This document shows, one piece after another, positions 1 through 64,000 of a stretch of DNA of 64,000 nucleotides. Every line of letters starts with the position of its first letter. Position 1 is the stretch's first letter. The notes under the pieces were generated by a model that saw only the letters and a list, made by a program, of their open reading frames with translations, was not told the origin of the DNA and ran no database searches. The DNA is from Bacteroidales bacterium (GTDB taxonomy: Bacteria; Bacteroidota; Bacteroidia; Bacteroidales; UBA7960), in NCBI GenBank assembly GCA_003559855.1, contig PWJZ01000072.1, positions 1 through 64,000 on the forward strand, given 5' to 3'. The position numbers were made by a program, and so were the translations under genes.

Positions 1-66
1 ATCCGATTTTCTCTCAACTTCTAAAATCAAAAATCGTTAATCGATATTCGTTAATCAAAAAAGTTT

Positions 67-289
67 AACCCAGATTGGTCATTAGGAGTGCAGCGAACTA
101 ATGACTTAGCTGGGTTTAATTGTCATTCTAATGTCCTTGTAAACAATGCATAGGCAATAATTTTATCTAATGGCGGTCATTAGAAACAAACGGCTAATGA
201 CAAATTTGGGTTTGACGTTATAGACAGACACTAATTAAATGTCATCCCACATCGGCGACCTAAAGTTAGGTCTGAAAATTCAGGATGAC
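67..289. repeat. Cluster of intergenic palindromes (three hairpin-forming inverted repeats)
   Basis: AACCCAG..GTCATTAG(78-85)..CTAATGAC(98-105)..CTGGGTT(110-116); GTCATTAG(176-183)..CTAATGAC(194-201); GTCATCC(241-247)..GACCTAA/TTAGGTC..GGATGAC(283-289). Confidence 0.6.
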
Positions 290-314
290 AGGCATTTTGA
301 TAGTGGGGAAGGTT

Positions 315-989
315 TCACTTTAACAAATCGGGTCTTCGTATCCTGGTTCGTTCCATAGCTTTTTCGTGGCGCCATTCGTATATTTTTTTCTCATGGCCTG
401 ACAGTAAAATATCGGGCACTTTCAATCCTTTATAGTCAGCCGGTCGTGTATAGACAGGGGGCGATAACAGCCCGTCCTGGAATGAATCGGAAAGTGCGGA
501 TGTTTCATCGCCAAGCACTCCGGGTATCAATCGTACAATGCTGTCGCACAATACTGCTGCGGGCAGTTCGCCGCCCGACAAAACATAATCGCCAATGGAT
601 ATTTCGCGTGTTATGAAGTATTGCCTGATCCGCTCATCAACACCTTTGTAATGCCCGCATAATAATATCAGATTACCGGCAGTTGAGAGCCGGTTAGCCA
701 TTTCCTGGTTGAAGGGCTCGCCATCAGGCATCAGAAAAATAATCTCATCGTATGGTCGCTCACTTTTCAGATGCTCGATACAACGTGCTATCGGCTCAAC
801 CATCAAAACCATGCCTGCACCCCCACCATAAGGATAATCATCAACACGACGGTGTTTATCTGTCGAATAGTCACGAATATCATGTATGGCAATTTCAACG
901 AAATTATTCTCAACAGCCCGTTTTATTATTGAATGAGAAAAAGGACCTTCAAACATCTCAGGAAATAAAGCCAATATATCTATACGCAT
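315..989 (-). CDS. trmD: tRNA (guanine-N1)-methyltransferase TrmD
   Basis: [14 protein letters not shown]-terminus, [39 protein letters not shown] motifs typical of TrmD. Confidence 0.97.
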
Positions 990-1080
990 AACTTGTTTTT
1001 TTCGTAAATATCAGAATTTTTTGCATCACGCTGAAATATTTTTCTGCACCGGAGGGGTAAAGAGTTTATTACGTATAAAA

Positions 1081-1863
1081 TTAAAATTTCTCAAAGACTC
1101 CCAGTCCAAAAAGTCCATAATCATATCTGACCGGGTCGTCCGGGTTCATCAACCTTAAAACGCTTGTCAGCTCTTCAACAGCTTTCCAGTCATTTTGCCT
1201 TCGTTTAATAAGCCCGAGTTTTCTTGCAACATTTCCCACATGAACGTCAAGCGGACAGCAAAGATATTTTGGCGAAATGTTTTTCCATAAGCCAAAATCA
1301 ATACCCATATCATCTTTCCTCACCATCCAGCGCAGAAACATATTAATACGTTTTGCTGCCGAGCCTTTCGACGGATTGGAAACATGTTTTTCAGTACACT
1401 CCGGATGCGGTATTTCAAAAAAAACATTTCTGAATTGCACAATTGCATCATAAATGCTTTTATTTTTCAAAAAACCATAATTAAAAACCTTCTCAAGACC
1501 ACCATGATTAGCATATATATTACGTATAGCTTTCAAAAACACAATACAATCCGTTCTGTTGAAAGTACGATAAACAAAATCTTCAATATCCTCAAGCTCA
1601 TTATCCGAACAATTCATAATAAAATCATAGGGCTGATCATCCAGAATCTGCATAAGTTTGCAACCACTCCTTATTATTGAAACTCTTTGCCCCCAGGATA
1701 TAGTTGCGGTTAAAAAACCCGATATTTCAATATCTTCCTTCTTTGAATAACGGTGCGGAATATTAACAGGATCGGTTTCAATAAAAAAAGGCTGACAATA
1801 AGATTGGGTTTTATATTCAAGGAAATCTTTGAGTTCTTCTATTTCAATCTTATTTAAAACCAT
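1081..1863 (-). CDS. TIGR02757 family protein
   Basis: IPHRYSKKEDIEISGFLTATISWGQR and CCPLDVHVGNVARKLGL, typical of the Bacteroidota TIGR02757 family. Confidence 0.85.
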   Translation of the reverse strand: MVLNKIEIEELKDFLEYKTQSYCQPFFIETDPVNIPHRYSKKEDIEISGFLTATISWGQRVSIIRSGCKLMQILDDQPYDFIMNCSDNELEDIEDFVYRTFNRTDCIVFLKAIRNIYANHGGLEKVFNYGFLKNKSIYDAIVQFRNVFFEIPHPECTEKHVSNPSKGSAAKRINMFLRWMVRKDDMGIDFGLWKNISPKYLCCPLDVHVGNVARKLGLIKRRQNDWKAVEELTSVLRLMNPDDPVRYDYGLFGLGVFEKF

Positions 1864-2205
1864 TCTTATAAGTATTACATTTCATATCTCACACCCAATG
1901 CTTTTTTTGTGAAGATCAACGGCATATCCGACGTTCTTTCATAAAAACAAAATCAATAACGAACTTTATAAGCACTGATCATATATAATCATAATAACAA
2001 AATTAATTTATTATTGTTTATGAAAAAGCTCTTCAAAATCATGTCAGCCCAATTAATAAATCACTGCTTCAAAAAAGCATTCTATGTTTTATTTTCCACA
2101 GAAAAAATGTAATTTAGCAGTAGTGATTATAATATTATTTTTTCAGAATAATTATCAGTAGTCAGTTATAGATATTAACGATTTTTTTTTTGAAAACAGT
2201 TATTT

Positions 2206-2679
2206 ATGGACAGGCACAAGGAGTTTTTGGAACAAGTCATAGATATGGCAACAAAGAATGTAAAGGATGGTTTGGGTGGTCCTTTTGGCTCATTGGTCGT
2301 AAAGGATGGAAAAATTATTGGAAGAGGGGTTAATCATGTAACCGTCAGCAATGATCCAACGGCGCATGCCGAGATTATAGCTATACGTGATGCCTGCAAA
2401 AACCTGAATAATTTTCAATTGGATGGTTGCATTATTTATTCGAGTTGTGAGCCCTGTCCTATGTGCCTTGGCGCAATATACTGGGCAAGACTGAAAATGC
2501 TGGTCTTTGCTGCCAGCCAAAATGACGCTGCAACAGCCGGCTTTGACGATCATTTTATCCGTAAGGAAATGGAAATGCCCTTTGAAAAACGCTCAATAAA
2601 AACAATGAAAATAACGCCCGACACTTATTTGGCGCCTTTTAAAGAATGGATTGAAAACGAAAAAAAAGTGGAATATTAA
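2206..2679 (+). CDS. guaD: Guanine deaminase / nucleoside deaminase (CDA fold)
   Basis: HAEIIAIRDAC and SCEPCPMCLGAIYWAR zinc motifs; whole-length resemblance to B. subtilis GuaD including AGFDDHFIRKE. Confidence 0.85.
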   Translation: MDRHKEFLEQVIDMATKNVKDGLGGPFGSLVVKDGKIIGRGVNHVTVSNDPTAHAEIIAIRDACKNLNNFQLDGCIIYSSCEPCPMCLGAIYWARLKMLVFAASQNDAATAGFDDHFIRKEMEMPFEKRSIKTMKITPDTYLAPFKEWIENEKKVEY

Positions 2680-2737
2680 TCCCGGGATGTTTTGTCCGAT
2701 ATATTTTTAATGTAAAAACAAAACAACACATAAGCCC

Positions 2738-3307
2738 ATGCACTACATTGAACCGCATTATGCCTGGAGAAACATTTACAATGCCTCGGAAGACGTTAAT
2801 TCTCCGCTGTTCGGGCATCACAATAGTGAATATGAATTCACTAATGCGTTATATAATTACCTTATTCATCCAGAATGGGACGACATAGGCTCTCCTACCC
2901 TTTTTATTAAGATCCTGTTTGCACATTACGACGAAAAATTTTGTATTATAGAGCTTATGGGTGAATGGAACGATTGCCTGCACAATGACATAATGTATCT
3001 CAAACGCAATATAATTGAGCCCCTGGTAAATAAAGGCATTACAAGGTTCATACTGATAGGTGAAAACGTTCTCAATTTCCATTCATCCGATGATTGCTAC
3101 TACCAGGAATGGTTTGACGACCTGGAAGACGGATGGATAGTAGCTATTAACTTCAGAGATTTTGTAATCAGAGAATTTGCAGAAGGCAATATCGATTACT
3201 ATATTGCCTTTGGCAAACATTTCGACGATTTCAACTGGCGAAAATATTCACCCGTCGACCTGTACAAAATAATCGATAAGCTGATGATGCGCCGGTTAAA
3301 CCCGTAA
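2738..3307 (+). CDS. Conserved hypothetical protein
   Basis: 189-aa ORF with coherent composition, directly downstream of and co-oriented with guaD. Confidence 0.6.
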   Translation: MHYIEPHYAWRNIYNASEDVNSPLFGHHNSEYEFTNALYNYLIHPEWDDIGSPTLFIKILFAHYDEKFCIIELMGEWNDCLHNDIMYLKRNIIEPLVNKGITRFILIGENVLNFHSSDDCYYQEWFDDLEDGWIVAINFRDFVIREFAEGNIDYYIAFGKHFDDFNWRKYSPVDLYKIIDKLMMRRLNP

Positions 3308-3924
3308 AATTTACCTTGATACTAAACTGAGAATCCGCAGGATGATGTTTATAGGCAGGAGTAAACCTACGACCCGCCAAGGCCATCATTTCCTTTAAAC
3401 TTATTGATTTGCAAAAAGGCAAACTGTAATAAAAGAAATCTTAAAAATCATTCCCCGGACAGGAAGATCAAAACAGATGATAATATCTGTTTTATCTCAA
3501 AGTGTTAGGCAGGATTGATCCTGCAACCTCAATCCGGATAACTAAAAAGCATTTGTTTTTTTTTCTTACACATTTTTACACAATACACCTTTGTATTAAA
3601 TAAATAGCGTTTTATGTTTTTATAATAAAAAATTAAAAAATGTGTAAAAGACTGGAAGAAAGCATTACACAAAAAATATTTACGAGGCGCAAGGACACTG
3701 CGGTGAAAAATCATAAATGACTTTTTCTCTTTGCGTACTTAAAATTCAACTATATTCAGAATAGCTCACTAAAAACCATCAACTTAGTGTTTCGGGCCGG
3801 TGGTGTTTAAAACTGTTTATGCTTTACGACATGGCGTCTTTGCGTGGGATTCATAATTACTGAAAAACTCTAACATGGCCAGGCCGCTATAATCCGAAGT
3901 GTTGCAAATAGTTTTACAGGAGAA

Positions 3925-5361
3925 TTATTCGACATTATTATTCTTAGTGTTTGTTACAGCAATTTCCCTGAATCGGTCACCTATTTCTGCGGCAAGTGAA
4001 TCAACTTTTCCGTACAGCACATCTTCCTGTATATTTATAAAATCGCGGTTTTTCATAACTATTTTACCGTCTACAATAACTGTTTCCACATCTGATCCTT
4101 TCATACTGTAAACTATATGCGAATATATGTTATATAGTGGGCGTGCATGTGCTTTTTCAAGATCAATAATTATGACATCGGCTTTTTTCCCTGCTTCGAG
4201 AGAGCCGATCTGTTCTTCCAAGCCCAGGACTTTTGCTCCGCCTATGGTAGCCATCTTCACTACGGTTTTCGCATCCATAACCGTGGGGTCATTATTTATC
4301 AGTTTGTGGATAAATGCTGCCGTACGCATTTCATCAAACATATCAAGGTCATTGTTGCTTGCAAGGCCGTCAGTTCCCAAGCCAACCTTTGCACCTGCTT
4401 CAATAAGCCTGGGTATAGGCGCTACACCACTGCCTATTTTCATATTGCATTGCGGGTTATGTGCCACACCTACACCTTTATTAACAATCAGCTCTATATC
4501 TTCTGATGTAATATGAACACAATGAGCTGCAATCATGTTTTCATCCAACACTCCCAGGTCGTTAAGAAAAGAAACAGGTGTATGCCCATATTCTTTTTTA
4601 AAAGTTTCAAACTCCATTTTTGTTTCGGCAACATGCATATGAAAAGCCACCTGGTACTTATCGGCGATCCTTTTTGCATCTTTTATCAGCTTTGGCGAAC
4701 AGGTATATGGTGCATGAGCGGCAACGGCAAAATTAATACGCGGGTAAGCTCCCCATTTTTCAATAAGCCTGTGCGCTTCTTTCATACCCTGTTCCGGTGT
4801 GGGAGTGCCTGGCACGGGAAAATCTATCAAAGCTTTTGACAATACAGCCCTGATACCTGTTTTATCAACAACTTCAGCTACTTGATCAACATAATAATAC
4901 ATGTCATTAAAGGTGGTCGTACCGCTGCGCAACATCTCAGCAACAGCCAGTTCAGTACCAATCGCTACATTTTCAGCCGTAACAAATTCCTGCTCAATAG
5001 GAAAAATATATTTATTAAGCCACACATGTAACGGAATGTCATCAGCAAAACCTCGAAATATTGACATTGCCGCATGTGTATGAGTATTTATCAGGCCGGG
5101 CATCACAAGCTTATTGGTACCATCAATATTCTCAGGTGCCCTGTATAAGCCTTCAATATCTTCGCTATTGCCGACAGCTGCAATTTTACCATCCCTGATC
5201 ACGAGAGAGCCCTTTTCAAAACATCTCATATCGGGATCAACAGTTAATATATGAGCATTATTAATGATAATATCTGCATTGTATTCATGCTCACATCCAT
5301 AAAGAAAAACCACCATAACCATTATGATCAATTTAGTGAAATAATTAGTTTTTATATGCAT
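3925..5361 (-). CDS. Amidohydrolase, 5-methylthioadenosine/S-adenosylhomocysteine deaminase-like, with lipoprotein-type signal
   Basis: GLINTHTHAAMSIFRGFADDIPLHVWL, HMHVAET, AHCVHI, GLGTDGLASNNDLDMFDEMR metal-site motifs; N-terminus LIIMVMVVFLYGC resembles a signal peptide with lipobox. Confidence 0.88.
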   Translation of the reverse strand: MHIKTNYFTKLIIMVMVVFLYGCEHEYNADIIINNAHILTVDPDMRCFEKGSLVIRDGKIAAVGNSEDIEGLYRAPENIDGTNKLVMPGLINTHTHAAMSIFRGFADDIPLHVWLNKYIFPIEQEFVTAENVAIGTELAVAEMLRSGTTTFNDMYYYVDQVAEVVDKTGIRAVLSKALIDFPVPGTPTPEQGMKEAHRLIEKWGAYPRINFAVAAHAPYTCSPKLIKDAKRIADKYQVAFHMHVAETKMEFETFKKEYGHTPVSFLNDLGVLDENMIAAHCVHITSEDIELIVNKGVGVAHNPQCNMKIGSGVAPIPRLIEAGAKVGLGTDGLASNNDLDMFDEMRTAAFIHKLINNDPTVMDAKTVVKMATIGGAKVLGLEEQIGSLEAGKKADVIIIDLEKAHARPLYNIYSHIVYSMKGSDVETVIVDGKIVMKNRDFINIQEDVLYGKVDSLAAEIGDRFREIAVTNTKNNNVE

Positions 5362-5575
5362 ATCACCAATTCTTTATTATAAAGAACATCAAGCTGTAAT
5401 CCTTTCAGAAAGGATCATAAAATTAAGCAAAATTAGACATTTAGATAATAAGTGACAAATATGAAATAAATTTGACTTTTTTCGCATCAAAAAAGATCCA
5501 TATACTGGCACAATCATTTAATTTTTCTATTTTCGTATAGAGAAAAACATTTATCACTTATAAACCAATAGACAA

Positions 5576-6391
5576 ATGATTGAAAAAATTAAAAAGACAG
5601 CGGAGTTTTTACTAAGACATGCCGAAGACAAGCCGGTTGCCGGCATTATATTGGGCAGCGGGCTTGGCGGTCTTGTAAACAGCATGTCGGTAAAGAGATC
5701 TTTCAATTACAATGAGGTGCCTGATTTTCCGGTTTCCACCGTTGAAGGTCACAGGGGCAGGCTTATATTTGGTGAGCTGGAAGGCAAAAATGTCGTGGCT
5801 ATGCAGGGGCGTCTTCATTATTATGAAGGTTATTCAATACAGCAAATAACTTTCCCGGTTCGCGTAATGAAACTGCTCGGCATAAGACACCTTTTTTTGT
5901 CTAATGCAGCCGGCGGTTTGAATAAATCTTTTACAGCGGGTGATCTGATGATAATAACAGACCACATAAACCTGTTTTCTGACAATCCGTTGCGTGGAAA
6001 AAACCTTGATGGGCTGGGGCCACGGTTTCCCGAAATGAGTGAACCATATGACAGAACACTTATTGCCAAAGCCAAAAAGATTGCCAAAGAAAATAATATA
6101 AAAGTTAAGTCAGGTATTTATGTCGGAAGCAGCGGGCCTACGCTTGAAACACCTTCAGAATATCGGCATTTCAGGATCATAGGCGCCGATGCAACGGGCA
6201 TGTCGACCGTTCCGGAAGTCATAGTAGCCCGCCACATGAACATAACCTGTTTTGGAATATCTGTAATTACCAACCTTGCCGAACCAGAAGACCCTGATTC
6301 GCCAACAACACACGACCAGGTAAAAAGCGTAGCTGAATCAGCAGAACCGAAAATGACACTGATATTTAAAAAACTCATCGCTTCACTTTAA
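5576..6391 (+). CDS. Purine-nucleoside phosphorylase
   Basis: GIILGSGLGGL, VEGHRGRLIFG, QGRLHYYEGY, LSNAAGGLN, GPTLETPSEYR motifs of trimeric PNP. Confidence 0.95.
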   Translation: MIEKIKKTAEFLLRHAEDKPVAGIILGSGLGGLVNSMSVKRSFNYNEVPDFPVSTVEGHRGRLIFGELEGKNVVAMQGRLHYYEGYSIQQITFPVRVMKLLGIRHLFLSNAAGGLNKSFTAGDLMIITDHINLFSDNPLRGKNLDGLGPRFPEMSEPYDRTLIAKAKKIAKENNIKVKSGIYVGSSGPTLETPSEYRHFRIIGADATGMSTVPEVIVARHMNITCFGISVITNLAEPEDPDSPTTHDQVKSVAESAEPKMTLIFKKLIASL

Positions 6392-6482
6392 AAGTTGCTG
6401 AAAATTTCACGTAAACTGATAAACAAGCACCGGCTAATTATTCAAACGGATAAACAACCGCTATTACCGTAAAAAAACATAA

Positions 6483-7556
6483 ATGACAAAAACCCTTATA
6501 AAACCGAATATTTATGATTGTGATACTGAGGTAACAGAGATTGCTCCGGGGCACAAATACGGAAAAACCGAAAAGCTTCTTCAGCAAAACAAGAAAGTAT
6601 GTTTTACAAAAACCTTCGGAACGGTATTAAGTTTTTATTCATGGTTAAAAAAAAACACCCTGAAGAGATATCCTGAAGAAGATTATCAATCGGGCAGGAT
6701 TTTTCGCCTGAAATTCCGTGAGCTTGCCTCCAACATTTTGATAAAAGTTATTGATGGCAGGGCAGAATTATATGGTGCTCCTGATAATCCATGGCTGAAA
6801 GAGTTTTTTCCGGAAAAAGAATGCTTTTATATACCTTTCCCTCAATTATTGGGTCTGAACGGCGCCTGGCAATGGTTTTCCAATGGAGTCATGTTCCCGC
6901 GATTACCTTACAGGCTGCATCCGTTTTACGGCACGTATTTCCCTACCCGCACCGAACACCTTGAAATGTTTGATGAATGGCTCTATAAAAACAGCAACCG
7001 GTTCAATAATGCTATTGATATCGGAACAGGCTGCGGTGTTTTGGTTTTTTATATGCTAAAACACAAAATATCCGATATTTCCGCAACCGATATTAATCCC
7101 AATGCGATTTACAGCGTAAAAAAAGACCTTGAAAAACATGGTTTTAATAAAAAGGTGCGGCTGCGGCAGGGAAATTTTTTTGCAGGATTTTGCAGGAATT
7201 TCAACCTTGTTGTATTTAATCCGCCGTGGATACCAGGAAAACCAAAATCCGTGACAGATAGAGGTATTTATTATGAGACCAGTATGTGGCAGAATTTTTT
7301 TAATGAGGCATCCGGCCGTATGCCGGTTGGAGGCAAAATATTATTGTTGTTTTCAAATTTTGCACTGTTAAAAGGCATAAGCAATGTTCATCCGGTCAGC
7401 AAACACCTCGAATCCGATAACAGGTTCAGTGTTTCTAATGTCATTACCAGGTCCAGAAAAACTAACAAACATGAAAACAACAGTTCATTATCCGTAAACA
7501 CCGAAAAAAATGAAATAATAGAATTATGGGATATTGAATTTGCAGGCAAACGTTAA
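6483..7556 (+). CDS. SAM-dependent methyltransferase (HemK/RlmF-like, NPPW motif)
   Basis: AIDIGTGCGVLVFYML SAM motif and LVVFNPPWIPG catalytic motif. Confidence 0.8.
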   Translation: MTKTLIKPNIYDCDTEVTEIAPGHKYGKTEKLLQQNKKVCFTKTFGTVLSFYSWLKKNTLKRYPEEDYQSGRIFRLKFRELASNILIKVIDGRAELYGAPDNPWLKEFFPEKECFYIPFPQLLGLNGAWQWFSNGVMFPRLPYRLHPFYGTYFPTRTEHLEMFDEWLYKNSNRFNNAIDIGTGCGVLVFYMLKHKISDISATDINPNAIYSVKKDLEKHGFNKKVRLRQGNFFAGFCRNFNLVVFNPPWIPGKPKSVTDRGIYYETSMWQNFFNEASGRMPVGGKILLLFSNFALLKGISNVHPVSKHLESDNRFSVSNVITRSRKTNKHENNSSLSVNTEKNEIIELWDIEFAGKR

Positions 7557-7799
7557 AAGCCCTTTAAGGTCAGCCTCCCTGCAATTTACATGTATACCCC
7601 CTGCTGACAGTAAATTGCTTTTTTACCGGCAGTTTGTAAAAAAAAACTTGTTAATGCTCTATGCCTTATCCAAAAAAAAAGACGTAATACGATAATAACC
7701 CGGGCTTATGAAAAAATATCGGATTAAATAAAATCTGATTATCAATAAAATTTTTTTAATTTAGGCGACGAAATAATTTAATAATAAAAGTAAAGAAAA

Positions 7800-8237
7800 A
7801 TGGAAACCAAAGGAAAAAGTAATAAGATTTTAGTATTCAACGTATTGTTGATTTTTACGGTTACGATTTTTGTTTTTCAGTCATGTAAACAGGATGAACA
7901 TAAACTTGACCTGTTGCATGAGCAGCTTGTGAATAAGGGTTATGATGGTTATTTTGACAGAGCGGGCAGAATTGAAAAAACGGCACTGGGAGCTTTTGGT
8001 GTTAAAGACAGGATGTCTTATAGTGACGGCACTTTTTTTGCTACCTTTATTGAGCTTGACGAAGAAAACGGGTTTGAGGATCTGTTAAACCATATATTGC
8101 CTATTATTTCAGAAAGAATAGATAATGATAAGATAAAGGCGGCAGAAGATAATACAGTTACCAATAAGAATCTGGTAATGATCTACCACGGGAAAAAGTT
8201 AGATGATAATTTTTTAAGGATTTTCGAAAGCATCTAG
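7800..8237 (+). CDS. Hypothetical lipoprotein
   Basis: N-terminal hydrophobic segment ending in FVFQSC lipobox-like motif. Confidence 0.55.
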   Translation: METKGKSNKILVFNVLLIFTVTIFVFQSCKQDEHKLDLLHEQLVNKGYDGYFDRAGRIEKTALGAFGVKDRMSYSDGTFFATFIELDEENGFEDLLNHILPIISERIDNDKIKAAEDNTVTNKNLVMIYHGKKLDDNFLRIFESI

Positions 8238-8293
8238 CACCCGGCTTTATTATATTTAACCTGAATTCAAGAAAATCACTGCAGACGCTTCCG

Positions 8294-8611
8294 TTATGCC
8301 TGTGCCGTAGGGCCTCCCAGGTTCATAGGCAAGCCCGGTTGCTCTATATCTTTTATTGGTCCGTGATTTGACTCAAATTTGGCTATATTATCATTCAGTG
8401 CTCTCATTAAGCGCTTTGCATGTTGGGGTGTCATAACTATTCTCGACTTAACCCTTGCCTTGGGTACTCCGGGCATCATCCTTGCAAAATCAATAACAAA
8501 TTCGGTGTTTGAATGAGTGATAATAGCAAGGTTGGAAAATATACCTTCACACACATCTTCGCCAAGCTCAATGTTTATTTGTTTACTCGATTTCTTTTTT
8601 TCTTCTGTCAT
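8294..8611 (-). CDS. DUF3467 domain-containing protein
   Basis: INIELGEDVCEGIFSNLAIITHSNTEFVIDFARMMPGVPKARVKSRIVMTPQHAKRLMRAL; immediately downstream of rpoC as in other Bacteroidota. Confidence 0.88.
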   Translation of the reverse strand: MTEEKKKSSKQINIELGEDVCEGIFSNLAIITHSNTEFVIDFARMMPGVPKARVKSRIVMTPQHAKRLMRALNDNIAKFESNHGPIKDIEQPGLPMNLGGPTAQA

Positions 8612-8623
8612 GATATAATGTTA

Positions 8624-11600
8624 TTATTTTTCTGATTTTAAAGATTCGTTTTTTTCTGTTTCTGATTTTTGTTTTGATGCCATAAGCATATTATATTCTT
8701 CCAGCGAACCCACAATGATATTATCATATTCTCTAAGACCTGTTCCTGCCGGTATTTGATGTCCTACGATAACATTTTCTTTCAATCCGGTCAATTCATC
8801 CACTTTTGCATTAATTGCCGCATCGGTAAGCACTTTAGTAGTTTCCTGGAATGAAGCGGCTGAAATGAAGCTCTTGGTTTGCAATGAAGCTTTGGTAATA
8901 CCCTGCAGCTGCTGTCTGGCAGTAGCACCCTTGGCATCACGTGCAACGACGAGTTTCTTATCGCGACGTTTCAGGTACGAGTTTTCATCACGCAACTTGC
9001 GTGCAGTAATGATCTGACCTGATTTAAGGCTTGAATTACCCTGATCTTCGACAACTTTTTTGCCAAATATGTTGTCGTTCTCTTCCATAAAATCAATCTT
9101 GTTTACCACTTCATTTTCAAGAAATTTGGTATCGCCGGGATCTTCAATGATAACTTTTCTCATCATCTGCCTGACTATTACCTCGAAATGTTTGTCGTTG
9201 ATCTTAACGCCCTGCATACGATAAACTTCCTGTATCTCATTAACAATATATTCCTGAACTGCCGTAGGTCCTTTAATAGCAAGGATATCTGCCGGTGTAA
9301 CAGGCCCGTCGGAAAGAGGTGTTCCGGCTTTGACATAATCATTTTCCTGAGCCAGTATTTGTTTTGAAAGAGGAATAAGATAACGTTTTTCATCTCCCGT
9401 TTTTGAAGTTATTATTACTTCGCGGTTACCTCTTTTGATCTTCTTTCCGAAAGATACTATACCATCAATTTCTGATACTACAGCCGGATCAGATGGATTT
9501 CTTGCTTCAAACAGTTCAGTGATCCTTGGCAGCCCGCCGGTAATATCACCGGATTTACCTATGGCTCTGGGTATTTTGGCGATGATAACCCCTGGTTTAA
9601 TATCATCCTTGTCATTTATGGAAACATGTGCACCCACAGGCATATCATAAGTTCTGAGAACCTCGCCTGCCTTATCTACTATGCTTATAGAGGGGTTTTT
9701 TGTTTTATCCTTTGAATCGATAATAACTTTTTCGTAAAAACCTGTTTGTTCATCTGAATCGGTTCTGTACGTTGACCCTTCTATCATGTAATTAAAAACA
9801 GCCTTACCTTCAACTTCCGAAACGATAACGGCATTATAAGGGTCCCACTCACATATCAAATCTCCTGTCTTTACCTTATCACCATGTTGGAAATAGAGAA
9901 AAGCTCCATATGGTATATTCTGGCTTGTAAGCACCATACGTGTTTTTGGATCGACTATACGCAATTCGGCAGATCGTCCTATTACCACCCAGTATTTTTT
10001 CCCTGCTGCGTTTGTAAACTTAACCGAGCGTAATTCATCTATTTCGAGTATACCATTATATTTTGCATTTATTTTGGGGGCAGTAGCTATACTTGAGGCT
10101 GTACCGCCTACGTGGAAAGTACGGAGTGTCAGCTGAGTACCCGGTTCACCGATAGATTGTGCTGCTATAACTCCTATTGATTCGCCTTTCTGCACAAGAT
10201 GACCGGTAGCCAGGCTACGCCCGTAGCATTTACCACAAACACCCTGCTTTGATTCACATGTAAGAACCGAACGAATCTCAACGGCTTCCAGCGGCGAATC
10301 TTCGATACTTTGACTCATCCCTTCCGAAAGCTCCTCACCGGCTTGAATGATCAAATCGCCCGTAGTAGGATGATATATATCATTGAGAGCCACCCTGCCC
10401 AATATCCTGTCATATAATGTCTCAACGGTTTCTTCATTATTTTTCAGTGCCGTTGCAGTAAGCCCCCTGAGTGTTCCACAATCATCTTCCGTAACAATAA
10501 CATCTTGTGCGACATCCACAAGCCTCCGGGTCAGATAGCCCGCATCAGCAGTCTTCAGAGCCGTATCAGCAAGACCCTTGCGTGCACCGTGAGTTGAAAT
10601 AAAATACTCAAGAACCGACAATCCCTCTTTGAAGTTTGACAATATCGGGTTTTCAATAATCTCACCGCCTTTTGCTCCCGCTTTCTGAGGCTTCGCCATC
10701 AAACCACGCATACCCGAAAGCTGCCGTATCTGTTCTTTCGAACCTCTAGCCCCTGAATCAAGCATCATGAATACCGGATTGAAACCCTGCTTATCAGCAG
10801 TCGTTTTATCAATCAATACTTTGGTTAGTTTAGCATTGGTGTGAGTCCAAATATCGATTATCTGGTTATAACGTTCATTATTTGTAATGAAACCCATGCT
10901 GTAATTAGCTCGTACCTCATTGACCTGTTCATTGGCCTGATCAATAAGGATCTGCTTTTCTTCAGGAACTATAATATCTCCCATGTTGAATGACAATCCT
11001 CCCCTGAAAGCCATATTGAAGCCCATATCTTTAATATCGTCAAGAAATTGAGCTGTTTTTTTAACACCTGTAACCTTAAGCACGCCACCAATAATATCTC
11101 TTAAAGATTTTTTGGTAAGCAGCTGGTTAATAAAGCCATATTCTTTTGGCACTATCTGGTTAAATAAGACCCTGCCTGCTGTTGTTTCAATGATCTTGTT
11201 AACCAGTTTGCCGTTTTCAGTGACATCCACCTTTACTTTTATTATGGCATGCAGATCTACAGCTTTTTCATTATAGGCAATGATGACTTCTTCAGGTCCG
11301 TAGAAAGTAAGTCCTTCTCCTTTAACGGGTAATTCCGGGGTGCTTTTTCTGGGTTTGGTGATATAATATAGACCTAATACCATATCCTGCGAGGGCACAG
11401 AGATAGGTGCACCATTTGCAGGGTTAAGAATGTTGTGAGAAGCAAGCATCAATATTTGTGCTTCGAGGATAGCCGCATTTCCTAAGGGGACATGCACCGC
11501 CATCTGGTCGCCGTCAAAGTCGGCATTAAAAGCAGTACAAACCAATGGGTGCAACTGAATAGCTTTCCCTTCGATAAGCTTGGGCTGAAATGCCTGAATT

Positions 11601-12937
11601 CCAAGTCGGTGAAGTGTAGGTGCCCTGTTGAGCAATACGGGATGCCCCTTTAACACGTTTTCCAGAATATCCCAAACAATCGGATCTTTCCTGTCTACGA
11701 TCTTTTTTGCTGACTTTACCGTTTTCACTATACCTCTTTCAAGCATCTTACGTATGATAAAAGGCTTAAAAAGCTCCGAAGCCATGTCTTTTGGTATTCC
11801 ACATTCATGCAATGCTAGTTCAGGGCCAATTACTATAACTGATCTTGCAGAATAATCAACTCTTTTTCCCAGCAGGTTTTGGCGGAACCTTCCCTGCTTT
11901 CCTTTCAAACTATCACTGAGAGATTTGAGCGGTCTGTTGGATTCGGTCTTAACAGCATTTGTTTTCCTGGAATTATCGAACAAAGAGTCTACAGCCTCCT
12001 GCAACATTCGCTTTTCATTTCTCAAAATAACATCGGGAGCTTTAATTTCCATGAGTCTTTTAAGGCGGTTATTGCGAATGATAACCCTGCGATACAGGTC
12101 GTTAAGGTCGCTGGTGGCGAATCTTCCGCCATCCAGAGGCACCAGGGGACGCAATTCGGGCGGGATAACAGGTACGACATCAACGACCATCCACTCCGGT
12201 TTGTTTTCAATCCTGTTTTGAGCATCACGAAAAGCCTCCACAACCTGCAAGCGTTTTAAAGCATCGGCCTTACGCTGCTGTGAAGTTTCGGTATTAGCCT
12301 TGTGCCGCAGATCATATGAAAGCTGATTCAAATCCAACCGTATAAGCAACTCTTTAAGTGCTTCCGCTCCCATTCTGGCTATAAACTTATCCGGATCATC
12401 ATCCTCCAAAAGCTGATTATCTTTTGGCAAGGATTCAAGTACCGTAAAATATTCCTCTTCGGTCAAAAAATCCAGAACATTGAATTCGTCTGATCTGATA
12501 CCGGGATTAACAACAACATACCTTTCATAATATATTACCTGATCAAGCTTTTTCGATGGTAATCCCAGCAAATATCCTATTTTATTGGGTAATGACCGGA
12601 AAAACCATATATGTGCCACCGGTACTACCAGCTTGATATGCCCCATTCTTTCACGTCTGACTTTTTTTTCTGTAACTTCAACCCCACACCTGTCGCACAC
12701 TATTCCTTTATACCTGATCCTCTTATATTTCCCGCAATGACATTCCCAGTCTTTAACCGGTCCGAATATCCTTTCACAGAATAATCCGTCACGTTCCGGC
12801 TTATAGGTCCTGTAGTTGATGGTTTCGGGCTTCAGCACTTCCCCGTATGATCTTTCCAGTATTGACTCAGGAGAAGCCAGGCTAATGGTTATATTTGAAA
12901 AATCACTTTTTACGTTGGTTTCTTTTCTGAAAGCCAT
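8624..12937 (-). CDS. rpoC: DNA-directed RNA polymerase subunit beta'
   Basis: [15 protein letters not shown] catalytic motif, [22 protein letters not shown] zinc finger, [17 protein letters not shown]. Confidence 0.99.
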
Positions 12938-13045
12938 AATTTTTGAAATATTATATTTATGTGATAAAATCGAAATTCATATACGGGCAATTTTGCCCCT
13001 GTTTTTTTATTACCGAGATTGGTGTCAAATGATTTGATCATATAA

Positions 13046-16000
13046 TTAATCAAAGGTCAAATTCAGACACAATCCTCTCAGTTCATGCACCAGTACGTTA
13101 AATGATTCCGGCACTCCGGGTACGGGCATATTTTCACCTTTAACAAGTATTTCATAAGCTTTGGCTCTTCCTATGACGTCGTCAGATTTTACCGTAAGTA
13201 TTTCCTGCAACACGTTTGCAGCGCCGAATGCTTCAAGAGCCCAAACTTCCATTTCGCCGAATCTTTGACCGCCAAACTGCGCCTTACCACCCAATGGTTG
13301 TTGTGTTATCAGTGAATACGGGCCTATTGAACGGGCATGCATTTTATCATCTATCATATGCCCGAGTTTCAGCATATATATAATTCCGACTGTTGCCGGT
13401 TGATCAAATCTTTCACCGGTGCCCCCGTCATAAAGATATACTTTGCCATTTTCAGGTAAACCGGCTTCACGGATATATTTGTTTATATCATCAAGTTCCG
13501 CACCGTCAAATATGGGTGTTGAAAATTTTATGCCAAGTTTTTGCCCTGCCCATCCAAGTACGGTTTCATATATCTGCCCCAGGTTCATCCTTGAAGGTAC
13601 ACCAAGCGGGTTGAGAACAATATCAACCGGGGTGCCGTCTTCAAGAAAAGGCATGTCCTCCTGGCGAACTATATTAGCAACAACACCCTTATTACCATGT
13701 CTTCCTGCCATTTTATCCCCTACTTTCAACTTTCTTTTCTTGGCTAAATAAACCTTTGCAAGCTGAACAATACCGGAAGGAAGCTCATCACCGACTATCG
13801 CGGTAAACTTCTTTCTGTTGTGTGTGCCCAGAAAATCCCTGTATTTTATAGTATAATTATGAATCAACTGTTTTATCAACTCATTTTTAGCTTTATCAAC
13901 AGTCCAATTATTGGGGTTAACAGTGGCATAATCGATATTTTGCAGGATTTTCTGATTGAACTTCGTACCCTTGGGCACAACAACCTCCTTGAGTGAATTT
14001 GTAACCCCTTGCGAAGTTTTGCCGCTAACAAGAACGGTAAGTTTATCTATCAGCTTAGATTTATATTCGTTGACCTGTTTATTAAAATCATCATCAAGCT
14101 TTTCAATGATTATTTTCTCTTTTGTTTTTGCTTTTCTATCCTTAATGACCCTCGAAAAAAGTTTTTTATCGATCACCACGCCTTTGGTTGCGGGCGGTGC
14201 TTTGAGCGATGCGTCTTTAACATCGCCGGCTTTGTCGCCAAATATAGCACGCAGCAATTTCTCCTCCGGTGTGGGATCTGTTTCACCTTTGGGAGTTATT
14301 TTTCCGATAAGTATATCTCCTTCATTAACATTAGCGCCTATTCTTATCAATCCATATTCATCGAGGTCTTTAATGGCTTCGGCGCTCACGTTAGGTATAT
14401 CGCTCGTAAGTTCTTCAACACCCCTTTTTGTATCTCTTACATCGAGCGAATACTCCTCGATATGAACAGAAGTGAAAATATCGTCACGTACAATCCTTTC
14501 AGAAACAACTATGGCATCTTCAAAATTATATCCTTTCCACGGCATGAAAGCAACCTTGAGATTTCTTCCGAGCGCCAGTTCGCCGTCACGTGTAGCATAT
14601 CCCTCACAAAGCAACTGTCCTGTTTTTACTTTTTGACCTTTATTTACTATCGGTTTAAAGTTCATACAAGTATTCTGGTTAGTTTTAGCAAATTTTGTAA
14701 GTTTATAAACCTTAACATCGTCATCAAAGCTAACCAGTTTTTCTTCGTCGCTTCTCGAGTAACGAATCACAATTTCTTTTGCATCGACATATTCCACTAT
14801 ACCATCGTTTTCGGCATGCAGCAGCACTCTTGAGTCATTAGCAACTCTTTTTTCCAGCCCTGTTCCTACTATTGGCACTTCCGGGTTAATCAAAGGCACC
14901 GCCTGCCTCATCATATTGCTCCCCATCAGAGCCCTGTTTGCATCATCATGTTCGAGAAACGGTATCAACGATGCAGCAATGGATGCTATCTGGCTTGGAG
15001 AAACATCAATAAGGTCCACTTTTGACGGTTCCGAAATTGGATAATCAGCCATGTATCGAACTTTAATCAATTCGTCTTTAAATTTTCCATCTTTGGTAAA
15101 CTCTACATTTGCCTGACTGATAACTTTATTTTCTTCTTCTTCTGCCGATATATATACCGGTGGTTCATTTAAAGCTACTTTCCCATCTTTAACTTTGTAA
15201 TATGGCGTTTCGATAAACCCCAGATCATTTACTTTAGCATAAACACACAATGAAGAAATCAAGCCGATATTCGGGCCTTCGGGAGTTTCTATGGTACAAA
15301 GTCTTCCATAGTGTGTATAGTGTACGTCGCGTACTTCGAATCCGGCTCTTTCACGCGACAGGCCGCCCGGGCCAAGTGCCGACATACGCCTCTTATGGGT
15401 CAGTTCAGCCAGAGGATTGGTCTGATCCATAAACTGTGAAAGCTGGTTTGTACCAAAAAAAGTATTTATAACCGAAGAAAGGGTTTTTGCATTGATAAGG
15501 TCAATAGGTGCAAAAACTTCATTATCGCGAACATTCATTCGTTCACGTATCGTTCTGGCCATACGGGCCAAGCCAACGCCAAACTGGGTATATAACTGCT
15601 CGCCTACCGTTCTTACACGCCTGTTACTCAAATGATCAATATCATCAACATCTGCCTTCGAATTAACCAGCTCTATCAAGTGCTTCACTATTGAAATAAT
15701 ATCTTCCCTGGTCAGAACCTTAACATCCTTAGGAGTGCTCAGAGCAAGCTTTTTATTAATCCTGTAACGCCCGACATCGCCAAGGTCATAACGCTTGTCG
15801 GAAAAAAACAGCTTTTCAATCATGCTGCGTGCAGTTTCATCATCGGGCGGATCAGTGTTTCTCAACAAACGGTAAATAAATTCAACGGCTTCTTTTTCGG
15901 AATTTGTCGTATCTTTTTGAAGTGTATTGTATATCAGTGCAAAATCACTGACATTAATGCCCTCTTTGTGAAGTATTATAGACTTAATATCAGCTTCCAG

Positions 16001-16858
16001 GATCTGGTCTATGTGGTGTTCTTCTAATACCGTTTCCCTGTCTATGATAACTTCCGTCCTTTCTATAGATACCACCTCTCCGGTATCTTCGTCTACAAAG
16101 TCTTCTACCCACGATCTTAAAACCCTCGCCGCCAGTTTTCTCCCTAAGCATTTTTTCAATGAATTCCTGCTTACTTTAACATCATCGGCAAGGTTAAATA
16201 TTTCAAGGATCTCTTTATCGCTTTCAAAGCCAATTGCACGCAATAATGTAGTAACGGGAAGCTTTTTCTTCCTGTCAATATATGCATACATCACATTATT
16301 GATGTCGGTGGCAAATTCAATCCATGAACCTTTGAAAGGGATAATTCTTGCGCTGTAAAGCTGAGTACCATTTGCATGGACACTTGTTCCGAAAAACACG
16401 CCCGGAGATCTGTGCAGCTGAGATACTACAACTCTCTCAGCACCATTAATTACAAATGTTCCTCTTGGAGTCATATAAGGGATCATGCCCAGGTAAACAT
16501 CCTGAATAATAGTCTCAAAATCTTCATGTTCAGGGTCAGTACAATAAAGCTTAAGTTTTGCCTTAAGTGGCACACTGTATGTAAGCCCCCTTTCAATACA
16601 TTCTTCAATACTATATTTGGGGGGGTCGATAAAATAATCCAGAAATTCCAGAACGAAATTGTTCCTGACATCTGAAATTGGAAAATTTTCACTGAACACT
16701 TTAAACAGACCTTCGTTTTTCCGATTTTCGGGAATTGTTTCCAGCTGGAAAAAATCCTGGAACGACTTAATTTGAACTTCTAGAAAATCGGGATAATCAA
16801 ACTGATAATTCGCTGACGAAAAGTCTATTCTTTCTTTTTTTTCTAAAGTTGCAGCCAA
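13046..16858 (-). CDS. rpoB: DNA-directed RNA polymerase subunit beta
   Basis: [81 protein letters not shown]. Confidence 0.99.
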
Positions 16859-16993
16859 GGTATATATATTTTGCGGTTAATAAATTAAATTGTTAACTAA
16901 CCAAATACTGAACAAAACAATATCAGATATGACCGGACTCGGGCAAAAGATTTGCGGTTGTAAAAGTTCGGTCTTTTGATCACATCAGCAGAT

Positions 16994-17371
16994 TTACTTT
17001 ATTTCAACTTCTGCACCTGCTTCTTCGAGTTGTTTTTTCAATGACTCTGCTTCGTCTTTAGTTATACCTTCCTTAATAGCTTTAGGTGCTGCATCAACAA
17101 GTTCTTTGGCTTCTTTCAGCCCAAGACTTGTAAGCTCTTTTACAAGCTTAACCACAGCAAGTTTAGCACCGCCGGGGCTTTTGAGAACAACCTCGAATTC
17201 GGTTTTTTCCTCAGCCTGTGCTTCTGCTTCACCACCGGCTGCAGCAACAGCTACAGGAGCAGCCGCTGCCGGCTCTATACCATATTCGTCTTTCAGAATA
17301 TTCGCCAGCTCATTTACCTCTTTAACACTTAGATTAACTAACTGTTCTGCGAAAGATTTCAAATCTGCCAT
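16994..17371 (-). CDS. rplL: 50S ribosomal protein L7/L12
   Basis: [48 protein letters not shown]; operon position. Confidence 0.98.
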
Positions 17372-17435
17372 TTTTGATATTTTTTTAATGATTTTTTAAT
17401 GTACAATACTAAAAATTAACTGTTTATTTAATAAT

Positions 17436-17960
17436 TTATTTTTCCTGTTTTTCAGAAAGCGTTTTAAGGATGCCGGAAAGCTTACCGCCACCCGATTGCA
17501 ATGAAGCAATAACATTCTTTGCCGGCGATTGCAACAATGCCAAAATATCGCCTATAAGTTCATTTTTCGACTTTATATTGATCAAGACATCCAGGTTTTC
17601 CTCACCCAGATAACATACCTGCTCAACAAATGCTCCTTTGAGCAACGGCTTTGAGTTATTTTTGCGAAACTCTTTTATTAATTTGGCAGGCACATTACCT
17701 GTATCAGAAAACATCAGCGATGTGGGCCCTTTCAAAGCATCATATAACGGTTCAAGATCTTTCTCAACCTTTTCCATGGCTTTTTTCAATAAGGTGTTTT
17801 TCACCACATGCATAGAAACATTCTTCTTAAAGCACAATCTTCTGAGCTTATTGACAGTCTCCACATCCAATTCTGAAGTATCTGTAAGATAGAAAACTTC
17901 ACTTGAATTCAGCTTTTCAGCCAAAGTTTCAATTTTTTGATTTTTTTCTTCCCTTTTCAT
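17436..17960 (-). CDS. rplJ: 50S ribosomal protein L10
   Basis: L10 family pattern (MHVVKNTLLKKAM, LKGPTSLMF); operon position between rplA and rplL. Confidence 0.96.
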   Translation of the reverse strand: MKREEKNQKIETLAEKLNSSEVFYLTDTSELDVETVNKLRRLCFKKNVSMHVVKNTLLKKAMEKVEKDLEPLYDALKGPTSLMFSDTGNVPAKLIKEFRKNNSKPLLKGAFVEQVCYLGEENLDVLINIKSKNELIGDILALLQSPAKNVIASLQSGGGKLSGILKTLSEKQEK

Positions 17961-18010
17961 AAAACATCCGCGTCTTTTCTAATATGAACCAATTTGTATA
18001 GTTTAGCTAA

Positions 18011-18706
18011 TTATACAGCAACTGATTTGGTATCCACTCTCACTCCGGGGCTCATAGTACTTGACATATAAACGCTTTTCATGTACGTACCTTTTGCCGA
18101 CGGAGGTTTCATTTTAATGATCGTTTGCAGCAATTCTTTTGCATTCTCAACGAGCTTGTTTTTTTCAAACGATACTTTTCCGATGGAAGCGTGAACAATA
18201 CCATATTTATCAACTTTAAAATCAATTTTACCTGCTTTAACCTCTTTAACGGCTTTTTCTATTTCCATGGTCACTGTTCCCGCTTTCGGGTTTGGCATTA
18301 AACCTCTTGGACCGAGGATTTTCCCAAGCGGCCCTATTTTTGGCATGACGCTTGGCATGGTAATTATAACGTCAACGTCAGTCCAGCCGCCTTTTATTTT
18401 TTCAACGTATTCGTCGAGTCCGACGTAATCCGCACCAGCTTCTTTAGCTTCTTTTTCTTTATCGGGAGTGCACAGCACAAGTACTTTGGTTGTTTTACCG
18501 GTGCCATATGGCAATGTAACCACACCCCTGACCATTTGATTTGCTTTACGCGGATCAACTCCAAGACGGATATCCAGATCCACAGATTCATCAAACCTGG
18601 TAAAATGCATCTTTTTGATTAAATCTGCTGCTTCATTCAATGGATAAACCGCTTTTCTGTCAAACCTGGTTAAAGCTTCTTTTTTATTTTTCGTTAATTT
18701 AGCCAT
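18011..18706 (-). CDS. rplA: 50S ribosomal protein L1
   Basis: [53 protein letters not shown]. Confidence 0.98.
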
Positions 18707-18759
18707 TTTCCGATCCGGTTAAAATTTATTTAAAAGATCTTTTACGTATAAAATACCGG

Positions 18760-19197
18760 TTAAAAAGGCGGATTACCTTTCAGTTTCACACCCATGCTTC
18801 TTGCTGTACCAGCTACCATACGCATAGCTGATTCTACGGTAAAGCAATTAAGGTCCGACATTTTATCCTCTGCAATGTTTTTCACCTGGTCCCATGTAAG
18901 TGTTGCAACTTTATTTCGATTAGGTTCGGGAGAGCCCGATTTAATTTTTAATGATTCCATTATCTGTATGGAAACCGGAGGTGATTTAATAATAAATTTA
19001 AACGACTTGTCTTTGAATACCGTGATAATAACAGGTATAATTTTCCCTGGTTTATCTTGTGTTCTGGCGTTAAACTGTTTGCAGAATTCCATAATATTCA
19101 CACCTTTTGCGCCCAATGCAGGCCCTACGGGTGGAGATGGATTTGCCTGTCCGCCTCTTATCTGTAATTTAATTAATCCGCTAACTTCTTTTGCCAT
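18760..19197 (-). CDS. rplK: 50S ribosomal protein L11
   Basis: [37 protein letters not shown]. Confidence 0.98.
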
Positions 19198-19271
19198 CTT
19201 AAGATCGTGATTTATAATTTATTTGACAGCCTGTATACACTAATTGAGTTTAAAATTAAATAATTTAACAC

Positions 19272-19817
19272 TTACTCTTTTTCTACCTGCATAAAGCTCA
19301 GCTCCAGCGGCGTTTTTCGTCCAAATATCTTTACCATGACCTTCAGTTTTTTCTTTTCTTCGTTAATTTCTTCTATAACACCTGTAAAGCTGTTGAACGG
19401 GCCATCGGTTACTTTGACCGTTTCGCCGACAATAAAAGGTACGTTGAGTTCCTCATCTTTTTCGGCAAGCTCATCTACTTTGCCAAGTATCCGGTTTACT
19501 TCCGCTGGTCTTAATGGAACGGGTTTGCCGGCAGAGCCCAAAAATCCGAGTACACCCGGAACATTTTTTATTATATGGGGTATTTCACCCACCAATGCAG
19601 CTTCTATAAGTACATAACCGGGAAAATAATTCCTTTCTGCACTGATCTTTTTCCCTTTTCGAATCTGATACACTTTTTCGGTCGGTATGAGTACCTGCGA
19701 AACATACTCCTGCAACCCAAGGCGTTTAACTTCACTTTCTATATATTGTTTAACCTTATTTTCTCCCCCGCTTATTGCCCTGACCACATACCACTTTTTA
19801 ACTTGTTTTTCGCTCAT
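19272..19817 (-). CDS. nusG: Transcription termination/antitermination protein NusG
   Basis: KKWYVVRAISGGENKVKQYIE, NYFPGYVLIEA, KVTDGPFNSFTGVIEEI. Confidence 0.97.
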   Translation of the reverse strand: MSEKQVKKWYVVRAISGGENKVKQYIESEVKRLGLQEYVSQVLIPTEKVYQIRKGKKISAERNYFPGYVLIEAALVGEIPHIIKNVPGVLGFLGSAGKPVPLRPAEVNRILGKVDELAEKDEELNVPFIVGETVKVTDGPFNSFTGVIEEINEEKKKLKVMVKIFGRKTPLELSFMQVEKE

Positions 19818-19910
19818 AAAGCCAAAAAAATTCAGATTTTAGTTTTGTTGTTGAAATTCATGTAATTATATAACAAGCTCATTTAAAGCTTCCTGCCTTT
19901 TTGAGCAATA

Positions 19911-20105
19911 TTAAAGAAACAATTCATAAAACTGCTGCAATATAGAGCTAAAGGATATATCCATCAAATAAACGATCAAAGCGATTATAAGGGAAGCAAT
20001 GGATACAACCGTAACACTGCTTTGCAGGTCGCTCCATGAAGGCCAGGTTACTTTATTTCTGAGCTCATCATAGGTATCAATAAAAAAGGCTTTGATTTTC
20101 TTCAT
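19911..20105 (-). CDS. secE: Preprotein translocase subunit SecE
   Basis: DTYDELRNKVTWPSWSDLQSSVTVVSIASLIIALIVYLMD; between tRNA-Trp and nusG. Confidence 0.95.
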   Translation of the reverse strand: MKKIKAFFIDTYDELRNKVTWPSWSDLQSSVTVVSIASLIIALIVYLMDISFSSILQQFYELFL

Positions 20106-20147
20106 AAATATTTTTTACTACTCTTATATATTATACAGTGTTGTTTG

Positions 20148-20220
20148 CAGGGGTGGAAGGACTCGAACCCTCAACCAACGGTTTTGGAGACCGCTACTCT
20201 ACCAGTTGAGCTACACCCCT
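20148..20220 (-). tRNA. tRNA-Trp (anticodon CCA)
   Basis: AGGGGTG/CACCCCT acceptor stem, loop CTCCAAA, T-arm GGTTCGAGTCC. Confidence 0.95.
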
Positions 20221-20228
20221 GATTAATC

Positions 20229-20258
20229 AGGTGGTATTACAGGATTCTTCCACCACCT
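20229..20258 (-). terminator. Hairpin between tuf and tRNA-Trp (possible terminator/attenuator or processing site)
   Basis: AGGTGGT (20229-20235) / ACCACCT (20252-20258) inverted repeat downstream of the tuf stop; no strong U-tract. Confidence 0.35.
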
Positions 20259-20265
20259 GTCACTA

Positions 20266-21453
20266 TTAATCAATAATTTCGGTTACCTGACCTGCACCTA
20301 CAGTACGGCCTCCTTCACGTATAGCAAAACGCAATCCTTTATCCATTGCCACTTCACTGATAAGCTCAACGGTAACGGTAAGGTTATCGCCGGGCATGAC
20401 CATATCAACGCCATCAGGCAGGAATATTTCACCGGTAACATCGGTAGTTCTGAAAAAGAACTGGGGACGATATTTGCTGTGAAATGGTGTATGACGCCCA
20501 CCTTCTTCTTTTTTCAAAATATAAACTTCGCCCTTGAATTTTGTATGAGGTGTTATCGAATTAGGTGTTGCCACGACCATACCTCTGCTTATGGCTTTTT
20601 TATCGATTCCTCTGAGCAGCAGCCCGACATTATCGCCGGCTTCTCCCCTGTCAAGTATTTTACGGAACATCTCCACTCCGGTAACAACACTTTTAAGTTT
20701 TTCTGCACCCATACCCACAATATCCACAGGGTCGCTTGAATTAATGACTCCGGTTTCTATTCTGCCTGTTGCAACAGTGCCTCGTCCTGTTATGGAAAAC
20801 ACGTCTTCTACGGGCATCAGGAATGGCTTGTCAATATCGCGCTTTGGTATAGGTATCCATTCATCGACAGTTTCCATAAGCTCCACAACTTTTTCAACCC
20901 ATTTTGACTCGTTATTCAGGCCACCCAGCGCCGATCCTCTGATAACAGGAATATTGTCACCGTCAAAGTCGTAAAACGTAAGCAATTCCCTAACTTCCAT
21001 TTCAACAAGGTCCAACAGCTCCTCATCATCAACCAGGTCAACCTTATTCATAAACACTACTATTTGCGGTACGCCTACCTGACGTGCAAGCAATATATGT
21101 TCACGGGTTTGCGGCATGGGTCCGTCGGATGCATCTACCACGAGTATGGCACCATCCATCTGAGCTGCACCGGTAACCATGTTTTTCACATAGTCGGCAT
21201 GTCCCGGGCAATCCACATGCGCATAGTGCCTGTTAGCCGTCTGATATTCTACATGTGAAGAGTTAATAGTAATACCTCTTTCTTTTTCTTCAGGTGCATT
21301 GTCAATGGAGTCGAAGGTTCTGATCTCTGATAAACCTTTTTCAGCCAAGACTTGCGTAATTGCAGCGGTGAGCGTTGTCTTGCCATGATCAACATGTCCA
21401 ATAGTACCAATGTTCACGTGCGGTTTCGTCCTTTCAAATTTTTCTTTTGCCAT
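20266..21453 (-). CDS. tuf: Elongation factor Tu
   Basis: [60 protein letters not shown]. Confidence 0.99.
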
Positions 21454-21515
21454 AACTAATAAGTGGTTGTTTTTAAATTATTTAAATTAATGGATCTGAA
21501 ACTTTATTGTATACG

Positions 21516-21587
21516 AGCCGATGACGGGAATTGAACCCGTGGCCTCTTCCTTACCAAGGAAACGCTCTACCTCTGAGCTACATCGGC
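21516..21587 (-). tRNA. tRNA-Thr (anticodon GGT)
   Basis: GCCGATG/CATCGGC acceptor, loop TTGGTAA. Confidence 0.93.
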
Positions 21588-21595
21588 AACCTTCG

Positions 21596-21668
21596 AGCGG
21601 AAAACGGGACTCGAACCCGCCACCTACAGCTTGGAAGGCTGTCGCTCTACCAGATGAGCTATTTCCGC
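21596..21668 (-). tRNA. tRNA-Gly (anticodon TCC)
   Basis: GCGGAAA/TTTCCGC acceptor, stem ACAGC/GCTGT with loop CTTCCAA. Confidence 0.93.
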
Positions 21669-21675
21669 TTCACTG

Positions 21676-21757
21676 TGGGGGGAGAAGGATTCGAACCTCC
21701 GAAGGCTAAGCCAACAGATTTACAGTCTGCCCCATTTGACCGCTCTGGAATCCCCCC
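21676..21757 (-). tRNA. tRNA-Tyr (anticodon GTA)
   Basis: Class II tRNA with long variable arm; GGGGGGA/TCCCCCC acceptor, loop CTGTAAA. Confidence 0.93.
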
Positions 21758-21791
21758 GTTAAAAACCGTAAATAGTTGTTTAAAGAACGCG

Positions 21792-21865
21792 AGCCGATGG
21801 AGGGATTCGAACCCCCGACCGGCTGATTACAAATCAGCTGCTCTGGCCAACTGAGCTACATCGGC
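21792..21865 (-). tRNA. tRNA-Thr (anticodon TGT)
   Basis: GCCGATG/CATCGGC acceptor, stem GCTGA/TCAGC with loop TTTGTAA. Confidence 0.93.
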
Positions 21866-22042
21866 AATAATGCCCCGTAATAATAAAACACTACACAAAT
21901 AACAAATATAAATCCTTACCAAAAAGGTTTGCAAATTTACGAAAAAGATTTAAAACCTGCCAAAATAATAATTATTTTTTTTAAGATTATTAATAACAGG
22001 CAAAACATAGCCCTTTTTCTCAAACCCAAAACATTAACATTG

Positions 22043-22342
22043 CTATAAACCTTTGAATTTTTCCTTACGCTTTATCAACTGTTTTCTTAAAGCATCAACC
22101 GCATTATCAACAGCTTCTTCAAAACTTTTTGCCTGCTTTTTTGCAAAAATATCATTGCCGGGCACCATTACTTTAATTTCCACAATTTTGCTCTCATTGT
22201 TGGAGGCTTGTTCAAGCTTAAGCGTAACATCACTTTCCATGACACCATCAAGAAAATTTTGTAATTTCCCGATCTTTTCCCTTATAAAATCTTCAAGTTT
22301 GCTGTCAGCCTTAAAATGCAAAGAACTAATGTTAATATTCAT
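22043..22342 (-). CDS. hpf: Ribosome hibernation promoting factor (HPF/YfiA family)
   Basis: 99 aa; MNINISSLHFKADSKLEDFIREKIGKL...SFEEAVDNAVDALRKQLIKRKEK. Confidence 0.93.
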   Translation of the reverse strand: MNINISSLHFKADSKLEDFIREKIGKLQNFLDGVMESDVTLKLEQASNNESKIVEIKVMVPGNDIFAKKQAKSFEEAVDNAVDALRKQLIKRKEKFKGL

Positions 22343-22359
22343 GTTACATTCCTCCGTAT

Positions 22360-23247
22360 TTAAGCCTTAGGATGGGCTTGTTTGTAGATTTTTTTTAATT
22401 TTTCAACAGTATTATGTGTATAAACCTGTGTTGCCGAAATATTGGCATGTCCGAGAAATTCTTTTATAGAATTCAACTCTGCCCCGTTATTCAACATATG
22501 TGTCGCAAAAGTATGCCTCAATACATGAGGGCTCTTTTTGTCATAAGTGGTAACAAGACTCAAATAATGATACACTACCCTGTAAATAAATTTTGGATAC
22601 GTTCTTTTTCCCTTACCTGTAACAAGCAGATAATCGGCTATTTCGCATGAAAACAGCCTTTCTTTTTTATCAAGATAATCATTCAAAGTTTTTGACAGGG
22701 CAGGAATAAGCGGAATTATCCGCTGCTTGTTTCCTTTACCGGTCACTTTAAGATTGTTGCATCCCGTATCGATATCCGAATGTTTGACAGTGATCAATTC
22801 AGCCAGCCTGATGCCTGTTGAATAAAGCATTTCAAGAATCAACTTGTCTCTTAAGCCATCGAAGTCATCTGAAAAGTCAATATTTTCAAAGAGCATATTC
22901 ATTTCATCCGTATCAAGGTATGATGGCAATGATGTTGCAAACTTAGGAATTGATATTTTTTCAACCGGATTGGATTCCATGCCGGTTTTAATCATAAGAT
23001 AATTAAAAAAAGATTTGAGCGAAGATATCTTTCTTCTGACCGACCGGGCACCGGTACCTTCATCCATGATTGTCACCACCCAACTCCTGATATGCAAGGG
23101 AGCCGCTTCATCGACCCCAACCCCGGGATATACATCATTTAAAAAACCATAAAACTGCAATAAATCAGTTTGGTATGATCTGACTGTATGTGCCGAATAT
23201 CCTTTATTTAAAGCCAAATATTTAAGGAAGCCCTCAATTTTGTTCAT
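22360..23247 (-). CDS. Tyrosine recombinase XerC/XerD family
   Basis: LEMLYSTGIRLAEL, SPHVLRHTFATHMLNNGAELNSIKEFLGHANISATQVYTH (R..HxxR..H..Y). Confidence 0.95.
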   Translation of the reverse strand: MNKIEGFLKYLALNKGYSAHTVRSYQTDLLQFYGFLNDVYPGVGVDEAAPLHIRSWVVTIMDEGTGARSVRRKISSLKSFFNYLMIKTGMESNPVEKISIPKFATSLPSYLDTDEMNMLFENIDFSDDFDGLRDKLILEMLYSTGIRLAELITVKHSDIDTGCNNLKVTGKGNKQRIIPLIPALSKTLNDYLDKKERLFSCEIADYLLVTGKGKRTYPKFIYRVVYHYLSLVTTYDKKSPHVLRHTFATHMLNNGAELNSIKEFLGHANISATQVYTHNTVEKLKKIYKQAHPKA

Positions 23248-23332
23248 ACAAACAAAAAAATTTTGTTAGAGTTAATAAAAACCTCACTAAAATAAAAATA
23301 CTTCCTTAGCAAATCTGCCTAAACCAAAAATA

Positions 23333-23527
23333 TCAAGCTTCTTCCCTGTTTCTCATTTTTTGGATATAAATAGCTTTAAGCTTCTCGTTACGCTTTTTTA
23401 CGGAGGGTTTAGTGTATTTCTGCCTTTCGCGGACTTCCTTCAAAACCCCGGCTTTCTCAAACTTGCGTTTAAGCTTCTTTAATGCGCGGTCTACATTTTC
23501 CCCTTCTTTTATTGGTACAATGATCAT
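23333..23527 (-). CDS. rpsU: 30S ribosomal protein S21
   Basis: MIIVPIKEGENVDRALKKLKRKFEKAGVLKEVRERQKYTKPSVKK. Confidence 0.97.
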   Translation of the reverse strand: MIIVPIKEGENVDRALKKLKRKFEKAGVLKEVRERQKYTKPSVKKRNEKLKAIYIQKMRNREEA

Positions 23528-23603
23528 ATATCCCTCAGAATAAATTTTTAAATATTATTAATTAAATAACAACTGTAAAACCAGGCTTTACAATTTTGGG
23601 GTG

Positions 23604-23634
23604 CAAAGATAATAATAACTTTTTATTAATCAAA
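23604..23634 (-). promoter_or_regulatory. Bacteroidota-type promoter upstream of rpsU (TTTG-N19-TATCTTTG on minus strand)
   Basis: Minus strand reads TTTG attaataaaaagttattat TATCTTTG, matching the -33 TTTG / -7 TAnnTTTG consensus with 19-nt spacing. Confidence 0.65.
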
Positions 23635-23821
23635 TAGTTTAAATAAAGATTTTTTGAAAATAATAAAATATGGTACGAAACACCTTATTAACAACTGCCG
23701 GTTGATACTATCAATGGTTCGGATATTTATGAAAAGCCTTTGAATTATATATTTTCTCCAAATTTTTTTATTTTTGCCGCTGATTGTATTTGCTGATTTT
23801 AAAAAACCAAACTTTCACAAA

Positions 23822-24358
23822 ATGAAAAAACATACATTAATTATCTCTTTACTTTTGATATATTCAATTTCATATGTGCCGGGGTTAGGTACTCAACTTT
23901 ATTCCGAAAAACCTGACGATGAGCCTTATGCGCCGGTTTTTTCACTTCCTGATGATTCGGACCGGGCAGAACTTTATCGTCACCAGCGGGAAAGAGTAAA
24001 AAACATGATACCATCAAAAGCTGAAGTTAATATCCCTTCATATCCCGATGCTGTTGTATTTCTTGTACATACAACAGATGAATTAAAACAAATGACAGGT
24101 AAGGATGGCCTTGCAGAGATCAAGATTATTGTCAGCGATCCGCTTGATAAAATTGTTCAGTTTTATAAAGAACATTTACCTGACTGGAACTACCATGAAA
24201 ATTTTTCTGTTTTTTGGCATGGTGAAGATGATATCACTATATCTCAATTGATGCAAGGAATGCCACATATTTCTATAGTTGAAGCATCTCCGACGGTACA
24301 GGAGATTGCACCTGAGGCAACATATTTGATAGGGATTGTATATGAAACGGATAAATAG
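23822..24358 (+). CDS. Hypothetical secreted protein
   Basis: Internal ATG gives signal-peptide-like start MKKHTLIISLLLIYSISY; ORF track start is 23774. Confidence 0.55.
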   Translation: MKKHTLIISLLLIYSISYVPGLGTQLYSEKPDDEPYAPVFSLPDDSDRAELYRHQRERVKNMIPSKAEVNIPSYPDAVVFLVHTTDELKQMTGKDGLAEIKIIVSDPLDKIVQFYKEHLPDWNYHENFSVFWHGEDDITISQLMQGMPHISIVEASPTVQEIAPEATYLIGIVYETDK

Positions 24359-24713
24359 TTAAAACTCAAAATGAGCTTTATCCTGAATTCCTTGCTTTTC
24401 GAAGCTGTAAAAAATGCAATTGGCATTCAGCATGCCCCGGGCATATAATAAAAAGTTTTTCATTGTTGTTTTTAAAGTAAAAACAATCCTTCACAAACCC
24501 GAAAACCTCGTAATGGAGGCCTGTTAAAACTGTCAAAAACCTAAAACAACACAGCTTATAATTAATTTATTACGGTAAAAATATGTCTGTTTATAAATTT
24601 ACAATATTTTTATTAATAATATTATATGGATATCCCAATTCAGAAGTAAGGAAAAATATTTTCACTTCTTGCAAATAGTTGATTAATATATTTTTTCAAA
24701 AAATTACAACTGT

Positions 24714-25889
24714 CTAAATCTTAGATTTTCGTTTTCCCACCCATGAGCTTCTCATAAAGATTATTGGCCAACCGAATATCGGGATGAAGAATGCCAGTAT
24801 TATAGGTTTTCTAATTACCAATTTCAGGATCGTAAAAATATTGAGGTCATGAACAGACTTGGTATTTCCTGAATGATATCGTTGGTCGTATTCAGAAAAA
24901 AGGAATGGCCAATTCATCAGCATAAAATAGTGCAGTTTCCCACGATTTTTTATTACTTCCCTGAATAGTGATACGAAGCGATAAGGGTTTTTACCGTATT
25001 TTTTGCGTGCTTCATTCAGGTCTTCCTGCATTATGCTTCGTATTTTGCCGGTTAGGTTCCTGAGGTCATTGTTTGTAATATCTTCCAATGGTTTGTCAAT
25101 CATTTCCCAGGGTCGTATTTTTCGACCGAATACGAAATATAGTTTTGCAGGCAATGATATATAAAACATCCATGGTTGAAAAAAAACGAGCAGCGTGGTT
25201 ATCCCTACGGGCATAAAGGGAATTCCCAGGTATTTTACCTGCCTGTTTAACCAGGGCCATGAGTATGCAAAAGGATTAATATATTCGGCATTTATTGTTG
25301 AAAAGGTTATTATTTCACATTTGTATTTCAAGCTCATACGCACAAATGTTGGCCGCATATCCTGCAACTGGTATCGGCGGTTAAATCCTTTACCTATTCC
25401 TTCGATACCTTCAGGATAAATAAGTACATTATGATCTGTTTGGTTCATCATGGTTTCGAAATTGATGAACGTTGCCGGTATACCGCCGAACTTTTTCCAC
25501 AGACTTGCTATCAAAAAAGGGTTCATAAAGAGGTTTTCGGTAAGGGCAGGTGCAATAAGTGCCCTGGCAGTACCCTCTGAAAATCCGTACCTTTCATAAA
25601 GATTGCAGCTGAATGTTATGGCATCCCATGGGAAAGCCATGCCCGAATGATTTGTAACCAATAAATAAGGCTTCTCACCTTTCTGCCGACCAGGGCAATC
25701 ACCCCATCCAATCATCTCGCTGCGAAACCATGTGTCATTTATAGGTTTTATCAACTCCTCAAGTATAAATTTTGTATAAGACGGTGAGAAGTTACGGTTC
25801 AGCTTTTTTAGATTTTCTTTTGCAATCTTATCTTCCGATGAGGTAAAGAATCTTCTCAGAGAGTATGTGATTTCCTTATTTTTTGTCAT
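24714..25889 (-). CDS. Lysophospholipid/glycerol acyltransferase-like protein (PlsC-like)
   Basis: LVTNHSGMAFPWDAITFS and IYPEGIEGIGKGFNRRYQLQ resemble acyltransferase blocks I and III. Confidence 0.7.
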   Translation of the reverse strand: MTKNKEITYSLRRFFTSSEDKIAKENLKKLNRNFSPSYTKFILEELIKPINDTWFRSEMIGWGDCPGRQKGEKPYLLVTNHSGMAFPWDAITFSCNLYERYGFSEGTARALIAPALTENLFMNPFLIASLWKKFGGIPATFINFETMMNQTDHNVLIYPEGIEGIGKGFNRRYQLQDMRPTFVRMSLKYKCEIITFSTINAEYINPFAYSWPWLNRQVKYLGIPFMPVGITTLLVFFQPWMFYISLPAKLYFVFGRKIRPWEMIDKPLEDITNNDLRNLTGKIRSIMQEDLNEARKKYGKNPYRFVSLFREVIKNRGKLHYFMLMNWPFLFSEYDQRYHSGNTKSVHDLNIFTILKLVIRKPIILAFFIPIFGWPIIFMRSSWVGKRKSKI

Positions 25890-26598
25890 CTAATTTTTTA
25901 AAGTATTCTTTAATATGCTGAGAAATTCTTTCTGCATGCCTGGGGTTTACTGCAAAATATTTAACCAAATATCTTTTTTCAGGCTCGTTTTCATTGTCCA
26001 AAAGTTTTACGGTTGGCTTTTTGACCGGTATTGTCCATGGCAAAAGCATTGCTCTTTTTACTATCAGCTCATATACATCTTCGTTTTTAAGGTTTTTTTG
26101 CAAAGTAATTATTGTTTCATATCCTTTCACCCCATCAGGATTAGGTTGACATGTAATAACTTCACCGGTCAGACGACTATACGGTATCTTAATTCTTTGA
26201 CCAACATCGGTTTCAATTTCCAGCGACCGGTATCCAAGATTTTTTAATATACCCGATGTTTGAAGAAAACCGATATATTGACCGGTTTTAAACGGCACTT
26301 CTGACTTTAACACTATCCCGGCTATGAAATCCTTTGCGATAAACCAGCCGATACCGATAATTATTGCAATAATCACTGCATACATCAGTATATTATAAAA
26401 ATGCCAGTGGCTGAAAATACCTCTTAAAGCCCATAAAAGGTATAAAAACCATAACAGGAATTCTGCAACAGGAAAGACCCGCTGAAATGCCGGATGAATT
26501 TTTTCTGCGGCAACAGCCGATTGTATAGCTTTATTTGCCAGCCATAGTATGGTAAAAAGAACAAATCCTGCAATTATATATAAAACTACCGATATCAT
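25876..26598 (-). CDS. Mechanosensitive ion channel (MscS-like) domain protein
   Basis: Several N-terminal TM segments then IVLKSEVPFKTGQYIGFLQTSGILKNLGYRSLEIETDVGQRIKIPYSRLTGEVI, the MscS beta-domain pattern; overlaps downstream gene by 14 bp. Confidence 0.75.
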   Translation of the reverse strand: MISVVLYIIAGFVLFTILWLANKAIQSAVAAEKIHPAFQRVFPVAEFLLWFLYLLWALRGIFSHWHFYNILMYAVIIAIIIGIGWFIAKDFIAGIVLKSEVPFKTGQYIGFLQTSGILKNLGYRSLEIETDVGQRIKIPYSRLTGEVITCQPNPDGVKGYETIITLQKNLKNEDVYELIVKRAMLLPWTIPVKKPTVKLLDNENEPEKRYLVKYFAVNPRHAERISQHIKEYFKKLDDKK

Positions 26599-26627
26599 TT
26601 TTATATCCCTCTTTCTTTTACTGAAAA

Positions 26628-29600
26628 TTACAATATGATTTTGTTCTTCAACTTTTTTTCCAAAAACGGTTCAAGGTATGGGTTGAGTGCAAAAACACCT
26701 TCAAACTTTTCTTCTACAATACCTGATCTAAGCATGTTTTGCAAAAGCATACGGGTTTGCGACAATGGTTGGCGAAGCACTTCCGACAGTTTTTCACAAT
26801 CCAGCCTGCGATGAAGTGTAAATTGCAATATTACGATCCACAGATCATCGCTTATTTCGTTCAGGTGAAGGGTTGATGGTTTTCCGGGCGAATCAATTAT
26901 CAATAAATTACCCTTTATCTTTTTTATGTTGCTGATCCATGCCCTGGCAGTTTGCCCCGGATTTCCCATAGTAAGCTCAAAATATTTATTAAAAAGTTTC
27001 GCAAAATCCCATTCCGAAAAATCTTCTTCATGTTTACCGTTAAATTCAAATTGAAGACCGCCGGCCTTGTGACGCAACATTATCATCTCTTTCAACTCCC
27101 TTGCCTCCAAAGGTTTGCATTCAGCATGCCCCAGAAAGTATCCGTCAAGATCATAAACATCGTTAAGTAAATTATATGCATACGTATTGCAAATTACTAT
27201 AAAGAAGATTTTTTTGCCAAAATTATCAATAAGCTCAAAAAACCTGTTCAAATACTCCTGCCCGTTGTCTGTTCTGTGCCACCAAAGCTCGAGATCATCA
27301 ATGATTATGATCTTTTCACCGGGTAGTTTATCAAGATGACCGGCAATGTTCTCATCAGTACCGAAAGTATTTTTTATGGCATTATCAAATATTTGCTTAT
27401 CAGGTTTTTCTCCTTTAGGTGCTTTGATTATATAGGTTTGATAGCCGGGCATGTATTGCCTGGTAATAATTTTTGACAAGCTTGATTTGCCTGAATCACG
27501 CTTACCTGTTATCAGCAGACCTCCGGGATAACCGTTTTCAAAACGCGAAATAGTTTTTCCGGCATCCTCAACCTGTTTTTTCATACCTACCCAAAGATCT
27601 TTGCTTATGGTCGAACTGCCAGAAAAAAGACTCAGATAGTAATACGGAATTTCCTTCAATATACCTTTTCCCGGTGCAAGCACTTCAATTATTTCATGTA
27701 CTGCCTGACTGTTTATCTTGTGTTGCTTTTCGAAAGCGGTCACTTTCTTTGCAAGCATCACTCTTTCACTTTGAATGTATAAAACATTAACCATTGCAGC
27801 TCTGAAAGTATTGCTTATTTTCGCTCTGTTTTCCCTTATTCTTCGCCTTATACCGCTTTCTTTTTTCATCTTGTGCTTTTTCTTTCCGGTATCAGTTTTG
27901 TGAGATAAGGAAACAATATTGATGTTTTCAAATGCCAACCTCATGTAATTATGCAGGTTATTGGATGTTTTGTCGATCAATTCACATATAATATTTTCTT
28001 CGTTTTGTATTCTCTCAAGCAGGCTGGCTAGCAGCGATTCGGTTTTTTGTTCAAAGATGTCAGGATAAGCTTCATTGTCTTTTTTGTCAACATTTTCCAT
28101 ATTAAACAATGTAAGACGAATTATATCACGGATTTTTTGAGAAGACCGGTTTAGTTTTTCCGACAAGTCATTCATCTCCACACGTGTATTGTTGATCAAT
28201 TCAGTACCTGTGTAAAATTCAACTTTTTGTCGTACCGCAATGGTCTTGGTATCACTTAGCCCGAATTTGCCTTTTTCAACCTGTTGCAAAAACCTTTCAG
28301 TATTCACATCGGTTTTTTCAGGCAATTCATTAATTATATCTTGCACCTCTTTATAGAAATGTTCGAATTGCCCGTGAAGGTCAATTGCTTCCTGCTCATT
28401 CATAATAAGCCTTAATGCATCGGGTTCCTTGGTCTTTTCATGGCTTTTGAGCAATTCAACCTGTTCCTTCAATGTTTTAAGGTTTTGAAGCATATTGGCT
28501 TTGATGATCATCTTCAGCTCATCAATTTTTTTATGCAGTTTTGTTTTAATACGGTTTTTAAATGATACCAGCAGAAACTCCAGGTTACTCTTATTTATGA
28601 ACAATTTCAGATTGTTAAGCCAGGTTTCGGGCATCTCTTTTATTTTATGCAGATCTGATGAGCTTATTTTAAGTGCTTTCTCGTATGATTTTAGCTTAAA
28701 TTTTGACACCGGGCTGTCTGTTATATAGCTTATTTTTTGCAGGTTAATGTAAAGATCTGAGTTCAGATCATTACTTATCTTTTCAAAAATCCGTTTTGTT
28801 TCCTGTTGAATTTTTTCCTGTTGCATAGAAAGCCGTTGTCTTTCCATACGAGTTATTTGCAGGGCTTTATCAAAATTATCAAAATCCTTTTGTATCTTTT
28901 CAAGTGTTTCAAGCACATCTGAAAAGTGGTTTTTCAGGCTTGCTACCATCCTGTATGAATGAGTCCTGAAATCGTTGTTAGCCGAATCAAGTGCTTCCAG
29001 CCGCCTGTTGTAAAGAAAAAGATTTGCAATTTTTTTCAATTCAACCTTTTGCCTGACAGGTCGTCTGAAAATTCCGGCAATTAGCTTTTTACGCAATTTA
29101 AACAGTTTTACAGCGGCTTTATCTTCCCTGGTTATTGAAAATTCGCCCCGGTCAAAGTTAGCATAAACTTTATCGGGTATTTCAGCTATATTCGCTTCCA
29201 GATCCCGGCAGCAGTCATTTATTGCTTCTGTCAGGTGTTTTTTGGCATCAGGCAAAATTTCACCGCTAAGCTTAAGCAAATTATTCTGAGTTTGATAAGC
29301 ATAGTCATTTATGATCTTATAAAGAAAATTCCTGCCCTGACTTGTCTCTTTCGATTCAATTACTCTTTCAAGCTGATCGAAAAGCTTACCCGAAAATCCA
29401 TTAAAACTGCCAAGGTATTTGTCAAAAAGTATTGATGCCTGACCAAACCCGTTTTTCAAATATTTTATGTGTATGTCATAAAATTTTCTGCTTATGTTTA
29501 AAACTTCATTTGCAATTATTCTTTTTTCAGGGTATTTAACTTGTTCTATAACCGGTTTTTCTTTAAAGCTTTTAACGACATCTTCCTTAACATCTTCCAT

Positions 29601-31781
29601 TTCTTCATCATCAAAAACATTAATCTCGTCAAATTCGCTTCCTGCTTTGATCAGCAATGTTGTACCCAGCTGACTGATTTTTCCGCTAAGCTTTTCCAGG
29701 GGGGCACTTTCAGGTGTCAGATCTTTATTTTCAAATGGCAATAAAATTAAATCTGAGTTTCCTGATTCGTTTTTCATGATCTGCTTTTCCGACAGCCTTT
29801 CAACACTGTTATTTATAATTTTTACTTCGCCGAACAGTCGTGACTCATTCATCATCTGGTCAACCAGGTCATATATTTTTTCGCTGCTGCCGCTGTCATA
29901 GTTAATTATTATAATCCTTAGCCGTGCTGATCTCCAGGTTGGGTCGGAAGTGATAAACTTGACCAAAGTAATACCATATGAAAGTTCACGTCCATACCCA
30001 TTCCACCAAAGGTCTATGACTTTTTTCTTCCCAAAACCTTTGTTTCTATCGAAACTTAATATTGCAATATTGTAATTAAGTTGTATAAAATTTCTCAAAG
30101 CCTTGACAAATCTTACAGGGTTTTTCGTATTGCGGCTCCATCCCAGCAAGGTTGTGTTCGGCTCAAACCCCGTAAAGCCATACACCCTGCATATCAGGTC
30201 CATTCCCTGGTATATATCGCTGCATTCGTGCCTGCGCGTAAATATGGTCTTCCCGTAATTATCCGTATCCAGTATTGATTGTGCCTGTTTGCTGAAGAGT
30301 ACATTTTCCGAGGGGTTTTCGATAAGCTCAAAATTTGTAAACACTCCCATCTTTCCTACCATAGCCCTTGCCATTTCAACAAGATGCGGTCTTGATCCGG
30401 CTCCTCCACTGAACAGGATTATGTTTGGGCGCCAGTTTCGTTTGTCAAGACCACCCCTTACCGAAAGCTTTGCCAGGCCAAATTTTATCATTGACGACCA
30501 GACACCGCTCCATGTATCGCCTGCTTGCAGTTTTAATTCCTTACGTTTGATTATTAAAAAGATACCGAACATTATCAGTATAGCTGCTATCATTGCGATA
30601 AAGTCGAGCTGTATCATTATAATAAAACATGCCACACCACCTATCACACTAACCAAAACCGGGATGCGAAAAGAAGGTCTGAAGTCGGAGCCTGCCCAGT
30701 TTTCAATAGCATAGGTGAAATTGAGAAATCCGTATGTAATGATAAAAAATATGGTCACTAATCGTGCGATCACATTAAGATCGCCAATCAGAATGCCGAC
30801 CAGTGCTATTGCAAAAGTCAGCAACAGGGCATTTCGCGGTTCATTTGCAGTGCCAAAGCCTTTAGCAAATACTTTAGGGGTTATTTTGTCGATAGCCGTA
30901 GCCTGTAATATTCGCGGTGCGCTAAGAATGCTTGCAAGAGCCGAAGAAAGTGTTGCACCCCAAACACCTGCCACCACCAATGGTGCATAAAATGAAATGT
31001 TGAGCAATACGCCGGGGTCATGTATAAGCACTTGCCTGTCTACCGTTTTTGAGAGAAAAACTGCCAAACCCGTATATATAAGCAACCCTATCAGTATCGC
31101 CGCCATCATACCTACAGGTATCGACCTGCCGGGATTACGCAAATCACCCGACATGGAAGCCCCGGTGCTGAATCCGGTTACTGCAGGAAAAAAAATAGCA
31201 AAAAGGGCTATCCATGTATATGAACCCGAAAAAAAACTCAATGAGAGCCTGTCAGGCTGCATACCATGCTGTCCGAAAAAAATTGACAACAACGACAATA
31301 TTATCACGATAAGAATTATGATCTGGGTTTTCAAGGCAAGGTTTGTACTGATAAAAGAAAGTATTGTAATGAACAACAATGAAAAAACACCTGTTATCCT
31401 TATCAAATCTTTTGTAATATCAAACCCCAGCGCAGTAAGAAAAACCTCTGAAAAACCTATTAAATAAAGGCTGACGGCAAAAGACAAGCCCACAAAAAAA
31501 GCCAATCCCAGCGTACCCCCAATCGGGAGCCCCAGGCTGCGCGAAATAATATAATAATTGCCACCCGTTTCAACTTTCTTATCTGTAGCTATACTGGCAA
31601 TACTTAAACCCGTGGTAACAGAAATGATATGAGCAACTAAAATGATCCCAAGGGTAGCGATCAGCCCGGCTTCACCAACTATCCAGGGAAGTCTCAAATA
31701 CATGATCACACCCAATATCGAAAGCAAAGACGGGGTAAAAACGCCTTTAAATGTGCCAAACTTGGTATCTTTTGTACTCAT
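26628..31781 (-). CDS. Giant fusion protein: SLC12-like cation-chloride cotransporter (APC superfamily) + long helical region + P-loop ATPase + winged-helix-like C-terminus
   Basis: KFGTFKGVFTPSLLSILGVIMYLRLPWIVGEAGL (SLC12 TM1); NWRPNIILFSGGAGSRPHLVEMARAM (SLC12 cytosolic domain-like); Walker A GGLLITGKRDSGKSS; Walker B KIIIIDDLELWW. Confidence 0.85.
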   Translation of the reverse strand: MSTKDTKFGTFKGVFTPSLLSILGVIMYLRLPWIVGEAGLIATLGIILVAHIISVTTGLSIASIATDKKVETGGNYYIISRSLGLPIGGTLGLAFFVGLSFAVSLYLIGFSEVFLTALGFDITKDLIRITGVFSLLFITILSFISTNLALKTQIIILIVIILSLLSIFFGQHGMQPDRLSLSFFSGSYTWIALFAIFFPAVTGFSTGASMSGDLRNPGRSIPVGMMAAILIGLLIYTGLAVFLSKTVDRQVLIHDPGVLLNISFYAPLVVAGVWGATLSSALASILSAPRILQATAIDKITPKVFAKGFGTANEPRNALLLTFAIALVGILIGDLNVIARLVTIFFIITYGFLNFTYAIENWAGSDFRPSFRIPVLVSVIGGVACFIIMIQLDFIAMIAAILIMFGIFLIIKRKELKLQAGDTWSGVWSSMIKFGLAKLSVRGGLDKRNWRPNIILFSGGAGSRPHLVEMARAMVGKMGVFTNFELIENPSENVLFSKQAQSILDTDNYGKTIFTRRHECSDIYQGMDLICRVYGFTGFEPNTTLLGWSRNTKNPVRFVKALRNFIQLNYNIAILSFDRNKGFGKKKVIDLWWNGYGRELSYGITLVKFITSDPTWRSARLRIIIINYDSGSSEKIYDLVDQMMNESRLFGEVKIINNSVERLSEKQIMKNESGNSDLILLPFENKDLTPESAPLEKLSGKISQLGTTLLIKAGSEFDEINVFDDEEMEDVKEDVVKSFKEKPVIEQVKYPEKRIIANEVLNISRKFYDIHIKYLKNGFGQASILFDKYLGSFNGFSGKLFDQLERVIESKETSQGRNFLYKIINDYAYQTQNNLLKLSGEILPDAKKHLTEAINDCCRDLEANIAEIPDKVYANFDRGEFSITREDKAAVKLFKLRKKLIAGIFRRPVRQKVELKKIANLFLYNRRLEALDSANNDFRTHSYRMVASLKNHFSDVLETLEKIQKDFDNFDKALQITRMERQRLSMQQEKIQQETKRIFEKISNDLNSDLYINLQKISYITDSPVSKFKLKSYEKALKISSSDLHKIKEMPETWLNNLKLFINKSNLEFLLVSFKNRIKTKLHKKIDELKMIIKANMLQNLKTLKEQVELLKSHEKTKEPDALRLIMNEQEAIDLHGQFEHFYKEVQDIINELPEKTDVNTERFLQQVEKGKFGLSDTKTIAVRQKVEFYTGTELINNTRVEMNDLSEKLNRSSQKIRDIIRLTLFNMENVDKKDNEAYPDIFEQKTESLLASLLERIQNEENIICELIDKTSNNLHNYMRLAFENINIVSLSHKTDTGKKKHKMKKESGIRRRIRENRAKISNTFRAAMVNVLYIQSERVMLAKKVTAFEKQHKINSQAVHEIIEVLAPGKGILKEIPYYYLSLFSGSSTISKDLWVGMKKQVEDAGKTISRFENGYPGGLLITGKRDSGKSSLSKIITRQYMPGYQTYIIKAPKGEKPDKQIFDNAIKNTFGTDENIAGHLDKLPGEKIIIIDDLELWWHRTDNGQEYLNRFFELIDNFGKKIFFIVICNTYAYNLLNDVYDLDGYFLGHAECKPLEARELKEMIMLRHKAGGLQFEFNGKHEEDFSEWDFAKLFNKYFELTMGNPGQTARAWISNIKKIKGNLLIIDSPGKPSTLHLNEISDDLWIVILQFTLHRRLDCEKLSEVLRQPLSQTRMLLQNMLRSGIVEEKFEGVFALNPYLEPFLEKKLKNKIIL

Positions 31782-31821
31782 GAAAACACTCTTTTTTTAC
31801 AATATTAAAAAAAATGATAAT

Positions 31822-31938
31822 ATGAATTTATTTTTTTACAGGAATATTATCATAATTTTTTTATTTATTTGTCATTTGATATCGGGTTGCGAAAAAAGAA
31901 TTAACAGGGTTTCACCATTTATATTATACACCATTTAA
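31822..31938 (+). CDS. Possible 38-aa mini-lipoprotein
   Basis: ATG at 31822 gives MNLFFYRNIIIIFLFICHLISGCEKRINRVSPFILYTI; hydrophobic core and LISGC lipobox. Confidence 0.25.
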   Translation: MNLFFYRNIIIIFLFICHLISGCEKRINRVSPFILYTI

Positions 31939-31945
31939 TTATTTT

Positions 31946-31953
31946 TATCTTTG
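31946..31953 (+). promoter_or_regulatory. Putative -7 box (TATCTTTG) ahead of the nucleotide-sugar operon
   Basis: Matches TAnnTTTG about 50 nt upstream of the ATG at 32002; -33 element not convincing. Confidence 0.4.
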
Positions 31954-32001
31954 TAGCCCCAAAAATAATATTAAACATAACAAATAATAATCCGGGAAAA
32001 T

Positions 32002-33147
32002 ATGGAAAAAATACGAATGGTTGACCTGAAGCGCCAATATGAAAAGATTCAGGAGGAGATTGACAGTGCTGTTCTGGATGTGGTGCGTTCCACACAATAT
32101 ATAAACGGTCCGGATGTAAAGCATTTTCAGGAAGAATTGGAAGATTACCTTGATGTAAGGCATGTTATTCCATGTGCCAACGGGACTGATGCTTTACAGG
32201 TTGCAATGATGTCTTTGGATTTAAAGCCCGGCGATGAGATCATAACCACTTCATTTACTTTTGTAGCAACCGTTGAGGTTATTTCTTTACTTGGTCTTAC
32301 ACCTGTTTTGGTTGATGTAGATGAAGACACTTTCAATATAAACCCGATGGAAATATGCAATGCAATAACTGTTAGAACAAAAGCCATAGTACCTGTTCAT
32401 CTTTTCGGTCAATGTGCCAGAATGGATGAAATAATGACCATTGCCAGAAATCATGGTTTGTATGTTATTGAAGATGCAGCACAAGCCATAGGTGCCGAAT
32501 TCATATATTCTAAAAGCAGGCGCAAGAAAGCCGGCACTATAGGACACATCGGATGCACATCTTTTTTCCCGTCAAAAAATCTTGGTTGTTATGGCGACGG
32601 AGGGGCTATTTTTACAAACAACAAAAAGCTGGCTGAAAAGATCAGAAGTATAGTAAATCATGGTATGTCTATAAGATACTATCATAATGATGTCGGGGTA
32701 AATTCGAGGCTTGATACCATACAGGCGGCAATATTACGTATAAAGCTTAAATATCTTGATCAATACAATGAGTCGCGAAGGAAAGCAGCCGATTACTATG
32801 ACAAAGCCTTCGAAGGCAATGAAAATATTGTTATTCCTGCCAGAAGCAGTTTTTCAACTCATGTTTTTCATCAATATACTTTAAAAACCCGCAATATTGA
32901 CCGTGATAAGCTTCTGAAGCATCTTGCTTAAAAAGATATTCCGGCAATGATATATTATCCGGTGCCAATGCATTTGCAAAAACCATACAAAAGCTTCAGA
33001 TACGGGCAAAAAGAAGGGGATTTGCCGGTTACCGAGAAGTTAAGCAGATCGGTCATTTCCCTACCCATGTGCAGTGAACTTGACAACGAACAACAGGATT
33101 ATATAATCTCAAATGTTTTGGACTTTGTAAACAAAAACCGTTCATAG
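32002..33147 (+). pseudogene. DegT/DnrJ/EryC1 (WbpE/WlbC-like) aminotransferase interrupted by an in-frame TAA at 32929-32931
   Basis: DGTDALQVAM..., EDAAQAIGAEF, GCTSFFPSKNLGCYGDGGAIFTN (PLP lysine). After ...KLLKHLA-TAA the same frame continues KDIPAMIYYPVPMHLQKPYKSF...[18 protein letters not shown], the normal family C-terminus. Confidence 0.85.
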
Positions 33148-33152
33148 TTGTT

Positions 33153-33731
33153 ATGGAGAAAGAATATTTCAGCCATGAAACAGCTGTCATTGACCGGGGA
33201 TGTAAAATAGGCAAGGGCACAAAAATATGGCATTTTTCGCATATTATGCCCGGCTGTGTTATAGGCGAGCGTTGCAACCTGGGGCAAAATGTTGTCGTAA
33301 TGCCTGAAGTTATTCTGGGTACAAATGTAAAGGTTCAGAACAACGTGTCAATATATACCGGTGTAATTTGTGAAGACGATGTTTTTTTTGGCCCGTCAAT
33401 GGTCTTCACCAACATCATCAATCCGCGCAGTGCTGTTGTAAGACGAGGCAAATATGAAAAGACACTTGTACGCAAAGGTGCATCAATAGGCGCAAATGCT
33501 ACAATAATCTGCGGCATTGAAATAGGCAAATATGCTTTTATAGGCGCCGGTGCCGTCGTGATAAAAGACGTTGACCCCTATGCCCTTGTAGTCGGTAACC
33601 CTGCAAGGCAAATAGGATGGATGAGCGAATACGGACATAAACTCGAATTTGACGAAAATAATATTGCCATATGTCCCGAAAGTAAAGAAAAATACAGGGT
33701 ACATAATAATAAAGTAGAAAAAATTCATTAA
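33153..33731 (+). CDS. Left-handed beta-helix N-acetyltransferase (WbpD/WlbB-like)
   Basis: Hexapeptide repeats; [52 protein letters not shown]. Confidence 0.9.
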
Positions 33732-33814
33732 ACCAAAGGTCGATGGCTGACAATTAGTTTAAAGATCTTTCTTCTTTTGCCAAAGAATTTAGAATAAAAA
33801 AATATTTATTAACC

Positions 33815-34864
33815 ATGACAAAAATCAAAAAGGACAAAATCAGGTTTGCAATAGTTGGTTGCGGGCACATTGGCAAACGTCATGCAGAGATGATAGCTGC
33901 TAATCCTGAATCGGAACTGGCAGCATTATGCGATATAATTCCGAAGAAAGAACTCAGATTGGAGAAATACAATGTACCTTTTTTCACCTCCTTAGAAGAA
34001 CTGCTGGACAGCGATCTTGACTTTGATGTTGTAAATATATGTACTCCCAATGGTTATCATGCACACCAGACATTGATGTGTCTTGATAAGAAGAAACATG
34101 TGGTATGTGAAAAACCGATGGCTCTTAAGAAACTCGATTGTGAAGCTATGATAAATAAAGCACTGCGTGTAAAACGTGAGATTTTCATTGTAATGCAAAA
34201 CCGTTATTCACCGCCGTCGGTATGGCTTAAGAATATTATTGATGAAAACAGGCTCGGGAATATTCACATGGTTGAGGTAAACTGTTACTGGAACAGGGAT
34301 GAAAGGTATTACAAACCGGGTTTATGGAAGGGGACTCAGGAATTGGACGGCGGAACTCTTTTCACACAGTTTTCGCATTTCGTTGATATTATATACTGGT
34401 TGTTTGGCGATATTACCGACATACAAGGCATCTTCAGTGATTTCACCCACCAGGATCTGACTGAATTTGAAGATTCGGGCTTTGTAAGCTTCAGGTTTGT
34501 AAACGGAGGGATGGGGCATATAAGTTACTCTACAGCGGTATGGGATAAAAATATGGAAAGCAGCATCACTATTATGGGGAGCAAAGGCAGTGTTAAGATA
34601 GGCGGGCAATATATGAATGAGGTGGTATATTGCCATATTGAAAACTATAAGGCCCCTGTACTGGAACCCTGCAACCCTCCAAATGATTATGGAGCCTACA
34701 AGGGAAGTGCCGCCAATCACCATTTCATAATTCAAAATGTCGTTGACACTCTTAAAGGCAAAACAACCATCACTACCAACGCACTGGAAGGTCTTAAGGT
34801 CGTGGAAATTATTGAACGTATATATGATTTGCGTGAAAAACCGATCTCAAATAATAACATATAA
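33815..34864 (+). CDS. Gfo/Idh/MocA family oxidoreductase (WbpB/WlbA-like)
   Basis: FAIVGCGHIGKRHAEMI, VNICTPNGYHAHQ, HVVCEKPMAL, LDGGTLFTQFSHFVDIIYWLFGD. Confidence 0.92.
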   Translation: MTKIKKDKIRFAIVGCGHIGKRHAEMIAANPESELAALCDIIPKKELRLEKYNVPFFTSLEELLDSDLDFDVVNICTPNGYHAHQTLMCLDKKKHVVCEKPMALKKLDCEAMINKALRVKREIFIVMQNRYSPPSVWLKNIIDENRLGNIHMVEVNCYWNRDERYYKPGLWKGTQELDGGTLFTQFSHFVDIIYWLFGDITDIQGIFSDFTHQDLTEFEDSGFVSFRFVNGGMGHISYSTAVWDKNMESSITIMGSKGSVKIGGQYMNEVVYCHIENYKAPVLEPCNPPNDYGAYKGSAANHHFIIQNVVDTLKGKTTITTNALEGLKVVEIIERIYDLREKPISNNNI

Positions 34865-34877
34865 CAAAATAACAGTA

Positions 34878-36179
34878 ATGGATATTTTTCAAAAGCTTAT
34901 AAATAAAGAAACAAGCCTGTCGGTTGTAGGTCTCGGATACGTGGGCTTGCCAATAGCCCTTGAATTTGCAAAAAATGTAAAGGTAATAGGCTACGATATT
35001 AAAAAGGATCGCATTGAAAAGATGCAAAATAATACAGACCCGAGCAAGGAGCTTTCAGAGGAATCCTTTGAGGGATGTGATATAAAATTCACTTCAAAGG
35101 ATGAGAATCTGCGCCATGCAAGCTTTCATGTTATCGGTGTACCCACTCCTATCGACAATCATAATCTTCCTAACCTGGAACCTCTTTACTCCGCTTCACG
35201 TGCCGTGGGTAAAGCCTTGAAAAAAGGCGATTATGTAGTATATGAATCAACCGTTTATCCGGGATGTACGGAAGGGGATTGCGTGCCGATCCTTGAAGAA
35301 TTCTCAGGACTGAAAGCAGGGATCGATTTTAAATACGGCTATTCGCCAGAAAGAATTAACCCGGGAGACAAACAACACACAATTTCCACAATAGTCAAGA
35401 TAGTATCCGGATGTGATGATGAAGCACTTGAAACTATTGCCAAAACCTATCAATTGATCGTAAAAGCAGGCATTCATAAAGCTCCGTCGGTTAAAATAGC
35501 GGAAGCGGCAAAGATCATCGAAAACACCCAGCGAGATGTAAATATCGCTTTGATGAACGAGCTCTCCATTATTTTCAACCGCATGGGAATAAACACATAT
35601 GATGTGCTTGAAGCTGCAAAAACCAAATGGAATTTCCTTAATTTTTACCCCGGTCTTGTAGGCGGGCATTGCATAGGAGTAGACCCCTATTATCTCGTAT
35701 ATAAAGCGAAAGAATACCGCTATCATCCCCAGGTAATCAATTCCGGAAGATTTGTAAATGACTCGATGGGCTTTTATGCGGCAAAACAACTTGTAAAAAA
35801 ACTTATTGCCGCCGGCAAAAACGTGTTAAATGCCAAAGTCTTGGTTATGGGCGCCACATTTAAAGAAAATGTCAGCGATATTCGAAATTCAAAAGTCGCC
35901 GACCTGGTCCATGAACTGCTCTCCTATGGAGTTAAAGTAGATGTTGTTGACCCAATGGCCAACAAAGAAGAAGTAAAAAAAGAGTATGGATTCGAAGTTA
36001 CCGAAACCCCGGACAATAAATACGATGCAGTGGTGGTTGCCGTTAACCACGATGATTTTATGAATTTCAACGAAGAATATTTTAAATCTTTAATGAAAAC
36101 AGCAGAAAACGGTATTCTTATTGATATAAAAGGTATTTACAGAAACAAGATCAAAGATTTAACATACTGGAGTTTTTAA
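34878..36179 (+). CDS. Nucleotide sugar (UDP-HexNAc) 6-dehydrogenase, TviB/WbpO-like
   Basis: LSVVGLGYVGLPIALEFAK, VYESTVYPGCTEGDC, NFYPGLVGGHCIGVDPYYL; preferred start at 34878 rather than 34737, which overlaps the upstream gene. Confidence 0.93.
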   Translation: MDIFQKLINKETSLSVVGLGYVGLPIALEFAKNVKVIGYDIKKDRIEKMQNNTDPSKELSEESFEGCDIKFTSKDENLRHASFHVIGVPTPIDNHNLPNLEPLYSASRAVGKALKKGDYVVYESTVYPGCTEGDCVPILEEFSGLKAGIDFKYGYSPERINPGDKQHTISTIVKIVSGCDDEALETIAKTYQLIVKAGIHKAPSVKIAEAAKIIENTQRDVNIALMNELSIIFNRMGINTYDVLEAAKTKWNFLNFYPGLVGGHCIGVDPYYLVYKAKEYRYHPQVINSGRFVNDSMGFYAAKQLVKKLIAAGKNVLNAKVLVMGATFKENVSDIRNSKVADLVHELLSYGVKVDVVDPMANKEEVKKEYGFEVTETPDNKYDAVVVAVNHDDFMNFNEEYFKSLMKTAENGILIDIKGIYRNKIKDLTYWSF

Positions 36180-37216
36180 TGAAAACAAAAATACTGGTTA
36201 CCGGAGGTATGGGCTACATCGGCTCGCACACCGTTGTTGAACTGCAAAACAGCGGTTACAGGGTTGTTATTGCCGATAACCTTTGCAATTCAAAAAAAGA
36301 GATCCTCCTTCAGATAGAAAAGATAACAGGCATCAGGCCTGATTTTGAACTGGTGGATCTGCAAAATGCGGATGCAACTCTCCGGTTGTTTGAGAAGCAT
36401 AAAGACTTGTCGGGTGTTATTCACTTTGCCGCATACAAAGCTGTCGGAGAATCAATGGAGTTTCCGCTGCTATATTATCACAATAACCTGTTTTCATTAA
36501 TAAATACAATACAGGCAATGTTGAAACATGATATAAACAATTTTGTTTTTTCATCTTCATGTACCGTTTACGGCAATCCTGATAAATTGCCTGTCGACGA
36601 GAAAACAGCTGTTAAGCCTGCAATATCGCCTTACGGCAATACAAAAAGGATATCTGAAGAGTTGCTGTACGACACTGTTAACACAACTTCTCTGAAAAGC
36701 ATAAGCCTGCGTTATTTCAATCCGGCAGGTGCACACAGCAGCGGTTTGATCGGCGAATTGCCAATGGGAGTACCCAACAACCTTGTGCCTTTCATTACAC
36801 AAACCGCAATCGGAAAAAGAGACATATTGAAAGTTTTTGGTAATGATTATTCAACACCCGACGGCACATGTATAAGAGACTACATTCATGTTGAAGACCT
36901 TGCAAAGGCACACGTTGTATCCATAGAAAGAATGGCAGGCAGGAAACAAAAGAATAGCTTTGAAATCTTTAACCTGGGAACAGGAAGTGGCAACAGCGTT
37001 CTTGAAGTTATCAAAACATTTGAAAAGGTGTCGGGAATAAAGATTCCCTTTAAATACACCGGCCGCCGTCCGGGAGATGTGCCGGCAGTATGGGCTGATA
37101 CCAGCCTGGCAAACAACGAACTTGGCTGGAAAGCCCGAAAAAACCTTGATGATATGATGAGATCGGCATGGATTTGGGAACAAAACCTGGCAGAAGGAAA
37201 GATTTTTTCAATGTAA
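36179..37216 (+). CDS. galE: UDP-glucose/UDP-hexose 4-epimerase
   Basis: ILVTGGMGYIGSHTVVELQ, SSCTVYG, SPYGNTKRISEELL, RYFNPAGAHSSGLIGE; TAATG overlap with the upstream gene. Confidence 0.95.
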   Translation: MKTKILVTGGMGYIGSHTVVELQNSGYRVVIADNLCNSKKEILLQIEKITGIRPDFELVDLQNADATLRLFEKHKDLSGVIHFAAYKAVGESMEFPLLYYHNNLFSLINTIQAMLKHDINNFVFSSSCTVYGNPDKLPVDEKTAVKPAISPYGNTKRISEELLYDTVNTTSLKSISLRYFNPAGAHSSGLIGELPMGVPNNLVPFITQTAIGKRDILKVFGNDYSTPDGTCIRDYIHVEDLAKAHVVSIERMAGRKQKNSFEIFNLGTGSGNSVLEVIKTFEKVSGIKIPFKYTGRRPGDVPAVWADTSLANNELGWKARKNLDDMMRSAWIWEQNLAEGKIFSM

Positions 37217-37239
37217 GCTATGCAGCAAATCACTTGATT

Positions 37240-38292
37240 ATGAAAAAAATACTTATTACCGGTGGAGCAGGATTTATCGGGTCTCATGTGGTAAGATTGT
37301 TTGTAAAGAAATATCCGAACCATAAAATATTCAATCTGGACAAACTCACTTATGCCGGCAATCTTGAAAACCTGAAAGACATAGAGAAATACAACAATTA
37401 CAGATTCATTAAAGGAGATGTTGTTGATGAAAGCTTTATTTTCGACCTGTTTTTAAAAGAAAAATTCGACACTGTCATTCATTTGGCTGCCGAGTCGCAT
37501 GTTGATCGTTCTATATCAATGCCCACGGAGTTTGTTTACTCTAATATTTTAGGTACGGTAAACCTGTTAAATGCTTCACGTGCAGTATGGCAAAATGATT
37601 TTACCGGCAAGCTTTTTTATCATATCAGCACCGATGAGGTTTTCGGTTCTCTCGGAAAAGACGGATATTTCACAGAAACAACACCATACGATCCGCGCAG
37701 CCCATATTCTGCATCCAAAGCCAGTAGTGACCACTTCGTCAGGGCTTATCACAACACGTACCTGATGCCTGTCGTAATATCCAACTGCTCAAATAATTAC
37801 GGACCAAACCAGTTCCCCGAAAAACTCATACCTCTTTGTATCAATAATATAATAAACAAAAAGCCATTGCCTGTGTATGGTAAAGGAAAGAACATACGCG
37901 ACTGGCTTTATGTAGAGGATCACGCCAAAGCCATTGACATAATAAGCCTGATGGGCAAACCGGGTGAAACATACAATGTCGGAGGTCTCAATGAATGGAA
38001 AAACATCGACCTGATCAGGTTGCTTTGCCATATAATGGACCGTAAACTGGAACGCCCGGCAGGCGATTCGGCATCACTGATAACATTTGTTAAAGACCGT
38101 GCAGGACACGACAAGCGTTATGCTATAGATGCCTCAAAGATACAGAAAGAGCTGGGTTGGAAGCCTGAACATAAATTCGAAGAAGGACTTGAAAAAACCG
38201 TTGACTGGTACATTTCAAATCAACAATGGCTCAGAAATGTTACATCGGGCGACTACTTAAAATATTATGAACAACAATATGAAAAAAGGTAG
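37240..38292 (+). CDS. rfbB: dTDP-glucose 4,6-dehydratase
   Basis: ILITGGAGFIGSHVVRLFV, YHISTDEVFGSL, YSASKASSDHFVRAYHNTY, SNCSNNYGPNQFPEKLIPL. Confidence 0.95.
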   Translation: MKKILITGGAGFIGSHVVRLFVKKYPNHKIFNLDKLTYAGNLENLKDIEKYNNYRFIKGDVVDESFIFDLFLKEKFDTVIHLAAESHVDRSISMPTEFVYSNILGTVNLLNASRAVWQNDFTGKLFYHISTDEVFGSLGKDGYFTETTPYDPRSPYSASKASSDHFVRAYHNTYLMPVVISNCSNNYGPNQFPEKLIPLCINNIINKKPLPVYGKGKNIRDWLYVEDHAKAIDIISLMGKPGETYNVGGLNEWKNIDLIRLLCHIMDRKLERPAGDSASLITFVKDRAGHDKRYAIDASKIQKELGWKPEHKFEEGLEKTVDWYISNQQWLRNVTSGDYLKYYEQQYEKR

Positions 38293-38299
38293 CATAAAT

Positions 38300-39304
38300 A
38301 TGTACAAAAGGCCTTTTCACAATGTTGACCTGGGCAGGTACAAATTTCTGGTGACGGGTGGTGCAGGCTTTATTGGTTCGAATATAGTGGAATACCTTTT
38401 GAAATACAAAGCAGGCAAGGTTATTGCATTAGACAATCTATCTACAGGTTTCCGGCAAAATATTATCCCTTTTTTATCACATGATAATTTTGAATTCGTT
38501 GAGGGTGATATCAACCGGTTCGAAACATGTGCAGGGGTTTGCCGTGATGTTGATTTCGTTATGCACCAGGCTGCTCTCGGATCTGTTCCACGTTCAGTTA
38601 AGGACCCGCTGTCTACCAACAAAGCAAATGTTACAGGCTTCATTAATATGCTTTTCGCCGCCAAAGAGTGCAGGGTCAGGCGTTTCATATATGCAAGCTC
38701 TTCAAGTGTATACGGTGACAGCCCTGAACTTCCCAAAGCCGAAAATGTTATGGGAGATCCGCTTTCACCATATGCGGTAAGCAAACGTGTTGACGAACTT
38801 TATGCAGGTGTTTTTGCCAGGGTATATGGCATGGAAATAACAGGGCTGAGATACTTCAATATTTTCGGACCGCGGCAAAGCCCCTCAGGACCATATGCCG
38901 CAGCTATTCCGTTGTTTATGTTTGCCGCGCTGAAAAATGAAAACCCGGTCATATACGGCGACGGTGAGCAATCAAGAGACTTTACATTTGTTGAAAATGC
39001 CGTTGAAGCAAATATTAAAGCATTATTTACAAAAAACCGGGATACATCCGCACAAATTTTCAATGTGGCTGTCGGACATCAAACTACCGTAAACGAACTT
39101 TTCAATATCATACGATCTGTTGCAGGCTCCAATATTGAAGCACAATACCGCGAAGAACGCCCCGGAGATATAAAACACTCATTAGCCGACATATCCCTTG
39201 CCAAAACCATGCTAGGGTACAACCCCGCCGTCAGTATCAAGGAAGGTCTTGATATAACATTCAAATGGTTCAAAAATCAATACGCCGCCAATGTTAACAA
39301 TTGA
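38300..39304 (+). CDS. NAD-dependent epimerase (UDP-GlcNAc 4-epimerase WbpP/TviC-like)
   Basis: FLVTGGAGFIGSNIVEYLLK, HQAALGSVPRSV, ASSSSVYGDS, YAVSKRVDELYA, FGPRQSPSGPYAAAIPLF. Confidence 0.9.
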   Translation: MYKRPFHNVDLGRYKFLVTGGAGFIGSNIVEYLLKYKAGKVIALDNLSTGFRQNIIPFLSHDNFEFVEGDINRFETCAGVCRDVDFVMHQAALGSVPRSVKDPLSTNKANVTGFINMLFAAKECRVRRFIYASSSSVYGDSPELPKAENVMGDPLSPYAVSKRVDELYAGVFARVYGMEITGLRYFNIFGPRQSPSGPYAAAIPLFMFAALKNENPVIYGDGEQSRDFTFVENAVEANIKALFTKNRDTSAQIFNVAVGHQTTVNELFNIIRSVAGSNIEAQYREERPGDIKHSLADISLAKTMLGYNPAVSIKEGLDITFKWFKNQYAANVNN

Positions 39305-39320
39305 TGATATATAATATATT

Positions 39321-40067
39321 ATGACTTTCCTCTCACATATTTTTAAAGGTAAAAAGTTGAAAAGCCCTGTTGACTTGTCCCTGCTTCAAGTTGACATACA
39401 TTCGCATATCCTTCCGGGGCTGGATGATGGCGCCGAAGACATGTCTTCTTCAATTAAAATGGTGCAACAGCTCTCAGAGCTTGGATACCGCAAGCTGATC
39501 GCTACACCGCATATAATGTCAGACTTATATACAAACACCCCAAAAACCATAAATAATGCAAAAAAAGAGCTCGAAAAAGAAGTGAAAAAAAGAGAACTTT
39601 CAACTGAAATATCTGCCGCTGCCGAATACCTTTTGGATGAAAGGCTGATAGAACATTCAAACAAGTACGGCTTGCTTGCAATGAGAGGTAATTATTTGCT
39701 TTTGGAACTATCATACTTTGCAGAACCCCCAAACTTATATGACGTTATATTCCAGCTTAATATCAAAGGATACAAAATAATTTTGGCTCATCCCGAACGC
39801 TATGTATATTGGTATGATGATTTTTCAAAATATGAAAAGTTAAAAGACAGGGATGTTTATTTTCAGCTTAACATTTTAACCTTTTCTCAAATATATAGCT
39901 TTCCGACCAGAAAAATAGCAGATAATTTAATAAACCGGGGGATGATAAACTTTTTGGGTACCGACCTTCACAACCAAGTCCAGTTTGAGCTTCTCGAGAA
40001 AGCACTATACGAACCGGCACTTGCAAGAATAATAGAATCGGGCAATCTGATGAATCATTTGCTTTAA
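39321..40067 (+). CDS. CpsB/CapC/YwqE-type tyrosine-protein phosphatase (PHP fold)
   Basis: VDIHSHILPGLDDGAEDMSSSIKM, IATPHIM, LAHPERY, FLGTDLHN. Confidence 0.9.
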   Translation: MTFLSHIFKGKKLKSPVDLSLLQVDIHSHILPGLDDGAEDMSSSIKMVQQLSELGYRKLIATPHIMSDLYTNTPKTINNAKKELEKEVKKRELSTEISAAAEYLLDERLIEHSNKYGLLAMRGNYLLLELSYFAEPPNLYDVIFQLNIKGYKIILAHPERYVYWYDDFSKYEKLKDRDVYFQLNILTFSQIYSFPTRKIADNLINRGMINFLGTDLHNQVQFELLEKALYEPALARIIESGNLMNHLL

Positions 40068-41047
40068 TGAAAAAGGTTTGCGGTTAGTTGAAAATCCCTG
40101 ATCAAAAGTATAGCAATATAAATTACATACAATAATACAAAAACGGCTCCCTGCCATCTGAACATAATATTGTTTCGTGAAAGGTGCAGAAATATCAGAA
40201 GAATTACCGGTGCAAGAATGCCTGCCCCCATATCGTAATTCAGTGCTTTATCAAAGGGTATTGGTTTTACAACAGCGCTTATACCGAGCACGAAAAATAC
40301 ATTAAAGATATTTGATCCGATCACATTTCCAATAACTATATCTGTATTACGTTTTATTGCAGCCACCACGCAAGTTGCAAGTTCGGGCAATGAAGTTCCT
40401 ATTGCAACTATTGTGAGGCTTACCGTTGCTTCACGCATGCCTGCCAGTAATGCAATTGCTACTGCTCCGTCAACTATCCATTTGCCGCCTAAAACCAGGC
40501 CCCCTGTACCTGTTACTACCAATAACACGGATTTCCATAGCGAAAATGTTTTAATAACAGGTATTTCACGTGTTTCCCTGAGCCTGGCAATGCTGAAAAT
40601 ATAATACATAAACAATATGAAAAAAGCCATCAACACAATACCATCGCTTCGGCGTATCATCGATCCGGGAATACCGTCTATCAGCATATCATTTGCAACA
40701 ACGCCCAGTATAACGGCAGCAAGAATGGCAAAAGGTATTTCTTTGCTCCTGGTATTTTTATTGACTGCAAGCGGGTATACAAGTGCCGAAACCCCAAGGA
40801 TCAAAAATATGTTGGATATATTGCTTCCCAGTATATTCCCCATAGCCACATCCGCATTGCCTTTTATGCTGGCAACCAGGTTGACAACAAGCTCCGGCGA
40901 AGATGTGCCCAACGATACTACGGTCAAACCTATTACAATACCGGAAATATTAAATCTCCTGGCTAAAGATGACGCACCGTCTACCAACCAGTTGGCACCA
41001 TAAATAAGAAAAACAAAACCGGCTATAAAGAGTAGGATGTGAAGCAT
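40064..41047 (-). CDS. Calcium/sodium antiporter (CaCA family, YrbG-like)
   Basis: VVSLGTSSPELVVNLVASIKGNADVAMGNILGSNISNIFLILG and the repeat AIGTSLPELATCVVAAIKRNTDIVIGNVIGSNIFNVFFVLG. Confidence 0.95.
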   Translation of the reverse strand: MLHILLFIAGFVFLIYGANWLVDGASSLARRFNISGIVIGLTVVSLGTSSPELVVNLVASIKGNADVAMGNILGSNISNIFLILGVSALVYPLAVNKNTRSKEIPFAILAAVILGVVANDMLIDGIPGSMIRRSDGIVLMAFFILFMYYIFSIARLRETREIPVIKTFSLWKSVLLVVTGTGGLVLGGKWIVDGAVAIALLAGMREATVSLTIVAIGTSLPELATCVVAAIKRNTDIVIGNVIGSNIFNVFFVLGISAVVKPIPFDKALNYDMGAGILAPVILLIFLHLSRNNIMFRWQGAVFVLLYVIYIAILLIRDFQLTANLFH

Positions 41048-41337
41048 TAACGTACGACTTTAATTAATAACATTGCAAATGCAGAATTAGTTTTTTAAAC
41101 CCTTGATAACAAGTTATGAAATTAGAAATTAGAAATTAGAAATTTCAAATAATAAACAATATTCAATTTCAAATTATCCAAATTCAAAAAACGCTTTCAC
41201 AACAGTTGGAGCAAAATCACATTAGTTTGGCATTTTGGATATCGATTATTGAGATTTGTTTGTAATTGCATTATTAGAAATTCGGGATTTACCTTTTGAT
41301 AAGAGCAATTATTCATACTAATTTGCACTTTTCAGAT

Positions 41338-42219
41338 TTAATGAGCACTTTCCGTTTCAATTTCGTTGTTTACTTTCTTGACCAATCCTTGTAATACTGT
41401 TCCCGGCCCTACTTCGATAAACTTTTGAGCTCCGTCTTCTATCATGTTTTGCATTGTTTGTGTCCACAGTACAGGGCTTGTCAACTGTGCAACAAGGTTT
41501 TTCCTGATCTCTGCCGGGTTCATCACAGGCTTTGCAATTACATTCTGGTACACAGGACATATAGGTTTATCGATGGTTGTGGCATTAATTGCTGCAGCCA
41601 GTTCAACCCTGGCAGGTTCCATCAGTGGCGAATGAAAAGCGCCTCCGACTTTTAAAGGCAACGCACGCTTTGCACCGGCTTCTTTTAGTTTTTCACAGGC
41701 TATATTAACACCATCTACCGAACCTGATATCACCAGTTGACCGGGACAATTGTAATTTGCCGGAACCACCACTTCTTTTATCGACTTACAAACATCTTCA
41801 ACCTTCTTATCATCCAGCCCTATAATAGCAGCCATAGTAGAGGGCTCTGCTTCACACGCCTTTTGCATAGCCATGGCTCTTTTATAAACCAATTGCAACC
41901 CATCTTCAAATGATATTGCACCAACGGCAACAAGTGCCGAAAATTCACCAAGCGAATGACCGGCAACCATAGCCGGATCAAAATCATTGCCCATAGTCGC
42001 TGCAAGTATAACAGAGTGAAGAAAAATTGCAGGCTGAGTAACCTTTGTCTGCCTCAAGTCCTCATCAGTTCCTTCAAACATAATATCAGTAATACTAAAT
42101 CCGAGAATTTCATCTCCTTTCTCAAACATCTGTCGTGCCTGTTTCGATTTATCATAAAGGTCTTTGCCCATTCCCGGATATTGCGCACCCTGACCGGGAA
42201 ATACATAAGCTTTATTCAT
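41338..42219 (-). CDS. fabD: ACP S-malonyltransferase
   Basis: AYVFPGQGAQYPGMGKDL, VAGHSLGEFSALVA, GGAFHSPLM. Confidence 0.97.
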   Translation of the reverse strand: MNKAYVFPGQGAQYPGMGKDLYDKSKQARQMFEKGDEILGFSITDIMFEGTDEDLRQTKVTQPAIFLHSVILAATMGNDFDPAMVAGHSLGEFSALVAVGAISFEDGLQLVYKRAMAMQKACEAEPSTMAAIIGLDDKKVEDVCKSIKEVVVPANYNCPGQLVISGSVDGVNIACEKLKEAGAKRALPLKVGGAFHSPLMEPARVELAAAINATTIDKPICPVYQNVIAKPVMNPAEIRKNLVAQLTSPVLWTQTMQNMIEDGAQKFIEVGPGTVLQGLVKKVNNEIETESAH

Positions 42220-42345
42220 GGTTTATAAAAGTTTGTTGGTAAAATTTGTCTGCTAAACAAGCCGCAAAGTTATGAATTTTATGAGATTTGTTTTTTTAAC
42301 TTTTTTACGGTTATCAGCGGCAAACTATTAAAGCCTTTTTCAGCC

Positions 42346-42990
42346 TTAATGCAGTTTCGAGCCGAGCAGATGAATGAATTCGGCACGTGTTTTATCATTT
42401 TTCATAAAAGCTCCTGTAAAGTCGGATGTAGTGGATACGGAGTTTTGTTTTTGTATCCCGCGCATCATCATACACAAGTGGTGCGCTTCAATAACCACGG
42501 CAACACCAATAGGCTTAAGAGTATCCTGAATACACTCTTTTATTTGTTTGGTAAGCCTTTCCTGAACCTGCAAACGCCTTGCATAAGCATCAACCACGCG
42601 TGGTATCTTGCTCAACCCGACAAGATAACCGTCAGGAATATAAGCTACATGTGCCTTTCCTATAAAAGGCAGCAAGTGATGTTCGCACAACGAAAAAATT
42701 TCAATATCCTTTACAATTACCATTTGCTTGTAATCATCCTTAAACATTGATTTACGAAGAATTTCGCGTGCATCTATATCATAACCATGAGTTAAGAACT
42801 GCATCGCCTTGGCTACCCGTTCCGGTGTCCTTCTAAGCCCCTCACGACCAGGATCTTCACCTACCGTTTCAAGTACCGTCTTATATTTGGAGATAAGCAA
42901 ATCAAGTTTTTCCTGGTTATACAGGTCAATGTTCTCGTATCCGTCCATTTTGTTTTCAATAGCCATATTTTTGTTTATTTCTGACATCAT
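42346..42990 (-). CDS. folE: GTP cyclohydrolase I
   Basis: [59 protein letters not shown]. Confidence 0.98.
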
Positions 42991-43141
42991 AATTTGTGAG
43001 TTTTATAAGTTTTTTTAATATTCTATGAGTATTGGTTCTTATGTAAAGCTGAAAGTTGAAAATTGAAAGCTGTAAAATGCATTTTTTTAATTTCAGCCGG
43101 CTTTTTGCTTCTCGCTTTTAACAAGTCTTCAACCGTTGTGC

Positions 43142-43169
43142 AATAGCGAAATAATGATTTTTCGCTATT
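43142..43169. other. Perfect 10-bp stem hairpin upstream of folE
   Basis: AATAGCGAAA (43142-43151) / TTTCGCTATT (43160-43169). Confidence 0.5.
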
Positions 43170-43366
43170 ACCCTTTACCCGTTTGTGCATCATTCAATTT
43201 CAGCACAAAGTTAATGCTTTATTTTTTGCTGTTTTACATAAAAACAGATTTATTAACTTTGCAAATGATTTTATAATTATTGATTTGATGATTTAATGCG
43301 GGGGTTTAGTTTCGTATGTAAACGTAATAAACTCCGCATAAATCAGCTGTTATAAAATAAATATTA

Positions 43367-43441
43367 CGGGGTGTAGCGCAGCCCGGTTAGCGCGCGTCGT
43401 TCGGGACGACGAGGTCGCAGGTTCAAATCCTGCCACCCCGA
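43367..43441 (+). tRNA. tRNA-Pro (anticodon CGG)
   Basis: CGGGGTG/CACCCCG acceptor, stem CGTCG/CGACG with loop TTCGGGA, T-arm GCAGGTTCAAATCCTGC. Confidence 0.94.
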
Positions 43442-43599
43442 CAGAAATAAAACGCAATTATCTTATTTATAGGTGATTGCGTTTTTTGTTTTGGAAATAT
43501 GCACCACGAGGCTGGTAATTTCTTATCCTTTTTCTTTACTGTCATTTGATTTTTTCGCCTGTGGAATCAGTCCTACTTGTTTTTTGTTTAACAAGGGTG

Positions 43600-43770
43600 G
43601 AGTTCAAAACTCAAAACCCCAGGCACAAAATAAACTCCAAGCTCAAAGCTCAAAAGAATTGGGGAAAATTTACATTATTGAGTTTTGGAATTTGGGATTT
43701 ACCCCGTTAATTTTTTTTTATTTAACGGGGTAAATTTTGAACTTTGAATTTTGGATCTTGAGTTTTTCTG
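43600..43770. repeat. Intergenic inverted repeat with perfect 13-bp core hairpin
   Basis: TTTACCCCGTTAA (43698-43710) / TTAACGGGGTAAA (43722-43734), flanked by oppositely oriented 'caaaactcaaa' / 'tttgaattttgga...gagttttt' arms. Confidence 0.6.
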
Positions 43771-43809
43771 CTTTATGCAGGTTAGGGAACCTCCAATGTT
43801 TTATCCTGT

Positions 43810-45445
43810 TTAGCGTATTACCTGGACACGTTTTGTTATCACGCTTTCACTGGTATGTATCTGCATTAAGTAAACTCCTGCATTGAAGTTGTTTACTTTG
43901 ATCCCGGTGCTCAGGGCATCCACAATGATATCTTTGATCACTTGCCCGTTAATGTTTATCAGGCGTATTTGCCTGATCATTTCATTGGCTTTAACAATAA
44001 ACATGTCGCGTGCAGGGTTGGGGAATACTTTTACTTCAACGGCGGTTATTTCTTTTACGAATATGGTGACGTCAATACTCAATTTACTGACGAAAACATC
44101 ACCCCCACCATTAAACGTCTCATCATATGCCCCCGGGGTGGTAGGGAAGTCAACTGACCATGTCATTCCCGTAACATACACATTATCCTCTGAATCAAGG
44201 GCAAGGCTATTACTCCAATCCGGACTACTACCCCCGAGAAATGTGGAGTATAAAAGCTCGCTTAAGTCGGAGCTCAAGGCACTGACGAAAACATCAGATT
44301 CATAATTATAACTATTAAACGTCTCATCATATGCCCCGGGGTGGTAGGGAAATCAACTGACTCTGTCTTTCCCGTTACATACACATTATCCTCTGAATCA
44401 AGGGCAAGGCTATTAACCTCATCCCAACCACTACCCCCGAGAAATGTGGAGTATAAAAGCTCGCTTAAGTCGGAGCTCAAGGCACTGACGAAAACATCCC
44501 AACCACCATTAAACGTCTCATCATATGCCCCCGGGATGGTAGGGAAATCATCTGACTCTGTTTTACCCGTTACATAAACATTACCCTCTGAATCAAAGGC
44601 AAGGATAGAACCCCAATCCGAATCACTACCCCCGAGAAATGTGGAAGCAATTAACGGATCAATGATAAGGGGCAGTGTCTCATCTTTCCTCTGTACATTA
44701 AAACCTATCTTGCCATTCTCATTCAATTGAAACCTCCCCGGTATTTCTGTTTTTTCTCCTCCTATCTTCTGGTACGCCTTAAGTCCTTTATGCCGCACCT
44801 CTCCCAGGCTCGTCATCATTACAAGCTCATCATCGCTGCTCAACCACACACCGTCAGCACCTTCAAGTGTGAACGCGATGTCCTCTACACGCGCCCCGGA
44901 TGCACAATGAAATCATACCGCAATCCCCCGGGCTCGTAATAATACCGGATGTCAATCCCCTCATAGAGACGCTCAGCGATAACTTCACCGTACAACGGTA
45001 CAAACCTCGCCCAACGGGTAGTATCGCTCCCAATAAAGTAATTGTAATAGGTCGTTTTTTGATCATAGGGACAAAACACTGATTCATCCTGTTGTGGAGA
45101 AATAAAATTCATCTTTACGACATGACCGTGCCGACGTACTTCTTCCGGCCCGGCTGACATACCATGGCGGTCCCGCCCGGGGAATTTTTCAAACCCCTCT
45201 TCGTTTCTCTCAATCCTGTAAAAATCAAACACAATCCCTCCGTCCGTTATCCAGGCATTCATCCCGCCGGTCTTTGTCAAAAACCTCACCTCATCATCCC
45301 ACTGACCTTTGTTTTCAATAAATACTTTACCCTGATCCACGACTTCCCCGGCGATGTCTTTTTTATCCTGCAACGGCATTCCGAAAAATAAGGAATGGTT
45401 AACGGCAAGAACTAAAACGGAAATAATTATACTTAACTTTTTCAT
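43810..45445 (-). pseudogene. SBBP (beta-propeller) repeat protein with T9SS C-terminal sorting domain, broken by two 1-nt frameshifts
   Basis: Three successive ORF pieces (45445-44885, 44849-44274, 44277-43810) form one protein: VFIENKGQWDDEVRF...RYDFIVHPG | ...[30 protein letters not shown] | ...[13 protein letters not shown]...ITKRVQVIR. Confidence 0.85.
44100..44650 (-). repeat. Tandem about 201-bp coding repeats (SBBP units)
   Basis: Near-identical 'ACTACCCCCGAGAAATGTGGAGTATAAAAGCTCGCTTAAGTCGGAGCTCAAGGCACTGACGAAAACATC' near 44228 and 44428, and a shorter match near 44628. Confidence 0.8.
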
Positions 45446-45548
45446 ATTATTTTTTTTTAATGGGTTCTGATGCGATGTTTTTTATTTTCTGTCAAAGAAC
45501 AAAGATAAGTATTAACAATAACATTGTATGTTATTTTTCAAAGTTTAC

Positions 45549-45630
45549 AGTCGTACCCAGACTTTTGTTCCGGGTGTTTGAGTTAGATCTTAATTTTTAT
45601 GTTCTTATCTGTGAAGTCGTGCCACGACTT
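45549..45630. repeat. Two REP-like short palindromes
   Basis: agtcgtacccagactt (45549-45564) and aagtcgtgccacgactt (45614-45630). Confidence 0.4.
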
Positions 45631-45838
45631 ATGGTTAACAGAGCGATGCCATCCCTTTTTTGGCAAATGATTGGTTTTTCTGTGTATATTTGTGTGGTTT
45701 TGATGAACAAGACCCTCTTATATCTAAAAAAACCGGTCAAAGCATTAATCATCTTAACGTTCCAACCCCGCAACGTCAGCTATCGCTCTTTGCAGGGCAG
45801 TCAGTTAAACAAAATAAAATTAACCAAATATCTGACTT

Positions 45839-46156
45839 ATGCAGAAATTAATACCGCTATTATCATTATTGTTTCTTTTTACAGCCGGCTGTAACCAGGG
45901 AGTACCTGTTCAGCCCCTCGAAAATCCGCTGGAGTACACTACGGAAGAAATACAAGATATGAAAAAGGAAATTGTAATAGTGTCGTTAGACAGAGACGTG
46001 GTATATATTTTTGATGAAAATAACCTGGTAAGATACAAAATAGTAAATATGTACAAACCGGGCGACCGGATGATCCTGATACCTTTACATGTAGTTTTGA
46101 TTTTTGCATTTTTAATAACAACTTTCCTGGTATTTGTTTTCAACAAACTCCGTTAA
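45839..46156 (+). CDS. Hypothetical small lipoprotein with C-terminal transmembrane helix
   Basis: MQKLIPLLSLLFLFTAGC lipobox; C-terminal MILIPLHVVLIFAFLITTFLVFVFNKLR hydrophobic segment. Confidence 0.5.
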   Translation: MQKLIPLLSLLFLFTAGCNQGVPVQPLENPLEYTTEEIQDMKKEIVIVSLDRDVVYIFDENNLVRYKIVNMYKPGDRMILIPLHVVLIFAFLITTFLVFVFNKLR

Positions 46157-46354
46157 AATCAAAAAAAATCTGCAATTTTGTCATTAATTATCAAAAAACG
46201 GCTAATTCTTTTTTTGAGGAACTAAATAAAGAAATCCGAAATTAACAATGGCTACAAAGATTTTGATTTAAGGGCCCCGGCACGCTCCGCTTCGGGGCAG
46301 GCGAGGTAAACAATGATTAATGATTTATGATTTAAGAATTGAATGTTTTTATTA

Positions 46355-46637
46355 AATGTTGAGTCCGTTCTGAAAAGTATTTTCCCGCAGATTCACCCCT
46401 TTGGATAATTTATAAAAAAGGAAATTTATAAATGGCAAATATCCAACGGGGTAAATCGGCAGATTTTCGCTGATAAATGTAATTGATTATCAGTAATTTA
46501 TAATATATGTATGCCCTGTTGGATTAATTATTTTTGATACATCTGCCAGTTATTATAATTAAACATTATCCAACAGGGTAAATCAGCGAAATCTGCGGAA
46601 AACAATATTTTTAGACTTTTTATAACGGATTCAATGT
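46355..46637. repeat. About 280-bp palindromic MITE-like intergenic element
   Basis: Left end TTGAGTCCGTTCTGAAAAGT..TTTTCCCGCAGATT..CACCCCTTTGGATAAT matches the reverse complement of the right end TTGAATCCGTTATAAAAAGT..TTTTCCGCAGATTTCGCTGATTTACCCTGTTGGATAAT. Confidence 0.65.
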
Positions 46638-46728
46638 TGAAATTTTTACAAAAATTTTAATCGGGCAATGGCAAAAAAATAATAATAGCATCTCAAAAAA
46701 AGAATTAATACCAAAAACAAGAAACACG

Positions 46729-47727
46729 ATGAAAAAGAAAAATATTGCAGTAATTGCAGGTGGTTACTCAGGCGAATATGTTATCTCGATAGACAGCGCA
46801 AAAACCATATGCAAAAACCTTGATAAAAACAGGTACAATGTTTTTCTGATACTTATCATCAAAGAAAAATGGGTTTACCTTGATGATGATCAAAACGAAC
46901 ATCCTGTTGATAAAGATGATTTTTCGATTACCTTAAAAAATAAAAAGATACAATTTGACTGCGCTTTAATCACGATACATGGTTCTCCCGGTGAGGACGG
47001 CAAGCTTCAGGGTTATTTCGAAATGCTCGACATTCCTTATACTACAGCCGGTTTGCTTGCTTCAGCTTTAACTTTCAATAAATACTTCTGTAAACTGTTA
47101 ATGAAACAATGGGGTGTTAAGACAGCCAGGTCGGTCAAGTTTCATGTTTCAGAAAAACCTGATGTTTCTCTTATTCTTTCCTCTGTTAATCTTCCAGCCT
47201 TTGTGAAGCCCAATAAGGGCGGCTCAAGCCTTGGCACGACTCTTGTAAATGACAGGGGCAATCTGATGAAAGCTGTTGGAGATGCTTTTAACCACGATGA
47301 CGAGGTTTTCATTGAAGAATATGTTGATGGCACGGAACTCACCTGTGGCGCTTTTTTACAGAAAGAAAAAATAAAGGCGTTGCCGGTTACTGAAATAATA
47401 AGCAAGACAAAGGCACAATTTTTTGATTTTGAAGCTAAATATACAAAAGGCGCCGCCGATGAGATCACGCCTGCCAGAATTTCCAAAGAGCTTACCGTCA
47501 GAATACAGGATTTAACGGCTCATCTCTATAATAAGCTTGAGCTCAAAGGCATCGCAAGATTCGATTATATCAGTAAAGAGCAGGAAATATTTTTTCTTGA
47601 AGTCAACATCACGCCTGGCATGGCAGCCACCAGCATTGTTCCGCAACAAGCCGAAACAGTTGGTATAACCATTACCGAATTGTTTACCATGGTTATTGAA
47701 GAAGCATTGCACAATACAGGTTATTAG
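46729..47727 (+). CDS. ddl: D-alanine--D-alanine ligase
   Basis: IAVIAGGYSGEYVISIDSA, IHGSPGEDGKLQGYFEMLDIPYT, VKPNKGGSSLGTT, FFLEVNITPGMAATSIVPQQA. Confidence 0.95.
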   Translation: MKKKNIAVIAGGYSGEYVISIDSAKTICKNLDKNRYNVFLILIIKEKWVYLDDDQNEHPVDKDDFSITLKNKKIQFDCALITIHGSPGEDGKLQGYFEMLDIPYTTAGLLASALTFNKYFCKLLMKQWGVKTARSVKFHVSEKPDVSLILSSVNLPAFVKPNKGGSSLGTTLVNDRGNLMKAVGDAFNHDDEVFIEEYVDGTELTCGAFLQKEKIKALPVTEIISKTKAQFFDFEAKYTKGAADEITPARISKELTVRIQDLTAHLYNKLELKGIARFDYISKEQEIFFLEVNITPGMAATSIVPQQAETVGITITELFTMVIEEALHNTGY

Positions 47728-47796
47728 ATGCAGATTGCAACCCGCCTCAATCAAAACAACTAACCTCATCGGCTCAAAAAGTAATACCTTTTTCGA

Positions 47797-47892
47797 AACA
47801 CATAGACATATAGAGCACATAGTTTTCACATAGAAATATGCATGCAGAAACTCTATGTGTTATCCTATGTGTCCTATGTGCCTATGTGGTTC
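47797..47892. repeat. Inverted 'cacatag/ctatgtg' repeat cluster
   Basis: Several cacatag motifs on the left (from 47799) and ctatgtg motifs on the right (to about 47887). Confidence 0.5.
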
Positions 47893-47945
47893 AGGTAACA
47901 GAATATTTTATATATAATTCATTTTCTTAGCTTGACAGCTATGCT

Positions 47946-47984
47946 TCTCACGCTCTCACACTCTCACCCTCTCACTCTCTCACT
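47946..47984. repeat. Low-complexity CTCTCAC-type repeat
   Basis: tctcacgctctcacactctcaccctctcactctctcact immediately downstream of the rdgB stop. Confidence 0.7.
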
Positions 47985-47985
47985 T

Positions 47986-48570
47986 CTATCCTATTACCCC
48001 GGTCAGTAAATATTCAATAAGTTTTTTTACAGCAGCTGTTCGGTGACTGATTCGGTTCTTCTCATCAAGCTCCATTTCTGCAAAAGTTTTCTCATAACCG
48101 TTGGGAATGAATATCGGATCATAGCCAAAACCCCCGCAGCCTCTTGGCTTATCAATAATTTTGCCACAGACGTTTCCTTCAAACAGCTTTTCTTTTCCGT
48201 TGATGATCAGGGATATTACGGTACGAAACCGTGCTTTACGATTCTTTTCATTTATAAGCTCTGAAAGTACTTTATCTATATTGGCTTTATCATTTTTTTC
48301 AATACCGCTGTACCTGGCAGAATGCACACCCGGTCTGCCGCCGAGGGCTTCTATTTCCAGGCCCGTGTCATCGGCAAAACAATTCATACCCGTACATTCA
48401 AAAATATAGTTTGATTTGGCAGATGCGTTCCCTTCCAGTGTAGATCTATTTTCAATGATGTCATTATCAAAACCTATGGAATCCAAACCTGATATTTTGA
48501 TCTTATTACCGGCAAAAGCCTGAATCTCCCTGATCTTATTGCGATTTTTCGTTGCAAACAAAAGTTCCAT
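47986..48570 (-). CDS. rdgB: Non-canonical purine NTP pyrophosphatase (RdgB/HAM1)
   Basis: LLFATKNRNKIREI, FADDTGLEIEALGGRPGVHSARYSG, GFGYDPIFIPNGYEKTFAEM. Confidence 0.96.
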   Translation of the reverse strand: MELLFATKNRNKIREIQAFAGNKIKISGLDSIGFDNDIIENRSTLEGNASAKSNYIFECTGMNCFADDTGLEIEALGGRPGVHSARYSGIEKNDKANIDKVLSELINEKNRKARFRTVISLIINGKEKLFEGNVCGKIIDKPRGCGGFGYDPIFIPNGYEKTFAEMELDEKNRISHRTAAVKKLIEYLLTGVIG

Positions 48571-48575
48571 ATTGC

Positions 48576-48929
48576 TCAGGAAATCAATTCAAGTTCAATC
48601 AAAACATGATTTTTTGGCACCATCTGCCCTTTTTTAACATTTACATTTTTTATATAGCCGGCAGCGGGAGCAAACATAATATTTTTCATTTTCATAGCTT
48701 CAAGCACCAGAACCTTTGAACCTTCTTTAACTTTATCACCTTTATTAACATATATCTTTTGAACTACTCCGGGCATGAAAGCTTTTATCTGGTCAGGAGC
48801 TGCAGGCTTATAAGGCTTTCGTAATAAGAACTTCCTGTTAGCAAAAGTATCATACCTGTCGCCCTCTATGTTGAAGGTTATATACTGTGCAGAGTTTCCC
48901 GGGTTATTATTTTCTTCGTTTTTTGCCAT
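48576..48929 (-). CDS. Biotin carboxyl carrier protein (biotin/lipoyl attachment domain)
   Basis: MPGVVQKIYVNKGDKVKEGSKVLVLEAMKMKNIMFAPAAGYI. Confidence 0.92.
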   Translation of the reverse strand: MAKNEENNNPGNSAQYITFNIEGDRYDTFANRKFLLRKPYKPAAPDQIKAFMPGVVQKIYVNKGDKVKEGSKVLVLEAMKMKNIMFAPAAGYIKNVNVKKGQMVPKNHVLIELELIS

Positions 48930-49020
48930 ACTATTTTAAAAATTATTACCCTACAAATTACAAATTGTCATTGATCTCTTCGTCGTATGGGTTTAACCTG
49001 TCTAAATTGAGTGTTTTTTC

Positions 49021-50568
49021 TTAAAATGGCGGTATTCCGTGTTTTTTCTTCGGTCCGCGCTCAGATTTTTGCGATGATATTTCAAGGGCATGGATCACAA
49101 ATTTGCGTGTTTCTGAGGGTTCTATAACTGCGTCAATATACCCATGCGCTGCAGCTACGTATGGATTGGCAAATTTTTTTCTGTACTCGCTAATTTTTCT
49201 TTTCCGGGTTTCTTCGGGGTTATCCGAATTAGCTATTGCATGTCTGAAAATAATATTTGCGGCGCCCTCAGGACCCATAACGGCTATTTCTGCAGTGGGC
49301 CAGGCAAAGACAAAGTCTGCTCGCAGGTGTCTTGAACACATGGCAATATAGCCACCGCCATAGGCTTTGCGTAATATAACAGTAGTCTTTGGTACGGTAG
49401 CCTCACTATAGGAATAAAGAACTTTTGCACCATGACGTATTACCCCGGAATGTTCCTGATCTATGCCGGGAAGGTATCCGGGAAGATCAACAAAAGTTAC
49501 CAGAGGTATATTGAATGAATCGCAAAAACGTATAAACCGTGCAGCCTTATCTGATGAATCCACATCAAGAACGCCTGCAAGAACCAATGGCTGATTGGCG
49601 ACAAAGCCAACCGTTTGCCCGTTGATACGTCCAAAACCGATGACTATGTTTGCAGCGAAATTCTCCTGTATCTCAAAAAATTCGGAATCATCGCTAACCG
49701 CCTTTATAATATTGCGAACATCATAAGGCTGCCGTGGATCGGTGGGAATAATTTTTTCTATGTCATAAAGCTTTAAATTAGGCGATTTTTTGGGAAACGG
49801 ATCCGCTTTTTTCGAATTATTCCATGGAATATAGGTGAAAAGTTTCTTTATTTGTTGAAAACATTCATTCTCAGATTCAGAAAAAAAGTGAGCATTTCCA
49901 CTTATCTCTGAATGTACTTTTGCTCCGCCCAGATCTTCCATGCTTATCTCTTCACCCAAAACAGATTTTATTACCTCCGGACCTGTTATGAACATCTTGG
50001 ATATCTTGTCAACGACAAAGACAAAGTCAGTCAGCGCCGGTGAATAGACTGCTCCTCCGGCACAGGGTCCTAAAATAACTGAAATTTGTGGTATTACACC
50101 TGAAGCTTGCGTATTGCGATAGAAAATCTCGCCATAACCGGCAAGCGAGTTTACACCTTCCTGTATCCTGGCCCCACCGGAGTCATTTATACCTATAATG
50201 GGCACTTTCAGTTTCAGCGCATGATCCATTATCTTAGTTATCTTTCGTGCATGCATCAGACCCAAAGAACCGCCCGCAACGGTAAAATCCTGTGCATAAA
50301 TGCACACGGGAAAACCGCTGATCGTGCCTGTGCCGGTAATTACACCATCACCGGGAAGGAACTTCTTGTCCATGTCAAAATCCTTGGCAGCATGCTCGAC
50401 AAAAAGATCATATTCATGAAAAGAATTGGGATCCAACAAAGAAACAATCCTCTCACGGGCCGTCATCTTGCCCATTGCAACCTGCTTCTCGATAGCTTTC
50501 TCCCCGCCCCCCTGAAGCGCCTGCTGCATACGCTTTTTAAGATCTACCGTTTTTAACTTTATTGACAT
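49021..50568 (-). CDS. Acyl-CoA carboxylase carboxyltransferase subunit (propionyl/methylmalonyl-CoA type)
   Basis: GGEKAIEKQVAMGKMTARERI, NDSGGARIQEGVNSLAGYGEIFYRN, ILGPCAGGAVYSPALTDF, RKAYGGGYIAMCSRHL, AVMGPEGAANIIF. Confidence 0.95.
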   Translation of the reverse strand: MSIKLKTVDLKKRMQQALQGGGEKAIEKQVAMGKMTARERIVSLLDPNSFHEYDLFVEHAAKDFDMDKKFLPGDGVITGTGTISGFPVCIYAQDFTVAGGSLGLMHARKITKIMDHALKLKVPIIGINDSGGARIQEGVNSLAGYGEIFYRNTQASGVIPQISVILGPCAGGAVYSPALTDFVFVVDKISKMFITGPEVIKSVLGEEISMEDLGGAKVHSEISGNAHFFSESENECFQQIKKLFTYIPWNNSKKADPFPKKSPNLKLYDIEKIIPTDPRQPYDVRNIIKAVSDDSEFFEIQENFAANIVIGFGRINGQTVGFVANQPLVLAGVLDVDSSDKAARFIRFCDSFNIPLVTFVDLPGYLPGIDQEHSGVIRHGAKVLYSYSEATVPKTTVILRKAYGGGYIAMCSRHLRADFVFAWPTAEIAVMGPEGAANIIFRHAIANSDNPEETRKRKISEYRKKFANPYVAAAHGYIDAVIEPSETRKFVIHALEISSQKSERGPKKKHGIPPF

Positions 50569-50942
50569 ATCTCCTCAAAGTTTATTTTTAAATGGTTTGC
50601 CAAGGTTGTAAACTTAAAATTGTTTTGAAAATTATAATTACTCAAAAAAATATTACAGCCAAACAAGCTGTAAAAGTAATAAAATTAATTAATAAGGAAA
50701 AATATTATAACATACTCATTATCAAAATAAAAACAAAGTTTACCGGAATTATGTAAGTGAAAAAGCTAACAAGGGTAAACCGCACAACAACAGACCCATC
50801 AAAAAACAATTTTAATAAACTAATACCGGTTAAGCTCAAACACTCATAACAAGCGGCAGATCTATAGGTATAAACAGATTGGCAGCGAAAAATAAAGTTA
50901 ACGGCAAATAAAAATAAAATGATCCATAAATGCCCAAAAATC

Positions 50943-53900
50943 TTAATCTATAATAGTTACCTTCAATGTTTCATGATAATCATCACTAACTACATTAATA
51001 AGGTAAACCCCTTTGGAGAGGCCTGTTAAATTTATGCTTACCCTTTCGTCTGCCTCAATAATATCATAATTATATAATGCAAGCCTGCTTCCCTGCAAAT
51101 TCATAACACTTATAACCACATTTTTCATGGGCTTGCTAAACAAAACATTGTATCTGTTTCTGGCAGGATTAGGGTATCCCGCTAAATATCCGGAGGGCAT
51201 GGTTTGATCATCAACCGGCAGAACACTTGTAAATATTGCGCTTAAGCTAAGGCTGTTAGAGGGCATAGTAAACGTGTATTCCTGCTCTGTACTGAAAAGT
51301 TCATTGTTTTTTTCCCATTTTTTAAAAACATATCCGATATCAGGCTCGGCTTTTACCGTTACGGGTTCTCCTTCCATATACAAACCCTGACCTGTTGCCA
51401 TACCGGAAAGCTCGGGTTTGACTTCAAGTGAAACGAAATACAACATAGCAGCATCCAAAAGTTCAATCTTGTCAATTGCAAAATTTTCACCATTCTTACC
51501 TTCATACTGAAATGCTATTCTTACATTGCCTTCATTTGCAAATTGTATAAGATTAACACTTGTTTTCAACCATTGATAATCGGTTTGCGGTGAGTCAAAG
51601 CCGGGATGCATAGTATGATTCCATACTTCATGAAAAGCACCTCCGTCAACACTCACATAAGCTCTGAGAGAGCAATTTCCCTCTATCACCGAACTTGTAT
51701 AGCTGCCGTTGAAGTGAAACCTGAGTGCCGGTCTGCTGGCCGATGAAAAATCTACCGGGGCGGTAATCAGCCATTCGTCCTGAGTCTCTTCATCAGTACC
51801 GGGCACATATATAAAATAATCACCCTCAACAGGATTTACATTACCATTATCCGTAGGATAGCCGGTGGTGAATTGCCAGGAATATGCTGATTTTTCCACT
51901 TTTTTCCAGCATTCATCCAGTTTGCCGTCTTCAAAGATTTCCTGAAAAGGGAACTCGCTAATATACGTATCACACGGCTCATCAAGCAAAACATAAGCTG
52001 CATTTGACGGATCTGATTCTATCATGCCTTCATAAACAGCTGTTGCATGGTACTCATAAAAACCAAAACCGGGAACATTATCGGTAAATGTTGTCACCTG
52101 GGCTGTAGCAGACTGAAATATCATCTCATTATCACGGTAAAGCCTGTAATATAGAGGTGTATTTTCGTATTTTTCATAAAAGACGGCATAATTATTATTT
52201 AATGACAAGCTTTCCGTTTCGGTAATTTCACTTTCCTCCAAAGCCCTGTGGTCTGTCTTTGCCTGTTTTATTGTTGCTTTCGATGACCTGCCATCCTGGT
52301 CGGTGATATATATTTTGATCAGAAAATCAAATTGCTCGGTTTTTTGAATATCCATATATGGAAACCATTCGCCGGGAATACCGGTAAAAGAATGTCCTGC
52401 TCCGTAATTGACCATTTTCATCAATGTAGAAGGATGACCGCTTTCGTGAACCGGTTTTACGGCAACATAAAATTTTTCATCAATTTCCAGGGGATTGCTG
52501 AGAATATGTTGACTTTCCTGCAAATCTTCCGCATAAAGCAAGGGCGATTCATAAAGAAGTGCTTTCCCGTCATGTCCGTATATCTTAAATCTGAATTTAT
52601 TATCGGGCCACTGATGGTTCTGATGTTCGGCAAAGATACCCGAAACTTTTTCCAGTATGAGCGGAAAAGTGAAATCAAAATCTTTGTCATCAAACAGGGT
52701 TGCTCTTTCCGGACCTTTCCATGTAAGGTGAGTATAATCGGTCACGTGAGAATACCAGCCTTCGGTATTAGGTGTACTTCCGGGTTTATGCCACTTTAAT
52801 TCAATGCTTTCGCCGTCTATATCTTTTGTTGTCAGATATCCCGGAGGCGGGTATTCGGTATAATACGGGTCAAAGCCCTGCAAAGTCATAACCCCTTTAT
52901 TCAGCGGATCGAGGTAGGGCTTCAGTTGTTTCATCACGTTATCGGGGTCATTTGACTCCCAGTGATAACTCATTTTCCCGTAAAAATCGGGTTTTTGCGG
53001 GCTGTAACAATCGGAAGTACCTCCGGTCAGGGTTCCTACGATCAACCCCTGGCTGTTAAAAAGCGGTGATCCTGATGAACCGCCCTCGGGAACGCTCCAG
53101 TTTGTTTCTGTGCTTTCCCATTCAACACGCCAGGCGGAGTTTTCCGCCATTTTGCTGTCGTTTACCTTAACAGTGGCACTGGTCAGGGTCGTGCTGTAAG
53201 TAGAGATCTTTTTTGTATCGCCGGCGGGGTGATGTATTCCCACACCTGAATTGCTCGGACTTTCGCTGACGCTCCATCCGCTGAAATAGGGATTCCAGCC
53301 GGCAGGAGGTGATTTTTTGAGCAACACCAGCCTGAAATCTGAACCGCCATCCAAAGGTCCTTTGGATACAAGATCACAACCATGAAGCATATCATATGCC
53401 GGAGTCCCGACTGTATCCTGACATCCCGGCCTTTCAAAATTAAAATAAAACTGCCAGTATATCATATCCTGAAAATCGGCACCCGTACCACAATGAGCAG
53501 CCGATAAAAGGTAAGGTGTTGTATCCTTGGCCGTATTATTGACCAAAGCACCGGTACACCACCAATAATCCCCTCCAACCTTCATCAGCATCCGTGCTAC
53601 GCTTCGTTTATGGTTTTGCCAATCATCGCCTTCAGGGCAATTTATATCTATCTGGCACCATCCCGAATTGCCTAAACCCCAGGGACGCCCGCCATCAGAA
53701 AACAAACCTCCGCCTCTCGTTATATGAATAACATCTCTTATATTAAATGGCGACTCGGGCGGTATGTCTGAAACACCCCGCTCAATATTTAATTCGTATT
53801 CTATTACTATTGCGTCTGCAGGAATAATATGAGAGGTGAAAACGTTATGAGCATTATTGTTACGAGAGTCAAAAGCTCCAACGATAAATTGTTTGTCAAC

Positions 53901-54335
53901 ACTGTAAACAAACATCCTGGCATTTTCAGGAAGCTTAAAATCATCAAATACAAGACCCAGTGCTAATGCCCCGGGCGAGCTTATCTTTAAACGCCATATC
54001 TGAAGCGAGTCGCCAACTAAATCCCAGCTTCCCGAACAGGAAGGACCAACACCGGCAGGTAAAGAAAATCCGGCATGAAGGGCTTCACCCGGCTCAGGCG
54101 GAAACGAATAATTGCTCATCCGCCGAAACATCTCATCTGTCAAACTGACATTTAAAACATCAATATCATCGCCCGAAACCCCCGTCAAAATAGTAACAGG
54201 AGTACCACCATATTGTACTTGTGATTGTAAACGATAACACGGAAAAAACAGGAAAAAAATAATTAATGTAAATGATAAGAATAAGTGTAGAACCATTTTG
54301 AACATCTTGTGAATTTTTAGATTATTATTGATCAA
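50943..54335 (-). CDS. Secreted trypsin-like (lysyl-endopeptidase-like) serine protease with choice-of-anchor J-type domain and T9SS sorting domain
   Basis: LLSAAHCGTG, GSDFRLVLL, PEGGSSGSPLFNSQGLIVGTLTGG; C-terminal AGYPNPARNRYNVLFSKPMKNVVISVMNLQG...GVYLINVVSDDYHETLKVTI. Confidence 0.85.
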   Translation of the reverse strand: MINNNLKIHKMFKMVLHLFLSFTLIIFFLFFPCYRLQSQVQYGGTPVTILTGVSGDDIDVLNVSLTDEMFRRMSNYSFPPEPGEALHAGFSLPAGVGPSCSGSWDLVGDSLQIWRLKISSPGALALGLVFDDFKLPENARMFVYSVDKQFIVGAFDSRNNNAHNVFTSHIIPADAIVIEYELNIERGVSDIPPESPFNIRDVIHITRGGGLFSDGGRPWGLGNSGWCQIDINCPEGDDWQNHKRSVARMLMKVGGDYWWCTGALVNNTAKDTTPYLLSAAHCGTGADFQDMIYWQFYFNFERPGCQDTVGTPAYDMLHGCDLVSKGPLDGGSDFRLVLLKKSPPAGWNPYFSGWSVSESPSNSGVGIHHPAGDTKKISTYSTTLTSATVKVNDSKMAENSAWRVEWESTETNWSVPEGGSSGSPLFNSQGLIVGTLTGGTSDCYSPQKPDFYGKMSYHWESNDPDNVMKQLKPYLDPLNKGVMTLQGFDPYYTEYPPPGYLTTKDIDGESIELKWHKPGSTPNTEGWYSHVTDYTHLTWKGPERATLFDDKDFDFTFPLILEKVSGIFAEHQNHQWPDNKFRFKIYGHDGKALLYESPLLYAEDLQESQHILSNPLEIDEKFYVAVKPVHESGHPSTLMKMVNYGAGHSFTGIPGEWFPYMDIQKTEQFDFLIKIYITDQDGRSSKATIKQAKTDHRALEESEITETESLSLNNNYAVFYEKYENTPLYYRLYRDNEMIFQSATAQVTTFTDNVPGFGFYEYHATAVYEGMIESDPSNAAYVLLDEPCDTYISEFPFQEIFEDGKLDECWKKVEKSAYSWQFTTGYPTDNGNVNPVEGDYFIYVPGTDEETQDEWLITAPVDFSSASRPALRFHFNGSYTSSVIEGNCSLRAYVSVDGGAFHEVWNHTMHPGFDSPQTDYQWLKTSVNLIQFANEGNVRIAFQYEGKNGENFAIDKIELLDAAMLYFVSLEVKPELSGMATGQGLYMEGEPVTVKAEPDIGYVFKKWEKNNELFSTEQEYTFTMPSNSLSLSAIFTSVLPVDDQTMPSGYLAGYPNPARNRYNVLFSKPMKNVVISVMNLQGSRLALYNYDIIEADERVSINLTGLSKGVYLINVVSDDYHETLKVTIID

Positions 54336-54762
54336 ATCCTATCTGTTTTTAAATCTTATCTCTTGCCCGAATCGATTCGGAAATCAAAATTAAAAAAATT
54401 TTTATTCAGTTACCGTCTATTTTTATAGAAATACACCATTAACTGATTATAAAATTATCCCGCATTTTGCCAAACCACCAAAGTATTATAAAAATTAACT
54501 GAAAGTCGTTTTAACCGGTTTTTTGATGATTTAAAAATACTAAAAATCGTTCTTATTTACAGGATTAAAAAATAGCCGGTAAGGAACACGCCCCATTTCA
54601 AAAGGATCACATTATCCCTGATTTTTTAAAATATTTGATTTTATTTTGTTTAGATCAATATTTTTTTTAATTTAGCATCGATTATTGTAATTTTATACCG
54701 GGCAATGATATGTTAATTAACTTTTTTTTTATAAAAATTGTCGTTAATAAAAAAGTTTTAGT

Positions 54763-54770
54763 TATATTTG
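54763..54770 (+). promoter_or_regulatory. Putative -7 box TATATTTG upstream of the 55145 gene
   Basis: TAnnTTTG match with an upstream TTG; long (about 400 nt) leader to the 55145/55169 start. Confidence 0.35.
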
Positions 54771-55144
54771 CCAACGCAAATAATGGTCGTTTATGTCAAA
54801 ATTACAAACAAATCGACATCCTGATATGGTGAATACAAAACCATGTTTTCAGCAAATCAAGGCTATGCAAGGTTTCCATAACCTTACACCTTCCGCAGAA
54901 CCAGCAATCACTGCTTCCGGTTTCACAATTTACCTACTGTTATCGCTAATGATACCAATGGCGACTATGCACAAAACTCTCCGTGAATTTGAAACCTGCA
55001 TACCTTTTTCAGATATAATAAACTTTAACTTTAATTATTTTAATTATAAAAATGATTTAAATACCAAATTTTTTACAAACATTTTATGATAAAACCAGAA
55101 TACTAAACGAGTTATTAAAATTATTTTAATCTTTATTTTTACAA

Positions 55145-58100
55145 TTGTTAAACCAAAATTCTAAAACAATGAAACAACTATTAACAATTTTTATGGTTCT
55201 TGCTGTCACTGTTACTTATGCACAGCGGCAGGAAGCAATCTTGGAACAAAAGATACTTGAATCCCCCCGGGAAGTTTCTACGGAACACAGGGATGATCCT
55301 GTCGGTTTATGGATTCATTGGGACGATGGTATATTATTTGGGGCTGTGGGATTTGCTGCGCCTGCCGAATGGGTTACTGCAGCTCGTTTTACCCCCGGAG
55401 ATATTGAAGCATTTGATGGCTGGGAACTTACCCGGATGAACGTTGGTGTCGGTACCGGAGCAGACTATACAAAAATTGCCGTTTGGCAGGGAGAAGACGC
55501 AACCAGCCTTGAGAAAAAAGTAGAGCAGGAGTTTGACTTTGTTGCAGGATATGAGTGGAATATGGTAGAACTTGACGAGCCCTACATCCTGGATGCCTCA
55601 CAGGAGCTTTTCATAGGTGTAATATGGGGCGATCCGGGCGACGGTGTATTCCCTGCTGCTAATGATGCAGTTACTGACCATCCCGGCAAAGGCGACATGA
55701 TGAGAACTCCGGCCGGTGACTGGGTGCCATTGACAGAAACTTATGGCATTGATGGAGACTGGAGCATCCAGGGATTCATCGAAGGCGATTACTACGTTAC
55801 ATTCAACCTGGAAATGACCTATGCCGAATTCAACGGTAAAGCTTTCGACCCGCTAAACCATGATGTCTATGTTTCCGGTACTTTTGCCAAATGGTATGAT
55901 GGCGAAGAAGAAAAAGACTGGGCAATGCCAGGAACTGACGATCAATACAAGCTTGAACGCATGACAGCGCTGGAACCGGAGGTAGTGTTTTTTGAAGACT
56001 TCAGCGGCGGCCAAATACCGGCAGGCTGGGGCAATATTGACAATAACGGCGACGGTAAATTCTGGCAAATTGCACCATACCCATCCTACAAACCATATTC
56101 CGGCGATTACGCAGTAAAATCCCATTCATGGGAAGGAACCGCACTTAACCCGGATAACTGGCTTATTACACCGCAAATTTACACGCCATACGACGATTAC
56201 GAACTGAGCTTCTATGTCAAGGCACAAGACCCCAATAATGTTGCTGAAAATTACTCGGTATTGATCTCAACCACAACGCCCGCCATTGATCAATTTGAAA
56301 CTATCCATACCGAAACCCTCAGCAGTGCAGAATGGCAAAATGTAATCCTGTCACTTGAAGAATATGCAGGTGAAAGAATATTCATAGCATTCAGGCATCA
56401 CGACTGCACCGATCAGCTGAATATTCTCCTTGACAATATAGAAGTTACAGGTACTCCACCACTTATGTACCAATTAGAATTTGAAAACCTCGATATCGGA
56501 CCACAAGAATACAAATACTTTATTGTCGAGGACGATCCTACATGGGATAATCCTGAGTGGACATGGGATCCGGTAAACAAAGAGCCCAATCGCGGAGTTG
56601 TAGTAACAGGTGAAATGGAAGTGAATGAAATGTGGGGAGACCTTGTTACACATAATCTTGAAATTACAGTCGTCGACGAAGCAGGTGACGCACTTGAAAA
56701 TGTTGACTTTGAACTGAACAAGCTGCCGTTACCTCCGGCATACAGGGTAAGGTTTATTATCCAGAGAGAAGTACCGCCTCCCCCGGTAATTATGGAAGGA
56801 ACCATTGTGTCTATGGACGGCCGTGAATTATACCAGGACCCAGACAAACCCCTGCCATTTCAAATGGATTTCCCTAATGTTGAACCCGGAGTATATGACT
56901 TTTCCGCAGCTAATGAAGATTTTCTGACTGAATTCGGAACAGTGGAAGTAGTTGATGAAAACATTGAGGTAGATGTTTTCCTGGCCGAAGGTGACGCTCC
57001 GCAGCACAGTCTCACATTCAGTGTCGAAGATACACAGGGAGCCGCCGTTCAAGGTGCTACCGTACTTGTAGCCGGCAGTGAATACCAAACCGGAGCCAAC
57101 GGACAGGTTAATATCGACGTTACTGAAAGAATGTACGTTTACAATGTATATAAAGAAGGGTTTTACTTTTATAAAGACGAGATAATTGTTGACGGCAACG
57201 TTACTGAAAATGTTGTTTTGGAAATAGACGAAAACCCCGGTGTTTTTGATTTTGTCCTTATAGACGGCCAATATGAGTTCTCTGCAAAAGCATTCGGATA
57301 CCAGCCGGCTTCAGATGAAATCAGGGTAACGGGCGACAAAGAATTAACGGTTACATTGCCGTTATATCGCACCGTAAAATTCGAAATTCTGGATGAACAA
57401 GAAAATGACATTCCTGATGCTGTTGTTGTATTCGCAGGCATAGAAAATGAGCCTGGCGATTATGTATTTGAAAACATTGTAGCCGGCACTTATAATTACA
57501 GCGTAACAGCCGATGGTTATATGGGTGTTCAGGATATGGTACTGGTAACCGATGATGTTGAACAGCTGGAAACTAACGTTACGGTTACTATGAAAGATGC
57601 CCACGAAATTACTTTCAATGTTGACATGACCGACGTAACCTTTACGGCTTACGGAGCAACCGTACCTTTTGATCCTGAGTTTCATACAGTATATGTATCA
57701 GGTCCTGAATGGCCGATACCCGGCAGCAACGCAACGTTTATGCTGGAGCTCGAAGCATATACCGTAACATTCAGTGTAATGGATGCGGAAGGCGATCCAA
57801 TAACCGATGCAATTATCACTTTTGACGGTGAAACATATGCCGCGGGTCATTATGTCTTTGAAGATGTAATTCCGGGTACTTACGCGTACATAGTCGAAAA
57901 AGAGGGATACATTTCTGTTGAAGACGAGGTTACCGTAACTGATGATATTATGGTGGAAGTTATACTGGGAGAGGAAAGATCCACCGTTTCCTACACCGTT
58001 ATGAATGAAAGCGGGGAAGGTAACAGAGGTAACGGTATACTGAATTTCAAAGGAACTGTACCGTTGGCAGAAGGAGAGTATGAATACAAGTATTATATTG

Positions 58101-58975
58101 TAATATATGGTGAAACATGGAATTATCCTGACCTGCCTGAAGATGAGTATCGTCCGCTAAACGTAGATGCCGATTATACTCCTTTTTCAATTTTCGATAT
58201 CTGGGGCGAATACGAAGAAATTCCCGATCCTGTCACTGAAATTTATGAGATCTTTGAAGACGGAACATTGCCGGAATACTGGCAAAACATTGACTACAGT
58301 GGTGATGGTTACAGATGGAATATTATTCATCAAGAGGCAGGTTATTCACCCAAAGAAGGCGATTATGTAGCTATGTCGGAATCATGGGACGGCGAACCCT
58401 TACAGCCCGACAACTGGCTGATAACCCGCCAGGTAGATGTTGCAGGCACCGACTTTGAACTGAGCTTCTGGGTGAAAACACAAGACCCTGACTGGCCTCA
58501 CGAACACTACTCAGTATTGATCTCAACCGGCGAATCAATAGTTCCCGGAGTTTTTGAGGAAATTCACTCGGAAACACTAACAGCCGAAAACGTCGATTGG
58601 CAACAAAGAACCCTCGACCTGGCAGGGTATCACGGCGAATTAATATATATCGCTTTCAGACACTGGGATTGCACCGACTGGTACCAGATACTGATAGATG
58701 AAATAGAAGTTACCGGAACCGTTGGCATTAGCGAAGTTGCGGAACTGACATCTAAAGTATACCCGAATCCTGTACGCAACCTGCTTAACATAAAGAGTGA
58801 TGAAAAGATCAGATACATACAGGTGTACGACTTGACAGGACGCGTTATATACGATCTAAACGTTGATAATAGCCAGGCTGTTATCAATGTTTCTAACTTT
58901 AGCCATGGAGTTTACTTTTTGCGTATTCACACACAGAAAGGTATAGAACACCATAAATTCCAGGTAACCAGATAA
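55145..58975 (+). CDS. Large modular T9SS protein: two choice-of-anchor J-type domains, carboxypeptidase-regulatory-like/PEGA modules, T9SS sorting domain
   Basis: VFFEDFSGGQIPAGWGNIDNNGDGKFW.., IYEIFEDGTLPEYWQNIDYSGDGYRW.., repeated G.Y.F..V..GTY.Y.V...GY modules, C-terminal KVYPNPVRNLLNIKSDEKIRYIQVYDLTGRVIYDLNV...GVYFLRIHTQKGIEHHKFQV; alternative start at 55169 (MKQLLTIFMVLAVTVTYAQ signal peptide). Confidence 0.85.
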   Translation: MLNQNSKTMKQLLTIFMVLAVTVTYAQRQEAILEQKILESPREVSTEHRDDPVGLWIHWDDGILFGAVGFAAPAEWVTAARFTPGDIEAFDGWELTRMNVGVGTGADYTKIAVWQGEDATSLEKKVEQEFDFVAGYEWNMVELDEPYILDASQELFIGVIWGDPGDGVFPAANDAVTDHPGKGDMMRTPAGDWVPLTETYGIDGDWSIQGFIEGDYYVTFNLEMTYAEFNGKAFDPLNHDVYVSGTFAKWYDGEEEKDWAMPGTDDQYKLERMTALEPEVVFFEDFSGGQIPAGWGNIDNNGDGKFWQIAPYPSYKPYSGDYAVKSHSWEGTALNPDNWLITPQIYTPYDDYELSFYVKAQDPNNVAENYSVLISTTTPAIDQFETIHTETLSSAEWQNVILSLEEYAGERIFIAFRHHDCTDQLNILLDNIEVTGTPPLMYQLEFENLDIGPQEYKYFIVEDDPTWDNPEWTWDPVNKEPNRGVVVTGEMEVNEMWGDLVTHNLEITVVDEAGDALENVDFELNKLPLPPAYRVRFIIQREVPPPPVIMEGTIVSMDGRELYQDPDKPLPFQMDFPNVEPGVYDFSAANEDFLTEFGTVEVVDENIEVDVFLAEGDAPQHSLTFSVEDTQGAAVQGATVLVAGSEYQTGANGQVNIDVTERMYVYNVYKEGFYFYKDEIIVDGNVTENVVLEIDENPGVFDFVLIDGQYEFSAKAFGYQPASDEIRVTGDKELTVTLPLYRTVKFEILDEQENDIPDAVVVFAGIENEPGDYVFENIVAGTYNYSVTADGYMGVQDMVLVTDDVEQLETNVTVTMKDAHEITFNVDMTDVTFTAYGATVPFDPEFHTVYVSGPEWPIPGSNATFMLELEAYTVTFSVMDAEGDPITDAIITFDGETYAAGHYVFEDVIPGTYAYIVEKEGYISVEDEVTVTDDIMVEVILGEERSTVSYTVMNESGEGNRGNGILNFKGTVPLAEGEYEYKYYIVIYGETWNYPDLPEDEYRPLNVDADYTPFSIFDIWGEYEEIPDPVTEIYEIFEDGTLPEYWQNIDYSGDGYRWNIIHQEAGYSPKEGDYVAMSESWDGEPLQPDNWLITRQVDVAGTDFELSFWVKTQDPDWPHEHYSVLISTGESIVPGVFEEIHSETLTAENVDWQQRTLDLAGYHGELIYIAFRHWDCTDWYQILIDEIEVTGTVGISEVAELTSKVYPNPVRNLLNIKSDEKIRYIQVYDLTGRVIYDLNVDNSQAVINVSNFSHGVYFLRIHTQKGIEHHKFQVTR

Positions 58976-58981
58976 TATCAA

Positions 58982-59022
58982 AAGGGTTTATCTGCCCGGC
59001 CAAAACCGGGCAGCAAAACCCT
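58982..59022 (+). terminator. Hairpin downstream of the 55145-58975 gene
   Basis: CTGCCCGG (58992-58999) CCAAAA CCGGGCAG (59006-59013), extended by AAGGGTTT...AAACCCTT; no clear U-tract. Confidence 0.6.
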
Positions 59023-59113
59023 TCAAAATAAAATAAACAATAATGTTCAAAAGATCAATTTTTATAAAAGACAATAGATTAAAAAGGAAAGAATCAAATT
59101 CTGTTTCTTTTAC

Positions 59114-59144
59114 TTGCAATTTTATTGTATTATTTATAAATTTG
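59114..59144 (+). promoter_or_regulatory. Bacteroidota-type promoter upstream of susC-like gene
   Basis: TTG (59114-59116) - 20 nt - TAAATTTG (59137-59144), about 70 nt upstream of the ATG at 59214. Confidence 0.6.
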
Positions 59145-59213
59145 AGATTATATAATTGAAATGAAAGAAAACAAAAAAGTAAAAAATTTAATTACTAACT
59201 AAAACAAATCAAC

Positions 59214-62200
59214 ATGAAGCGAATTGTTATATTAGGATTCATGCTGCTCTCAATGCTAGGCACACATGTATTGGGGCAGACGATCACAATTACAGGTACA
59301 GTTACCGACGCCTCTGACGGAAGCACTCTTCCAGGTGTATCCGTAGTAATACAAGGCACAACAATAGGTACCATTACAGATCCTGAGGGAAGATATCAGA
59401 TTGATGCTCCCGAAGATGCTGTGCTGGAATTTTCTTTTATCGGTATGATGACAGAAGAGGTACCTGTTGATAGCCGGTCAGTTATTAATGTGGAGATGGT
59501 TCCCGAACTTGTACCGCTCGAGGAGGTAATCGTTATTGCCTATGGTACTGCTCGAAGGGAGTCATTTACGGGCGTTGCAGACGTTATTTCTTCCGACAGG
59601 ATTGAAAGACGTCAGGTATCAAATATCACGAGGGCACTTGAAGGCGCAGCACCCGGTGTACAGGTGACCAGTGGCGGGGGACAGCCCGGCGCCGGCATCA
59701 GCGTACGCCTGCGTGGCTTCGGCTCAATGTCAGCCTCAAACGAACCTCTCTATGTGGTTGATGGCGCTCCTTTTTCAGGTGCCATTAACTCAATCAACCC
59801 CGACGATATCGAATCAATCACTATTTTGCGTGATGCTTCGGCTGCGGCACTTTATGGCGCCAGGGGAGCAAACGGAGTGGTTATGATAACTACCAAAAGC
59901 GGTTCGGTTGACAGACCACCAGAAATGAACTTCACCGCAAGAGTAGGTACTACAAACCGTGCATTACCGGAATATCCAAGATTATCTACAGACAACTGGA
60001 TGGTATCTCACTTTGATGCATGGCGTAACTACAGGCATTTCCAGGGAGGACTTTCTTTGGATGATGCCAACGCCGATACCAAAGCCGGTCTGCTGGCTCA
60101 ACTGGGCGATTATAATGCATACGGAATGGATTTTGACGAACTCTTTATCGTTGACCCAGAAAATCCATGGAAAGTATCTTTAAATCCTGATGCTAGCCTG
60201 TTATGGGACGAAGACTTTCAGGACGAACTGTTCCGTACTGCCCTGCGCCAGGAATACATGTTTAACGTATCCGGTGGTACTGATATGAGCGATTACTACG
60301 TATCGCTGAGCTATCTTAACGAAGAAGGAATGGCAATAACATCAGGATTTGAAAGAATATCAACCCGCTTAAACATCAACTCCAAGCCGGTTGACTGGTT
60401 CGAAACAGGTCTTAACGTTAATGCTGCATTGTCAGATTACGACTTCCTGCTTGCTCAGGGAACCTTTACCACAAACCCATTCTTCTATTCAAGGATGATG
60501 GGGCCCATTTACCCGGTATATTTGAAAAAAGAGGATGGTAGTGATATTCTGGATGATGACGGTAACAGGAAGCTGGACTGGGGTGTCGGCGAAGGGGATC
60601 AGGGTACAAGGCCTTATGCGGCAATGTCAAACCTTGTTGGCTCGCTTGTACTTGATGACCGCTCTTATAAGAGGGAAACCGTAGGTGCCCGTTTATTCGG
60701 ACAGCTCAATATCCTGGAAGGCCTCAACTTCCGCACTACACTAAGTACGGATTACTACAGCCAGTATGAAACTATGTTCCAAAACCCGGAATATGGCGAC
60801 GCTGCAGCATTTGATGGCCGCGGTAGAAAAATCCACCGCCGCAACATAAGTGTTACTTTCAACCAGCTGTTGAATTATGCACGCTCTTTCGGCGACCATA
60901 ACATTGATTTTCTTCTTGGTCACGAAGCATATTTCCTGAATTACAACTATGCTCAAGCTACAAGAACAGGATATCCGATTCCGGGTATCACCGAAATCGG
61001 CATTGCCACTACAATGGAAAGTTCAACCTCATTTGCACACGAATACAGGCTTGAGGGATATTTTTCACGTTTGAGCTATGACTACGACAACAGGTATTAT
61101 GCTTCTGCAAGTTACCGCCGCGATGGTTCTTCACGTTTTTACAAAGATGCACGCTGGGGTGATTTCTACTCATTAGGCGTCTCATGGAGAGTTACCCAGG
61201 AAGATTTCATGCAAGGCATCGACTGGCTGGATAACCTGCGTCTTAAAGCAAGCTACGGCGAGCAAGGTAACGACGCACTTCCAACCTACTATGCATGGCA
61301 AAGTTTCTACGATCTGGGTTGGGACAACTACAACATCCCGGGTGCCCTCTATACTTCGCATGAGAACAGGGAGCTTGTATGGGAATCAAGTGAAAACCTG
61401 AACGTAGGCTTTGACTTCCGGATATTCGACAGGGTTACCACTGAGTTTGACTATTTTATCCGTCAATCAACAAACCTGCTTATGGAAGTTCCGCTTCCAT
61501 TGTCAACAGGTGTGCCGGAAATCTCAATGAACGTTGGTGCTATGCAAAACAGAGGTGTTGAGCTCCGCACTATCATTGATATCCTGCAAAGAAGAGAGCT
61601 GCGCTGGAGCTTCGACTTCAACGCAACACACCTGAGAAACGAAATAACCGATATGCCTGAACAGCTTGAAGGTACAATTGTCGGAACAAAAAGATGGGAA
61701 ACAGGACGTTCTTACTATGAATACTATCTTCGTGAAGTATCACACATATGCCCCGTAACGGGTAGCACAATGTTCTATTATGATATTAAGGATGACGACG
61801 GTGAAGTAATAGGAAGAGGAACAACCCCCAATCACGACCTTGCCGACAGATATTTTATCGGTGAAACATCTATTCCTGACATCTTCGGAGCATTCACAAA
61901 CAATTTTGCCTATGGCAACTGGGATATGTCTGTTATGTTCACTTACGGTATAGGCGGAAAAATGTATGACAATATCTATTCCTGGTTAATGCACGAAGGA
62001 CGTATGGGATACCATATGCATATTGACATTGATGACAGGTGGAGAGCACCTGCCGAAGATGTCTCCAAGGAAGATTACAAAACGTATGCTAATATTCCGA
62101 AACTTGAATATGGTAACTCCAGCTTGTATCCCGGTGTATCCGACCAGTATCTGAAGGATATGACATACCTTTCATTCAGGAACATTACGCTGGGCTATAC

Positions 62201-62384
62201 ACTTCCTCACCGTTATTCTGAGCAAATTGGAATTTCCAACTTGAGGCTCTTTGTTGCCGGTGAGAACATCGCTATCTGGAACGAAAACGAAGGTATGGAC
62301 CCGCAGCATTCATTTGCCGGTGTTACAGACCACACATATACCCCGGTCAGGAATATTACTTTCGGTGTTAATTTGCAGTTTTAA
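59214..62384 (+). CDS. SusC/RagA family TonB-linked outer membrane protein
   Basis: GTVTDASDGSTLPGVSVVIQGTTIGTITDPEGRYQI, YVVDGAPFSGAINSINPDDIESITILRDASAAALYGARGANGVVMITTKSG. Confidence 0.97.
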   Translation: MKRIVILGFMLLSMLGTHVLGQTITITGTVTDASDGSTLPGVSVVIQGTTIGTITDPEGRYQIDAPEDAVLEFSFIGMMTEEVPVDSRSVINVEMVPELVPLEEVIVIAYGTARRESFTGVADVISSDRIERRQVSNITRALEGAAPGVQVTSGGGQPGAGISVRLRGFGSMSASNEPLYVVDGAPFSGAINSINPDDIESITILRDASAAALYGARGANGVVMITTKSGSVDRPPEMNFTARVGTTNRALPEYPRLSTDNWMVSHFDAWRNYRHFQGGLSLDDANADTKAGLLAQLGDYNAYGMDFDELFIVDPENPWKVSLNPDASLLWDEDFQDELFRTALRQEYMFNVSGGTDMSDYYVSLSYLNEEGMAITSGFERISTRLNINSKPVDWFETGLNVNAALSDYDFLLAQGTFTTNPFFYSRMMGPIYPVYLKKEDGSDILDDDGNRKLDWGVGEGDQGTRPYAAMSNLVGSLVLDDRSYKRETVGARLFGQLNILEGLNFRTTLSTDYYSQYETMFQNPEYGDAAAFDGRGRKIHRRNISVTFNQLLNYARSFGDHNIDFLLGHEAYFLNYNYAQATRTGYPIPGITEIGIATTMESSTSFAHEYRLEGYFSRLSYDYDNRYYASASYRRDGSSRFYKDARWGDFYSLGVSWRVTQEDFMQGIDWLDNLRLKASYGEQGNDALPTYYAWQSFYDLGWDNYNIPGALYTSHENRELVWESSENLNVGFDFRIFDRVTTEFDYFIRQSTNLLMEVPLPLSTGVPEISMNVGAMQNRGVELRTIIDILQRRELRWSFDFNATHLRNEITDMPEQLEGTIVGTKRWETGRSYYEYYLREVSHICPVTGSTMFYYDIKDDDGEVIGRGTTPNHDLADRYFIGETSIPDIFGAFTNNFAYGNWDMSVMFTYGIGGKMYDNIYSWLMHEGRMGYHMHIDIDDRWRAPAEDVSKEDYKTYANIPKLEYGNSSLYPGVSDQYLKDMTYLSFRNITLGYTLPHRYSEQIGISNLRLFVAGENIAIWNENEGMDPQHSFAGVTDHTYTPVRNITFGVNLQF

Positions 62385-62404
62385 TAATATAAAATAAGAC
62401 AAAA

Positions 62405-63952
62405 ATGAAAATTAAAAACATAATATTAAGCTTTTTAGTGCTCAGTTTTATTCTGAGCAGTTGTGAAGAAGACTTCCTCGAAACATCACCGACTGACGCG
62501 TTGTCGTCGGATGTTATGTTTGATTCATACGATGGTGCGCAACTTGCACTTAACGGAATGTATCGTCTTCTCTATTCATTTGATGATACATTTTACGGCT
62601 CCGCTCTGTTACGTCACCATGGTTGCGGATATCACGGAAACATACTTGATATTGATCTGACCGGTGAAGATATGGCTATGTGGGATCGTGGTTACGGATG
62701 GTACACTGGCACGTACGGATGGCTCGCACACAGGGCTGCTGACGGCGCAGTTAATACCGGTCGCTGGTTTTTCTTCTATAACTTGATCAACCAGGCTAAC
62801 ATTATCATACTGTACGCCGATGAAATTGAAGACGCAACAGCAAGACAAATTGAGCATGTAAAGGCACAGGCTTTGGTAATACGGGCACTGGGTTATTACT
62901 GGGTTGCTCAGAAACATGCCCATCCATATCGTATGGGCAGGGATCAAAGCGGTGTTCCTATTTACCTGGAACCTGCACAGGAAGGTGAGCCAAGAGCAAC
63001 CGTCGGAGAGGTCTTTGATCAGATTGTCGAAGATCTGGAGCAGGCTATTGACTATTTCAAAGGACAGGATAACCCCGGTTATCAAAGACACAGGTCTCAC
63101 GTTAACCTGCCCATAGCATACGGCGTTTCTGCCAGGACAGCCCTGGCAATGAACGACTATGAAGCTGCAGCCGAATATGCCGACCTGGCAATCAATTCAG
63201 CCAAAGATGCCGGCAGATCATTGTTTACTGTCGGAGATTTTTCCGCTGAATCACACCATTTGTTCAATACAATTACAGAAGACGAATGGCTGTGGGGTGT
63301 ACAGATCAGCGAAGAACATTCCCTGATCTATGCTTCATTCATGAGCCACATGGATGGTCGCTTTATGTCTTATGCATCACTGGGTGGTCATAAGAAAATC
63401 AATGCACTGCTATACGATGAAATGGATCCGAACGACGTCAGAAGAAACTTATGGGTATCGCTCGAAGAACATCTGAACCCTCCTCACGGCGACTACGACG
63501 ATGGTCACTGGAGACAATACAATAATAAGAAGTTTCTGGCCCATGAAGTAGGTAGCTTTACAGCAGACCTTGTATTGATGAGGCTGGCTGAAATGTACCT
63601 CATAAAGGCAGAAGCCCTGGCAGAATTAGGACAGAATAGTGATGCACAGCAAGCCCTTGAAGATCTGATGAAAAACAGGGTCCCCGGCTATACCGCGCCT
63701 GCACTAACCGGCGACGCCCTTATAGAAAAGATCTTCTTCCACAGGCGTATTGAGCTTTGGGGCGAAGGATTTCGCTTCTTTGACCTGCAGCGTAAAGGTC
63801 ATGACCTATTAAGAACAGCCGAACAAGGGCATAACCTGGGTCTGGCTAATATCCTTAGTGCGCCAGCCGGTGATGCAATATGGTTGTGGTTAATACCGCA
63901 AGCTGAAATTGATGCTAACGATGCAATTTCATCCGGCGACCAGAACCCGTAA
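62405..63952 (+). CDS. SusD/RagB family nutrient-binding outer membrane lipoprotein
   Basis: ILSSCEEDFLETSPTDALSSDVMF lipobox and N-terminal motif; RIELWGEGFRFFDLQRKGHDL C-terminal motif. Confidence 0.96.
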   Translation: MKIKNIILSFLVLSFILSSCEEDFLETSPTDALSSDVMFDSYDGAQLALNGMYRLLYSFDDTFYGSALLRHHGCGYHGNILDIDLTGEDMAMWDRGYGWYTGTYGWLAHRAADGAVNTGRWFFFYNLINQANIIILYADEIEDATARQIEHVKAQALVIRALGYYWVAQKHAHPYRMGRDQSGVPIYLEPAQEGEPRATVGEVFDQIVEDLEQAIDYFKGQDNPGYQRHRSHVNLPIAYGVSARTALAMNDYEAAAEYADLAINSAKDAGRSLFTVGDFSAESHHLFNTITEDEWLWGVQISEEHSLIYASFMSHMDGRFMSYASLGGHKKINALLYDEMDPNDVRRNLWVSLEEHLNPPHGDYDDGHWRQYNNKKFLAHEVGSFTADLVLMRLAEMYLIKAEALAELGQNSDAQQALEDLMKNRVPGYTAPALTGDALIEKIFFHRRIELWGEGFRFFDLQRKGHDLLRTAEQGHNLGLANILSAPAGDAIWLWLIPQAEIDANDAISSGDQNP

Positions 63953-63976
63953 AACAAGGATTATTTACAAAAAAAA

Positions 63977-64000
63977 CGGGTGTTGTTTTTGCAACACCCG
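63977..64000 (+). terminator. Hairpin terminator at the window edge (downstream of susD-like gene)
   Basis: CGGGTGTTG TTTTTG CAACACCCG perfect 9-bp stem; any U-tract would lie beyond the window. Confidence 0.6.

Follow-up and report, generated by a model that had tools for sequence, protein, structure and literature searches.

The cation-chloride cotransporters of the SLC12 family (NKCC1, NCC and KCC, TC 2.A.30, and the archaeal MaCCC) consist of an APC-fold carrier and an SLC12 C-terminal domain; the known cotransporters are regulated by kinases (WNK-SPAK), and in animals SLC12 carriers are thought to be controlled by kinases or by cell volume. The channels of the MscS family (MscS, MscK, YnaI and YbiO), which have a beta domain and a core of three transmembrane (TM) helices, are normally thought to be gated by membrane tension alone. 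In KefC-KTN and in the KtrAB/TrkAH (RCK) systems, an ion transporter is controlled by a cytosolic nucleotide-binding part of the Rossmann type, whereas the P-loop, Walker B motif, lid and winged helix are found together in the ORC/Cdc6-RuvB-STAND group of AAA+ ATPases (Pfam AAA_16/AAA_22/AAA_14-like).

When examining a 64,000-nucleotide stretch of a Bacteroidales genome (hereinafter, the window), we found elements of several of these systems combined in two adjacent genes. The larger gene encodes an SLC12 carrier with its C-terminal domain and Na+, K+ and Cl- site residues of the NKCC type but, unlike the known cotransporters, it adds approximately 1000 residues (a helical stalk and an AAA+ ATPase) and is accompanied by an MscS-family partner gene. 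The product of the latter has the beta domain and the 3-TM core of MscS-family channels but is only 240 aa long, is encoded together with the AAA+ protein, lacks most of the Gly/Ala packing residues of the pore helix and contains a conserved Trp in that helix. The ATPase part shares its P-loop, Walker B, lid and winged helix with the ORC/Cdc6-RuvB-STAND group; unlike the members of that group, it occurs as a fusion with ion-transport proteins or is encoded alongside them, has a Walker B motif of the form hhhhxDLE without an adjacent glutamate, and has no DNA-replication or NLR repeat parts. There is also an analogy with KefC-KTN and KtrAB/TrkAH, in that an ion transporter carries a cytosolic nucleotide-binding part (whose control of the transporter is putative here) and one form of the module adjoins TrkH/TrkA-like genes, but the putative regulatory part is an AAA+ domain, not a Rossmann RCK/KTN domain, and an MscS-family partner is present. 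All the domains are known folds; what we rate as new is the AAA+/MscS module with plug-in transporters. A full-text search of open-access papers turned up neither an account of an MscS/AAA+ pair nor one of an SLC12-ATPase fusion. The ATPase and MscS are also paired in the company of other ion transporters, and we therefore regard them as what looks like a modular system, so far undescribed, for the control of salt and turgor in the cell.

The fusion gene and its carrier

As the initial annotation of the window had stated, the fusion is encoded in a single unbroken open reading frame; this frame is on the minus strand. The reading of the product in that annotation as an SLC12 carrier, a helical region and a P-loop ATPase was confirmed by Pfam/NCBIfam, phmmer, AlphaFold and Foldseek. 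In the order of the protein, the features are as follows.

26628..31781, minus strand: SLC12-helical-AAA+ fusion gene, 1717 aa (open reading frame, Pfam/NCBIfam, phmmer, homologue survey)
30546..31760, minus strand: SLC12/APC-fold transmembrane domain, residues about 8-412 (Pfam, NCBIfam, phmmer, ion-site alignment)
29712..30434, minus strand: SLC12-type cytosolic C-terminal domain, residues about 450-690 (phmmer to KCCs; PF03522 in homologues)
27717..29549, minus strand: long, fast-evolving helical region, residues about 745-1355 (AlphaFold, hhalign, low conservation)
26982..27644, minus strand: AAA+ ATPase core and lid, residues about 1380-1600 (Pfam AAA, AlphaFold, Foldseek)
27480..27506, minus strand: Walker A motif GKRDSGKSS, residues 1426-1434 (translation and 40-sequence alignment; K1432 in 40/40)
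27279..27314, minus strand: Walker B motif KIIIIDDLELWW, residues 1490-1501 (D1496 in 39/40, W1500-W1501 in 40/40)
27069..27074, minus strand: Arg1570-His1571 of the AAA+ part (40/40 in aligned homologues)
26631..26864, minus strand: C-terminal winged-helix domain, residues about 1640-1717 (AlphaFold; weak winged-helix matches)

Approximately 40 full-length homologues of the fusion were detected, most of them with 32-73% identity. Among 98 genomes searched, 46 of which belong to the same family, the full-length fusion is present in most of the family and in several other families of the order, and full-length homologues were found in other orders as well, which rules out a chimeric assembly join. 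An earlier scan of genome contigs with a single protein as the query produced no matches, whereas a GTDB scan with the ATPase alignment yielded 80 further loci, from Bacteroidota and from metagenome-assembled genomes assigned to Ignavibacteriota, Delongbacteria, Calditrichota, Latescibacterota and a deltaproteobacterium/Myxococcota. Altogether, 84 distinct genes, found in Bacteroidota and in several further phyla, encode the fusion. An artefact or a meaningless accidental fusion could be argued from the Pfam AAA match in the C-terminal part, which is barely above the cut-off (21.9 vs 21.2 bits), and from one locus, L072, in which the transporter and the module are on two separate open reading frames; the homologue survey refutes this explanation and leaves it virtually no probability, given the number and spread of the fused genes, their placement in one main clade of the tree and the strong conservation of the key residues.

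The N-terminal part matches Pfam AA_permease (2.4e-40) and the NCBIfam K-Cl cotransporter model TIGR00930 (5.8e-104, under the full-length cut-off of that model), and phmmer matches human NKCC1 structures over residues 6-552 at 7e-73. The phmmer alignment to KCCs reaches residue 657, indicating that the SLC12 C-terminal domain is present; PF03522 matches homologues at 5e-6 to 3e-5, slightly under the cut-off, is not called in the window protein itself and had no match in a search of the genome to which the window belongs, a silence that is no proof of absence. When positions were mapped via the phmmer alignment to NKCC1, the residues of all three ion sites were found to have equivalents: L297, A610, S613 and S614 of the Na+ site correspond to L20, A276, S279 and S280; I299, Y383, P496 and T499 of the K+ site to I22, Y106, P199 and T202; and G301, V302, G500 and Y686 of the Cl- site to G24, V25, G203 and Y350. 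These equivalents are kept in 38-40 of 40 homologues. We take the ion-coordinating roles of the NKCC1 residues to be established by cryo-EM work, and the two serines of the Na+ site represent the NKCC/NCC pattern, not that of KCC. The carrier is predicted from its sequence to be a Na-K-Cl-cotransporter-like SLC12 protein. At residue 205 (31167-31169, minus strand), which corresponds to NKCC1 L502 in the second Cl- site, these carriers have E, Q, T, N or S instead of L, so their anion stoichiometry may differ from that of NKCC1.

The helical region and the ATPase

An AlphaFold model of residues 700-1717 (62 sequences; mean pLDDT 82), for which, as for the other structure predictions, the alignment was built from the window and related loci, consists of approximately 600 residues of long helices followed by the AAA+ core, the lid and the winged helix. 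The helical region has nearly no invariant position among 40 aligned proteins and holds an internal duplication, in which an LPE-x-I beta strand is followed by a long helix, the two halves being matched by hhalign at 92-94% (E 2e-7 to 7e-7). No family in Pfam or NCBIfam spans this region or names the module. The top Foldseek matches of the model are RuvB, ORC/Cdc6 and STAND ATPases (E 3e-7 to 1e-5), and the matches also include archaeal STAND-like ATPases and Apaf-1. With Walker A and Walker B, an ASCE core, a lid and a winged helix, the C-terminal part has the composition of an AAA+ ATPase.

Both Walker motifs are located where the initial annotation had placed them, and a survey of the homologues bears out the conservation of both the fusion and the Walker residues. 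This conservation is that of the 40-sequence alignment of full-length proteins, not of the 80 scanned loci, in which Walker B and the WW pair are biased because the GTDB scan used the pattern D-[LI]-[EG]-LWW. The Walker B aspartate is the second of two (D1496), the first (D1495) not being conserved. The motif reads D-L-E/G, with no Glu right after this aspartate, and the candidate E1498 is present in just 63 of the 84 SLC12-fused genes, so we do not assume active hydrolysis. Outside the Walker motifs, Arg1570 is invariant across all four architectures in which the module occurs, and His1571 is found in most.

The MscS-family partner and the settings of the module

The gene next to the fusion, which the initial annotation had missed, is located 29 bp downstream.

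25876..26598, minus strand: MscS-family partner gene, 240 aa (PF00924, AlphaFold, Foldseek, conserved neighbour)

It matches PF00924 at 9e-8 (32.5 bits vs a cut-off of 20.2), and its AlphaFold model (pLDDT 91) has 3 TM helices, a beta domain and a small alpha/beta domain. The best Foldseek matches are to the MscS family only (E 3e-11), with a TM-score of just 0.37 because the membrane and cytosolic parts are oriented differently. By its fold, the partner is a divergent MscS relative, with putative conduction and tension gating. An MscS gene is directly downstream in 77 of the 81 distinct SLC12-ATPase genes with enough flank, a count from related genomes and hence, like the other neighbourhood counts, not one of independent cases; the remaining 4 have no downstream MscS gene in the available sequence. 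In 43 of the 77 pairs, the two reading frames overlap or abut, often by 4 bp. By contrast, the 6-kb surroundings of 13 SLC12 genes (~740 aa) without the ATPase contain neither an MscS gene nor a module gene in any of the cases. The genome of the window has 6 PF00924 matches, and given ~2,500 genes (estimated from 2.97 Mb), the chance of adjacency is below 1%. On its other side, the mscS gene overlaps by 14 bp at its end a gene for a putative PlsC-like acyltransferase (24714-25889), which adjoins the module only in the nearest relative.

The helical and AAA+ parts occur together in at least four settings. In setting A, represented by the 84 distinct genes, they are fused to SLC12 and accompanied by the mini-MscS. 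In setting B (L181-L186), they are fused to a CPA Na+/H+ exchanger in proteins of about 1500 aa (PF00999, 1e-18 to 4e-21), and the gene order is the CPA-AAA+ fusion, MscS, TrkH and a TrkA-like gene, the latter called by eye, with a membrane protein that resembles a second antiporter, without a Pfam match, encoded upstream. MscS is adjacent to 5 of 6 CPA-fused genes; for L187, no MscS neighbour was detected. In setting C, the module stands alone as a soluble protein, ~1000 aa long or, in its short forms, ~450 aa. MscS adjoins it in 33 of 34 cases, downstream in 27 and upstream in 6 (upstream examples were confirmed by Pfam), and 40 of 61 good-quality genomes from one other Bacteroidota family encode this form. 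In setting D (L189, L190, L200, L219), a soluble AAA+ protein of 750-800 aa is encoded with a small 3-TM protein, which is MscS-like or unrecognised (in L200 and L219, not recognised as MscS), and a separate CPA gene. Thus, what the initial annotation had treated as parts of one fusion protein include an independent helical-AAA+ module with an MscS partner of its own, with or without various transporters; since the fused transporter may be SLC12, CPA or none, AAA+ plus MscS form the constant core, to which interchangeable transporters are added.

The soluble and fused modules are homologous over their full length (929 columns, probability 100%, E 7e-50). The tree of the AAA+ domain requires only 6 changes among the four architecture labels vs a mean of 41 when these are shuffled; the AAA+/MscS pairing thus extends across the entire tree. 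The SLC12 fusions form one main clade, and a single origin of this fusion is most likely from the tree. Two rows labelled soluble fall within this clade, L072, with the transporter and the module on adjacent reading frames, and L144, a truncated reading frame of 318 aa.

Several individual loci deserve separate mention. In L072 (5990-11900), the transporter (691 aa), the module (1005 aa) and mscS are three successive reading frames, by gene fission or an assembly frameshift. L185 (3021-12299) exemplifies a five-gene ion operon, with a divergent MscS. L188, first classed as CPA-fused by its length, has no PF00999 match and was excluded from that class. In L045, the C-terminus of the MscS neighbour (6369-7238) has a match to OSR1_C, a domain of the kinase OSR1, which controls animal NKCC, at 2.5e-4, below the Pfam cut-off and most likely by chance.

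The branches differ in their catalytic residues. The SLC12 fusions keep the P-loop K and the Walker B D in 83 of 84 genes each; in the soluble branch, R, I or V often replaces the former, and most proteins have lost the latter; in the CPA fusions, the K is mostly kept and the D mostly lost. ATP hydrolysis is therefore not essential to the family as a whole and may not matter. In the soluble proteins L039-L045, L155-L180 and L204-L217, degenerate Walker motifs accompany a canonical MscS neighbour, and many of these proteins are pseudo-ATPases. One could conclude that the helical-AAA+ part is a mere tether that co-localises the transporter and the MscS-like protein, with nucleotide binding a vestige, as the long, fast-evolving and internally duplicated helical region and the lost Walker residues of two branches might indicate; we consider this quite improbable because, in the SLC12 branch, the Walker A Lys and Walker B Asp are near-invariant next to helical sequence that diverges freely. 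Slightly less improbable, but still unlikely, is an assembly or remodelling factor that oligomerises on the MscS ring and the transporter, instead of gating them in response to a signal. The relationship of the AAA+ fold with its winged helix to the ring or spiral formers RuvB, ORC and TnsC, the long stalk in the model and the conserved P-loop of the SLC12 branch are compatible with such a factor, whereas the permanent fusion to a carrier suggests a standing regulator over a transient one, and the catalytic residues are degenerate in two branches.

The MscS neighbours differ as well. In the soluble branch, the pore helix is canonical, with a G/A/S fraction of 0.34 (e.g., ASVGVAIGFASQDLLKNIFGG), whereas it is altered wherever a transporter is attached, with fractions of 0.15-0.17 (0.17 for the mini-MscS), although the compared rows are related, so that a P value is no fair test; in the SLC12 branch, this helix has a conserved Trp. 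The depletion suggests that, when combined with a transporter, the MscS-like subunit need not be a release valve and could instead be a sensor. Alternatively, the pore helix of the mini-MscS may be so changed that the protein neither conducts nor senses tension.

A proposed modular system for ion and turgor homeostasis

Among the explanations considered, we favour, with moderate confidence, a modular ion/turgor-homeostasis system, with the helical-AAA+ protein as the coupling element between an MscS-type membrane subunit and a transporter; the pairing with MscS in 77/81, 33/34 and 5/6 cases vs 0/13 controls speaks for it. The osmolarity- or nucleotide-dependent regulator or scaffold proposed in the initial annotation remains the best fit in this respect, given that MscS-family, SLC12, CPA and Trk genes all occur coupled to the module, although it had been seen there as a lone, odd fusion. 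Gene neighbourhood and fusion are no proof of coupling, and it is from gene context and conservation that we infer the coupling, the ATP dependence and the direction of control. A role in osmotic or ionic homeostasis appears quite likely, and a physical complex of the parts only a little less so. In the proposed scheme, the constant core would be the helical-stalk AAA+ protein encoded beside the MscS-family membrane protein, and the variable part, a secondary ion transporter, here the SLC12 carrier fused to the AAA+ protein. The MscS-type subunit would sense membrane tension and, in the soluble branch, also serve as the release channel; its cytoplasmic binding partner, the helical-AAA+ protein, would shift its state with tension, ionic strength or nucleotide, and this shift would raise or lower the activity of the attached transporter, matching salt uptake to turgor. 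The AAA+ protein would accordingly adjust the transporter in settings A, B and D and the channel in setting C. That ATP binding is the switch is perhaps an even proposition, leaning slightly against; the altered pore helix suggests, somewhat more tentatively, that in the fused forms the MscS-like subunit may act as the sensor and the transporter as the output. More speculatively, and in our view doubtfully, bacteria could control cell volume much as animals do, with an MscS-fold tension sensor acting through an AAA+ switch on the attached SLC12 or CPA carrier, and the sister-branch module acting on a true MscS channel, in which case one type of module would govern both salt uptake and emergency release.

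If the proposed coupling is true, bacteria would have a dedicated device linking ion uptake to release, and cation-chloride cotransporters could be regulated without kinases. The scheme also provides a testable partner and function for many unannotated proteins of 1000-1700 aa in Bacteroidota and their relatives.

The structural matches to STAND, Apaf-1, NLR and Avs4 folds, together with MscS as a possible membrane effector, bring to mind an anti-phage or cell-death mechanism, with a STAND-like ATPase that would respond to infection by opening a membrane channel. This is very unlikely, and the least likely of the assembly, scaffold and defence explanations: the proteins of the window have no PADLOC match, there is no repeat-type sensor domain, the genes coupled to the module serve ion transport (SLC12, CPA, TrkH/TrkA-like), and its distribution is not patchy or island-borne. 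The region is core-chromosomal and adjoins rpoBC and tuf; this location and the presence in most genomes of the family indicate a housekeeping, not a mobile, system. PADLOC did give mad8/mad3 hits for a CPA-fused homologue, which reflect a generic match to the P-loop. Elsewhere in the window, two very large secreted-looking proteins, one with InlB B-repeats and one a Cleaved Adhesin protein with a Por secretion tail, are encoded at 50943-58975, flanked by the genes for a carboxyltransferase and a TonB-dependent receptor.
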